A stretch of 64,000 bases of DNA, from contig NC_044930.1 of the NCBI RefSeq assembly GCF_003576645.1, positions 24,189,706-24,253,705 of the forward strand. The letters are read 5' to 3'. The translations under genes were made by a program, and so were the position numbers. The notes under the pieces were generated by a model. That model did not search any database and was not told where the DNA came from. It saw nothing but the letters and a program-made list of their open reading frames with translations. Positions 1 through 64,000 of this stretch are shown here, piece after piece (position 1 is the first letter of the stretch; each line of letters opens with the position of its first letter). The stretch comes from Ipomoea triloba. Lineage: Eukaryota > Streptophyta > Magnoliopsida > Solanales > Convolvulaceae.

Positions 1-2920
1 TTTGGTTTTTTTTTTTTTTTTTTTTGGAAACAACTAGTAAGAAAAATAACGAAAAATTACTAATCTTCGAACCATTTATTCATTTTGTTTTTGGAAACAA
101 CTAGTAAGAAAAATAACGAAAAACTACTAATCTTCGAACCATTTATTCACTGCAATAATTGTTTGAATATCTTCGAAAGTAACACGTAAATACAATTATT
201 TTATTTTATTTTATGTTTGAACCTAAATTTAAAAATTCATTATTATTTTTGCGTGGGAGATTGGTGGAATAAGGTAATTAACACATAATATTGAGTTGTG
301 TTTGAACCTTATATTTAAGAGTCCATTATTGTTTGTGTGTTGGAGATTGATCGAATAAGGTAATTAACACATAATATTGAGTTGGACGAGAAAAATTATA
401 GACATTATTAAAAAATATTCATCAAATAAAATTTTGCTTCTACATAAATTACTCTCACACTGTGACTGATAAGACTCAATTTCTAATCTTCTTTCTAAAT
501 TTTATCTCTATAATCAACTGAGTTAAACTGTTCATACGAGCTCATTCTATATTTCTATTATTTTAGTGTTATGAGTGGGAGAGTCAGCTAGGGGAGTTCT
601 GGCATATTACGTCTTTGACTAAAGTAAGAATAGCAAATGATTTCACGTGGGGCCCCGCAGTCTTTTCTTTAAGTTATGTTAATTAATTTTTTAGTTAATT
701 TATGGAGTAGATTAAAATCAATTGACAAAAGTTGACCATATGCCAGCGGCAGAAGAAATTGCCAATATTTTGGTATAAAAATGTATATTTTGCAACTTTG
801 TAGTCCCAAATTGATCCATCATTTACGACTATATTCCCGGTGGAGTGTATGTGGATGTAAGTGATGATGTAACTAACGTAGCTTCAAAAATATATTTCGA
901 GTAAAAGAAAAGAAAAAAAATTTATATTATAATGAGAATAAAATGATTAAAAGAAAAAACCAAATCAACAATTTCATAGTATGTGAAAGTTTATGCCATT
1001 CAATCTGCCAATCTGCTATTAAAAGTAAGTTCTCAACATTATTACCAATATTTTAATTATGATTATATTCAAATAATTTAAAAATTAATAATAAAAAATA
1101 AATAAAGACTAGCTACACGTTGTAAAATTCATATTATATTGAAATGATTAATTATCATCATAATATTTGTATATATTAATACAAAATAAAATGATAATTA
1201 AATAATTTTGAGTTACATATAATGTACAAAGTTATAAAGACAATTGGTGCAAATTTATTTGTTTCAAAATTTAATTTATGATCTTTACACTATATATGAT
1301 ACTTATAAGGGTGCATTATAATTTGTGTTTGTTAAGTCGTTTAGATATTTGTTAAGTAGCAATGTAGTTATAACAATGTAAAGGTACTTATGTCTAATAT
1401 AAATATAATAATTATATTTTTGTCAAATAAAAATACAATATATAATATTTGAAGTAAAACGACTACAGTGTACGATTGGCTCGCAAAATGAGAATTGTGG
1501 AGATAAGAATACTATTTCATGCATCAAATATGGAATAAAGAAGAAATATAATTATAAGAATTCTAATAATACTATTCTTAACAACAAAATGCCAAAACAA
1601 ATGATAGAATTCTACTCACATGAATGTTATTTCATTTGTGATATATTTCATAAATCAAATCTTAACATTTTTTCGTGTTTGACACCATAAGTTCGTGTAC
1701 GTAAAATATTTCATTTGTGATATATTTCATAAATCAAACCCTAACATTTTTTTTGTGTGTGTTTGACATCACAAGTGTAGGTGGTAAGATATGCAAAATG
1801 GTCCATTCTTACTTAGTCCCCATTTTCCTTTTGAAATTTCAATAATAGATAAAAAGATGTCCTAATACTTGTGGAACTTTATGGACCTATTATTTTACAA
1901 ATTTTCACAAAATACCTCTATAAAACAAAATTTTAAAATCTCATACGGTACTCTTAGGTGGTGTTTGATTCAATGGATATTTTAAAGTAATATATATAAC
2001 ATTCTAAAAAATCTCACATAACATAAGAGTGTGAGATGAAGATGATTCCCATTAAAAGTATAAAAAATGAAACAAATGTGAATCTCACATTCTTTACATT
2101 CTTTACAGTAATCTCAGAAAGGTAGAATTTGTCAAAAGAGACCAATGATCGAGTCTCAATGGTGGCAGTGTGTAGATAATCTCTCAAACTGAGATGGACT
2201 CCTTGTACGCAGTGAACAAAAGTCTAGTCCATGTTAATCAGTTGAGTTACCATGATTTATCTATCTATGATCTTGTCTGACCGGAGTATGGGAGTAGTGG
2301 TTGGGATGAACGATTCTACTTTTTTGTCACAAAAAATGTGAGAAAAATTTGTGAGCTAAGTACCTTGTGGTCTGATGGCATCACGTACTGTTATCATTCC
2401 AAACAGAAGATCTCAGATTCGAGTCTGCTTATTTCAATCAAGGATGTTGGTATTATCATGTTGTTTGAGGTTAAATTGTAGACTAAAAAAAAGGAAAATT
2501 TATTTCTATTTACGATGAAGAATACATTCTTTTTATTTAATATTCCGGAATCTCTTTTTAGATTATTTCTTGGTAATAAAGGTGTGTGAAGCAGGCAAAA
2601 AGCAGTGGCACATCTTTCCCATCCCATGAATTTTCCTTATTTTTCTTGAATGTTACAGTGACAAGTACGCGGTTGCCTAAAAGACATATGGTGTTGACTA
2701 AAGAAACCGGTCTCTCTACTCTCTAGAAGCTTTTCAACTGTGGCCTAACTTTTACGAGCAATACTTTCTTAGTATCTGTACTTTTTTTCTTTTTTTTTTT
2801 TAAATATACTTAGGTACTTAGGTGATCCAAATAAATCTCATTTGCTATTTTCGATTGTGATATCAAGTCAGGTGATGAATTATTATACTAAGTCTCTGAG
2901 GTAATATATGTATATTTGCT
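1..2920. other. AT-rich gene-free region with short tandem duplications
   Basis: I see no supportable gene here. The left edge holds a tandem duplication of about 65 bp (about 24-150) and a second imperfect one of about 85 bp (about 215-385, marked by repeated 'aataaggtaattaacacata'). Another imperfect duplication of about 80 bp lies at 1629-1775. The short open frame near 2394-2627 has no recognisable domain and biased low-complexity composition, so I do not call it. Confidence 0.6.
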
Positions 2921-3063
2921 AACATATAAGATGTTCATTCAATTAATTGATCGATTCACTGAACCAAATTAAATTAATCGAAATTGCTAAAGCTTTAATC
3001 AGTAACTAAACCAAAATTTATATTTCTTAATCAACACGACCGAAACTTTTGTTGATGTGATAC

Positions 3064-3481
3064 ACTTGTGTGAGACTTTCTCACAGATGTAATATTTATA
3101 TTAGCAAATGTAATACTGAATTGGGAATAAAATATTTGTTACTTATAAGGAAAAACATAATACTTTTAAGACAAATGTAATACTTTTATATTTTGATGTA
3201 AAAGTATGACTCTTTTCATCAAAAGTATTATATTTTCCCTTATAAGCAATGTTGCACTTATAAAGGAAAATGTAATACTTTTGATGAAAAATGTAATACT
3301 TTTATATCAAAATGTAAAAGTATTACGGAGTACATTTTTCTTCAAAAGCATTACATTTTTTTATTTAAGTAATAAACATTTTATTCCTAATTTAGTATTA
3401 CATTTGCTAGTACAAGTATTACATTTCATCTTAACCCAACCCGTTGCACGGACAAGAATCCGTGAGACGGTCTCACACAAG
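3064..3481. mobile_element. Foldback MITE with CTTGTGTGAGAC termini
   Basis: The left end CTTGTGTGAGAC and the right end GTCTCACACAAG are exact inverses. The interior is largely palindromic: AAAGTATTACATTTT-like words recur in both orientations. No protein is encoded; the frame at 3206-3502 is a by-product of the repeat. It sits inside an older repetitive stretch (about 2925-3830) that has CGGTTAA-like motifs and ends in a GTGCACACTCCTATT-like sequence. I assign no superfamily because I could not define the target duplication. Confidence 0.7.
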
Positions 3482-3829
3482 TTTTTAGTTCAATTTTTTT
3501 AAAAAAAAATTATTAATCAAAATTTCCAATTTATACTTTCACACAACAAATTAAAATAGTCATTACGTCAAATATATAAATCATAAAAATTATATAAAAA
3601 TTAGTTTAATAGTATACTTTAGGAATTATAAAAAAAAATAATTAAAACATATGTATAGACAAGTAATTCGATTAACCGTACTTTCGAACCGAATTAAGCA
3701 TTAACTGAAATTATTAAATTTTTTAACCATTAACCAAATCAAACTATTTCGGTTAAAAAATAGTTGGTTGAAATTTGTTGGTTCGATCTATTAACCGTGT
3801 TTTCACTGAACTGTGCACACTCCTATTAA

Positions 3830-4912
3830 CATATTACACTTAGATGGTCAAAAGCACCCATGTAATATAGGATTTTTTTAAGTTTAATATTTGTAACTTA
3901 GTTCTGTCAAATTGAGTCTTGTACTTTAAAAAGTAATATAATACGTAGTAAGTGATAATAATTAACGATATTAATATATAACATTAACTTAATTGATGTG
4001 GTGTTGACAACATCATTATTGCATCATTTTAACATGATATTAACTCATATATTATTTTATTAATATTTAAAATTAATTAATTATACAACCAACATATTAT
4101 ATCAACTTTGTACCTTAGTTTTGTTCAATTGAATCTTTGTACTTTAAAAAGTGATACAACTAATTAAGGATAATGATCAACTTAATATAATGTTGATATG
4201 TCACCTCATATATTGTTTTGTTAATATATTTACATTTAATTAATTATACCACCAACTTTGTCGTCCAGAATAAATAAGTATTTTTAAGATTTGAAGCTAC
4301 AACCTATTTCATAAATAAAACCATTAATTAAGTATCACTCTACCAAATGTTCATCTTATTATTTGTTTGTAAAACATTATTAAATACTATTATAAAATAG
4401 GATTTGTAAAAAAAAATTATTTGTATTAAAAGTGTCATAAAATAAGAATAAATTGATATGTAAAAAGTATTTTTTAAAAAATTTATGTTGATAAAAATTT
4501 AATAAGGAAGCTAAAATATTAATATTTCAATTTATTCTAATTTGTAATTTATAAAAATTTTTTAAATATTGTATTAAAATACATGTAATTTAAAGGAATA
4601 CGGTGTATAATGAAGGCTCAAACTCATGAAAAAGTAAATCCAACTATTAATTTTACCTCGTTTAAAAAAAAAACTATTAATATTACCTCTAAAATTCAAC
4701 AGCCTTTGGTGGAAGTCTCAGCATTTAAACCCTATGGAATTCTTCCCCCAAAGCCTATGGAATTCTTGTTCTGATGCAGATGCTATTATTCTCTTGTTCA
4801 TCTTTAATTTATTCTTTATATTTTCCTAATTTTTTCCTTCAATAATAATAAAAATCATGTTACTTTACGCACCAAACTTGTTATTTGAAGTTTCATTATT
4901 TTATTAATTTTA

Positions 4913-4975
<63 letters not shown>

Positions 4976-5200
4976 GCCTAATAAGCATTCAGTATAATTT
5001 AAAAAAAATGATATGGGGTCTTGTAAATATAACTTGATAGTTATTGGCAGAAATGATGTTAAAAGTAGCTTAATTGTATTTTTATTAATGAATTTTGGTT
5101 GTTTATTTAAAATAATTTTAATTTGATGGTTTACTTTTTATTTTTAGAAAAGTTTGAGTGTATTTAGTCCGCCTTTGAATTTTTAATTTTGTTCTACTAA
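3830..5200. other. Gene-free AT-rich stretch with (TTA)n microsatellite
   Basis: No gene is visible. A perfect or near-perfect TTA/ATT trinucleotide microsatellite occupies about 4917-4975. Imperfect copies of a segment about 200 bp long, containing 'aacttaatataatgttgat'-type words, occur near 3880-4080 and 4110-4260. Confidence 0.55.
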
Positions 5201-5438
5201 TAACTCATATTTTCTCAACCCATTGAAATACAAATAGTTAATGCCGTCTCCACTTGAGCTCGATTTCATGACATTTTATTTGAGAGAGTCACTACGTGTC
5301 ACATGACCACACTTTCATTGGAAAATGGCACTATTCATCAATTATTCATTAAAACTTACTATTTTCTGATAAATCGCACTCCAATTCCACAATTTGGTAG
5401 ACAAAAACTTATATTATATATTGACCTATACAACATTA

Positions 5439-5651
5439 TTTTACTAACTCTATTACAATGCAGTATCTGTTCATAACGACTTTCTCAACTTATTGAAGGA
5501 CAAGAGTCAGTATTGACTCCACTAAGGCTCGAACCCACCACCTCCCGTATAAAGAGAATGGTTTGATGCCACTGGACCACAAGGTCCTTGGGAAAGTAGT
5601 TATGAACATATACTACATTGTAATAGAGTTAGTAGTATTCAAAAAAAAAAA
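5439..5651. repeat. Inverted pair of tRNA-derived SINEs
   Basis: 5439-5584 is a minus-strand SINE copy. Read on the minus strand it has a box-A-like CCTTGTGGTCCAGTGGCATC head, a box-B-like GGTTCGAGCC core and a tail ending in a TGTAATAGAGTTAGTA-type sequence. Immediately beside it, 5586-5651 is the 3' half of the same family in plus orientation, ending in a run of A. A third partial minus copy is at about 5205-5265. The family recurs at 6323, 27753, 32440 and 53111. Confidence 0.75.
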
Positions 5652-5750
5652 TCATCCTAGGTATGATTTGGTGTACATTTTTGTATTAGTCACTAAATCA
5701 TGGAGAAATCATGGAGTCGGAGCTTTAGGGGATGTCTGGTTGGCGCAAAT

Positions 5751-6284
5751 TATATCGTGGACCGCGGTCCCAAAACGACGTCGTTTTGATTAATGAAAAC
5801 AGACGGATGAATTCGCGTCACTCATTTTCTTTTCATATATACTGCAGTTACATTTCAACACAACTTCAGTTACATTTCAACACAACTGCAGTTATATTTT
5901 GATATAACTACAGTTTCATTCGATAATATAAAAACACAAAAGTGAAACTGTTATCCAGTATCTGTTCATATACACTGCAGTTACATTTCAACACAACTAC
6001 AGTTACATTTTGATATAACTACAGTTTCATTCGATAATATCAAACACAAATGTGAAACTGTTATTCAGTATCTTTTCATATACACTGCAGTTACATTTCA
6101 ACACAACTACAGTTACATTTTGATATAACTACAGTTTCATTCGATAATATCAAAACAAATGTTAGGCAGTATCTTGTGGAATGAACTGTAGTGTCAATTA
6201 CGGGGCTCCGTCTCCCACTTACTAAAACGACGTCGTTTTGGGACCGCGGTCCACAATGCATTGTGGACCGCGGTCCGCGATATA
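5751..6284. mobile_element. Foldback element with GTGGACCGCGGTCC ends
   Basis: Both ends carry TATATCG followed by a GGACCGCGGTCC palindrome, in inverted orientation, next to an ACGACGTCGT palindrome. The interior has about three tandem modules of roughly 110 bp (5836-5955, 5956-6065, 6066-6166), rich in CAGTTACATTT and ACTACAGTTTCATTCGATAAT words. No coding capacity is seen. A related element with GTGGACCACGGTCC termini is at 28561-30499. Confidence 0.7.
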
Positions 6285-6322
6285 AGAACTGTCTGGTTGG
6301 CGGAATTTTTTTTATGGAAGTT

Positions 6323-6451
6323 TATCTGTTCATAGCTACTTTTTCAACCCACTGAAGTACAAAGAGCCGTCTTCACTGAGGTGACAAACCCACTCCTTTC
6401 CATATGAGAGTGCAACCGGGTGCACTAGACCACAATGTCTTGACTTTTTTC
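6323..6451 (-). repeat. SINE copy with target-site duplication
   Basis: This is a minus-strand copy of the same SINE family, with its head at the right (minus sense ACATTGTGGTCTAGTGCACC). The sequence ATGGAAGTT is present on both sides (6314-6322 and 6452-6460), preceded by a T run on both sides, as expected for a target-primed insertion. It lies inside another AT-rich repeat (about 6289-6860) whose ends read TGGTTGGCGGAA and TTTTCGCGAACCAAA. Confidence 0.75.
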
Positions 6452-6859
6452 ATGGAAGTTGTTTTCCTTAGATGTGAGTAAAATAATGACTTTTGATGTT
6501 TGGTTCATGGAATTCATTTTTCATTGAAAAATGAATTCCTCAAATTTGAGGAAAACAAAATCCTTGGTTGGATCAAAGATTTTGTTTTCCATTGAAGATG
6601 GGAAGAAAAATGGCTATGGTTGACTATTTTGCCCCTTGTGCTCTTTCATAATTATTCTTGCTTTTCTTAATTTGTAGAGGTATATAGGTCTTTATAGTCA
6701 TTATTCCTTACAACTCTAAATCTAACCAAACAATGGAATTAATATTTTCCTCATATTTTTTTTCCACCAACCAAACAATGAAATTCATTTTTCTAGTAAT
6801 TATTTTTTCATGGAATTTCAATTCCACTTCCCCTAAAATATTTTTCGCGAACCAAATGT

Positions 6860-8400
6860 GCCCACACCAACACTTTTAATTTCCCGTTAAGGGTATAACT
6901 TTATTGGTTTTATTAAGTTTGTAGATTTGTAGATTCCCTTTTAATTTTCATATATATCAAACATTAGAATTGAAATTCCTAGTAATTCTATTCACACTTA
7001 CTAAATAATAAACTTTGAATTATTACTTTATTCATCTCTCATGAAATTTCAATTCTTTTCACACTTAATTCTCTCATCTTTACCAAACGCCATGTAATAG
7101 AATAACTAAAAGCATCACTTTACTAATAACTTAAGAACTAAAAAAGGTGATGCATATTATACATGAATTAAATTCACTATTATCCTATAATAACTCAGAG
7201 ATTAAAAGTATGATTCTGTCAAATAAACATTAATATTAGGAGTACTAATTCTCTAATTTCTTTTCTCTCTTTTGGTCAACACTCAGCTAACATTCTAACT
7301 GCTGTTGTCCTAGATGTTGACATAGGAACAACTGGTGTCTCAACCATCTTAGCTGCTTGTTGAAAGATCAAAATTGTTTGGCAAATGGCACATTTTAGGG
7401 AAGTTTCACTAATCACTATACTATTTTAGTCTGTTTTTACTATTATAAATCCTTGGGCTCCCTTTCATCCAGAAGATTAGAAGAGTCAAATCTAGCCTTG
7501 CTTTATCTAGGGCTAGCTACAATATCTTCCTATTTTTATTGCAACTTGAACCAACCATTTTCTTCCTTTTCTCTTTATTCTTTTGCCACCTTTTATCCAT
7601 CATGAAAACATGCAATGAAACAATATATGAAATTTTGAGAAACTCCCTTGGACTGTTGTCTTGATAATCACAATGTTTTATGTTTGATTTTCTGAAAAGC
7701 CGTCTATGGGCCTTTTTGGTTTGAATTGGTCATCTATGAATAACATAGGTTGATTTACTTCATTGTAATCATTTGTCGGCTTGGGTCATCACTCATCACA
7801 AGGCGTGCTTCAACCAGAACGCACCTTTAGGTAGCGACTACGGGTCTTCCCGTAAATTAAAATGTATGAAATTAAAATTTTATGGTGCATCATTTCTACA
7901 CTTTATGGTAATGAATATGCATGTTAGTATTTAACATACTTCGAATTGCGTGTTGAAAAACTGCATAAACTGACATGTGAGCGGTTACATTACTTTGAAG
8001 TATTATTTTTAGTGGAGTCCATTAATGAATTGGATCAAGTTAAAATGGGTTCAGATTCTTTCAAAGTGAATTGTGATAAATCTCATTTTTTCATCTAAAA
8101 AATGAACGGATGGGAGATCTAAACTTTAATAATAATAATAATAAATACAGTTGCATTTATGTAAATAAATAAATGTTTGAATGAATAAATAATTTATATT
8201 TACCTAAACAATGCGTGTTATGCTCCTTGTTCTAAAAAGTATTCATATCAGCGTACATATATAACCTTTATGAACTGTACGTCCAACTTATTTAATGATG
8301 TATGTTTGGACTAAAAATTATGCTGGTTTATCTTATAATGATTATGTGGGACAAAATAATAACTGTGATATATTATTGGTCTTATAATCGTTGACATATA
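6860..8400. other. Gene-free AT-rich stretch
   Basis: No gene or clear transposon boundary is supportable. A short GC-richer patch at about 7775-7855 (containing GTAGCGACTACGGGTCTTCCC-like sequence) resembles retroposon-type sequence but cannot be assigned. Confidence 0.5.
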
Positions 8401-8419
8401 GATGCTTTTTATGTATGAA

Positions 8420-8785
8420 CTTTTTTTTTTAAAATATATTCACAAAAAATGTCAACCCTTTTTCATTTAAACTTATATAGATTTCCTAAAACGACATTGT
8501 TTTTCGTCAAAATGATATTTTTCTTCAAAGCTATGATTTTTTTCTCTCAAATGATACAATGGAAGTTCTACATATTTATAAAAATGCCACCATTTTTTAA
8601 TGTATAGATCTTATCTATCCATTGTTAGTTTTTGCAATGATAAACAAGATTTAATTCATATTTCTCAAGCAAAATCAATTATACGTGTTAGAAGATCTTC
8701 TCTTATTATGTAAAATTTAATAAATAAATAAATAAATGTACAACCAATTATGTGTCATTTAATTTTGTGAGACAGAAGTCATAAC
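8420..8785. repeat. Dispersed repeat, copy 1 (partner at 12340-12700)
   Basis: About 370 bp matches 12340-12700 in direct orientation. Shared landmarks are AAACGACATTGTTTTTC, ATTTTTCTTCAAAGCTATG, GGAAGTTCTACATATTTA, GCCACCATTTTTTAATGTAT and AATTTTGTGAGACAGAA. The copies differ by small indels and substitutions. I see no coding capacity and no clear termini. Confidence 0.75.
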
Positions 8786-9412
8786 AAGTCAACTTTTCTT
8801 TTTTTAAAAAAGTACTCTTTGAAGACAATATACAAAAACTATAAATGCCCAAGACAATTCAAAAACTACAAATGTTAGTTTGCCATCCTTCCAAGCCATA
8901 TAGACATGGACATGCGAACAAGGACACCAACTGTTGAAAAGTCACCAACTAAATAAATAAATAAATAAATAGATAAAAACAAATTTGGAAATTGTTTTCT
9001 AAAAAATAGGAACCCACCATTTCCAATAGTTATATATTGCACCTCTATCTCTAATTTTTCTTCCTATTTTTTTTCGACTTAATTTTTATCCCTTTTTCTT
9101 TTTCTTACCACTAAAATTGAGGTATAAAAAATATATCATTAAAAAATTTTAATTGAGATCTTTTATATAACACTCATATTAAATTTTCTCTCAAAATTTT
9201 AATGAATTTGCATACACATAAAAACCATTAACGGTAGATTCATAAAGTCATTACACTATTGTATGTTCATAAAGTTAGCACACGCATCTTTAGAAAGTCA
9301 CTATCATATGTTTTTGAAATCAGGTTCATAAAAGTCAGTATGACAGGTTTATAAACTCATACAATTATTGAAACGATATATTGAAAAATAAATCTCAATG
9401 ATATATATATAT

Positions 9413-9752
9413 GCTCAAATGTGGTCGCGTCTTCCCGTGTAGTCGGTGCGTTATACACCACTATGTATACAAATATACACAACTCAATGTTAGAAAATGC
9501 ACAATAATAAATACACAAAAACACCAAAAAAACACACAACATGCCCAAAATAATGCACCATAACTCCCCTGCACCTAATTGTGCATTTCCGAAATCTATG
9601 TGGTGTATATTTGCATACCTAGTGGTGTGTTTTTTATAATGCGTACCTAATGGTGCATATTTGTGTTGTGTATTTTCTAACATTGAGTGATGTATATTTG
9701 TATACATAGTGGTGCGACCGTACGTTAAGACACGGCCGCACATAAACTCTAC
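9413..9752. mobile_element. MITE with TGTGGTCGCG/ACGGCCGCAC termini
   Basis: The element is flanked by (TA)n tracts. The left end reads CTCAAATGTGGTCGCGTCTT and the right end AAGACACGGCCGCACATAAA, imperfect inverted repeats. Internally, CACCACT/AGTGGTG and CAATGTTAG/CTAACATTG words occur in inverted pairs. The 128-residue minus frame inside is a low-complexity product of this symmetry. A second copy begins at 53425 and is split by the copia element there. Confidence 0.75.
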
Positions 9753-9759
9753 TATATAT

Positions 9760-12196
9760 ATATATATATATATAATATTTAATTGATGATTGATTAATTT
9801 TGTTATTTTATGGACTATTGGACTTGCAGTACTATTTTTTTTAAATTTAATTTTTTTTTTAATGAATTTACAATATTATTTTTATGAACTTGGTTTCATG
9901 AGTCAATATGGTGGATGATATACTTTGCTCAAAATTTCTGCCAATCAACGGTCAAAAAACAGCCGGCAGGCAAGCAACTACCAGTGGATTTAATTATCTG
10001 CCGCCACTTGACTTAGCTTGTTTTGTTAATACTTTTTAACAGTATTATTTAACACCATTAACCACCATAAAAAACACTGAAATCCCTACATAATACTTAA
10101 TTGATTTTATTGTTTACAAAAATTTGTTGGTAAATTAAATTAATGCCTACGAATTCATTGATTTATTTATCGATTTTTTTTGTTAATAAATTTAATTTTT
10201 CTTATAGTGAATAAGTTAGATGAGAGAAGGAGAAGAAGAAGAAAAAAGAAGGTTAAAATTAGAAAAAGTTACAAGTGTACAATGACACATTAACTCATTA
10301 AGCACAATGCACAAGATAAAATTACAATTGATTTTGGGGGTGTTTGGTTATTGGCTTATTAGCAAAAAATTAGCTTATTTGACCTTATTTTCCCAACTCA
10401 TTCTCTATTCTTGTTAGAATTTTATGGTCAATTTTAAAACAATTTTAAACATGGTTTACACCAAAAAAAAAAAACAATGATAGTAGTATACCAATCATCC
10501 AGTCAAATTCTTAGAGCAAGGTTTTTTTTTTTGTTGAGTTTTTTTGCAACATTTTGGAAGAGAGAAAATATTATTAAAAAAGTAAGGTGGTTACTAGTTC
10601 GCAACCACCCAACAATCCCAATAAGTCCATGCGTCCATTGAATAGTGCTATATATATAACCTTTTCCAAAGTATTCAAACCAAAAACCCATATTAGTAGT
10701 AACATCCCATTATCTCCCCTTTTTCTTCCACTAGTTAGAAAAAAACTTTACTTAAAGCTAATTTTTTAAAACCAATAGGATGGTCTTAGGTCATGTTAGG
10801 AGTCATGGTTTGACTAATCCTATGTTCATTTTTGTTACTTTACCAAAACCTATGAGATCACTAGGCTCTTTTCAATCTAAATGTCAATATACACTTGAGT
10901 GGGTCTGCATATATGTATATATATATATTGTTAAACTAAGGTTTGTTCTATAGGCACTTGCCATGTGCATAATTAAAGTTTTTGGATGTTATGAATGCTG
11001 TATGTATTTGAGATTTAGCTGTAATGTTACAAAAAATTTTGTATTTATAAAAGTATTATTTTAAAGAAAAGTTGTTGTGGTTGTGACATCTCTACCATAT
11101 ATATAAGTCACACATAAAATTATAAGCCCAGTTCATTTTTTATCCATATATATTATATATTGTATCAAGAGTGTAGTTGTGGTTGTGAGTTGTGACATCT
11201 CTACCATATTCATGCATAAAACTATAAGCTCAATTTGTTTTTTAAATGTGTAGCTTTGTTTTATTAGGCCTTATACTAATGTTTATTACGTGTAATAAAT
11301 GTTCATAAACACAATGATAAATAACATTAGAATAGTTACAAAAATGTAACCCTTTATTTAAAAAGAAAAAAAGTATTTCACATTGTTATGATCCGACATG
11401 GATGTGACTTTCATTTTTTTTAATAATAACTGTCTATAAGAAAATTTATTGCAATAATATTTTTTAATTAAAATGAACAATATATACCAGAGTATTTTAG
11501 TCTCAATAAATGGATTGAGAAAATAAGGGGGGAAAAGCCATGAGATAAAAATAATGCATATTTACTTTTGTTTTTATTTTTTAAAGTAAAGGGCATTGTA
11601 ATAAAAAGTGTTATAGAAAATGAAGTTCCAAGTAACTATATACGGAGTATATGCATGTTGTTACTACAATCTATATTATATTTGAACTAAATCTTCATTA
11701 TGCTTTTGACATACGTATTGCACTATCATACGTATCTCAGGATATAAGACTTAATCTAACCAAGTCACGAGTAACCTATTAATTAATAACCCGGCCTTCA
11801 TCTTATTTTCAATGAAGCTAATTAGGATCTTCTCTTCTCTAACAGTTCATTCAAAATATTATTGCTCAATGGGCCATCCTTGTGGTTCATAATTCACTAT
11901 GGATGGATTAGGATATTAACAAAAACAAGATTATTCAACCTTGATCACTTATAGTCTTCTGATTTAGTTGGAAAGTGGAATAGATCTTTGACCCATTGGA
12001 TCATTTTAATGTTAAAACAAACTTTAATAATTTGCTAGGATGTAGGTTAGGTAAAGCGTAGTTGGGGCATTTGTAAAATAGGTATTAATGTATTATTATT
12101 TCTTAGTCCAAAATTCCATTTACCTTACAATTTGGCAAAGTAATCATATTATTAGGCACTATTGGTAGGGAAAAGATTGTGGGTCTTTTTTATTTA

Positions 12197-12246
<50 letters not shown>

Positions 12247-12290
12247 CAAAAATGTATGGCCCTTTTTATTTAGACTTATATATTTATAAA
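9760..12290. other. Gene-free AT-rich stretch
   Basis: No supportable gene. A local duplication of about 100 bp containing GTTGTGACATCTCTACCATAT is at about 11060-11140 and 11170-11245. A TTTGGTTATTGGCTTATTAGC fragment near 10340 resembles the termini of the MITE at 50592. A (TA)n tract of about 42 bp lies at 12200-12242. Confidence 0.55.
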
Positions 12291-12339
12291 AATGTTTGTC
12301 TTTTTTCATTTATGCTTATATATTTAGTTTATTTACAAA

Positions 12340-12700
12340 AATGTTTTCCTTTTTTTCATCTGAACTTATAAAGTTTTATATATTTTCCAAAACGACATTG
12401 TTTTTCACTAAAACGATATTTTTCTTCAAAGCTATGTTTTTTTTTTTTTTTTTTTTTCAAATCTCAAATGGAAGTTCTACATATTTAAAAAAAAATGCCA
12501 CCATTTTTTAATGTATAGATGTTATGTATCCATTGTTTTTGCAATGATGAACAAGATTAATTCATATTTCTCAATTCCAAGCAAATTCAATATATGTGTG
12601 ATAGAAGATATTCTCTTATTATGTAAAATTTAAATAAATAAATAAATGTACAACCAATTATGTTGCGTTTAATTTTGTGAGACAGAATTCATAACAAGTC
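12340..12700. repeat. Dispersed repeat, copy 2 (partner at 8420-8785)
   Basis: This is the direct-orientation partner of 8420-8785. It carries the same ordered landmarks, including the ATAAATAAATAAATGTACAACCAATTATGT segment near its end, and an expanded T tract at about 12437-12458. No coding sequence is seen. Confidence 0.75.
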
Positions 12701-13067
12701 ATTTTTTTTAGTTAAAGAAAGTGTGAATTTCAGTGATTTAAGAATTTCAGCCAACAACATTCAATTCACAAGTAGCACTTGTAAACACCAAAAAGTCAAA
12801 AACACTTCATCTGATCTATCCACTATCCTCATGCACTTGTGAATTTTAAGTGATATAAGAAACTGTAAAGCCTCAAGGAGCCATTGCAGTCTGAGGAACT
12901 TAGCATATCAAAGAACTACTATTATGAGCCACTTTCTACTAAATGCGATCAACAATTCCACTTAATTGAGCGATATCATTAACTTCTGCCTGCCATAGTT
13001 CAAAGCTTATTAATAAATTCATTTTGTGAGCATGTTTTAGCTAATTAAGTAGAATAAATTAGCAAGG

Positions 13068-13524
13068 TGTTGTAAATAATATTAATAATAACTATGATAG
13101 TGATAATATGAAATGAAGAAACTGAAATGGAAAACACCGAAACTAGAAGAAGGAAGAAGCACTTTCATTGATGTTTCTGAGATAATCTTTTCAAAGAGTG
13201 GAGGGGGTATTTATACTATCAGGAGTGGAGTAAACAAATATATATATCTACAGTAATTGCACATAATTGTCCTAGTCTGGATGGATTTGTCAAACGCCTA
13301 AAAGCTTAGCTGCCAGCCTAAAGTCACGGGTTCAATTCCCCTAACCCATAGCTTTTGACTCCATCCTGAACTAGCTTTCCAGACAACATTTAGTTATTAA
13401 ATGTTCTGCAATCTATCACCAACAGCCGTGATAGCTAAGTAGATTAGATTTTAGTTTTTAAGTGAATGTTCCAAGGTTCGAACCACAACTTGGACATCCA
13501 CTATTTTCCTTTTGTTTCATAACA
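13068..13524 (-). repeat. 3' LTR of the minus-strand copia element
   Basis: 457 bp, identical to 19133-19589 except C at 13295 against T at 19360. On the minus strand it starts TGTTATGAAAC and ends TTACAACA. A minus-strand TATA-like GTATAAATAC lies at about 13207-13217. Two tRNA-like box-B sequences (GGGTTCAATTCC near 13329 and GGTTCGAACC near 13475) sit inside it on the plus strand. Confidence 0.92.
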
Positions 13525-13554
13525 CTCCCCCTTGGATGTCCAAAAGATGAACAC

Positions 13555-14180
13555 TATATTGCCTCGTTAAAAACCTTACCAAAGAAAAACCCATTGGGGA
13601 AAAATTTTGGATAAGGGAAAAAGAGTACAATATGTGCTCCCCCTGATCAAGACATCATTGAAGATCAAGTTCGTGTGCTCCTCCTTGTTTCTAAAGATTT
13701 TTGAGATGATGCCATATTGATTAACAGCATTTTCATTGGCCATCATCTTATCATACACATGCCTCATTAAAAACCTCGCTAGAAAAACCCTGTGGGAAAA
13801 ACCTAGCCGAGGGAAAAAGAGTACATGGTACGTCTAATTATGTATTGCACTGGTTGCCTCATTAAAAACCTTATGCTAAGAAAACCAGTGGGAAAAAACT
13901 TAGCTAAGGAAAAAGAGTACAACCATAAATCATTCATGACCTTCAGGGTCTAATCTTCGGGATAACCAGTCATAAACTTTCAGTGTATAATCTTCAGGAT
14001 TACTAGATTATACTCATGCCTCGTTAAAAACCTCATTAGAAAAACCCAGTGGGAAAAACCTAATGAGGAAAAGAGTACATGATATATGTTAAATTATGTG
14101 TTGCACCGGTTGCCTCATTAAAAACCTTACGCTAAGAAAACCCAATGGGAAAAACTTAGTTAAGGGAAAAAGAGTGCAAC
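13555..14180 (-). repeat. Degenerate repeats in the 3' untranslated region of the copia element
   Basis: Five or so imperfect modules follow the plan GCCTCATTAAAAACCTT...AGAAAACCCAGTGGGAAAAA...GGAAAAAGAGTACA (plus strand). Each module is itself partly symmetric: gctaag near the left half pairs with cttagc near the right half, so transcripts could form hairpins. Such modules lie between the end of pol and the polypurine tract in many plant copia elements (my recollection of the family). The position fits here, next to the PPT at 13525-13540. Confidence 0.7.
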
Positions 14181-16500
14181 CATAACCCCAATATAAACTT
14201 CAGGGCATAATATTCATGATTCAAGTAAATGATACTCCCCCTGAAGGTAACATTCTTCAAATCCCTTATATGAAATATATCTCCAAAATATAGAAAGGGA
14301 TTTTGTGAACAAATATGTTCAACTATTAATGGGGTAAATAATCTCGTGACTCTTCTAGAGCTCACGTGGGTATAATACTGATATCATAATATACTCATTT
14401 ATCATAGATGCAACACTATCTTCATTGTCTCCTTATAAGACAATGCGGTAAAAACCTAGTATAACCAGTTTTGGGGACTTGGCATCGTTGGGATCAAATA
14501 ATAATAGCCAGTACCCAAGTAGCCCATTAAAAACCATACATTGGTTTCTCACATAATTGCCAAAATCTTTTGTAACTCAAAGATATTGGAGGATATGTTA
14601 AACACCGTTCCAATATTTCATTATAGGAGGAGCACTAAATGTTGCTAGAAATTTCATCGCATATAAAATATCAGGCCTGATGCGATTATGGAACTTCTGG
14701 TCCCTATATGGTGCTCCAACGATAATGAATTAATGGACTTTTTGGTTCCACGATATCCTTATTATACTCTTTGAGCTTTAAACGATTCTTTATCTACTTC
14801 AAGAGATATAACCTTTAGTGTGATAAGTATCATGAGTCTAAACGGTTCCTTATCTACTTCAAGAGACATAACCGTTAAATGATACTTATTCATACAAAAT
14901 ATTCAAGGCATTTTTCAAGTAGGCTAACTGGTGTATAAAACTTCTTCAAGAAAAGCTCGATCTTCAGGTCGAGATAATACTTGGGGTTTCCCAAGTCTTT
15001 CGTTTCAAAAACTCCGTCTTTTAGGCATGAGCTAACATTATCAAATGTAGCAACTCTACGCTCATTAGCAACCCCTTAAAGAACACTTCTGGCTCATTAC
15101 CCTACTACTTGAGAGAGTAACTTCTCCAGTCGCAATCCTTTAAAGATCACATAATGACACGTAATATACTCATATTCATTTCCTTCTTCAGGATGGAAAT
15201 TACTGAGTCTAATGACCCATAATTATGCGGTCATGACGTATATCAGCTGCATATCTAATTTTATCATTCTGCCAATGATGTTATGTAGCGGAACTTAATG
15301 TCATCCTACGCGGGAGATTAAAATCAATCAAGGGTCTCTGCGTGAACCCATGAGCTACAAAACTCGCTTTATATTATACCACCTCATCATTCTCAATTTA
15401 TCTTTCGTACAAACACCCATTTGTAACCAACGAGGTTACAATCAATGGTGTACGTGCCATAAAGAGAATGTATTTTAGCGAGTTGAGCTATGCCTTAATT
15501 GCTCTTTTAAATATTCAATAATGAGGATGCTTCTAGCACCTCACCTGGATCCAGTTTATTTAAATGAGCAATTATATAGGCTCGTGTTGTCGACAACTAT
15601 TATAATTTTCTCCCACATTCATGACAATTTCTAAATTAACCAGATCGTTGACATTTCCCAAAGATATTAGGATCTGGCGTTCCGCATCCCTAGTATTACG
15701 TTTGACCGGTACACTTTACTAGGGTTTTCGTCATCTGGACGAACGTCTTCAGGACATTATTCTCATCAAGATAAGAGTGGTAATGTTTCTTTACTAGATC
15801 TAGTATTGTGTTCCTTATCTCATAAACTGATAGACCTCCTACACTTCTGGTGTGTCAAGGAGTATCAGTAGAGATATACGATCTAAATTGGGAATTAAAT
15901 ATAAGACCTAGTCACTCTTTTCTGATCAGCATGATCAGTATATATATTTGGCAGATTATTTGCTAATATTGCAAATAGATTATCTTCTGAACTTCTGGTT
16001 CAGTATAACTAGTACGTGGATTTAACTAATGAAGATTTTTCCATTCCATGGAACTTCTCGGCATTTTTATTAAATTTAGGCCTTATCTCCCCCTAATGCC
16101 GAGAACCGATCTTCATTAAGTATGCAATCAGCGTATCTATTGATCCCTAATAATAGACTCTAGGTATTTAGACAATCAGACGAAGTTCTATGATCGTCAT
16201 ATATATATACCTAGTTTTATTCAATAGCCCTTAGAGATACGCTATGGAGGTGATATAGTAAAATAGACTGCATACTAAGAATATAAACGCAGATTTGGGA
16301 AATGTTTATCACATACGTACTAGGTGTATGGGGGAATAATCATGATATGCAGTGTGTCAGATTTCATAAACAGTAGTATATCAAATTAGACTCCCATATA
16401 ATTTGAAAATTTTCATTTAAGCATGCTACATAAAATAATCATGCAAATAGGGAGACTACTGTCTGACTTATCAATATTTAGCCCAAATCAATGTTAGCCC
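14150..16500 (-). pseudogene. Decayed copia pol: integrase C-part, RT and RNase H remnants
   Basis: Fragmentary minus-strand similarity to copia pol runs in the expected order from high to low coordinates. Integrase-like peptides lie about 16500-16250 (HDYSPIHLV and AVYFTISPP). The linker ending in LGGDK is near 16090, with a region rich in NEVQ-like remnants after it. An RT start-like NLVGYKWVFVRK is at about 15440-15405, an RT fragment resembling KDLGNPKYYLDLKIE at about 15000-14940, and the C-terminal end near 14250-14220 just before a CAGGGGGAG tract. Every segment carries stops and frameshifts, so no functional product is possible. I give only short landmarks and attempt no reconstruction. 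Confidence 0.75.
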
Positions 16501-16658
16501 TGACAAATCAGTATTCCCTAAAGATGTTTGAAAACCGCAATCGTTGTAAACAGAAAGATGCGATAATTGTTATCTTTTCACAGGAATCACGAGACAACAG
16601 ACTTTGAAATACTCAATCGGTTCAAACAGTATTAGCATTCTAATACCGATTGCTCATT

Positions 16659-16667
16659 GCTATAAAT
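16659..16667 (+). promoter_or_regulatory. TATA-box candidate for the RWP-RK gene
   Basis: GCTATAAAT on the plus strand lies about 105-110 bp upstream of the RWP-RK ATG, a usual distance for a plant core promoter with a short leader. Only position and sequence support it. The surrounding DNA is AT-rich, so chance occurrence is possible. Confidence 0.4.
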
Positions 16668-16771
16668 TCATTATCCGTTTTTCCCTTTTGCCATTCTATC
16701 GCTCACATTCACTTCTGAGCATTCACCGTTCTAGACATATTACTCGTTTACTTCTTTTGTACTTTTTGCAA

Positions 16772-17696
16772 ATGGCAAATACTACTAATTCCTCATCTCA
16801 GGATAATTCTTCCTTTTGGGATGAGATTCACCTATCACCGTTAAGGGATAGTGCACAGAGTACAGATCATACTTCTGTGGGAGATTTTGAGAATGCTCCA
16901 CCAGAATTGAACGAGATAGTTGGTAAGGGTTCAACCATTTTCTAGAATTCTTATTCTATAAGTGTGATATTAACTTATAGCTTTTAATGCAGGTACTGCA
17001 GTTACAGATGTTGTGGTTGCAGACCAAAGCAATACTGTAGTGGTAGAGGAAGATAATACCATTACAACGGTAGATGTAGCAAATATAAATGCCAATGTAT
17101 TTATTGGGAGAAAGAGGACTAGGAGAACCTTTTGTGATACTACCACACTAACTTTTGAAAAGTTTTCTAAATATTTCTATTTGACCGCTGATCAAGCTGC
17201 AGAAGAATTGCAGGTCGGGCGAGCAACTTTCAAGAAAAAATGTAGGGAAGTAGGGATTGCCTACTGGCCTTATCGGAAACTTGTGAGTTTGGACAGGCTA
17301 TTAGCAAATGTCCAGGTAATTTCTAATTTTCTTTCAACTTGATATTTTGAAGTAGGTTTAACACAATTTGCGGTGTAGGAATTCGGTGAAATCAAAGATC
17401 AAGCTGAACTGCAAAGGGTAATAAAGGGGCTAGAAGATGAGAAGAAAGCGATTTTACAAAATCCAAACATAGAGTTGGCTGAGGCAACAACAAGACTCAG
17501 AGACAAATGTGACAGGAATAGTTCTAAAAAGAGAAGGTATATAGATCCGACAGCTATTCCTTCAACTATTCCAGAGAGTTCATCACAAGTTCCTATATTT
17601 CCTGATATTCCTGAATTAGCACCAGAGGACATACAGGAAGTACTCGCTTTGTTAGATGAAGATGTTCCTCCTCCCAATAATACTACTGACAATTAA
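16772..17696 (+). CDS. RWP-RK domain protein, 3 exons, inside a copia element
   Basis: Exons 16772-16922, 16993-17315 and 17379-17696 join in frame across GT-AG introns to a 263-residue protein. Residues about 103-158 form an RWP-RK-type DNA-binding domain: LTFEKFSKYF, a helix with QAAEELQVGRATFKKKCRE, then YWPYRK at 141-146. W, P, R and K of the signature are kept, but the first R of RWPxRK is Y. A basic GRKRTRR stretch and a later KKRR are possible nuclear signals. The segment after the domain is rich in E, K, L and Q and could be a coiled coil, as in RKD-type factors. RWP-RK proteins act in nitrogen responses (NLP) or egg/gametophyte identity (RKD); the small size is RKD-like, which is inference. 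The ATG at 16772 is the first in frame. A plus-strand TATAAAT at about 16661 lies upstream. The gene runs antisense to its host retroelement and keeps its introns, which argues for capture at DNA level. Confidence 0.82.
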
Positions 17697-19132
17697 AAAA
17701 AATTATGACTTATTGTTCATCTTAAACTTCCTCATCAACTTGATCATTTAATATGCTTCTTTCAAGCATATATATAGCCTTTAAAATTTAGGCATCACAT
17801 TAAATATCATAGTTCACATCCATTTTCAATATATGATATTTATGGATAGCATATACCAAATACGCATGCATATTAATCCCATAATTTTGATAAGCATATC
17901 AAAACATTTATAGCAAATGGGATAAATCATATGGCATATATTTATAAACCATAATGGAGCAAATTGAGACAAAAACAATTGTCACATAATATTCATATAT
18001 ACATCATCATATAATATATGAAATGGTGATCTAGAATGTGTGTGACAATATTCAATTATGCTCTCAAAATTTAATCATCAAACAAATATATATGGACCAT
18101 ATTCTTGTCTAAAACATGCCATAATAATAATTCTAGGAAATATGATAATTCCTAATAATATTTCACTAGTGCACAGAATAATCATTTGCACATAATTATC
18201 ATATATATGGCATTGATAATATTATATCATATTAAAATATGAATAGACTAACCTCTTCGGAGTATGGTCAAAATCTCCGATATAATATTTCAATTACCGA
18301 TTCCGCTATAATCCCATGCTTTTTGATTCCTTGCTCAATAAAGTGTGATCAAATTAAATAATTCAATATATATAATTTCCACCAATTACTTCATAATTGG
18401 TGATTCCTTGCTCTGGGTTCCAATATCTCCGTGAACTGCTAGTTTGCTACAAGCATCTTTGGTATACTCAACGACAAAAACTTCACATCTCCATTAAAAG
18501 CACAGTACAAGTATCTTTGGTCTAATATGTCAGATTTTATTATAATATAATATATTATACTAGCACGTACAATATATAAAACATATATACTCCGTATATG
18601 TTTATGATATATGGGTAGTAGCCTTACCCCTATTCAATATAGATAGATATTAGATAGGGTAGCATAGAATAGCCTTTCGGCTATGTAGTATATACTGTGT
18701 ATATACATATATTTTAATAATAATAATATATAAATATGAAAGATTGTTATGTTCTGGGAGACAAAGCAGTACCTAATCCTTTGTCATCTTCTTTATTATT
18801 CAAACCTTAGCTTTTGTGACTTGGTCGAAGTTAAAGCATTTCCAGTGTTGCCACCTTCATTCCTCCCTCCAAGCTTACTGGCGCAATCTTGCGTTCATTC
18901 TGCATAATTCCAAACAGTAAAATACTAACAAAATATTTGTTATTTTGTGCTTTTCAAGAGAAATAAAGAAGGTTGAGAAGCTAAGGGAGATAGTTGCAGA
19001 TGGGGTAAAAGGGAGAGAGATCGTCGCATGAAGAAGACGAGAGGCGGGCAGCGTCGTTGGTTTAGTTTTCGCCGGAAAAAATGGTGAAAGTAATTATTGT
19101 GAATTTGGGGTAGAGCACTCGTGCTGATAACG
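17697..19132. other. Unassigned interior of the copia element
   Basis: This is AT-rich DNA downstream of the RWP-RK stop, where gag and the start of pol would be expected on the minus strand. I find no recognisable gag, protease or zinc-knuckle remnant. The last 250 bp (about 18880-19132) are GC-richer and would be the 5' leader of the element. A short minus frame near 18920 (starting MQNERKIAP) is the only gag-like possibility and is too short to call. The gag region appears to have been replaced when the RWP-RK gene was acquired. Confidence 0.5.
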
Positions 19133-19589
19133 TGTTGTAAATAATATTAATAATAACTATGATAGTGATAATATGAAATGAAGAAACTGAAATGGAAAAC
19201 ACCGAAACTAGAAGAAGGAAGAAGCACTTTCATTGATGTTTCTGAGATAATCTTTTCAAAGAGTGGAGGGGGTATTTATACTATCAGGAGTGGAGTAAAC
19301 AAATATATATATCTACAGTAATTGCACATAATTGTCCTAGTCTGGATGGATTTGTCAAATGCCTAAAAGCTTAGCTGCCAGCCTAAAGTCACGGGTTCAA
19401 TTCCCCTAACCCATAGCTTTTGACTCCATCCTGAACTAGCTTTCCAGACAACATTTAGTTATTAAATGTTCTGCAATCTATCACCAACAGCCGTGATAGC
19501 TAAGTAGATTAGATTTTAGTTTTTAAGTGAATGTTCCAAGGTTCGAACCACAACTTGGACATCCACTATTTTCCTTTTGTTTCATAACA
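19133..19589 (-). repeat. 5' LTR of the minus-strand copia element
   Basis: 457 bp, one mismatch to 13068-13524 over the full length with no indels. The minus-strand TATA-like GTATAAATAC at about 19272-19282 would drive leftward transcription through the element. It is flanked on the right by the CAAGG target duplication (19590-19594) and on the left, inside the element, by the PBS-like sequence. Confidence 0.92.
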
Positions 19590-19599
19590 CAAGGGACAA

Positions 19600-20228
19600 G
19601 AAAAACTTATTCTTTAATACTGTAAGTGTAAAATCTGTTTTGTGATTTGTCCAACATGATTTTTTTGCTTACATAGTATTTCAGGGAAAGAAGAGACAGG
19701 AAACCTTAATTACATAGTTTCTACAGGGAAATAGAATACATAATTTTTCAGAAACTTAAAAAGTGCTCATTACATTTTTCATTTAAAATTTCAACATTCC
19801 TTTGAACATTTTTTTAAACAAGGAAATGATTGAAGATATAACAGATTTTGAAGGGATTTAAATTAACAAAAAGTGAAGGGGATATGAGGGAAACAAGAAT
19901 ATATCAGTAAGGTGGTCTAGTCTTGACTGCAATCTTCTGCATGCGTTATTTGGTCCAGTTCCGGTGATCTCTCGTGTAATTTTCTTCGGTCGCCGGAATT
20001 GGGCTCATCTCGTCGCCGGCATGCATTTCTCAATCGTGAAAGGTTGCTCCACCGGCTGTCTTGATTGCTGATGGGCGGTGGTCTCATGGGACTTCTCAAT
20101 TAAAACTTGGCGGTGCATTATATTTATTTCATGGGGATTACATTACACATAATAATTTTAAATGCACAAGCTAGGCTTTTTAATTTATTTGTGCTCCTTT
20201 GCTCCCATGGTACGTAGTTTATTACTTA
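19600..20228. other. Gene-free stretch between two mobile elements
   Basis: No supportable gene. The minus frame at about 19917-20099 is rich in R, S and P, matches no family I recognise and has no start context, so it is left out. Confidence 0.5.
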
Positions 20229-20383
20229 GAGTTAATACCCGATTTGGTCCCTCGATTATTAGGATTTCACCACTTTGGTTTTCGACTTTTAAATTTATCC
20301 AATTTCATCCTCAACTATGCAATTTCTTTCCGAAATGATCCTTGGTCCAAACAACCGTTTATTAGACGTTAAAACTGAGGATA

Positions 20384-21284
20384 GAAATGTAATTTCATTA
20401 GCTTTGCCTTACCAGTTGTTCCTTTTCATCTCAGTTTTTGGCTTCGTTTACAGAACAACAAGGTTGCAAAAATCGCGCCTAGGCGCTAGGCGGCTAGCGG
20501 CCGCCGCGAGGAAGGCCTGAATCGGCCTCCTCCGCGGCTGGCCGCCTAGGCGGTCTAGGCGGCCGGCTAGGCGGACCAGGAGCCGCCGCCCCGTCTCAAC
20601 CCCCGCCCTTTTTTTTTTTTTTTTTTTTTTTCCACCGGAAAGAGAGATGTATTGCATGCGATGAGATTTCAAATCTGATGGCAATGGAAAGCGTAGTCTT
20701 GAAATGTAATTTCATTAGCTTTGCCTTACCAGTTGTTCCTTTTCATCTCAGTTGTTGGCTTCGTTTACAGAACAACAAGGTTGCAAAAATCGCGGCTAGG
20801 CGCTAGGCGACTAGCGGCCGCCGCGAGGAAGACCTGAATCGGCCTCCTCCGCGGCTGGCCGCCTAGGCGGACCAGGAGGCGCCTAGCTGGCCGCCCCGTC
20901 TCAACCCCCGCCCTTTTTTTTTTCCACCGGAAAGAGAGATGTATTGCATGCGATGAGATTTCAAATCTGATGGCAATGGAAAGCGTAGTCTTGAAATGTA
21001 ATTTCATTAGCTTTGCCTTACCAGTTGTTCCTTTTCATCTCAGTTGTTGGCTTCGTTTACAGAACAACAAGGTTGCAAAAATCGCGGCTAGGCGCTAGGC
21101 GACTAGCGGCCGCCGCGAGGAAGACCTGAATCGGCCTCCTCCGCGGCTGGCCGCCTAGGCGGACCAGGAGGCGCCTAGCTGGCCGCCCCGTCTCAACCCC
21201 CGCCCTTTTTTTTTTCCACCGGAAAGAGAGATGTATTGCATGCGATGAGATTTCAAATCTGATGGCAATGGAAAGCGTAGTCTT
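20384..21284. repeat. Tandem triplication of about 292-317 bp across the hAT edge
   Basis: Three head-to-tail units lie at 20384-20700, 20701-20992 and 20993-21284. Units 2 and 3 appear identical at 292 bp; unit 1 is longer through extra GCCTAGGCGG-like and poly-T sequence. Each unit includes MULE-interior sequence, the CAGAACAA target duplication and the first part of the hAT element. The amplification therefore happened after the hAT inserted. Confidence 0.85.
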
Positions 21285-21822
21285 CGCTTCTGGAGAAGAT
21301 TTTGATGCCAGAGGAGGTATATGTCGACGTCGTAGGTTGGATGGCGTAGCTTCTCTTCCGGTGATGGAGGCGCGAGGTTGGCACGGTGGACCTGTGGATG
21401 GAGGCGCGAGGTTAGCACGGTGGTTGGCCTGCGGTCGGCGAGATTGGAGCCTAGAGATCGCCGGTCTGAAGGCTGGTGGTCCGTGGTTGGCAATGAAGTT
21501 TAAATGTCGCCGGTTGAAGCCTTGGAGTTGGCAATGGAGTGTATAGCTGTACTCACTGTAGGTCTTGAAAATTGATAATTTGTCTTGGAAATGTAAAGCC
21601 TTAAAAGTTGCCGGTGGAATGCTTTCACAATTAATATATTGGATTATTGGATGCAATGTACATTAACCTGGGAACTTATATCTTCTTGGACTTTGGGAAA
21701 TTTGAGGTGTCTTTTAATAAAAAAAAAAATTAAATCTGGCTCCTAGGTGCCGAAAAATCGGCGCCTAGGCGCTAGGCGCCCCCCGGGCGCCTAGGGGGCG
21801 CCTAGCGTCTTTTTCAACATTG
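20459..21822. mobile_element. hAT-like element with GCGCCTAGGCG-rich arms
   Basis: The 8-bp sequence CAGAACAA flanks the element exactly (20451-20458 and 21823-21830), the hAT hallmark. The termini CAAGGTTGCAAAAATCG and TTTTTCAACATTG are imperfect inverses, each followed inward by CCTAGGCGC/GCGCCTAGG palindromic sequence. Because of the tandem triplication, the left end occurs three times; counting from the last one (21068) the original element is 755 bp. No transposase is encoded, so it is non-autonomous. A related element lies at 35528-35867. Confidence 0.8.
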
Positions 21823-21989
21823 CAGAACAAAGAAAGATAAACCCCTAAATCCTAAAAGCTAACCCCTAATCTCAAAATCTATAAACTAAAAGTTGAGATG
21901 AAAACACAATTGAGCTTACCAAAGGTCGATGACGATGGGGAAGGATCGAGTTGCTCGGTGAGTGTGGAAGTTGGGGAAGGATTGAGCAG

Positions 21990-22450
21990 CTCCGCAAAGC
22001 CCTTTCCGTTCAAACAAGATGGGGAAGGGTTCGCCATATGCGCCACCAACTACTAGGGCCACGACTACACCGAGGGGGGGTTGAAGGCTCGCATACCGGA
22101 CATCAACCCCGTCGACGACGATTGCGTAGCGTTCTTCGACTCGTTCCATGATCACCACGTGCCGCCGAAGCTACCTCCATTCCTTTACGCCGAGTCCCTC
22201 GGCGGCGCAATTGCTCTGCTCATAACCCTCCACTGCGGCGATTCCGCCCACAAACGGCGCTTCGACGACGTTCTTTTGAACGGGGCCATGTGCAGCATCA
22301 GGGATAAGTTCAAACCGTCGTGGCCACTAGAGCATTTCCTTGACATTTCCGCATACTAAATCCCGACTTGGCACACAAAGAAGGAAGATCAAAGATTCAA
22401 AGATCCGGTTGAAACTCATGAAAATTAAGGTGGAAGAAACTCAAGAAAAA
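21990..22450 (+). pseudogene. Alpha/beta-hydrolase (monoacylglycerol lipase-like) fragment
   Basis: The plus-strand reading includes ARIPDINPVDDDCVAFFDS, then FLYAESLGGAIALL with the nucleophile-elbow serine, then VLLNGAMC and KPSWPLEHFLDIS. This order matches the middle of plant monoacylglycerol lipase-like hydrolases (Hydrolase_4 family). Part of the upstream lid/strand region is present (GFAICATNY then a stop, then GHDY). A stop follows DISAY. The Asp and His of the triad are absent, so the fragment cannot be active. It lies inside the Mutator-like element and is best read as captured coding sequence. Confidence 0.75.
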
Positions 22451-22819
22451 AATCAGTATTCTCCTCCTAATCTTAATTTGTCTATTTTCTTGAATTATAT
22501 CTTTATAGATATGCTAATTCTCCATATGCCGAGTGTTTTTTTAGGTTTGTTGTTGGCATCAATAACTCTTGATTTCTATAAAATCACTAAAACACTCTGG
22601 ATTTCACAATCTTAAGTTATTAAGTGTATTATTAGGGAAGAAGATGAGTGCTAATTTAATTTTTCTATTTTACCCTTGAAAGTAGACTGAAAAACATACT
22701 GAGGACCATTTTGGGTAACATTTGCATAGTTGATGATGCAATTGGTCAATTTTGAAAGTCAAGGACCAAAGTGGTGAATCCTCATAGTCAAGAGACCAAA
22801 GCGGTGAACTGGTGTTGAA

Positions 22820-23430
22820 TGACGGTGCCTATCGTTGTACGTTCTCTTGCTCTCCCGCGTCATGGCTGCTCGACTGGTGCGTAAACGGTGACTGGCTTTC
22901 TCATTGTTGGGCATCTGATATGGGAATTAGCAAAGGATTTAATTAATTAATGCATTAATGTTGGGTTGCGCGGTGCAAAATTGGGTGTTGCATATTAGAA
23001 TTGCCAACAAATTAACGCCAAACGTAACAGAGATTGAAATTAGAACTTAAAATTGAATGAAATCTAGACTAGAATACCTATACTTATGTATTTTAATTTT
23101 TAAATATATATAAGCTAGTTTTATATGCATGTACCTAAATTTATAAATCCATCATCACCTATTTTATTATATGGTATGTATATGTAATTCATTGATGAGT
23201 TGACTATATATATATATCTATATATAAACTTTGAACTACATACCAAACAAGCTAAGCTTTTTTTTATATGAAGTACTTTGTAAAATGAAAGTAAACAAGA
23301 TCTTTTCATCACCTCTACAATCTTCATATGAGCCACCAACCATTTGCCTCCTAGCTATCATCATGCAACGCAACTCGGTATTCACTCGACCAGAAGTCAC
23401 GATCCAATGGGCGGCCATGGAAGTTGCATG
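22820..23430. other. Gene-free AT-rich stretch
   Basis: No gene is recognised. The stretch holds a (TA)n tract near 23200-23228. The overlapping frames at 23121-23523 on both strands show no family features apart from the repeated peptide described at 23440. Confidence 0.5.
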
Positions 23431-23439
23431 ACTCACCCT

Positions 23440-23581
23440 TCCGAATGACGCAGTGGCTGTTACTGCCCTGGAGTATCTCCGAGAGCAGTGCCTAACTGTT
23501 GCACTATGGACAGAGAGATTCAATCACTTGTTGGAAGAGCTTATCAGTTTTGGAAGGTATTTTTTGGAGAATAGCCGTTGA
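23440..23581 (+). pseudogene. Unknown repeated coding-like fragment, copy 1
   Basis: The plus strand encodes a peptide containing TALEYLREQCLTVALW and ELISFGRYFLEN. Related peptides are encoded at about 24480-24615 and 27440-27611, sharing the pattern EYhRxxxLTxALW-x-RhNxLL-x5-FGxY-LxN. Conservation at protein level with scattered nucleotide changes suggests descent from one coding sequence. I do not recognise the family. No start codon, intron structure or complete domain is visible. Confidence 0.5.
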
Positions 23582-23763
23582 GGTATTCGGTATCTGGTTT
23601 CTTTTTCTTTTTTTTTTTCCTCTAGCATTGTGTACTTCGTACCTATTTTGTTTCATATGCTTCTACTATAGGTGTAGATACACACATAATGTTTCATCTA
23701 TTTCTACTGTGCGTGTTGATACATACATAATACATATTGTGCTTCGTATATTGTAAATTTGTT

Positions 23764-24043
23764 GTATTATTCTCTGCCTTAATTTAGGGATATTATTGTT
23801 GCCCAAAAGTTTATATATGATCCTAAAGCCAAATCAATAAACACAGAAGAAACAATATTTCTTACATGGTATCAGAGCAAAAAGAAGAAGAAAGAAAACT
23901 TAGACTGAAGTAAAAGAAAAAAACCTAGGTTACTCTGATACCATGTAAGAAATATTGTATCTTCTGTGTTTATTTATTTGCCTTTAGGCTCATATATGCA
24001 ATTTTGGGCAAGGTAATATGCCTAAATTAAGACAGAGAATAAT
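23764..24043. repeat. Head-to-head copia LTR ends with two primer-binding sites
   Basis: Arms 23764-23876 and 23932-24043 are inverted copies (about 113 bp, roughly 85-90 percent identical by eye) around a purine-rich spacer of 55 bp. At the inner edge each arm ends in TGGTATCAGAG, the classic PBS complementary to initiator tRNA-Met that directly follows a copia 5' LTR. Two LTR 3' ends plus PBS therefore face each other. The outer arms diverge, so only partial LTRs remain. Confidence 0.75.
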
Positions 24044-24479
24044 ATAATAAAGTTACAATATTCTAAGAATAATATTGTTCATTACAATCCTACACACAAA
24101 CATCCCAATGGCAACAAACCAAAACCAAGAATACTTCGCTTGCGAGTTTACTTTGTAGCTGGGATTTTACCACACATTCCCCCGTGACATTTCGCCTGGA
24201 ATTCTTTCTCCGACTGGGTTTCGGGGTGCTATTCACTCGGCCGAAAACCTAGAAACTTATTGGTAATTTCCTAGATTACAATCGTTAAAATCAATTCAAC
24301 TCCAAATATGTACCTCATTCGAATCCTTCGACAAACATTCAATGGCGACAAATGGAGACGAAAACATACCTCGCCTACAAGTCTACATTAGAGTCGGGAT
24401 TTCGCGACATTCTAGTCTAGGATTTTCTATCTAGCTGGGATTCATGGTGCTATTCACTAGGCTGCGACTGACCCTTCCT

Positions 24480-24615
24480 ACTATGGCAAGGGTGGTTACC
24501 ACCATTGGTTACCTCAAAGAGCAATGCTTGACTGCATCTCTGTGAACAGGAAGACTCAATGACCTATTTGGAACTCTGATCACGTTTGGAAGGTACTTTC
24601 TGGAGAATATGCACT
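24480..24615 (+). pseudogene. Unknown repeated coding-like fragment, copy 2
   Basis: A frame on the plus strand reads GYLKEQCLTASL, a stop, then TGRLNDLFGTLITFGRYFLE, parallel to the fragments at 23440 and 27440. The in-frame stop shows decay. The same downstream context (TTTGGAAGGTA then a GAGAAT-type sequence) follows copies 1 and 2, suggesting duplication of a larger unit. Confidence 0.5.
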
Positions 24616-24984
24616 AATTTCTTAGTTTGGTCTCTAGTTATACTTCGTACATATTGTACTTTGCAGTCTCCTTTGCATTAGTTTTGTCTCTAGTTATAGT
24701 TCGTACATATTGTGCTTTGTAGTCTCCTTTTCATGTCTACTTAGTCTGACTTTGTCAGTTCAAATATACAGGTTTATTGCTTCAACAAACATTTTTTGCT
24801 CTAATTCTACAAAATAAATTTCAATTATTGCAATTTCTTTTCTAAAAGGTTTTTTGTTCACGCTTATTAGATTTAAATTATGTCTCACAGTAAGTTGATC
24901 TAAGGTTATGCAATAGTTATCACAATATTACTTCTTAAATAGTTTATTTTAATTATTAACAGTTATAATTTGTAAAAGAAAGTA

Positions 24985-25458
24985 GGGAATTGTCTGCACC
25001 GTCCTTTTCAATCCATTGCCGCACATCCGGAGTTCGTCTACACTCTTCTCAAGAGCACTAGCATAATTTGGTCGTCTGATCTAACTAACACATTTGTTTT
25101 GCTTTAAATCTATGTATATTATCCCAACATGTAAAGATATTCTAGTGCGAGCAAAACCTTAGTCGCATAAAACAATTAGAGCAGTTAAAAGAATCATAAC
25201 TAATTGCTCTGATCCTAATTGTCACCTTGTATACTTTTGTCTCGTTGATTAATTTCGAGTATCTCGATAACGCCTTCGGTATAACATCATTAAATTCAAG
25301 TCGAAAAATGAAAACCACTCATCCTAAAAATCCAGAAACATCCCAAAAATTCAAATGGCAAACCAAGAAAACCACGACGCAATTCCCAGCGACTTCACTT
25401 TTTTCACTTGGAATTATTGCCCCGAGTTGGCTTGGCGGAGATACCCCACGTCAGCTAT
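24985..25458 (-). pseudogene. AGC-kinase-derived repeat, copy 1
   Basis: On the minus strand a decayed frame contains remnants of an AGC protein kinase: [10 protein letters not shown], then stops, then NVLVRSDDQIML. In AGC VIII kinases this stretch is the alpha-E helix followed by the RDLKPEN catalytic loop. Here the loop is broken by stops. The whole unit, about 450 bp and running from GGAATTGTCT to GGCTTGGCGGAGATA, is repeated at 26920-27358, and partly at 28060-28420. Confidence 0.6.
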
Positions 25459-26914
25459 TGATGGTCTGTAAAGTAGTGGTGAGAATGTGGGTGTAATGTG
25501 TTGTTCCGCAGGGATTGGGACTATGGCGCGTACTTGGCAGTTACCTAGATTCTAGTCACTAAGGTTTTGGAACCCATAAGGATCCAAACAAATCATTGAT
25601 TGAGGGTATTTAATAAACTAAGATATTTTTGGGGTATTGCTCTATTCGTGCTTTAACAACTTAAAATTGGGGGAGAACAATTTACCTAGGGTCTTGAGAC
25701 AATGCACATATAAATCTTAGTATAGCCAAACTTAGCAATAACAAGGATTAGAACAAGGATTGCCCCACTTTCATGGTGTATCAATCCTTGTTCTTGAAGC
25801 ACACAAGCATATTTAAGCCCCAATCTACTCCTATTTTCATAGAAGGAAAATGGGTTTGAAATTAGTAAGACTTGAGTCTTCCATCTAATTTCCATTGAGA
25901 TGAAATACTCTCCAAACACAAGCAACAATTGCTACGTATCAATCATTACAAGAGAATATAAAGACCCAATTCAAACTCAAGAACCCTAAGTGGGTTTGTT
26001 CATCCCCTTTATGCAATAACTACATTTCTAGCATCAATAGGAGCAATAACACCCTAATCTAACCCAATAAGTAACCACTCACTCATTGGAAATATAAACA
26101 TGGCAAATATAAACAAGAAAATCATAAACATAGCAATAAATGTAAAATGAGAAGAAATAGGGAAATTAAAGACTTCTCTATTAAATGCAGATGAAGATGG
26201 TGGTTGAAATCACCCAAATATGCAATACAAGGCCTCCAATGTGCAAGTGTAGTGTTAATCTAAGCTATCTAGGTCTATAGAAATGAAAAAGATTGGAGCG
26301 CTCCAAGGGCAGGAAACAAAGATGTTTAAAGATTGCCTAGTTGTAAGCGAGGATGCGTACATTGACGATTTGGCGTTTGTCACTGGAGCTCGTAGAGTAG
26401 TGGAGGGATATAATAGTTAGCTCCCCAGGGGTGCCCCCCTCCCGTCCTGATTTTTTTTAAAAAAAAAAAAGAAGAAGAAAGAACACGACTAAGCTAGCTA
26501 GGGTTCGGACTTCCAGAAAATTGAAGCAGAAAATGCTTAAATACAGTGCAATACAGATCTACACAGTCACCTACACGGGCTGTGTAGGTGGCCATGTAGA
26601 TAGCGTGACTTTAGATTTCCAGTGCAGGCGCACGGCCACCCCACGGGCCATAGGGGTGGCTGTTCAGATGCCTACTACTTTGTTCCTTGCTCCATTTCGC
26701 GCTCCGCTACTCCTATTCTTCCTTAGTGGGATCCTTTGCTACCAAAATCGATCCAATATGCTCCAAAATGCCCCATTTGCTACTCGTTGCGAACAATTAT
26801 ACCTATAAACACAAAACACACAAATGAGTAATAAATCTCACTCAAGTATATACACTTTGTTCACAAAATAGATAAAATAGCGGCTAAAAAAGATGTTTAG
26901 AATTAGAGCTATCA
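25459..26914 (-). mobile_element. Probable solo LTR (Ty3/gypsy-like)
   Basis: The insert begins TGATGG and ends CTATCA on the plus strand, giving TGATAG...CCATCA on the minus strand. It is flanked by GCTAT (25454-25458) and GCTGT (26915-26919), a near-perfect 5-bp duplication. It interrupts the junction between two copies of the kinase-derived repeat, which defines both ends. On the minus strand CCCTGCGGAACAA lies near the 3' end, the sort of sequence seen near the ends of plant gypsy LTRs (compare CCCTGTGGATCGAT near 60410). No internal region is present. Confidence 0.6.
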
Positions 26915-26919
26915 GCTGT

Positions 26920-27358
26920 TGGGAATTGTTTCCACTGCCCTTTTCAGTCCATTGTTGCCCAGCCGGAGTTCATCTTCCCTCTTCTCAAGAGGACTAGCAT
27001 AATGTGATCGTCTGACCTAACTAACACATTTTTCGACTTTAAATCTTTGCATATTATCCTCGGCATGTAAAGGTATTATAGCGCGAGCAAAACTTAAGCT
27101 GCATAAAACAATTAGAGCAATTAATAAAATCATAACTAATTGCTCTGATTTGCTACCAGATGTGATTCATTACCACCTTCTACCCTTTTGTCTCGGTGAT
27201 TAATTCTGAGTATCTCGGTTCATCCTAAAAATCTAGAAACATCCCAAAAATTCAAATGGCAAACCAAGAAAACCACGACGCATTTCTTCGCTGGGCGACT
27301 CCACTTTTTCGCTAAGGAAATACCGCCCCGAGTTGGCTTGGCGGAGATATCCTCATGA
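26920..27358 (-). pseudogene. AGC-kinase-derived repeat, copy 2
   Basis: This is a direct repeat of 24985-25458 with substitutions and small gaps (for example the CAACGCCTTCGGTATAACATC part is missing). The kinase-like minus frame is again interrupted by stops. It is followed at once by a third unit start (GGGAATTGTCTCC at 27365) that switches after about 80 bp into the unknown peptide fragment at 27440. Confidence 0.6.
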
Positions 27359-27439
27359 GCTACGGGAATTGTCTCCATCGCCATTTTTAGTCCATTGTCG
27401 CCTAGCCGGAGTTCATCTTCCTCTTATCAAGAGCATTAG

Positions 27440-27611
27440 CAGCGGCAGTTCAATTGGCTGCACCACCATTTCCACTCGCTTAAGGGCTGCTACAACTCTT
27501 GAGTACATTCGAGGGCATGGCTTAACAATTGCTCTGTGGGCAGGTCGAATCAACTATTTGCTGGGTGAAGTAATAAAGTTTGGCAAATATGTTTTGAAAA
27601 ATCGTGAGTGA
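27440..27611 (+). pseudogene. Unknown repeated coding-like fragment, copy 3
   Basis: The plus strand encodes LEYIRGHGLTIALWAGRINY and then LLGEVIKFGKYVLKN before a stop at 27609. It is colinear with the fragments at 23440 and 24480 and is the best-preserved copy. The frame is open from the upstream repeat unit, so its apparent start lies in unrelated repeat sequence. The family is unknown to me. Confidence 0.5.
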
Positions 27612-27752
27612 GGTATTTTGTGGTTTCTAATTTTCTTTCCAGTATTCTAATTTTCTTGTAAGTAGTACATATTGTGCTTCAATATCCTGAATACATGTGT
27701 AAATCATGAATTTGTTTGTACTTTTTTGTTATGTGGTTTGTTTGAGTTCTCA

Positions 27753-27908
27753 ACCTTGTGGTCTAGTAGCACCCGGTTGCACCCCCACATGGGAACAAGT
27801 GGGTTCGAGCCTCAGTGGAGGCGATATTTGCTCTTTGTGCTTCATTTGGCTGAGAAAGTAGCTATGAACAAATACTACATTGTAACAGAGTCAATAGTAC
27901 TAAAAAAA
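27753..27908 (+). repeat. SINE copy, full length
   Basis: The most complete plus-strand SINE here. The head is CCTTGTGGTCTAGTAGCACC (box A), box B is GGGTTCGAGCCTC about 50 bp on, then comes a tRNA-unrelated body with GGAGGCGATATTTGCTCTTT, and the tail TGTAACAGAGTCAATAGTAC ends in a short A run. The internal RNA polymerase III boxes identify it as tRNA-derived. Confidence 0.8.
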
Positions 27909-27989
27909 CTTGTATTTTGATGGGTAAAAGTCAGGTACATATTGTGCTTTAGTTCTAGCATGATTACAACATCCTGCTAGAAATGGAAG

Positions 27990-28197
27990 AAAATGGGGTA
28001 GGTACACGAGCCGATATCGGCAAAGTTGCCAATTCAACGACAACCATTGCACCTGAGCAAAGAGATAAATCAAAGTCCGTTAGCATAATGTGGTCGTATG
28101 ATCTAACTAACACATTTTTCGATTTTAAATCTCTGTATATTTTCCCCAACATGTAAAGGTATTCTAGCAGGAGAAAAACCTCAGTTGCATAAAACAA
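27990..28197 (-). pseudogene. AGC VIII kinase fragment (catalytic loop), repeat copy 3
   Basis: The best-preserved copy of the kinase repeat. The minus frame reads [30 protein letters not shown] and [12 protein letters not shown]. This is the alpha-E helix, catalytic loop and DFD metal-binding motif of plant AGC VIII (D6PK/PINOID-type) kinases, where DFG is replaced by DFD. The loop Pro-Glu of RDLKPEN is changed to Ser-Lys. Only about 50 kinase residues remain, with no N-lobe or activation segment, so it is a broken fragment inside a repeated unit (to about 28420). Confidence 0.7.
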
Positions 28198-29108
28198 GTA
28201 GAGTAGTTAATTAATAGAATCACAACTAATTGCTCTAACCCTAGCTCTAATCTGCTGTTAGATGTGATTTATTGACACCTTATTCTTTTTTTTTCTCGGC
28301 AATTAATCCCGAGTATCTCAGCAACGCCTTCGGCTATAACATCATTAAATTCAAGATGAAAACCCCGTTCATCATAAAAATCTAGAAACATCCAAAAAAT
28401 CCAAATGGCAAACCAAATGGAGTATATATAGATTACTTTTGGGCCCAATAGAGTATATATATTTTGAAAACTCGTTACAAAGCCAAATTGGGCTTGTGAA
28501 TGTTACCAGCTCATTTATGTTGAGCTGGTTATCTTGCTATGAGGAGTGTTCAACAGGCAAATTATTATGTGGACCACGGTCCAAAACGACGTCATTTCGA
28601 TACTAAAAAAAAATTCATTGTTTTGCACGCGGGTTAGAATAATATAGAGTTAATTCCAGCAATGGTCCCTTGAGTATTGTGATTTCCCACATTTGGTCCT
28701 CGACTTTTAATTTGGACAATTTAAACACTTGACTATAAATTTTTTTTCAATGTTGGTCTTTCCGTCAAAAGCTGGTTAAATGGACATCAATTTGAGGGGT
28801 AAAAGCGTCTTTTCATGTACTAAGTGTATAATTCCTCTTCCTTCCCCTCTGTATACGCTAAATCAAACCAAAGTTGAGAATATGCGAGAAGGTGCTATGT
28901 TTCTGCAATTTCTATGCAATTTCTATCCCTAAAAGCTACTATTTGGAATTACTTAATCAATATTCAGGGAAGATGAAAATGAAAACCCACATCACATTCA
29001 ACTCCAATCCAACAACACAGCGATGCACGAGGTTTACAGAAATTAAAACAAAAATCCTTGAGAGCATGCAATAATTAAACAAAAGAAAAACACAAGAAGA
29101 GTAGGTGT

Positions 29109-29363
29109 TCACTTGTCGTCAAACATGAGGCGGCGCTGGACCGCGTCCATGTTGGCATCGGTGATGGTGTTTCCCATGGCGGCGGCGGCGGCGCGGACAG
29201 GGTGTTCTGAAGCTCCGCAGCGGAGGCAGATAGGCTTAATTGAAAGAGAATAAGCGGCGAAGGAGAGTGATGAAAGGAATGAAGAATTGGCAGAGTAAAT
29301 CGCCATACAGGCGACTAGGGGAGAGAATCTCCGCCAGATTTGAACAAAAGCCATCATCAACAT
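29109..29363 (-). pseudogene. Isopentenyl-diphosphate isomerase, first-exon fragment
   Basis: The minus frame encodes about 84 residues ending in the hallmark MDAVQRRLMFDD of plant isopentenyl-diphosphate delta-isomerase (IDI/IPP), which interconverts IPP and DMAPP. The part before it is rich in S, A, L and R and looks like a plastid or mitochondrial transit peptide (LSSLSFAAYSLSIKP region). The authentic protein continues with the catalytic Nudix domain; here a Lys codon and a stop follow FDD, so no catalytic residues exist. Three in-frame Met codons lie at the start (29363, 29357, 29354). It is captured in the Pack-MULE, 112 bp from a divergent gene fragment. Confidence 0.85.
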
Positions 29364-29475
29364 TGGGAAATTCACAGTGTTCCTCTTTGGTTCTTGCAGT
29401 TTTGGCGTTTCTTTCACCTCAATCAATCCCACTCAAGATCCAAGTTTCAGCAACGCCAGATTTGATTCAATCTCC

Positions 29476-29937
29476 ATGGCTAATGCTTGGAGAAGAAACC
29501 AACCGACAAAGATTCTCACCTCTAGAAATCTCCTCCTCTTCATCTCCTCATCTCTAGTCCTCCTCCTCTTCTTCTACCTCACCTCTCAGTCCCAAACCAA
29601 TACCCCATACCTCAACTCCCTCAAAACCCCCATCTCTCACTGCGCTATAAAGCCTTTCGAATGCTACGCTTCACCCCAAGCTCATCTCGTTTTCGCCAAT
29701 GTCGTGGAGGGTCTTAAATACCCATTCCTCTACTCCCTTTCCGACTTTGGGAATTTTCCAGAGAAACCCCACAAGAATAATAACAGGACTCTCAAGGGAA
29801 AGGCGTTTAGGAAGCCTAATATATTTGAGACTATGCAGGAGTTGCTGGAAAAGATGAAAAACGAGGACCGGAAGGGGATTTTTGTGGATGTTGGGGCTAA
29901 TGTATGCATTTATCTATCACTTCTTGGATTGTCTTAG
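29476..29937 (+). pseudogene. FkbM-type methyltransferase-like protein, first-exon fragment
   Basis: Starting at MANAWRRNQ, the plus frame has a hydrophobic segment (about residues 19-37, LLLFISSSLVLLLFFYL) consistent with a type II membrane anchor. A short lumenal region with several Cys follows, then GIFVDVGANV, the SAM-binding motif I of FkbM/Methyltransf_21 proteins. The motif is cut: GANV runs into TGTATGCATT, which fits a donor splice site at 29902, and the frame stops at 29937. The rest of the methyltransferase domain is missing. Such plant proteins are predicted Golgi/ER methyltransferases of unproven substrate. Confidence 0.7.
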
Positions 29938-30206
29938 CTTTGAATGAGTATTATTGGGAGAAGAGTATTATCGAAGACATTTATCGCATATACAGAGGGG
30001 AAGGAAGAGGAATTATACACTTAGTACATGAAAAGACGCTTTTACCCCTCAAATTGACGTTCATTTAACAATCTTCTAACGGAAGGATTAACATTGGAAA
30101 AATTTTTATAGTCAAGTGTTTAAATTGTCCAACTTAAAAGTCGAGGACCAAATGTGGGAAATCACTATACTCAGGGGACCATTGCTGGAATTAACTCAAT
30201 AATATA

Positions 30207-30440
30207 TGAACATTCTGGAGTAATATGATGTATTTTATGAGTTAGAATAATGTATTTTATGTGTTAGAATAATAAAATTTCTAGGGTAAGATAATGTATT
30301 TTATGAGTTAGAATAATGTATAATGTACTTTATTTGTTAGAATAATGAAATTTCTAGGGTAAGATAATGTATTTTATGAGTTAAAAATAATGTACTTTAT
30401 GTGTTAGAATAATGTATTTTATGAGTTAGAATAATATACT
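30207..30440. repeat. Minisatellite of about 22-bp units
   Basis: Imperfect tandem copies of AGTTAGAATAATGTATTTTATG, with occasional longer variants containing ATTTCTAGGGTAAGATAATG, form the right interior of the foldback element. The same AGAATAATA words also occur just left of the Pack-MULE (28636), showing where the MULE split the array. Confidence 0.75.
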
Positions 30441-30712
30441 TTAGGTGCTTTTAAACCATGGTCCACATAGGTGTGTGGACCACGATCGACGCGATAATGA
30501 TTGGTGTTTAACATGCTCTTAGTATTTTAGTTGATTAAGAGTCGTCCAATATTGTTTCAATAGATCCTTACGGGTTATGAGATTTTGACTAGATACAAAA
30601 TTACTAATGTTCAATCTAATGATATAGAGATTTCATTTATCATTGTAGAATTCTTACTCAAGATCACTGCAATTCTTTTTCTGGTGGTTGTAAGATAGAA
30701 GGCCGCCTATAG

Positions 30713-31341
30713 ATAGGGGTGAGCATCGGTTGATTTTCGGTTAATAACCGAAATAACTGAAAATTTAATCAAACCTTTATAACTGACCGAAAACCGACTG
30801 ACCGACCAGCCTTCATAATTGAAATAACTTTTCGGTCGTTAAATATAACCGGTTAAATATAACATCAGTGCCCCTTATCACGGTCTAGACACAAAGATCA
30901 AACATCACCTAGTTTCAGTGGTTTGCTATTACAGACAGCATTATCACTGACTCACTGTGTTGCCTATCGTTGTGATCGATCATGTGAAGTGGATTATGTA
31001 CGATGACAAGACTAGATAGGAAATTGGTAGTTGGGATGATGTTCTCATGATGTGTATACAAGGGCACTTGAAATCTCAACCTCAAAGACTGTAAAGGATA
31101 TTGGTATCACTGTCATCACGTTTGTAATATATATATATATATATATATAAAAGATTAACCTTTGATTTTTCGGCCGATTCTCGATTTTCTCTTGAAAAAT
31201 CGATAATCGATGGAAAAATCGAAATAACTGAATTTTTTTTGCCTTAATAATTGAAACCGAACCGAAAATCGAAATATTTGGGCGATTCGATTTTCAGTCA
31301 TCGATTTTTTGATCGGTCCGGTTTTTTTTTAATCATCCCAA
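30713..31341. mobile_element. hAT-like MITE with TCGGTT-rich termini
   Basis: CCTATAG is present on both sides (30706-30712 and 31342-31348). The element opens with GGGGTGAGCATCGGTTGATT and closes with GATCGGTCCGG...AATCATCCCAA, diverged inverted termini. The interior repeats CGGTTA, ACCGAA and CGATTTTC words in both orientations. No transposase is seen. A 7-8-bp duplication suggests hAT. Confidence 0.6.
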
Positions 31342-31348
31342 CCTATAG

Positions 31349-32430
31349 GTGGTAGGGTAGGGTGGGTGGTATTGCTCAAATTGCACCCGATCTTCCTAAT
31401 CACATGGAAGCGGGACTTAGTGTGTGAAATTAAACTAACCACTACCTCGTAGGGCGACGAGGTTGGTGTGCCCCCAAGCATAGCACCAACGACCCTACTT
31501 CAGGGGGGAGGGGGGAGGGGGGCAATGTTAAAGGTATATATGTACATGGCAACAAGGTGGAGGCATGCTGGTGTAGACGTGGAGACATGGCACTGGCACG
31601 AAGATGGATACGTGAGTGGTAAGCATAGATAGCAAATATGATTTTGACACTTGTCAAGACATGAATGGTTCTTCTACAGTATAAAAAGGGGTTGTCCTGC
31701 CTCCTTTAAGACATCTTGGTCTGATCACTACGACTCTCATGGTCCCATGGTCTCTCGTTTGTATTCTTAATCCACTCACCTAGGTTCAATTCTCAACAGT
31801 AGCATTATTATCTCTAGTCCATTATTTGGATTATAGCTTTTATTATTTATTATTTGGACTGTTGTTTTAGGCCGATACCTCAGGATTTGTACATAAACTT
31901 TGGGTCTAGCGCCCCAAGTAATAATACTATTACTTTTCTATCATGTTCTGTACTTTCATACTTGGTTTATAGTGGGCTTGGTCCTGACAAAACCATCAGA
32001 TATAAATATAAAGCCTGTTTAAAAACAAATCACTTGTCTACAAACTAGTGAATTGCAAAAAGAAATTTAAAAACAAAAACACAAAAATAATTGCAACCCT
32101 TTGTAAATTTGGAATTATCCCTAAAGAGTTTATTGATTTCAAGTTTCCAACTTCCAAGTGAAATCACCGTTGGATTCCATATAGGGGCATTATGGGTATG
32201 CTATTGGATAAAATGCTAATTAGACAACTAAGTTGTGTATGAAAATGTAATTGGGCCACTAAACTAAAAAAAAGTACAACCAACCATTTAAATAAGTTAA
32301 AATGATTTAATAATACTAGATACCTGGCTGTTAGTGTTAATAGTTGACGACCACTTGCTTACTTGAATTATTATGTAGATTTTTTTACTATTTTTATTTC
32401 TAAATTAATTGAGAAATTTAAAAAAAAAAA
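31349..32430. other. Gene-free stretch with a G-rich tract
   Basis: No supportable gene. A GGGGGGAGGGGGGAGGGGGG tract at about 31503-31522 could form a G-quadruplex. The open frames nearby (31442-31657 minus, 31854-32048 plus) have no recognisable features. Confidence 0.5.
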
Positions 32431-32439
32431 TTGCCAAAA

Positions 32440-32545
32440 ACCTTGTGGTCTAGTGGCACCTGATTTACACTCTCATATGGAAGGGAGTGGGTTTGAACCT
32501 CAATGGAGGCGACATATATTACATTGTAACAGAGATGAAGGCATG
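32440..32545 (+). repeat. SINE copy with internal deletion
   Basis: The head CCTTGTGGTCTAGTGGCACC and box B GGGTTTGAACCTC are present, followed by GGAGGCGACAT and then directly ACATTGTAACAGAG. The middle of the body (about 50 bp, compared with 27753-27908) is deleted. Confidence 0.7.
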
Positions 32546-32572
32546 GTGTTTGATAATTTTTTTATATTTTAC

Positions 32573-33075
32573 TTTAAATTGTCTTAAAAATAATATACAT
32601 AAGCAAACCAATAATAACAACAACAACAAAGGGGAGCCGTTTGTATATATTGGATTTTTCGCATCGGAAATGAAAGAAAGAGAGGCGTTGAGCTCCTTTA
32701 TTGAATGAGCTGAAATGCTTTAAGACTCAGGGGAGCCGTTTGTATATATTGGATTTTTTCGCATCGGAAATGAAAGAAAGATAGGCGTTGAGCTCCTTTA
32801 TTGAAGGAGCTTTTTATATTTTAATTTTAATTGACTTAAAAGTAATATACATAAGCAAACCAATAATAACAACAACAAAGGGGAGCCGTTTGTATATATT
32901 GGATTTTTCGCATCGGAAATGAAAGAAAGAGAGGCGTTGAGCTCCTTTTTGAAGGAGCTGAAATGCTTTAAGACTCAGGGGAGCCGTTTGTATATATTGG
33001 ATTTTTTCGCATCGGAAATGAAAGAAAGAGAGGCGTTGAGCTCCTTTATTGAAGGAGCTGAAATGCTTTAAGACT
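32573..33075. repeat. Higher-order tandem repeat of about 98-bp units
   Basis: Four copies of a unit starting GGGAGCCGTTTGTATATATT and containing CGCATCGGAAATGAAAGAAA and GGCGTTGAGCTCC lie at about 32631, 32730, 32880 and 32978. A spacer with AAGCAAACCAATAATAACAACAAC precedes copies 1 and 3, so a two-unit block of about 248 bp was itself duplicated. There is no sign of coding. Confidence 0.8.
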
Positions 33076-33079
33076 CTTA

Positions 33080-34930
33080 TGTTAAAGGAATATTGGATTT
33101 AAGACTCCTCTATTATAGGAGCCGAAATGCCTTCAAATATTGCAGTGTATTTTTTTTCTTGTTTAAGGGCATTTTGGAAAAATAATTTTCTTTCTCAAAA
33201 CACCATTCTCAAATCCGGTTACACACATCATTTTGAGATTGCTGCTCCAAATCGTTGAATACCAAACATTTGCTTCAACATTTTGATTGAGTCAAAACTT
33301 TGAAGTTGATTAGATACGCCATAATTTGGTGGATATGCCATGAACCAAACAAGGCTTAATTTAAAGGATGAATATCATTATTAGGAAACAAAAAATTATT
33401 TATAGATTCTCATGACGGAAAACACTCACCACATGTCATGATCTTTTTGATAGAAGAAAAAGAAACAAATAAAATTGTGACCCTTTTTTTTTGTGTGTGT
33501 ATTCTATTTATTTGATTCTATGGTGAATGCATATGGTGTTTAATTTTTATATATTTTTTTATTTATTAGATTATGTTGTGTGTGTGTATAATATAACTAG
33601 TTTTATACGCGCATTGCGCGAATGTGTTAATGCCCAATGTTTATATTTAAATAAATATTTGGAAATATATCAATGCAAGATTATATAGGAGAAGTTTATA
33701 CATGGGTAATTGAATGTCGAATTTTTTATTTAAATATCTAACTCAAAGTATATGAATCCAAGATAATATAGAAAATTCATTATAATTATTACTAAAATAA
33801 ATGTTTGCAACCTTGTAAAATCGATAGTCTAAATATTTGGTCTAAAAATGATAGTCTAAATAAATACTACTTTTAATTTGAATTTTTCTAAGTGTTCTTA
33901 ATTCTCTTTTGAGTAACATTGTCATTATCTTCATCGTTACTATTTGTTCTTTTCATTTTTGTTGGTAGTGTGTTATTTGCAATTCGGATATTGTTGGTAG
34001 CATAGCAACGAGATTATGATATAAGAGCTATGGGCTTTCCTTTAAGTGTTCTGCTTGGGGTTCATTTGGTTCAATCATTATTGTTGAATGAGTTATTGTG
34101 GATAAAGAAATCCCCAGTTTAAGAAAAAAGATTAAATTAATTAATAAAAATTTAAAATATTATGTATTATAAAGATATTAAAAGGTAGTTTCTCGCTTCA
34201 ATTTGTTGGGTAATGGATTATTTGAGTACTTTCATTGTCAACAAATCTCCCAAAGTAGTTAATATGATTAATTTCAAACTATTCTTTTTTATTTTTTCAT
34301 GGTATTAAAGAAATACATATGTATCATTTTTTGGTGTAACTACTAATTTATTAATTAATTCAGTAAGAGTAAAATAGAGTGATTCCGCTTCAATTTGTTG
34401 GGTTATTATTTGAGTACTCTCTTTGTCAACCAATCCCCAAGTAGTTAATATAATTAGCTTCAAATTATTTCAAAATTTTTTTCATAGTATTAGTAAATAA
34501 ATATATAACATTATTTTGTACTATAACTTTGATATTTAATTACAAGATATTGTAAAAATAAGATAATGGACAATGTAATGAATATCAATTGATAAATTTG
34601 AATGTAAAGAATCTTTGCATGAGAGAAAATAAAGACAATATAACTAATAAAATTATTTCTCTTATTTAATTTAATTTTTTGATAATGAATAATTTTTTCA
34701 AATAAAGGTATTGTAGACACATAATTCTAAATTAAAGAAATACATATGTATCATTTTTTGTTGTAGCTACTAATTTATTTAATTTAATAAGAGTAAAATA
34801 GAGTGAGAAACTTAATTATGTCAAATTTGATTGAGATGAGGTCCGAACCTAAAACCTTTCTTATAGAAATTAATGGGTAAGTTAAAAGTTAGCGGAATAT
34901 TAACGGAGAAGAGAATATTTAACGGAAAAC
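33080..34930. other. AT-rich stretch with internal duplications
   Basis: No gene. CGCTTCAATTTGTTGGGT...AGTAGTTAATAT segments recur at about 34193-34300 and 34385-34470. A second pair, AAAGAAATACATATGTATCA to GAGTAAAATAGAGTGA, recurs at about 34308-34383 and 34734-34807. These look like diverged tandem duplications within one repetitive element. Confidence 0.55.
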
Positions 34931-34943
34931 TTAACGGAAAATC

Positions 34944-35110
34944 ATAAAAGTAAGGTTAAATTAGGTAATCTCTATTAATAAAATCATAAAAGTAAGGTTA
35001 AATTAGGTAATCTCTATTAATAATATCATAAAAGTAAGGTTAAATTAGGTAATCTCTATTAATAATATTATAAAAGTAAGGTTAAATTAGGTAATCTCTA
35101 TTAATAATAT
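34944..35110. repeat. Tandem repeat, four units of about 42-43 bp
   Basis: Four head-to-tail copies share CATAAAAGTAAGGTTAAATT and GGTAATCTCTATTAATAA, with only a few changes at the unit junction (AAATCAT, TATCAT, TATTAT). A related TTAAATTGGGTAATG word at 51474 suggests the source repeat exists elsewhere. Confidence 0.85.
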
Positions 35111-35251
35111 TAATCTGAATTATCTTAACCATCTATTTGATTAAATAATTCATCTGAACTATCCATTGATTAAATAATTTGACCGCCATTTTTTCTACCC
35201 ATTTTAGGCCTAACTCTCTTTGGCTCTTATTAGTATAGTAGATATATGGGA

Positions 35252-35480
35252 TATTAACATTTTGGTCCCTCAAATTTTTTTATGAACTGTCAATGTAGTT
35301 CTGGATTTTCAATTTCAACCAATTTGATCTTCAAATTGACAAAGTTTTAAAAATGTAGAAATCACCATTTTGGTCCCTAAAAGTGTTTAATTGGCGAAAT
35401 TTAAACAATTTGATGATCAAATTGGTTGAAATTGAAAAGTAGGGTCTACATTAACAGTTGAGGGACCAAAATGGTGAACA
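35252..35480. mobile_element. MULE-type palindromic MITE
   Basis: The left half (ATTTTGGTCCCTCAAA...TTTCAACCAATTTGATC) and right half (GATCAAATTGGTTGAAA...TTGAGGGACCAAAAT) are inverted copies over roughly 100 bp, with a second ATTTTGGTCCCT near the middle. The termini share the TTTGGTCCCTC core of the MULEs at 20229 and 28647. No coding capacity is seen. Confidence 0.65.
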
Positions 35481-35527
35481 ACTCTATAATATAATATAAT
35501 ACTTATAATATAATATAACATAATATA

Positions 35528-35867
35528 CAATGTTGCTAAAATCCTGCCTAGGCGTCGGCCGACCGCCTAGCGTATCATCATAATCGGTGGTTTAGGCAGC
35601 CGCTTAGTCGGCTAATTAGATATTGTTCTTTTTTTTTTTTGCTTCTTCTTCTTTTTTCAATGAATTATTTCACTCAAAACGATATTGTTTTGAGCAAAAT
35701 AACGCTAAATTGTTCAAACTCTAGATGTTTTTATGTTAATATTTTAGTATTAACTATTAAAGTATTAAATAGTTTATAATTATTAGTCTTACAAATTTTT
35801 AAAAATAAAATAAAAAATATGTTGGCGCCTAGGTACCCCGGGCGCCTAGCAATTTTTTCAACCATGG
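35528..35867. mobile_element. hAT-like element related to 20459-21822
   Basis: TAATATA flanks both ends (35521-35527, 35868-35874). The termini CAATGTTGCTAAAATCCTGC and CAATTTTTTCAACCATGG are imperfect inverses, and GCCTAGGCG/GGGCGCCTAGC palindromic words sit just inside, as in the larger hAT. The interior is AT-rich and non-coding. Confidence 0.65.
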
Positions 35868-35970
35868 TAATATAACTATATTTTAACAATTAGTTTTATG
35901 TGAGGTGGATATATAGTTTAACTTATGACAGAATAGATATTGTTTCGCTAAAGCTCACTGATCATCATAT

Positions 35971-36226
35971 GAATTAATGACCGTTTTGGTCCCTCGATTA
36001 TGTCGTATTATCAAATTGGTCACTCTTAATTTTGACCAATTAAATCCTCAACTATTGATTTCGTAACCATTTTGGTCCTTCGTAATTACACAAATTGATC
36101 CTCGATTAGTTTGACGGAGGACTAAATTGGCCGATTACAAAATCAATAGTTGAGGATTTAATTGGTCAAAATTGATAATCGATAATCAATTTGGTAACTA
36201 CGGCATTGTTGAGGGACCAAAACGGT
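35971..36226. mobile_element. MULE-type palindromic MITE
   Basis: The left end GAATTAATGACCGTTTTGG and the right end CCAAAACGGTTATTAATTC are near-perfect inverses, continuing inward as GTCCCTCGATTAT and its partner. The interior is a long imperfect hairpin (ATCAATAGTTGAGGATTTAATT pairs with its inverse). A 9-bp flank (TCATCATAT against TCATAATAA) matches 7 of 9. Confidence 0.7.
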
Positions 36227-36239
36227 TATTAATTCTCAT

Positions 36240-37690
36240 AATAATAAAGTAAATTTTTTTCTCAATCTTGATCTTTATCAAAAGATTACAATGGATATAT
36301 AAGAAGATTCTTTGTCGGAAATTAATCATTATTCAGATTTATATTTTATGAATATTACTACTATTATTTTTTTTATTTTGGAATTTATTATACATATTAC
36401 GAATATTTGTATTGCTTTAGAGTATTCTGTTGAAAAAAACTTATATCACTCCCGTTTTGGATATTATTAAATGTTCTTCAAAAAAATTTTGTTATTTGTA
36501 TGAATATTTTGTTTGATAACAACTTACACATCATGTTTTTTTTTTAAATAATAATATTATAGTTGTTATAGAATAATATTATTTAAAAATTTTATGTAGA
36601 CTAGTATTTATAATCTTTTAAAAACATATTCCAATTTTATTATTTAAATCAACTATACACTGAAATAATATTTCTAAAATTCATTACTTGAGCGAATCAA
36701 ACAATAGAATACTATTCATTGTCTATTCAATTCCTTATAGAATAGCATTCGTATCCCATTGAAATTCGAACCAAACATGTTGTAAGAATACTTGTAGCAT
36801 TACTTTTTAGTTTTTAAGAAACATTTAACTAATTTGAGTTAAAAACTACAAAGCATCATTGTATGAACACATTGATTTTTTTCTTATATAGCGGAATAAA
36901 AAAATAAAATAAACAACACAGTTAAAGAAACAATGGTCATCCCACACTCACACTATCCGTTATTAGAAGCGAGTTAGCCCCACCAATGAAATCTTCACAA
37001 TTCACAAACTAATATGTCCCACAATCACGTGTGTTACCATCTAGTTTGCATGAAAAATAACGTATCCATGATATGATTAACGTAACAACTTCAACCATCC
37101 TTGCCAGCTAATGAATTGCTATAATGATATGCAAATGCGGATTCCTCACGTTACATCTATACATCCCCCCCTCCCCTCCTCCCCCAACGAATCACTTTTG
37201 AGTTCACACAGTGCTGCATCCTCTATTCCAACATTACAACAATCCATGATAAATATATCAATGTTTTACCGACATGCTTGCTGTAAAAATTAACAAGAGG
37301 ACAATGTTACGCGAATATACATTTTTAAAATTTCTATTACATAAATAATTTATGAAGGAAATTAGTCAATTAACAAATATCGGATAAATATAAGTAAAAG
37401 TGATATTATATTTCTCTCCTGGAATTACCTTTTTACATGCATTTTCTTATGCTATACTATTGATTAGCTCATTTTTTATATTTGATTAATAAATATACAT
37501 CTCCTCGTAGTTGAGTCAGTCAATATATAATGAACATGAAGAATTTATTATCGCACTAATATGCAAATATCAATGTGTAATTTAGGAGGAGAAAATATTA
37601 AATTTTGAAAAACATAAATTTGATATATATTACATGTCAAATTGTCACGTAATATGTAATGAAAAAGTGTAATTTAGAGAGCATTGTCAC
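36240..37690. other. Gene-free AT-rich stretch upstream of the CDKA gene
   Basis: No gene is visible. The short frame at about 37111-37293 is low complexity (C/T runs near 37160-37190). The sequence becomes pyrimidine-rich from about 37795, where the CDKA leader begins. Confidence 0.5.
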
Positions 37691-37799
37691 TATTCAGTAA
37701 TACTTTTTTTGACTGGTGGCCAGTTAATTTAGACCAGATAGTCCAACTACCCATCAAACAGGTGTTAAAAGCCCAACCCTATACCCACACATACTCGCA

Positions 37800-38673
37800 C
37801 TCTCTCTCGGCCTTATATCACTCTTTCTCTGTTTCTCCTACTTTTGTCACTCCTCTTTGTTCGATCTCTGGTAAGTCTTCTCAATCTCTCTCTACCGATT
37901 CTCAGTTTTCCTGCGCTTCATTCTTACAGGTATGGATATGTGCGTATTGATGTGTGTTGTTACACTCAGACGTGTGTATGCATTTTGTGTTATCGTATCT
38001 AGTTTTTGCTTGATTTTGTTTGGTGGTTTAAGCGATTGTGATGTTTCCTTTACGGTCTGCATTTGCTTGCTAAGGAATCGGAGAAAACAATTGAAAATTG
38101 CATTTCGAGTAATTGGACTGATCCGTGGACTAATCGGAGTTGGTGTGCGTGTTTTGTTGTTTTGATTGTGTTTGGAGGCATTTGTGTTGCACGATCGGGA
38201 AATGTGTCATGATCATCTCGTATATGATGTGTAAATTGAGGATGTTTTTGTATGTATTTTTGCCTTGAAATGGAATGCTAGGAGCTCATAGCTAATGTTC
38301 TAGCATTTGTGGCAGTAACGTTGAAATGTATGTTTAATTTGATTCTCAAATCAAAGTGTGCAAGTATATGCTCACACCTTTTAGAGTTATGAAGAGTGGA
38401 TGTGCTCAACTTTTTCACTTTGGTTGGTGTTGCAAAATTTTGGTTGAATATCTCCCCTTTTAAAAGGACTTGATTAATTTACCTGTTTTAGGAATATACA
38501 CACTTTGGACTGTTAATATACTATACATGTTGAAATTCATAGAAAATGCATCTGTTTTTTTACAAATCTGCTACTTAATTGTGTTTGGATTTCTTTCCCA
38601 CTTGGCTTTTGTTGTGAAACCTTTTCTCCTTTGCTCCCTTTTTGTTTCAGCTATATTATTCATCGCTGCCCAT
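37800..38673 (+). promoter_or_regulatory. CDKA 5' leader with an intron
   Basis: A CT-rich segment (about 37795-37870) has the look of a plant 5' untranslated exon. It ends CTCTG|GTAAGT at 37871, a perfect donor. A matching acceptor, TTTTGTTTCAG at 38650, precedes the exon holding the CDKA ATG at 38674, giving a leader intron of about 780 bp. Leader introns are common in plant housekeeping and cell-cycle genes and can raise expression. The transcription start is not determined. Confidence 0.6.
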
Positions 38674-42985
<4,312 letters not shown>

Positions 42986-44025
42986 AATTTAGTTCTATCC
43001 TGAATACATGTGTAAAGCGGAATGCAGTCTACCTTTTTTTTGTTTTGTGGGCCAATATATATTAGTGGTTTATCGAGTTGTCAACTTGTCATCATGCCCT
43101 CTCTTGGTTAAGGATTGTTCTGGTACAATTATTTTTTTTCCTGTAATTTTCAGTTCAATATTCTTGTAAGAATATGCTTGTTCAAAGACACTGAATTGTT
43201 TTATCCTCTTGAATAGATTGATTTTGTGTGCCACCTTATTGTTGTACTCAGTTCAATTGTCTGGAAAGTCAGTGTTCTTGATTGTTTACATTTTGTGTTG
43301 TGTCATTATTTTATTCGTTGGACTGACTGGTAGAAACTAAATCCTAACTTCTAAGATTTGCACAGCCACTAGTTGTGTTTGAGCTTTGAGGCATTTGCTC
43401 GATCTTGGAATAATGGCTAAATATATTTTGTCTATAAAGTACTTTCCACAGGTCTAGTTGATGTGGCTTGAGTAATTTGCCCGTGAAATTACAAATATGC
43501 TGTTATTGCCATGGTGTCTGAGCTTCTGTTCAAACTTTCCCTTCCAGATTGAGGTACCTTGAGCTAAACTCTCTCTTCAGAGTTATTATGCCTGAGAAAT
43601 TCTGTTCTGATACAAACAGACTATCTACCCATTTTTTGTTTGATAATGTCTATAAAGCATGCTAGTAAGTAGTACTTATTTATTCTGGTATGAAAATGTC
43701 AAATGGACAAAATGAGTAGACTGTTAGTTGTACATATTTGTAAGTTGTAACAGATACACATTACAGATGAAATTACAACAAATTTTTATTTTTAGGCATT
43801 ACATACTTACGGATATGGTTACATACACCTTCATTGTGAAATTGATACAAAAGCCTATATAAACACACATATTTGTACTACATTAACTTTAAAAATAGAT
43901 TCTGAGAAACAATACACAGAAATAGGGACTACATTATTGGCCCTTTAAAGTGACAGCACACAGAAAGTAGAATTATTATAAAATTATATAGGATCTATCA
44001 GTGGTTGTAGCCAAGCCTGATTGGT
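42986..44025. other. Intergenic region between the convergent CDKA and Aux/IAA genes
   Basis: This segment of about 1.04 kb contains the 3' untranslated regions of both genes. I see no further gene. Confidence 0.6.
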
Positions 44026-45359
44026 TCAAAAGTTCCCCAGCTTGGCTCTGCTAACTGAAACCAACCAAAACCCCATCTTAATACACTTAATTGAAGTGCA
44101 TCGAATTATCTAGCATTAAAATTAAAAAAAAAAAAAAACTTACTGTACAGTGCAGAAACTTCGGACTTCTTCAATAGGCGCAGCCTCTTAGCCGAAGATA
44201 TAAACATGCTGTAAACATATTTGTTTATAGAACCAAGTAAGACTATGAATTATATATTAGCCAATCTAGAGCATATAGTACATGGATCACCCCATAAGAT
44301 TTTGTGAATTTGTTTATAGAACCAAGTAAGACTATGAATTATATTAGCCAATCTAGAGCATATAGTACATGGATCGCCCCATAAGACTTTGTGAGCTCTC
44401 CAATTGCTTGGTTAAGACTTAAGAGTCCTAGGTGAATAGGTCATATCATATGAGGTGTGTGCACAAAGCTGGTTAATGAATGAGTCAGCCTCTTTGGGTA
44501 ACCTTGAGAAATGAACGAACTGTGACCCTATAAATTGCTTAGATACCGTAATATGCAGTCCTTTTTGATATTCAGTAGAGTATAGTATTGCTATGGAATT
44601 AGTGAAGTTATAAGTGAGAAAAACTAGTGCTTACTGCCAGGGAACATCACCAACTAGCATTCTGTCTCCTTCCTCATCTTCATAAACTAGTGTATATTCC
44701 TTGCTTCCTGTTATTCCACTGTCAGCTTGTGCAGTTGCTTTATTTCCCTCTAGATCAGCCAAATCATCTCTTTGAGCTAGAACCAAAAATGAAAATTAAA
44801 AATAGAAGTCAGATAGAATGGTGTTGGCTTTCTGTGATATGTTGTTTTTGAGATTACCAGCAAGAAGTCCTGTGAAGAGTGCATCAACACCTGAGTAGAG
44901 TGCTTCATAATTGTCATAAACTGTCAGATCAACTTTTCTTCCTATGGGGACACCCTCCATGTTAACCTTCACAAACAGAGCATCTCTAGGCTTTTCTGAG
45001 CTACCATCATCTTTCTCCTCCGTGATCATACTAGTCATCTTTGGGCTTGTTTGCTTCAGAGAACCACTAGCTGTAGCGTTTTTTCTAGACGAACGAACTG
45101 GGGGCCACCCGATGACTGGGCTCTTCTCGAGCCTGCAGTTTTTGGCGCTCCTTTGATCTTGTGCAGGCGAAGTCCTATTTGTACCTTCATGTAATATCCC
45201 TCTTTTGGCTCCAGGAAGAGAAAGCAGAGGAGGTTGTTCTTGCCCCGGAGGAGCAAGCCTAAGCTCGAGCTTTCTATTCTCTAAGATTTCATGTTTTCCA
45301 TTGCTCTCACTCGCGGTTCCTTTAGGGATCGCATAGAGAAACTTGGAAATCTCTTCCAT
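44026..45359 (-). CDS. Aux/IAA auxin-response repressor (IAA26/IAA18-like)
   Basis: Four minus-strand coding exons (45359-44858, 44776-44635, 44208-44144, 44054-44026) join in frame to 245 residues with GT-AG introns. Domain I is an EAR repression motif, LELRLAPPG (31-39), which recruits TOPLESS. Domain II is VIGWPPVRSSRKN (82-94), the degron bound by TIR1/AFB with auxin; the GWPPV core is intact, so turnover should be auxin-dependent. Domains III-IV form the PB1 fold: LFVKVNMEG with the basic-face lysine and VPIGRKVDL, then YTLVYEDEEGDRML with the acidic OPCA face, GDVPW and KRLRLLKKSE as the basic NLS tail. The start MEEISKFLYAIPKG resembles the IAA26/PAP1 group; the subgroup is inference. 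The product acts in the nucleus on ARF factors. The last exon codes for only nine residues and the stop. Confidence 0.95.
44219..44400. repeat. Tandem duplication in an Aux/IAA intron
   Basis: Two copies of about 90 bp, starting TTTGTTTATAGAACCAAGTA and containing GCATATAGTACATGGATC, lie head to tail in the intron between coding exons 2 and 3 (44209-44634). They differ by a 2-bp indel and a few substitutions. Splice sites are not affected. Confidence 0.85.
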
Positions 45360-45396
45360 TCTGTTGTTTTATAGATCGAGAAAAATTGAAGGAGAA

Positions 45397-45402
45397 GAGA
45401 CA
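45397..45402 (-). promoter_or_regulatory. AuxRE (TGTCTC) near the Aux/IAA start
   Basis: TGTCTC on the minus strand, the canonical ARF-binding auxin response element, lies about 40 bp upstream of the ATG and downstream of the TATA box, so within the leader. Aux/IAA genes are typically auxin-induced through such elements. A single hexamer can occur by chance. Confidence 0.45.
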
Positions 45403-45460
45403 GTTGTGTGAAGGTGAAAGAGTAGTATGAAGTGAAATATGTAGTTTGTGTTGCTTTCAT

Positions 45461-45470
45461 AGATATATAG
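45461..45470 (-). promoter_or_regulatory. TATA box of the Aux/IAA gene
   Basis: CTATATATCT on the minus strand lies about 105 bp upstream of the ATG. It is followed by a C/T/A-rich leader (about 45440-45360) typical of plant genes. Confidence 0.6.
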
Positions 45471-45539
45471 GATAGTTCTTTTCCTGTTACCAATTCCCTT
45501 TTGGTACATGTCAAAGGTTGGTTGTGTACAGAACTACAG

Positions 45540-48500
45540 GAAGTAAGGTTAGATCATTATTCATTCTTTTAGATTAGACAGGATGCCAGGAGGCTCATTC
45601 TATACATACAGCAGTCATACACTGCACTTTTATTATGTGGGTGGACGGGATTTTGGAGATCACACCGTCCAACAATGGTGGAGGCTATAGAAATAAGTTT
45701 AGTAAGCTTCAATTAGAAAATACCATGGGCAAACGGTTCGAATCTAAAATAATATATTATAGATCAAAATACAATACTGATTAATTAGATGAGATACGAA
45801 TATTCTATTGTATTTTGAAATGTATGCAGAGTCATTTCATTTGGCACACTATCAATGGTGCTTCCAAATCATGGATGGTATGAAATGATGCTACTAAATT
45901 ATGCATGTTAAGTCATAACATTAATCTTAAAATTAATTAATAATTATGCATGTTAAGTAATAACATTAATAATCATTAAAAGTTTTGCAAATTTCTAGTA
46001 TGATGGACAAGCCATGTTTTCAACAAGTAATCAAATAAATAGTTTTAAAAAAAATAATTGGGCTGTTTAGTCAACTGATTCTAGCGCCTTATGTAGTTCT
46101 TCCACTACTGTCTAAGATATTTTCTTGTATAATGACTATAAGTTTAACATTCTTGTATAATGACTCTGTTATTATGAAACATTTCCTACTAAATGGTAGT
46201 TAAATAAATTTTAAAAAAATCATGTTTTCTTTGGATACATTGTAACATTGAGATTTTTTTTCTTATTTTAATGAGCTCAACCCAAGTGATGATGGGAAAT
46301 CTTTTAACTAAACCCACATTGCAAAAAGATTTACTTTTGATAGAAGAGAAGGTGGATTGACCTTTTTAGTCTTCTTGCTAATCCATGCATCCCCTCCTCA
46401 TAGCAACAATAAAAAAAAAGGAAATAAGATTCTGATCTGAAGCACTAGCTAAATGTGGCAATATATATGGTAGGGTATTTTGTCAGTCTTTTGGTTGGTC
46501 TTCCACTGAGAGACTAAATGGTCAAATGGCTAATGAGAACACATTCAATTCTATTACTAGTACTACTATTCCTGTACTGTTAAGCTTTTGTAGTTGGAGA
46601 AGGTGAACAGGGGAAAAGTGAAACAATCACACTGCATGTGAGATAGTATATATCTCTCTATACTAGGGATGCCATTATTTGTGATTTGTGCCACATTGCA
46701 TTCTCTCTACTGTTCTTTTGCATCTTTTGCATGTGCTTATGATTATTCTTTTTGGTGTCTGTAAATCGGCCACCATCCGGTTTTGTCTCATATTACAAAA
46801 AGCCTGCATGCACCAATATGATGCAAGAATATATATGATGGCAGTTTGATTTATGATAAAGAATTTATAAGGAATAAAATTTAAGTTTCATGAAATCAAA
46901 ATGATGGTCAGTGTTTGATTGGTGGGTGTGATATGCTTTATAATTGAAACTCGAAGGAATTCATTTTTTCCATCAATTAAGAATTTTTTTAACTTTAAAA
47001 TTTGAAAGTCCGATCCTATCAACCAAATAAGTTGTTAGAGCATTCGTTCTGATTAGTTGGGTTTTTGGGTGTCAACAAGGAGATAGGGAGGAGAAAAAAG
47101 AAAAGAAAATAGAAAAAAAAGTGAGCTTTTCTTACGAGCCCAAAGGGTCCATGGAAGACACACTCTCGTTGGAAGTGCGAGGTAACCACAAATTTTTTAT
47201 TATTATTATCAAAAACTGTGAAAAATTAACCCTTCTTGTAGTGGACTGAGCCCCCTCCACCAATCTCTTTCTTTCTCATCCACCTCATGTGATTTGCCTC
47301 ATAAATGGGGGGAAACTCATTAATGGAGTTGCCCTAATTTGAAAATTTGGATGGTTACATTTTATATGTTTATAGGATTTACGTTTTAAACTTCTCTAAA
47401 TAGCTCATACAATAGGTTAATTTAAACAAGTTCAATTCTAAATCACCTGTAGTGTAAATTAAAATGATTCGCATTAGTAATGCGTTATTATATATGTGTA
47501 CCTTTTTTTTTTGAAAACATATATGTGTACCTTATTCAACATGAACTTTTAAAATTCAAAACCCCATCTAACCCATTATTTGGTTTGTAATGTCACATGT
47601 TACAACAAACATCGTATATTTTGCAAATTAAAATTGTATGTCATTCTTTGCATTTAGGAGCAAAAGCTAAGTAAGGATGGGAAGAAAGATATATATTTTT
47701 TCAGACCATAAAGCTTCTTGAGCAGGTCCGTACCAAACTAATCTCCATTCGCACCGTACCGATCTAATTAAAGGACAAAGTGCTGGCCAGTTTGATTTTT
47801 TATACGAGAAAGAGTTTGAACTCCCGACCTCTTTTAATGAATGAGAGTGCATAGCAATTCACCCCAACCAAGCTGATCAGGGAAGAAAGATATTTGTGGA
47901 TGCTTCGTCAGCAGGAGGAACAAAATAACATGCGAGCTTCCGAAAATTTTGCCAAATAATTAAAATATAAATCACTTTTTGATGATGGAAGGCATTGACA
48001 AAGCAGGCTTTCAATTCAATTGAAGCTGGTGAATAAAAGCAAACTAAGCACGCGTTGCATATTTGATGGATGAGTAGGATGCCTCCTGTCCTCTGTTTTT
48101 CTACCATAGTGCATTTTTAGCTTTTTCCATTTCTCTCTCTAATCTCTCTCCCCATTCAAACTTCAATGGAGGCAATGGAGAAGTTCAATGAATATTCACA
48201 CCAAATATAATAATATTTCCCATGTCCGTTACACCTTTCACCACTACATATTATTTGTTGATGGGTTTGTTTTGCTACAAGGGTTATGATTAAACATTCA
48301 TTTAACTAAGTAATAATTAGTTAAACATTTATAAGTAATAAACTAGCAATTGTTTAATAGTTTGCTAAGGGTTTTTTTAAAGTGTTAATGCTGTTATTGG
48401 AAAGTGAATTTTGCCAAAGTAATGATGTAAAAACTTGATCTCGAATGTCTGGTTGGGTACTGAGGCCCTTTGTTTATACAGTTGCATATTTCATCTCCTA

Positions 48501-48720
48501 GCTACAATCAATAAGAAAGGAGCTGAGAACTCTGCTTGATATAGATGATGTGTAGGCTGTGCATAATTTGGTAAAAAATTGATTAATTGATTGAACCGAC
48601 AAATTTCAGTTACATTAATCATTTTTTTAGCTGAAATATTTTAGTTCGATTAATGATTGACGATTTTTAAAAATTTTAGTTATAAATTAATTCAATTTGA
48701 AAGTATCAGTTAGCCGAACT
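45540..48720. other. Gene-free region upstream of the Aux/IAA gene
   Basis: No further gene is supportable. A segment at about 47760-47860 contains GAGTTTGAACTCCCGACCTC, resembling the box-B region of a tRNA-derived SINE in reverse, but no box A can be placed. A few AT-rich duplications (for example CATGTTAAGTAATAACATTAAT near 45900-45970) occur. Confidence 0.5.
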
Positions 48721-48739
48721 ATTAGTGTGTGTGTGTGTA

Positions 48740-49334
48740 TATGGATTCCCGTGTGGTTGATTGGCTCAGGTGCGATTGTGTGGTTAAATCTGAGCCATTG
48801 ATTTTGTCTAAATCAATGTTAAGGATTAACACTGATAAAAAAAATATAAAAAAAACGCTGTGAAAATTTGGCCTTTTTGTATTTAAGTCAAATTTAAGGT
48901 GCGCGATTTTTCTTCTTAGAATGCATGATTTTTGTGCGTAAGGTGAGTGATTTTTGTACTGTATAGCTTAAGGTGCGTCAGGTGTTGAAAACTTAAGTGC
49001 ACGATCTAAAGCTTTAGGTGCATGGTTTTCCTTCCTAAGGTGAGTGATTTTTCTTCTTAAGGTATGTGGTTTGTGTGCTTAAGGTAAGTCAGTTGTTAAA
49101 ACTTAAGGTGCGTCGGCCTAAAGCTTTAGGTGCACGGTTTTCCTTTTGTGTGATTTGTATGCTTAAGGTGCGCTAGTTGTTGAAACTTAAGGTGCTTGGT
49201 TTGTGTGTTTAAAGTGTGTCATTTTAATGTTTAAGGTACATGGCTTGTATATTTAATTTGCGTCATTTTAATGCTTAAGGCGCGTCTTTTTGAGTAAACC
49301 GCACTAGAGCAAGTTCCCATACCAGAACTCATCC

Positions 49335-49335
<1 letters not shown>
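48740..49335. mobile_element. Non-coding element with a degenerate CTTAAGGTGCGT minisatellite
   Basis: The ends TATATGGATTCCCGTGTGG and CCATACCAGAACTCATCCATATA are loosely inverted next to (TA)n. From about 48895 to 49290 the sequence is an irregular array of CTTAAGGTGCGTGATTTT-like units of 20-30 bp, about 15 copies with varied spacing. No coding capacity is seen. The superfamily is not assigned. Confidence 0.55.
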
Positions 49336-49339
<4 letters not shown>

Positions 49340-49377
<38 letters not shown>

Positions 49378-50590
49378 TATCTAAGTCTCCACTACAGGAG
49401 TTCGAACCTATGACCACCCATTTAAAATTAATGATAACGAGATATCATGACGCTACATATATGGTGGTTGGTATATGTCCTAATTAATATGCCTACCACA
49501 CAATCTCTATGTTTCAGTATTGAAATTACCGTTGTGTTAGCGCTCTAAATGCCTGTCATGTGTTTAGGGCAAACTGATTTTGTTATGTCCTATATATCTA
49601 TGGATTGGACTTTAGGCTAAAACTAAACTATGACTAGCTTCATAATTGAGCAGTTGGGCTGAAGCTATATCCTATAACCCCAACATTTGTCATGTATGAT
49701 TTTGTGCCCTAATAATTATTGTTATTCGATCACATTTGATTCACATGTTTTTTAGGACTGAGAGCATCTCGAAGAGTTGAATTTTTGTACGTGTGTGCGT
49801 TTTTCAGTGTCGAATAAGAAAGAGAGTAAATAGAGAAGAGGAAAAATGATAATAATAATAATAAAAACATTTCAATATAAAGTTTTTTTTTTTTTTTGAA
49901 AAAAAAGTCACCTACATGAGCCCAACGTGCAAATTGCACGAAAATTCTTACTTTTTTTTTCCCTTGTAGTGGATCCTACAAAAAACATGAATTTGTCGTG
50001 GTTAAAATATTTATCTCTCCTCTCACCTACACCTAAAAGCATAAGAACTACTTGTAAAACCTTGGAAAAAATTCTTGATGAAGTTGCTCTTAGTTTCAAT
50101 TACAATGACATTTTGGCATTTAATTTTATGCTTTTAATTAATCATATTGCATTATTAGATTTAGTCATAAATTTTTAATTTTGGGGGTCATATTTAGTCC
50201 AAACGGATGATTAAAAAAAATTGAAGCATGATGTTGTCAAATAAAAAGCATAAAATTAAATGTCAAAATGTCATTGTAATCGACTCTATTACAATGTAAT
50301 ATATATTCAATATATTTTCTCCAAGAGTTGTAGCCCAAAGAGTCAATACCCTACCACCGAAATTCTTTTCTCAAGAAGAAGCACAGATGTGCCAATTGAG
50401 CACAATGTGCTTGGCATAAATTAATGGTTCATTAAGGTTATATATTTATCACAAATAATATATTTATCAAGAAACATGATGCATCTCTAAACTAATGTAC
50501 AACTCGTTTGTGTTTATTGTTCATTATGCTAAGATTGTGTCCATAGAGTTTAATTAAAAAAAGGCAGGCCGAGAATTCTTAGCTTTAACA
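49340..50590. other. Gene-free AT-rich stretch with (TA)n(CA)n microsatellite
   Basis: A TA tract passing into an AC tract lies at about 49340-49376. A tRNA-like GAGTTCGAACC at about 49398 may be a SINE remnant. TTAATTTTATGCTTTT and AAAAGCATAAAATTAA words near 50118-50140 and 50243-50262 make an inverted repeat. No gene is visible. Confidence 0.5.
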
Positions 50591-50591
50591 T

Positions 50592-51229
50592 TACGGTTAT
50601 GTTTAACAAACTTAGCTGAAAAGTTAGATGAAAGCTGAAAAACTATAAGCTCGAAGCTGAAATCTGAAGAGCAGTTAAGCTAGCTGTTGTGCTTAAAAGT
50701 GTTTGGTAAAATTAGCTTTTTGATAAGCTAATAAATGTAAAAAGACTAAAAATACATCTTTATAAAATTTAAATAGTTTTAAATTTAAATAGGTTTGTTT
50801 ACATATTAAAATATAAAATAATAGAATTAATATATTTTAATAAAATATAAAGTAAGAACATATATTTAAAAATATATAAAGTAAAACAAAATGTTTATAA
50901 TCCATAAAATTAGTTCATACAAAAATTATTGTTCAAACACAAATGTCAAATTGAAATTACAACGAAATGTATTGAAGAGAAAATGCCAAAAGAGTTTTAA
51001 TTGAGAGTGGTAAAGGAGATCATTTATTTAAAATAATAAGGATAAAGATAGAAAAAAGTTAATAAGCTACTAGCTTATTTTTGAAAAGCTACCTAAAGTA
51101 GCGTTTTAAAATAAGCTCTTGTTTTAAGCTACTAGCTTATTTTAAGACATTAGCAAACAAAGCTTATAGCTTATTAGTAGCTTAAAATAAGCTATAAGCT
51201 CCTAAATAAGCTCTGCCAAACAGAGCCGA
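50592..51229. mobile_element. hAT-like MITE rich in AGCTTAT/ATAAGCT
   Basis: The left end CGGTTATGTTTAACAAACTTAGCT and the right end AGCTCTGCCAAACAGAGCCG are diverged inverted repeats. The interior is dominated by AAGCTACTAGCTTATTTT-type palindromic words. No open frame is credible. This terminal type is widespread in plant genomes (recollection). The target duplication is not clear. Confidence 0.6.
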
Positions 51230-51239
51230 CAACCCTTTT

Positions 51240-52280
51240 ACTGGAATCAAACCTTTGGTATTGTAATTGTATTAGCAATTCATTTACGAATTACCTTAAT
51301 TTTAATTGTAAATAATAAAAAAACTAAATTTACATAGGATAAGTGTAAAAATAATTAACTAGCTTCATATCAATATATGTTCTCTTTCTAATGATAATAT
51401 TTTAATTTAAAGTTTATTATTTTGTGATATAAGATTTATATATATAATAATATATTAGAAATTGTTAGGTTAAATTGGGTAATGCTATAATTAACCACTT
51501 ATTAAAATGTTCAAACTACTAATTCAACATGAAACAAAAATTAATACTTACCGAGTGGATAGAGTATAATTTTTGTATTAGAAGATCACAAGTTCAATAA
51601 AGTGTAAGGTTGTAGTAGTTGCGAATTTTTCTTGTCACCTAAAATTAATAATAATAATAATAATAATATATTGGATTCTAGGAATTTATTTATTGTTAAA
51701 GTTTTGTCTTTAAGTAAACACACATAAGGTCAGAGCTAAATTATTGGTGGCGGAGGTTTTAACTTGTGTGATTGAAATGTTTGACATGTCTAAAGCAACA
51801 AACATGTATTGTCTGCACCTTGATATGTACTTCTGATCAAACATTTTTTAAACCCAAAATTGTAATAATTTATTATTAAGATGCATATTCATTGCTATTT
51901 AAGTAATTCGAGGTATTTGTTTGTTGTACTGTTTTACATTAATCATATCCAACAAAATAAAAAATATGCAATTGATTTTTTTAAAAGATTGATAAGGGTT
52001 TTTTTTTTTAGTACTATTGATGAGCATTATTTTTTATTGTAATTTAATAATTTTTTATAATAAATTTGCAATAGTTAATTAATTTTACATCTATTTTTAT
52101 TTATTATTGCTATTATTAGTTTTGTTAATATTGTTGAACATTGGGGTGGTTTTTATTATTAAATTAGTTTTGTTATAAAATCCTACCACTCCTATAATTT
52201 CTTGACCCAATTAATAAAATTATTTTTTCTCTTTTTGGTACTCAATAACGAAGGAACGAGAAAGGAGATCGCAACTGTTT
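51240..52280. other. Gene-free AT-rich stretch
   Basis: No supportable gene. An (AAT)n tract lies at about 51645-51668. A segment near 51550-51600 has tRNA-like ACCGAGTGGATAGAGTA and ACAAGTTCAAT words and could be an old SINE, without enough left to define it. Confidence 0.45.
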
Positions 52281-52288
52281 GCAGACTC

Positions 52289-52590
52289 TTTTTTTTTTTT
52301 TTTTTCAAACTGGAGGGGGACACCCCAAGGATTAGATTCTATTACAAACTAGACGGGACACCGGAACATCCAAAATATCATCATTGAGCAACCCAAGAAG
52401 CTCGCTCTCCGGTTGAGGCAGGAACATCCAGTCATTCTTAGATTTCAAAGCCATCTTTGTCAAAGCGTCGGCCACTTTATTTTGTTCTCTAAACACATGA
52501 TTTAATTGAATCTGCCAATTCATCCTCAGCCACTTCCTAGACTTTGATCGACTATGTAGCTACGCAAAACTTGAGGGAAAATTGTTGGCC
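52289..52590 (-). mobile_element. 5'-truncated LINE with RNase H C-terminus and poly(A)
   Basis: The minus frame (about 52530-52332) contains WQIQLNHVFREQNKVADALT followed by KMAL and LLNDDILDV. This is the C-terminal end of the RNase H-like domain (RVT_3) of plant L1-type LINEs, with the VxREQNxVAD motif. Past the stop comes a short 3' UTR (TTGGGGTGTCCCCCTCCAG) and then an A run (T run at 52289-52305 on the plus strand). The element is therefore minus-strand and truncated at its 5' end near 52590. It cannot code for RT. Confidence 0.75.
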
Positions 52591-53110
52591 GGAGCAGTAT
52601 AAATGAATGACGTTAGAAGGGAAAAAAACATAGACATCTCTTCACCAAGCTATTTCGCCACTTGATGTTAATCCATTAATGCACTGCTAATTACTTTTTC
52701 TAAGAATGTGGAGAAATTGCCATGAAATTCTTGCATTGATTTATGTTTAATTTGTTAATCAATTAAGTTTTATCCTATGATTTGTGTTGAGACTAGTTAT
52801 GTTGAATCTGGTCAATTCTAGCATTAATCTGTCTTCTAAGGAAATTAATTAAGTATAAACTATGTTAGCTTGTTAATTCCAAACTACGATAAGGGGGATA
52901 AAAAAAATTGGCTATCTTGTTAGGTTGTTTATTTAGTTTTAAACCGGGTACTCCATAATTCTTTGAGGGTAAATGAATTTTAACTGTTTAAATAAGTATC
53001 TTAAGTACATGAATTGTTAAAATACATGATTTAATTTGGACGTCATACGAAGTTGTCATATTAAAGAAAATAACAAACCCTTAATTGGAAGTTCTCTACT
53101 GCAATTGAAA

Positions 53111-53243
53111 ATATTTCAGTATCTGTTCATAATAACTATTTTCGCAACATATGAAGCACAAAGAGTCACTATCGTCGCCTCCGTTGAAGCTCGAACCCAC
53201 TCCCTTCCATGTGGAGTGCAACCGGGTGTCACTAAACCACAAG
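53111..53243 (-). repeat. SINE copy with perfect target duplication
   Basis: A minus-strand copy of the SINE family, with head (minus sense) CTTGTGGTTTAGTGACACCC and box B GGTTCGAGC. GCAATTGAAA flanks it exactly (53101-53110 and 53244-53253), proving retroposition. Confidence 0.85.
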
Positions 53244-53492
53244 GCAATTGAAACTTCGTCTGAATTATTTTAAATATTTTCTTCAATTATTTTCAAGTTT
53301 ATAAATTGCATTGTATCAATTCTCTATAGATTTGACCCTTGATTTTGCACACTATTATTACAATGATTCGTGCACTTGCGAATACTATTTAAAATTGTTC
53401 ATCATATATATATATATATATATAGAAATCTGTTCAAATGTGGTCGCGCCTTCCCGTGCGGCCGTGCGATTTACACCACTCAATGTTAAGAA

Positions 53493-53659
53493 TGTGAGTT
53501 ATGTTATGTTACGTTTATTATTTTATATCATATAGTCCTAATGTTTATTGTTAGTCAATGTTTACTTACCTGTAGAATAAGGGAGGTTATAGCTACCTCT
53601 CTTATAGATGTACTAGGACTCTGTAATTCAGTTCAATTCAATCTAATCCTACGTTCATC
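53493..53659 (+). repeat. 5' LTR of the plus-strand copia element
   Basis: 167 bp, starting TGTGAGTTATG and ending ACGTTCATC. It matches 63652-63816 apart from a 2-bp indel (ATATAGTCC against ATAGTCC) and a few substitutions. The end lacks the usual CA, but the AAGAA duplication fixes the boundary. TGGTATCAGCC, a variant of the usual initiator-tRNA PBS, follows directly. Confidence 0.85.
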
Positions 53660-53729
53660 TGGTATCAGCCGGAATCGCGATCCTCTCTCCTAACTCTCTT
53701 CCCGTAACATCCCATACACTACCTTTCCG

Positions 53730-54719
53730 ATGGCGACACCGTCCGGTGAAGGAGCGATCACCCCCTCCATTGCCATCGCCTCCCCGCCGACTCCTACTCT
53801 TTCATCGGCGAATCACCATATATCTATCAAACTAAATACCAGAAATTATATATATTGGAGAACGCAGATACTGCCGCTGTTACGTAGCCAGGGCTTGTTG
53901 GGATATATAGACGGCTCACTGCCGTGCCCACCAGCCACACTCTCCGATGCTGCGCCGGCGTCTTCTACGTCGCCGACAGTGCTGAATCCTGCCTACCTGC
54001 CGTGGATCCAACAAGATCAAGCCATATTGTCGCTGATCGTCTCCTCGCTAACGAGCGAGGTAATGTATCTTGCGGTTGGCAAGGACACATCCCGTGCTGT
54101 TTGGGATTCAATCACAGTGGCTTTAGCGTCACAATCCCGAACACGCTGCCTCAGTCTGCTTGGACAATTCCAGACACTTCGCCAAGGGAATTCGACGCCG
54201 ACGGAGTATCTCGGTCAAGCACAAATGATCGTGGAGGCGTTTTCGCTCGCCGGCCGGCCCCTCTCCGCCGACGAGTAGATCCTGTACGTGTTTTGGGGAT
54301 TGCGTCCGGAGTTTCGTGCAATGGCGAGCACCCTCACTGCGTCTGCAACGCCGTTAACCCTACCTCAGTTGGCCGACCACTTACAGGCTCAGGAATTCAT
54401 CCATGCCGATGAGTTCATCCCTGCTGATTCATCGGTGTCGTAGAATTCCCCTGCTGCTTTCTTCGCTGGTCGCGGACGGATTGGATCGAGCGGAGGTGGA
54501 GGCCGTCAATCCGGTGGTCGAGGCGGTAGAAACTGGCGAGGCCGTGGCTCCGGCAACTCCGGCCGCGGCGGCAGAGGCGGTGTACCGCGCTGCCAGATTT
54601 GCAGGTCTCACGGCCATACGGCGGTGACCTGCTTCCGGCGGTATGATGATCGGCCGGCAAACCAGGCGCACGCTGCATTCGCTAGTGACTCGCCGGCGAC
54701 GGGGACGGCTGAAGCCTAG
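53730..54719 (+). pseudogene. Copia gag and nucleocapsid region, with stops
   Basis: Starting at ATG 53730, the frame encodes a copia gag of the UBN2/Retrotran_gag type (HHISIKLNTRNYIYWRTQ near the start). After a Gly/Arg-rich stretch comes a CCHC zinc knuckle, CQICRSHGHTAVTC, near 54593-54634. In-frame stops occur at 54276-54278, 54441-54443 and 54717-54719; the reading frame is otherwise unbroken. Gag packages the element RNA. This copy cannot make a full-length product. Confidence 0.85.
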
Positions 54720-55982
54720 TATCCCGACACGGGGGCGACCTCCCACACCACGCCTGATGCGCATATGCTCGACCATTCCGAACCATACTCGGGGTCTGAT
54801 GTTCTGAAAGTAGGAAATGGTACAGGTTTGGACATATCTAGTGTAGGTTGCACGGTTATCCCATCTGCGTCGCACCCGTTAAAAATGTCAAATATCCTTC
54901 ATGTCCCTAATTTATCGCTCTCATTACTGTCTGTTTATAAGTTCACGAACAAAAATAATGTTTACTTTGAATTTCACAAAAATTGCTTTTTTGTGAAAGA
55001 TTCAACAACTCAGGCAGTTCTGCTTAAGGGATTCACATCGGGTGGTTTGTACCGGTTACCTGTTTTAAATAATCACCACGCCTTTCTTACCGCCCGAGCC
55101 TCACCCGTCACTTGGCATCAGCGTCTGGGTCACCCGCATGGTCAAGTCTTACAGCGTGTTTTGAAACACTGTCCAGTCACATCTCATAAAGTCGGTTCGT
55201 TAGACGTTTGCTCGGCGTATCAACTCGGCAAATCGTCTCGGTTTCCACTAGATAGGGTGCAGAACAATTCTCGAAATGTACTCGATTTAATTTTTACAGA
55301 CATTTGGGGTCCATCACCTGTTATTTCTAGTTCAGGGTGTCGGTATTTTGTGTTATTCGTAGACGATTATTCACGATATACCTGGTTTTATCCTATGAGT
55401 GTAAAATCTGATATTTATAAAATTTTTGAAGTTTTTCGGGCGATGGTAGAACTACGGTTTTCGCGTTCTATCAAAGTCATCCAGTCTGATTTAGGCGGAG
55501 AATACCGTCGATTACACACTATATTTGAATCTCTGGGTATTGTACACCGCCAATCCTGTGCGTATACACACGAACAAAATAGGAGGGTAGAGCGCCGTAA
55601 TCGGCACATTGTAGAAACAGGGTTATCTTTACTTGCTCAAAGCTCCACTCCACTTAAATATTGGGACTTCGCTTTCGAGTCTGCAACCTTTTTAATCAAC
55701 AGCTTACCCTCTTCTGCTATAAGTTTCCAGACTCCTCATTACAAAGTATACAATGTCCATCCGCCATACTCCTTCTTTCGAGTCTTTGGGTGTCGGTGTT
55801 TTCCTTATCTCCGACCCTACAACCGTCACAAAATCGAGTATAGGTCCGCACCGTGTGTCTTCCTAGGTTATCTAGTTTCATATAGGGGATACCGTTACTT
55901 AGACCTAAACACTGGAAAAGTCTATATCTGTCGTCATGTCCGCTTTGATGAAAACTTTTTTCCCTTTCAGGCTAAGTTGTAG
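54720..55982 (+). pseudogene. Copia protease and integrase region
   Basis: DTGATSH, the aspartic protease active-site motif, follows at once after the stop at 54717-54719. The GAG-pre-integrase/HHCC segment reads TWHQRLGHP...DVCSAYQLGKSSR; the second Cys of the expected CxxC is Tyr, so zinc binding is probably lost. The integrase core shows FTDIWGP, SDLGGEY and EQNRRVERRNRHIVE, giving the D, D and E residues. A stop at 55980-55982 ends the segment. The protein would insert element cDNA. Confidence 0.85.
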
Positions 55983-56039
55983 GGAAGTGAACCACTGGAC
56001 ACGCCTACTGCACCATGGGCTACTGCTCCGTTACATACA

Positions 56040-57011
56040 AATGCGCCTTCACTGCCACTTAATATGCCGCCTCTATTTAACACTACTGAGACTCCAGATC
56101 TCCAGCCGTCCTCATCACGAACTGGGTCTGATGTACAGTTGTCAACTTCAACTACAGGGCCACCTGCTACTACTACTCAGGCAACAACTGGTGGACATGC
56201 TATGAGAACTCGCAAAAAGACTCGGGGAACTGGTGAGCAGTTTTATGCTCTTCATACTACCACAGATCCGACCTGTTATACTCAAGCGGTCAAACACGTG
56301 TATTGGAGGGATGCAATGGATCAGGAGTTTAATGCTTTACTCCACAACAACACCTGGAAATTAGTGCCCGCATCGCCACTCATGAATATTATTGGGTGCA
56401 AATGGGTCTATCGCACCAAACGGAAGGCCGACGGTACCATTTAAAGGTATAAAGCTCGTCTCGTTGCAAAAGGTTTTAATCAGGTTGTCGGGGAAGATTT
56501 TTTCGACACTTTCAGTCTGGTGGTCAAACCTACCACTGTCAGACTATTATTTTCTCTAGCAGTTACTCATTCCTGGTCCCTCCGTCAACTCGATGTCCAC
56601 AACGCATTTCTGAATGGTCATTTACCAGAAACGGTTTATATGAAGCAACCACCCGGGTATGAAGATCCACTACATCCTGATCATGTCTGCCATCTCCAGC
56701 GTTCCCTTTATGGTTTGAAGCAAGCTCCACGCGCTTGGTTCAAGCGGCTACACGATTTCTTAATCTCTACCGGCTTCTCATCCTCCAAAACTGATGTGTC
56801 GTTATTTTTCTACACTGCTGGTGACTCTCGGGTATATCTCCTTGTTTATGTCGATGATATCATTATGATGGGTAACGACTCGGCCTTGATTGACTCTCTT
56901 CTTCATCGCCTCTCTACTACATTCAAGATCAGGGATCTAGGCACACCGGGATTCTTCCTCGGCATTGAAACTCTAACATATGGTGGGGTTATCTTTTGTC
57001 TCAGAATCTAG
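56040..57011 (+). pseudogene. Copia reverse transcriptase, truncated by insertion
   Basis: A linker rich in T, P and S is followed by the RVT_2 domain: WKLVP, CKWVYRTKR, a stop at 56442-56444, YKARLVAKGF, DVHNAFLNGHL, LYGLKQAPRAWF and the YVDD catalytic box near 56848. The frame then reaches FFLGIE and stops at 57009-57011, where unrelated DNA begins. The last part of the RT domain and the connection to RNase H (on the order of 100 codons by comparison with the family) are missing from both sides of the insertion. Confidence 0.88.
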
Positions 57012-57458
57012 TGTGCACAGCTAAGTTGAGTTTATGCAAAAGTGGTGTGTGTCCTTCATACTCTTACTAATTCAATTCCAAGATTGCATGCAAAGATCAA
57101 ATAGGACTTTTACAAGCTTATAACGGGGCTAGGGGGTTAAGGTTTAAACAAAGAAGGGGTAAGGAAATCAAAAAGAGAGAAAATTCACATTTATTCACAA
57201 TTAGGATTTTAGAAGAGATAAAATTTTTAGGAGCATTTTACAAATGAGAACAATACAACATTATTACAAAGGGGATAAAGAGTAAAAATACAACATTTTT
57301 TTTTTCGAAATTTTTTTTTTCGAATTTTTTTTTTCTCGATTTTTTTTTTGAAATTTCTATTTTTTTTCTTTTCTCAATTTTTGGCAAGAATAGCTCACGG
57401 GAGAATAAGCTATTCTAGTTTATTGAATAGCCCACGGGAGAATAAGCTATTCTAAATT

Positions 57459-57459
57459 N
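57459..57459. other. Single-N join followed by a 1.6-kb duplication
   Basis: The base after N (57460) restarts the sequence found at 55853. Segment 55853-57458 and segment 57460 onward match at constant offset 1607 through the copia RT and into the gypsy-like insert, including all stops. They diverge only in the AGAATAAGCTATTCT tandem repeat near 57400-57458. This is the signature of two overlapping contigs placed end to end. Confidence 0.85.
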
Positions 57460-58618
57460 GTGTGTCTTCCTAGGTTATCTAGTTTCATATAGGGGATACC
57501 GTTACTTAGACCTAAACACTGGAAAAGTCTATATCTGTCGTCATGTCCGCTTTGATGAAAACTTTTTTCCCTTTCAGGCTAAGTTGTAGGGAAGTGAACC
57601 ACTGGACACGCCTACTGCACCATGGGCTACTGCTCCGTTACATACAAATGCGCCTTCACTGCCACTTAATATGCCGCCTCTATTTAACACTACTGAGACT
57701 CCAGATCTCCAGCCGTCCTCATCACGAACTGGGTCTGATGTACAGTTGTCAACTTCAACTACAGGGCCACCTGCTACTACTACTCAGGCAACAACTGGTG
57801 GACATGCTATGAGAACTCGCAAAAAGACTCGGGGAACTGGTGAGCAGTTTTATGCTCTTCATACTACCACAGATCCGACCTGTTATACTCAAGCGGTCAA
57901 ACACGTGTATTGGAGGGATGCAATGGATCAGGAGTTTAATGCTTTACTCCACAACAACACCTGGAAATTAGTGCCCGCATCGCCACTCATGAATATTATT
58001 GGGTGCAAATGGGTCTATCGCACCAAACGGAAGGCCGACGGTACCATTTAAAGGTATAAAGCTCGTCTCGTTGCAAAAGGTTTTAATCAGGTTGTCGGGG
58101 AAGATTTTTTCGACACTTTCAGTCTGGTGGTCAAACCTACCACTGTCAGACTATTATTTTCTCTAGCAGTTACTCATTCCTGGTCCCTCCGTCAACTCGA
58201 TGTCCACAACGCATTTCTGAATGGTCATTTACCAGAAACGGTTTATATGAAGCAACCACCCGGGTATGAAGATCCACTACATCCTGATCATGTCTGCCAT
58301 CTCCAGCGTTCCCTTTATGGTTTGAAGCAAGCTCCACGCGCTTGGTTCAAGCGGCTACACGATTTCTTAATCTCTACCGGCTTCTCATCCTCCAAAACTG
58401 ATGTGTCGTTATTTTTCTACACTGCTGGTGACTCTCGGGTATATCTCCTTGTTTATGTCGATGATATCATTATGATGGGTAACGACTCGGCCTTGATTGA
58501 CTCTCTTCTTCATCGCCTCTCTACTACATTCAAGATCAGGGATCTAGGCACACCGGGATTCTTCCTCGGCATTGAAACTCTAACATATGGTGGGGTTATC
58601 TTTTGTCTCAGAATCTAG
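57460..58618 (+). pseudogene. Second copy of the copia integrase-end/RT segment (probable assembly duplicate)
   Basis: Apparently identical to 55853-57011, carrying the same stops at 57587-57589 and 58049-58051 and the same YVDD box. It should not be counted as a separate gene. See the join at 57459. Confidence 0.85.
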
Positions 58619-58984
58619 TGTGCACAGCTAAGTTGAGTTTATGCAAAAGTGGTGTGTGTCCTTCATACTCTTACTAATTCAATTCCAAGATTGCATGCAA
58701 AGATCAAATAGGACTTTTACAAGCTTATAACGGGGCTAGGGGGTTAAGGTTTAAACAAAGAAGGGGTAAGGAAATCAAAAAGAGAGAAAATTCACATTTA
58801 TTCACAATTAGGATTTTAGAAGAGATAAAATTTTTAGGAGCATTTTACAAATGAGAACAATACAACATTATTACAAAGGGGATAAAGAGTAAAAATACAA
58901 CATTTTTTTTTTCGAAATTTTTTTTTTCGAATTTTTTTTTTCTCGATTTTTTTTTTGAAATTTCTATTTTTTTTCTTTTCTCAA

Positions 58985-59190
58985 TTTTTGGCAAGAATAG
59001 CTCACGGGAGAATAAGCTTTTCTCAATTTTTGGCAAGAATAGCTCACGGGAGAATAAGCTATTCTAGTTTATTGAATAGCCCACGGGAGAATAAGCTATT
59101 CTATTCTAGTTTATTGAATAGCCCACGGGAGAATAAGCTATTCTAAACTAGTTTATTGAATAGCCCACGGGAGAATAAGCTATTCTAAAT
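58985..59190. repeat. Tandem repeat GAATAGCCCACGGGAGAATAAGC
   Basis: Units of about 38-45 bp, containing TTATTGAATAGCCCACGGG and AGAATAAGCTATTCT, occur about four times, preceded by two copies of TTTTTGGCAAGAATAGCTCACGGG. AGAATAGCTTATTCT is palindromic. The first contig (57385-57458) has fewer units, which may be why the assembly failed here. An array of AAATATTTACAAAATAAATG units (59207-59277) follows. Confidence 0.8.
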
Positions 59191-60332
59191 TGTCAAGACA
59201 ACCCCAAACATAAATATTTACAAAATAAATGTTGCAAAGACAACCCCAAACATAAATATTTACAAAATAAATGTTGCAATAAAATTCAATGCTCCAAATT
59301 AAATCTCTTCAACAAAAATTATGAATAAATGATATATTCTCTCAAGGGTGAAGGGAAACATTTTTTTTTTATGGTTAAGGGTTTAATGACAAGGTTAGGA
59401 CTCAATTACCTTAATCTTCCTTTTAATGCATATGAGGAATATTAGGATAATTAAGAACAAAAGAAAATAAATACAACGGGGTTTAACAAAAAATTCAAAA
59501 GGCTCAACGGGGGTAACAAGGGTAACATATATAACGGGTAGGTTTAAAGGCTCGGGCTAACAAAAATGGCCTATATCATTTCTAAGCATGCAATCATTAG
59601 ACTTCACAAAGAGAGTATTATGACAAGATATAACAATTAAACCAACACCGGTATCTCACATAAGCTTTCACTAGCAATGCACAACACACTAGATCAATAA
59701 TTTATCCAATTGATTAATGGTTAACAAGGATATTGGCAAGAGAATAGCTTAATCATATGTTTCACCTTGATTCATCTATCACAAGTCAAATTGTAACAAG
59801 TCCAAAACAAACCACCAACCAACAAGGAGGGAATAATCACAACTTCTAGCATGATAGCAATTCATTCACAAAATAAGCTCATGAGTCATCCAAGCAAAAT
59901 TTCAATATATGTTCACTCCCCCACACTTAAAAATTTACATCGTCCTCGATGTAAAATAAAATAATGCACAATAGGGGGAGGAGAAATTGGATCAATTAAA
60001 CAAGATAATACATTAAAGCACAAATTAACATAAGGAGCAAGTGAAAGGTAAAGAAAACTCCCTTAATGAATTTCTTGTCCACCCTCAAGAGTCATCAAGA
60101 AGCCTCTTCAAATCAAAACATACTCCTCAATGTTGATCCAAAAATTATGAGTGATGTGGTGATGCCCATTTTTTTCGTGATTGATTTCTCCACTCTCCTC
60201 AAGTGCATGCAAATATTCCCTTAGAGATGCTACAACAAAAACAAAATACAAAACAAAACAAAACACAATAAAAACATAAAAATGAACTAGTCTCCTAGAA
60301 TCAATATTTGTTAATGTCAACACAAAAACCAC

Positions 60333-60350
60333 TCCCCGGCAACGACGCCA
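60333..60350 (-). other. Primer-binding site of the gypsy-like element
   Basis: Minus-strand TGGCGTCGTTGCCGGGGA, the tRNA-primed start site typical of Athila/Tat-group elements (family knowledge). It is repeated at 62025-62042 through the assembly duplication. The adjacent LTR end reads TTACAACCA followed by AAT. Confidence 0.7.
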
Positions 60351-60937
60351 ATTTGGTTGTAACTTTTAGGTACACGCAAATACCCGGAGTATTCCGGGGT
60401 TATCGATCCACAGGGAATGGTTGGTCAAGCACTAACTCGAATTGATTCTTGTGAAGCTAGTTCGACAATAACATGGTTATAACAACAAAACTAAATAACA
60501 AAAATAAAAACAACAAATGAAGAGAGATATATTAGATGCAACATATGTAAGGATATGGATCGGGTCAATGCCCATCATGAGTCAAACAAATGTAGAAAAG
60601 AAGTTTTATCCCTTGTGAATGGAGGAAATGCACTAAAGTCCTCGGTGCCACTCTCGTGATCTACCCGAATGTGCCAAACCGCAAGTTATCTACTCTCGTA
60701 GTCTACAAGCGAGGCTCGTCTTAAAGATCCTAAGCAAATCAACATGCCCAAACTCAAGTTAATCCTACAAGTTGTGAGGAGGCAGCCTAAACTAACCTCT
60801 AGATTCCAACACGCTGTCACCCGTGAAGGAACCGTTTTGGCTAACTTCTAAATTCCAACCCGCTCTCGCCAGTGAAGGAACCGAAGATTAGCCGAGAAAT
60901 CCCCCTACAATTTATCAAGCTCTCGCATTGTATAAAT

Positions 60938-62630
60938 NCAAACATAAATATTTACAAAATAAATGTTGCAATAAAATTCAATGCTCCAAATTAAATCTCT
61001 TCAACAAAAATTATGAATAAATGATATATTCTCTCAAGGGTGAAGGGAAACATTTTTTTTTTATGGTTAAGGGTTTAATGACAAGGTTAGGACTCAATTA
61101 CCTTAATCTTCCTTTTAATGCATATGAGGAATATTAGGATAATTAAGAACAAAAGAAAATAAATACAACGGGGTTTAACAAAAAATTCAAAAGGCTCAAC
61201 GGGGGTAACAAGGGTAACATATATAACGGGTAGGTTTAAAGGCTCGGGCTAACAAAAATGGCCTATATCATTTCTAAGCATGCAATCATTAGACTTCACA
61301 AAGAGAGTATTATGACAAGATATAACAATTAAACCAACACCGGTATCTCACATAAGCTTTCACTAGCAATGCACAACACACTAGATCAATAATTTATCCA
61401 ATTGATTAATGGTTAACAAGGATATTGGCAAGAGAATAGCTTAATCATATGTTTCACCTTGATTCATCTATCACAAGTCAAATTGTAACAAGTCCAAAAC
61501 AAACCACCAACCAACAAGGAGGGAATAATCACAACTTCTAGCATGATAGCAATTCATTCACAAAATAAGCTCATGAGTCATCCAAGCAAAATTTCAATAT
61601 ATGTTCACTCCCCCACACTTAAAAATTTACATCGTCCTCGATGTAAAATAAAATAATGCACAATAGGGGGAGGAGAAATTGGATCAATTAAACAAGATAA
61701 TACATTAAAGCACAAATTAACATAAGGAGCAAGTGAAAGGTAAAGAAAACTCCCTTAATGAATTTCTTGTCCACCCTCAAGAGTCATCAAGAAGCCTCTT
61801 CAAATCAAAACATACTCCTCAATGTTGATCCAAAAATTATGAGTGATGTGGTGATGCCCATTTTTTTCGTGATTGATTTCTCCACTCTCCTCAAGTGCAT
61901 GCAAATATTCCCTTAGAGATGCTACAACAAAAACAAAATACAAAACAAAACAAAACACAATAAAAACATAAAAATGAACTAGTCTCCTAGAATCAATATT
62001 TGTTAATGTCAACACAAAAACCACTCCCCGGCAACGACGCCAATTTGGTTGTAACTTTTAGGTACACGCAAATACCCGGAGTATTCCGGGGTTATCGATC
62101 CACAGGGAATGGTTGGTCAAGCACTAACTCGAATTGATTCTTGTGAAGCTAGTTCGACAATAACATGGTTATAACAACAAAACTAAATAACAAAAATAAA
62201 AACAACAAATGAAGAGAGATATATTAGATGCAACATATGTAAGGATATGGATCGGGTCAATGCCCATCATGAGTCAAACAAATGTAGAAAAGAAGTTTTA
62301 TCCCTTGTGAATGGAGGAAATGCACTAAAGTCCTCGGTGCCACTCTCGTGATCTACCCGAATGTGCCAAACCGCAAGTTATCTACTCTCGTAGTCTACAA
62401 GCGAGGCTCGTCTTAAAGATCCTAAGCAAATCAACATGCCCAAACTCAAGTTAATCCTACAAGTTGTGAGGAGGCAGCCTAAACTAACCTCTAGATTCCA
62501 ACACGCTGTCACCCGTGAAGGAACCGTTTTGGCTAACTTCTAAATTCCAACCCGCTCTCGCCAGTGAAGGAACCGAAGATTAGCCGAGAAATCCCCCTAC
62601 AATTTATCAAGCTCTCGCATTGTATAAATN
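60938..62630. other. Second duplicated contig between single-N joins
   Basis: 60939-62629 repeats 59247-60937 (1691 bp, constant offset 1692), and both copies end with the same TTGTATAAAT immediately before an N (60938, 62630). A contig wholly contained in the end of its neighbour is the simplest reading. The sequence after 62630 then continues the same LTR. Confidence 0.85.
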
Positions 62631-63225
62631 GAAAAGGGACTAATCTAATCTCAAAATTGGATATTGAAGAATGGAGAAATGAGGGGTATTTATAGTTGGG
62701 CAAAGGCAGGGGCAAAATTGGAATTTGGACTGCAGAATTCTCGCGCATGGTCAACGATTTTCGCCGCGGCGAGCCTAATTCTCGTCGCGGCGAAAGTCCA
62801 AAAATCCAGGCAGTGTGAAAATGGACAATAGGCGTCTGTTTCAGGACGCAGACAGACGCCTATTGTCCTCCTCCAAAATCTCTGCAGAATCTTCCACTTT
62901 CTCTTTTTGCTTTTGGCTCCATGTTTTATGCCTCTTTTTGCCTTCTTTCATTTGTCTTTTGCTTCCCACTCATCACATCATTCCACCAAATCATATCTTC
63001 CACCTACTTGGTGCAATTAAATATACACATACAAAACAAGATTATAAATGCCACTACAAAATATTAATATTATGCTCAATTATCAAATCTTCATCATCTT
63101 TGGTCAAATAATAATTATTTATCACAATGAAGAAATTCAATATTATTAAGAACATAATATAAATATTTAGTGGTAGAAATGGATTTAAATATGGGGTAAA
63201 AATATGACCAAATATACTCTTATCA

Positions 63226-63644
63226 GCTATGCGGTCTTCTATGGTACTAATCTGATTTCTTGGGTCTCCATGAAGCAGCGCACAGTTGCTCGTTCGTCTA
63301 CTGAAGCTGAGTACAAAGGTTTAGCTGACGTAGCTGCTGAAGTCACATGGGTCGTTTCCTTGCTTCGTGAATTACGGCTACACTCTAGTCAGCCTGCGAC
63401 GTTATGGTGTGATAATCTCGGCGCTACTTACATGGTAGCGAATCCCGTCTTTAATGATAGGACTAAGCATGTTGAAGTCGATTATCACTTTGTTCGCGAT
63501 AAAGTTGCCTCCGGGGAGTTACAAGTTTGTTTTGTCTCCACTCAAGATCAGCTTGCGGATATCTTCACCAAACCGCTGCCTGCTCCACGTTTTCAGACTC
63601 TTCGTGCCAAGCTCAATGTTGTGCCACCCCAACCTTGTGCTTGA
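63226..63644 (+). pseudogene. Copia RNase H domain (C-terminal end of pol)
   Basis: After the nested insertion the copia frame resumes with YAVFYGTNLISW, then KQRTVARSSTEAEY (the RNase H catalytic Glu region), LWCDNLGA with the Asp, HVEVDYHFVRDKV and ADIFTKPLP, ending at the stop 63642-63644. The segment itself has no internal stop. It is separated from its RT, so this copy cannot act. Confidence 0.88.
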
Positions 63645-63651
63645 GGGGGCA
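63641..63651 (+). other. Polypurine tract of the copia element
   Basis: TTGAGGGGGCA directly precedes the 3' LTR, the position of the plus-strand primer. Confidence 0.7.
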
Positions 63652-63816
63652 TGTGAGTTATGTTATGTTACGTTTATTATTTTATATCATAGTCCTAATG
63701 TTTATTGTTAGTCAATGTTTACTTACCTGTCGAATAGGGGAGGTTATAGCTACCTCTCTTATAGATGCACTAGGACTCTGTAATTCAGTTCAATTCAATC
63801 TAATCCTACGTTCATC
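63652..63816 (+). repeat. 3' LTR of the plus-strand copia element
   Basis: 165 bp matching 53493-53659, followed by the AAGAA duplication (63817-63821). Differences from the 5' LTR include the AT indel, GTAGAATAAGG against GTCGAATAGGG and one base in TAGATG(T/C)ACT. This pair is more diverged than the LTRs of the 13-kb element. Confidence 0.85.
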
Positions 63817-64000
63817 AAGAAATACACCACAATGAAAATGCATAAAACACCTCATAACTCCCATGTTTCTAATTGTGCATTTCTTAACACTGTGTGGTGT
63901 ATTTTTAATACGTAGTGGTGTGTTTTTGGTGATGTGTACCTAATAGTGCATATTTGTGTGGTGTATTTCTTAACATTGAGTGGTGCAAACTGCACTGACC

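What the first reader, a model, noticed from the sequence alone, without database searches (positions are those of the whole stretch)
13063..19594. Recently mobile copia-type element carries an intact, intron-containing RWP-RK transcription factor gene in antisense
Seen: identical-length LTRs with CAAGG duplications enclose a three-exon gene whose exons join to an uninterrupted 263-residue RWP-RK protein on the strand opposite to the element. Known: RWP-RK/RKD factors control egg-cell and gametophyte identity, and gene capture with introns by LTR elements is uncommon. Inference: the element spreads a DNA-binding regulator gene and could seed a TE-borne RWP-RK family. The antisense arrangement would also let element transcripts silence the gene, or the gene's own promoter could oppose element transcription.
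Basis: partly seen in the sequence, partly recalled or inferred. Interest (0 to 1): 0.88.

Follow-up and report, generated by a model that had tools for sequence, protein, structure and literature searches.

The report
Regulator gene carried by several transposons
In the wild morning glory Ipomoea triloba a young jumping element carries a complete, intron-containing RWP-RK regulator gene on its reverse strand, and close relatives of that gene travel in other, unrelated kinds of jumping element and look as if they are being kept working.

Summary
Confirmed and enlarged. At 13063-19594 lies a young, non-autonomous copia-type element: 457-bp LTRs with one mismatch, CAAGG duplications, and a PBS and PPT that put its sense on the minus strand. 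A three-exon, 263-residue RWP-RK gene runs antisense. The host is Ipomoea triloba. The gene matches 40 scored places in its genome, the window included. I read the window and 20 others; ten of these 21 have LTR pairs with perfect 5-bp duplications. Against the window, the LTRs of the other nine share 48-99% identity, but the gene 96-99% in eight; the ninth is partly masked. So the gene with about 400 bp upstream moves between element backbones. Related copies lie in a Helitron with a PIF1 helicase and antisense behind a copia pol with a long open frame. A larger Helitron holds six RWP-RK gene stretches. The coding sequence is under purifying selection (omega 0.28-0.40) and intact in 11 of the 14 closest copies, while the window's own pol is wrecked. 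Carriage is shown; the protein's use is inferred, and there are no expression data.

The parts
13063..13067 (.). target-site duplication CAAGG, left
13068..13524 (-). LTR (3' LTR in element sense), 457 bp; holds two tRNA-like A/B box pairs on the plus strand
13525..13533 (-). polypurine tract next to the 3' LTR
13559..14215 (-). imperfect repeats of a 3' untranslated motif (about 70 bp units, 75-85% alike)
14893..15494 (-). wrecked pol: three collinear RT-like pieces (15396-15494, 15284-15373, 14893-15075); 25-30 stops per frame in 14400-15500
16372..16771 (+). upstream region of the RWP-RK gene, conserved between element backbones; TATAAA at 16661
16772..16922 (+). RWP-RK gene exon 1
16923..16992 (+). 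intron 1 (70 bp, GT..AG)
16993..17315 (+). RWP-RK gene exon 2, carries the RWP-RK domain
17316..17378 (+). intron 2 (63 bp, GT..AG)
17379..17696 (+). RWP-RK gene exon 3 with stop
19119..19132 (-). primer binding site CGTTATCAGCACGA, half-tRNA-Ile type
   Evidence: fit to tRNA-Ile recalled
19133..19589 (-). LTR (5' LTR in element sense), 457 bp
19590..19594 (.). target-site duplication CAAGG, right

Best explanation
A young non-autonomous Ty1/copia-type element (Bianca-type primer site) carries an intact RWP-RK gene with its own upstream region as a mobile module. Shown: the module sits antisense in ten LTR- and TSD-complete insertions with several LTR types; a close relative sits in a Helitron and another antisense behind a copia pol with a long open frame; the reading frame is held by purifying selection. 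Inferred: antisense placement lets an intron-bearing gene survive retrotransposition, because in the element's genomic RNA the introns run backwards and are not spliced; the gene is transcribed from its own promoter; enzymes come in trans from autonomous relatives; the module passes between LTR backbones by recombination, probably template switching between co-packaged RNAs; and the protein is an accessory regulator that helps the elements, for instance by acting on element promoters in reproductive or embryonic cells, where RKD-type proteins work (recalled). I put carriage and spread at about 0.95 and the element-serving role at about 0.45.
For: LTRs, TSD, PBS, PPT and gene. 40 scored gene matches on 14 of 17 contigs. 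Ten of 21 loci read have LTR pairs with perfect, mutually different 5-bp duplications; four have identical LTRs. Gene conserved where LTRs are not, introns included. Helitron copies: PIF1 helicase, collinear shared segments, hairpin plus CTAG end. Copia-3 copies: antisense gene next to open pol. Omega 0.40, 0.37 and 0.28 with p 6e-5, 1.6e-14 and 0.009 against omega = 1; DNA-binding part 0.10-0.17 against 0.37-0.58 in the N-terminal part, in four pairs. Eleven of 14 closest copies intact.
Against: No expression data. The selection signal could predate carriage or come from constrained source copies, since the module is exchanged between copies and differences cluster in exon 3. The test restricted to the four copies with near-identical LTRs is modest (p 0.009). 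The RT evidence for copia in the window is weak. Direction of transfer between element classes is unresolved. Six of 21 copies read are broken or masked in the gene.
Confidence: 0.7

Rival explanations
1. Passenger cargo: a host RWP-RK gene was captured, perhaps first by a Helitron, and is copied along without serving any element. Its conservation reflects recent spread from a constrained source.
For: Capture of host genes by plant LTR elements and Helitrons is documented (PMC7264820, parts 1 and 2 read; PMC13317346, passages). Several insertions are too young to have decayed. Exchange between copies occurs. Broken copies exist.
Against: Omega stays below 1 within the closest subfamily and among the four copies with near-identical LTRs. 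The gene is held intact while the window's pol is wrecked. Three kinds of carrier hold complete genes.
Confidence: 0.35
2. Host benefit: elements multiplied a host regulator and the plant keeps the extra copies, as proposed for heat tolerance in pearl millet.
For: RWP-RK genes overlapping intact LTR elements are reported in pearl millet (PMC10011142, passages). RKD transcripts are reported in sweet potato roots but not in I. trifida roots (PMC5234144, passages); whether they stem from element copies is unknown.
Against: The ten LTR copies are young and lie at scattered places. Their being fixed or shared between species was not tested.
Confidence: 0.12
3. The antisense gene matters as RNA: its transcript pairs with element RNA and tunes silencing, and the protein is incidental.
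For: Antisense transcription of LTR elements as a source of siRNA is discussed for Grande and others (PMC7264820).
Against: Purifying selection on amino acids; the gene also sits in Helitrons, on the helicase strand in L022.
Confidence: 0.08
4. An ordinary host gene that happens to lie between two unrelated LTRs.
For: No empty-site comparison with another species or accession was possible.
Against: Ten loci with LTR pairs, PBS and ten different perfect duplications around the same gene.
Confidence: 0.01

Closest known systems
Antisense additional ORFs of plant LTR elements (Grande gene23, RIRE2, Retand, PvRetro13; PMC7264820)
   Same: Gene antisense to the element; Grande's is transcribed from its own promoter and encodes a nuclear protein
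   Different: Those ORFs are described as without clear host relatives; here it is a recognisable RWP-RK gene with two introns. In the window it lies on the 5' side of the RT remnant, not between pol and 3' LTR; in L027 and L028 it has the known position behind pol. The carriers are copia and Helitron
RWP-RK genes inside intact LTR elements of pearl millet (PMC10011142, passages)
   Same: RWP-RK family expansion associated with LTR elements
   Different: The passages seen say nothing of orientation, introns, exchange between backbones or Helitrons
Gene transduction by LTR elements (maize Bs1 and surveys in rice and sorghum, as cited in PMC7264820 and PMC13317346)
   Same: Host gene sequence carried by an LTR element
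   Different: Described as usually in element sense; here antisense, complete, with introns, in many copies
Bianca lineage of Ty1/copia (PMC6317226, passages)
   Same: Half-tRNA-Ile type PBS, 5-bp duplication
   Different: Non-autonomous, gag and integrase not seen, with an added gene
Helitrons
   Same: PIF1 helicase, hairpin and CTAG 3' end, gene cargo with introns (carriers of the second group and of the six-gene array)
   Different: Cargo of up to six RWP-RK gene stretches; Rep domain and 5' end not read
Helenus / TRIMp3 (PMC10886601, abstract, passages and section 3.6)
   Same: tRNA-like boxes in the LTR, 5-bp duplication, anticodon-region PBS
   Different: Helenus are TRIMs under 1 kb without genes; this element is 6.5 kb with a gene

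Membership tests
LTR retrotransposon | Two LTRs (TG..CA), PBS, PPT and target-site duplication | tested here: met
   ten of 21 loci with pair and perfect duplication
Ty1/copia, Bianca lineage | PBS complementary to half tRNA-Ile | tested here: met
   CGTTATCAGCACGA in the window; lineage rule from PMC6317226 passages; the tRNA letters are recalled
Ty1/copia, Bianca lineage | RT/INT/RH phylogeny | tested here: inconclusive
   Only three weak collinear RT-like pieces; no Pfam match; no tree possible
RWP-RK protein, RKD type | RWP-RK domain, no further domain such as PB1 (the RKD/NLP distinction is recalled) | tested here: met
   PF02042 E 6.6e-17 is the only family over its cut-off; the motif reads YWPYRK instead of RWPxRK
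RKD type | Acts in egg cell, gametophyte or embryo | not testable with these tools
   No expression or binding data
Antisense ORF of the Grande/Retand kind | Antisense ORF between pol and 3' LTR | tested here: not met
   Window: the gene lies on the 5' side of the RT remnant. In L027 and L028 the gene does lie antisense behind pol
Helitron (carriers L021, L022, L024 and the six-gene array) | PIF1-type helicase | tested here: met
   L022 9.6e-66, L024 5e-35; L037 4.6e-66; for L021 no helicase was found in the stretch fetched
Helitron (carriers) | 3' hairpin followed by CTRR, flanked by T | tested here: met
   CTAG then T in L022 and L024, CTAT in L021; CTAG then T in the array on C9 and C3
Helitron (carriers) | Rep domain and 5' TC end | not tested
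   Those parts were not fetched
Helenus / TRIMp3 | tRNA-like sequence in the LTR | tested here: inconclusive
   Two A/B box pairs; 2 or more B boxes in 0.45% of 2000 shuffles, 1 or more A/B pairs in 3.9%; Rfam tRNA 17 bits against a cut-off of 29
Helenus / TRIMp3 | TRIM shorter than 1 kb without genes | tested here: not met
   6522 bp with a gene

The most novel reading that the evidence does not exclude
RWP-RK genes have become a shared accessory regulator of mobile elements in morning glory: at least two copia types and two Helitron types carry RKD-like transcription factors that look functional, have passed them between element classes, and use them to act in egg, pollen or embryo cells, where new insertions can be inherited.
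Probability: 0.45. Interest if true: 0.93.

Novelty: new variant of a known kind. Interest (0 to 1): 0.84.

Why it matters
RKD-type RWP-RK proteins are regulators of egg cells, gametophytes and early embryos (recalled; CitRKD1 and somatic embryogenesis in citrus nucellus, PMC6090715, search listing only). A transposon that carries one could act in the very cells where insertions become heritable. The system makes it testable whether transposons keep host-type transcription factors for their own use, and it shows how an intron-bearing gene can travel in a retrotransposon: backwards. It also matters for annotation: of the public I. triloba 'RKD1-like' proteins, P0001 is identical to the product of an LTR-flanked copy (L010) and P0002 to that of a copy with the Helitron end (L021).

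Tried and rejected
Pfam on single pol pieces found no retroelement domain. tblastn of the window's other copia element against this one gave no significant hit, so shuffled local alignments were used, with weak results. Rfam found no tRNA over its cut-off in the LTR; ARAGORN found none in the window. Two viral-contig scans found no relatives. The solved-structure search gave only a poor ribosomal-protein match. The AlphaFold model of P0001 was weak (mean pLDDT 49.5; mostly 66-80 over residues 101-190) and was not searched further. A third protein search, with P0020, returned only Ipomoea proteins, so no source gene outside Ipomoea is known. A domain tree is unrooted with low support around the copia and first-Helitron copies, so the direction of transfer is unsettled. 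Repeats around the gene in the window were only short ones, no sign of a nested transposon. A Helenus-type element was rejected on size. The domain-against-rest protein comparison was significant for some pairs only: not for P0001 (p 0.24) or P0008 (p 0.48), nor for the P0002-P0003, P0003-P0004 and P0003-P0005 pairs.

None of the five that answered named Helitron among its terms, so I cannot say that the Helitron link is absent from print.
Full report
WHAT IS THERE. The window lies in an assembly of 462 Mb in 17 contigs. Seven of its contigs have exactly the lengths given for contigs that encode Ipomoea triloba proteins, so the host is I. triloba. The element runs from 13068 to 19589, flanked by CAAGG on both sides. 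Its LTRs are 457 bp and differ at one site, about 84,000 years at 1.3e-8 per site and year (rate as in a passage of PMC10011142). The PBS next to 19133 and the PPT next to 13524 show that its sense strand is minus. The RWP-RK gene lies on plus: three exons, GT-AG introns of 70 and 63 bp, 263 residues, TATAAA at 16661, 111 bp before the start codon.

WHICH KIND OF ELEMENT. The PBS CGTTATCAGCACGA is of the half-tRNA-Ile type, which a survey of plant LTR elements ties to the Bianca lineage of Ty1/copia (PMC6317226, passages; that these letters fit tRNA-Ile is my recall). The minus strand holds a wrecked pol: the three frames of 14400-15500 have 25-30 stops in about 366 codons. Three short pieces match copia RT motifs in the right order, each weakly, and the best-scoring piece of that test lay elsewhere and out of order. 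I found nothing recognisable as gag or integrase. I call it a non-autonomous copia-type element; Bianca membership is met on the PBS and not testable on RT phylogeny.

COPIES AND TARGET SITES. The gene DNA matches 40 scored places of 82 first-look candidates, on 14 of 17 contigs, the window included (the tool calls its counts lower bounds). Of the other 39 I fetched 20 with flanks and two more in part (L029, L030). Of the 21 loci read with flanks, 14 form the closest subfamily: 13 at 94-100% over the whole gene, and L025, 100% over its first 574 bases. Ten of these 14 have an LTR pair with a perfect 5-bp duplication, all different: CAAGG, CATAT, ATATA, ATTAA, GCAAC, AATTA, GATAT, AGTTG, TCTGT, CTATT. 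L012, L015, L018 and L025 have identical LTRs; the others differ at 1-5 sites. L011, L014, L016 and L017 gave no clean pair; all four have N runs in the fetched stretch, and L014 holds an internal duplication of 1310 bp. The ten share the primer site, with one substitution in L012.

THE GENE MOVES INDEPENDENTLY OF THE BACKBONE. Against the window, LTR identity is 99% for L009, L010 and L012, 79% for L025, 71-72% for L015, L018, L019 and L020, and 48% (not really alignable, 270 bp long) for L013. The gene is 96.4-99.4% identical in eight of these nine; L025 scores 82% because exon 3 is masked by N, its exons 1 and 2 being above 99%. Windowed identity shows a block from about -400 to the stop with 91% or more per 100 bp in the 13 sister copies, except one upstream bin at 66% in L015 and L017 and masked bins in L025. 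On the 3' side homology ends within about 100 bp of the stop in 6 of the 13. L018 and L020 have LTRs 76% alike but genes 99.8% alike. Introns are about as conserved as exons, so selection on the protein cannot explain the contrast; exchange between backbones can. Template switching as the route is my inference.

OTHER CARRIERS. A second group (L021-L024, L026) is 85-89% like the window gene. L022 and L024 carry a PIF1 helicase ORF upstream (E 9.6e-66 and 5e-35) and share collinear segments from the helicase across the gene to a common 3' end. L021, L022 and L024 end alike, with a GCGC hairpin, at which homology stops: CTAG then T in L022 and L024, CTAT in L021. That is a Helitron end. L023 and L026 were not assigned. 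A third group (L027, L028) is about 82% alike over the gene, lacks intron 1 and keeps intron 2. There the gene lies antisense directly behind copia pol: an open frame of 1100 residues running off the fetched end in L028, two frames in L027, with gag_pre-integrs, rve and RVT_2 domains in the pieces searched. That is the antisense position described for Grande and Retand (PMC7264820, parts 1 and 2 of 3 read). L027, L029 and L030 share an element edge beginning TGTTGGTCCC with different flanks; their far LTRs were not read.

A LARGER HELITRON. C9:2816300-2838250 holds a PIF1 helicase ORF (E 4.6e-66), an ORF with a replication-factor-A domain (E 1.3e-12) and a second, weak one below cut-off (E 0.005), and six RWP-RK gene stretches found by tblastn; five were scanned with Pfam and all five pass the RWP-RK cut-off. 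Its 3' end is hairpin plus CTAG then T; a chromosome 3 copy is 98.8-99.4% identical over the two parts read and diverges two bases after CTAG. By my count 24 places match the last gene of this set at 56-60% identity to P0020; only these two loci were read, so 24 is a count of matches, not of checked elements. Over the whole genome the family search scored 150 of 380 candidates, and all 150 pass the curated cut-off; 0 of 14 control genomes matched. Many of these are exons of element-borne genes; ordinary host RWP-RK genes are among them too. For scale, 36 RWP-RK genes are reported in Zanthoxylum armatum (PMC11202622, abstract in the listing).

SELECTION. Fifteen of the 21 genes are intact by my alignment, 11 of 14 in the closest subfamily (L011 and L016 have stops, L025 is masked). 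NG86 ratios average 0.32 over 55 pairs within that subfamily, 0.28 to the Helitron group and 0.29 to the copia-3 group. In four pairs split by region, the DNA-binding part shows 0.10-0.17 and the N-terminal part 0.37-0.58. Codon models give omega 0.40 (subfamily 1, 10 distinct genes, p 6e-5), 0.37 (14 distinct genes, p 1.6e-14) and 0.28 (W, L009, L010, L012, p 0.009) against omega 1 with kappa at its fitted value; with kappa fixed at 2 the p-values were smaller. These tests ignore exchange between copies, and differences cluster in exon 3. In a neutral simulation the frame stayed unbroken in 0.25% of 400 runs by the time identity fell to 71%. Only intact copies entered the codon tests.

HOW IT MOST LIKELY WORKS. 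In sense orientation, splicing would strip the introns of a gene carried by a retrotransposon. In antisense the introns are not spliceable in the genomic RNA, so promoter, exons and introns are copied together. This follows from orientation and general knowledge. The segment that moves as a block, upstream region plus coding region, is what an independent gene needs. I think it most likely that the elements profit from the protein, but passenger cargo remains a serious rival.

TRACES IN SWEET POTATO. Several I. batatas proteins returned are gene models in which a piece of this gene, starting near residue 51 (the exon 2 acceptor) and ending at residue 124 before a GT, is joined to other genes: ARF2-like (P0013), RABD2a (P0014), a shaggy-related kinase (P0023). 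They may be annotation artefacts, but they show the sequence within or near many genes. All 24 proteins returned by the two searches with this gene were from Ipomoea; those searches reach only relatives that share short words.

PRIOR ART. RWP-RK genes overlapping intact LTR elements are reported in pearl millet (PMC10011142, passages). Antisense ORFs in LTR elements are known, mostly of unknown origin (PMC7264820). RKD transcripts in sweet potato but not I. trifida roots are reported (PMC5234144, passages); their link to element copies is unknown. I judge this a new variant of a known kind. An intact, constrained, intron-bearing transcription factor shared between retrotransposons and Helitrons did not show in the listings of the five searches that answered, none of which asked for Helitrons.

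Noticed in passing
L035-L037 (G000:C9:2816300-2838250); L038-L039 (chromosome 3 copy): A Helitron about 20 kb long over the part read, with PIF1 helicase, replication-factor-A domain and six RWP-RK gene stretches; 24 places match its last gene.
   Followed up: partly
L040 (G000:C9:11524800-11529300): Two intronless head-to-head ORFs of 394 and 419 residues, each with two RWP-RK domains; more than ten further places show the same domain pair. The carrier, if any, was not identified.
   Followed up: partly
L041 (G000:C1:22740800-22742500): A 333-residue RWP-RK open frame; 11 places have an open frame of exactly this length.
   Followed up: no
window 13273-13339 and 13432-13485, repeated in the second LTR: The LTR holds two tRNA-like A/B box pairs on the strand of the RWP-RK gene; support is weak.
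   Followed up: partly
window 53492-63816: A second copia element (RVT_2 E 9.8e-55) with two large internal tandem duplications, 99.4% and 99.9% identical, either real or assembly artefacts.
   Followed up: no
L031-L034 and the P0020-like places: A further RWP-RK group (82-98% like P0020, at about eleven loci); the loci read share about 3 kb of flanks at 86-90%, so they are dispersed repeats too.
   Followed up: partly
P0013, P0014, P0023 (Ipomoea batatas): Gene models of ARF2-like, RABD2a and shaggy-kinase proteins that include a piece of this RWP-RK gene, possibly exonised element copies.
   Followed up: partly
window 44796-45368 (-): AUX/IAA-like ORF, Pfam E 7.1e-28.
   Followed up: no
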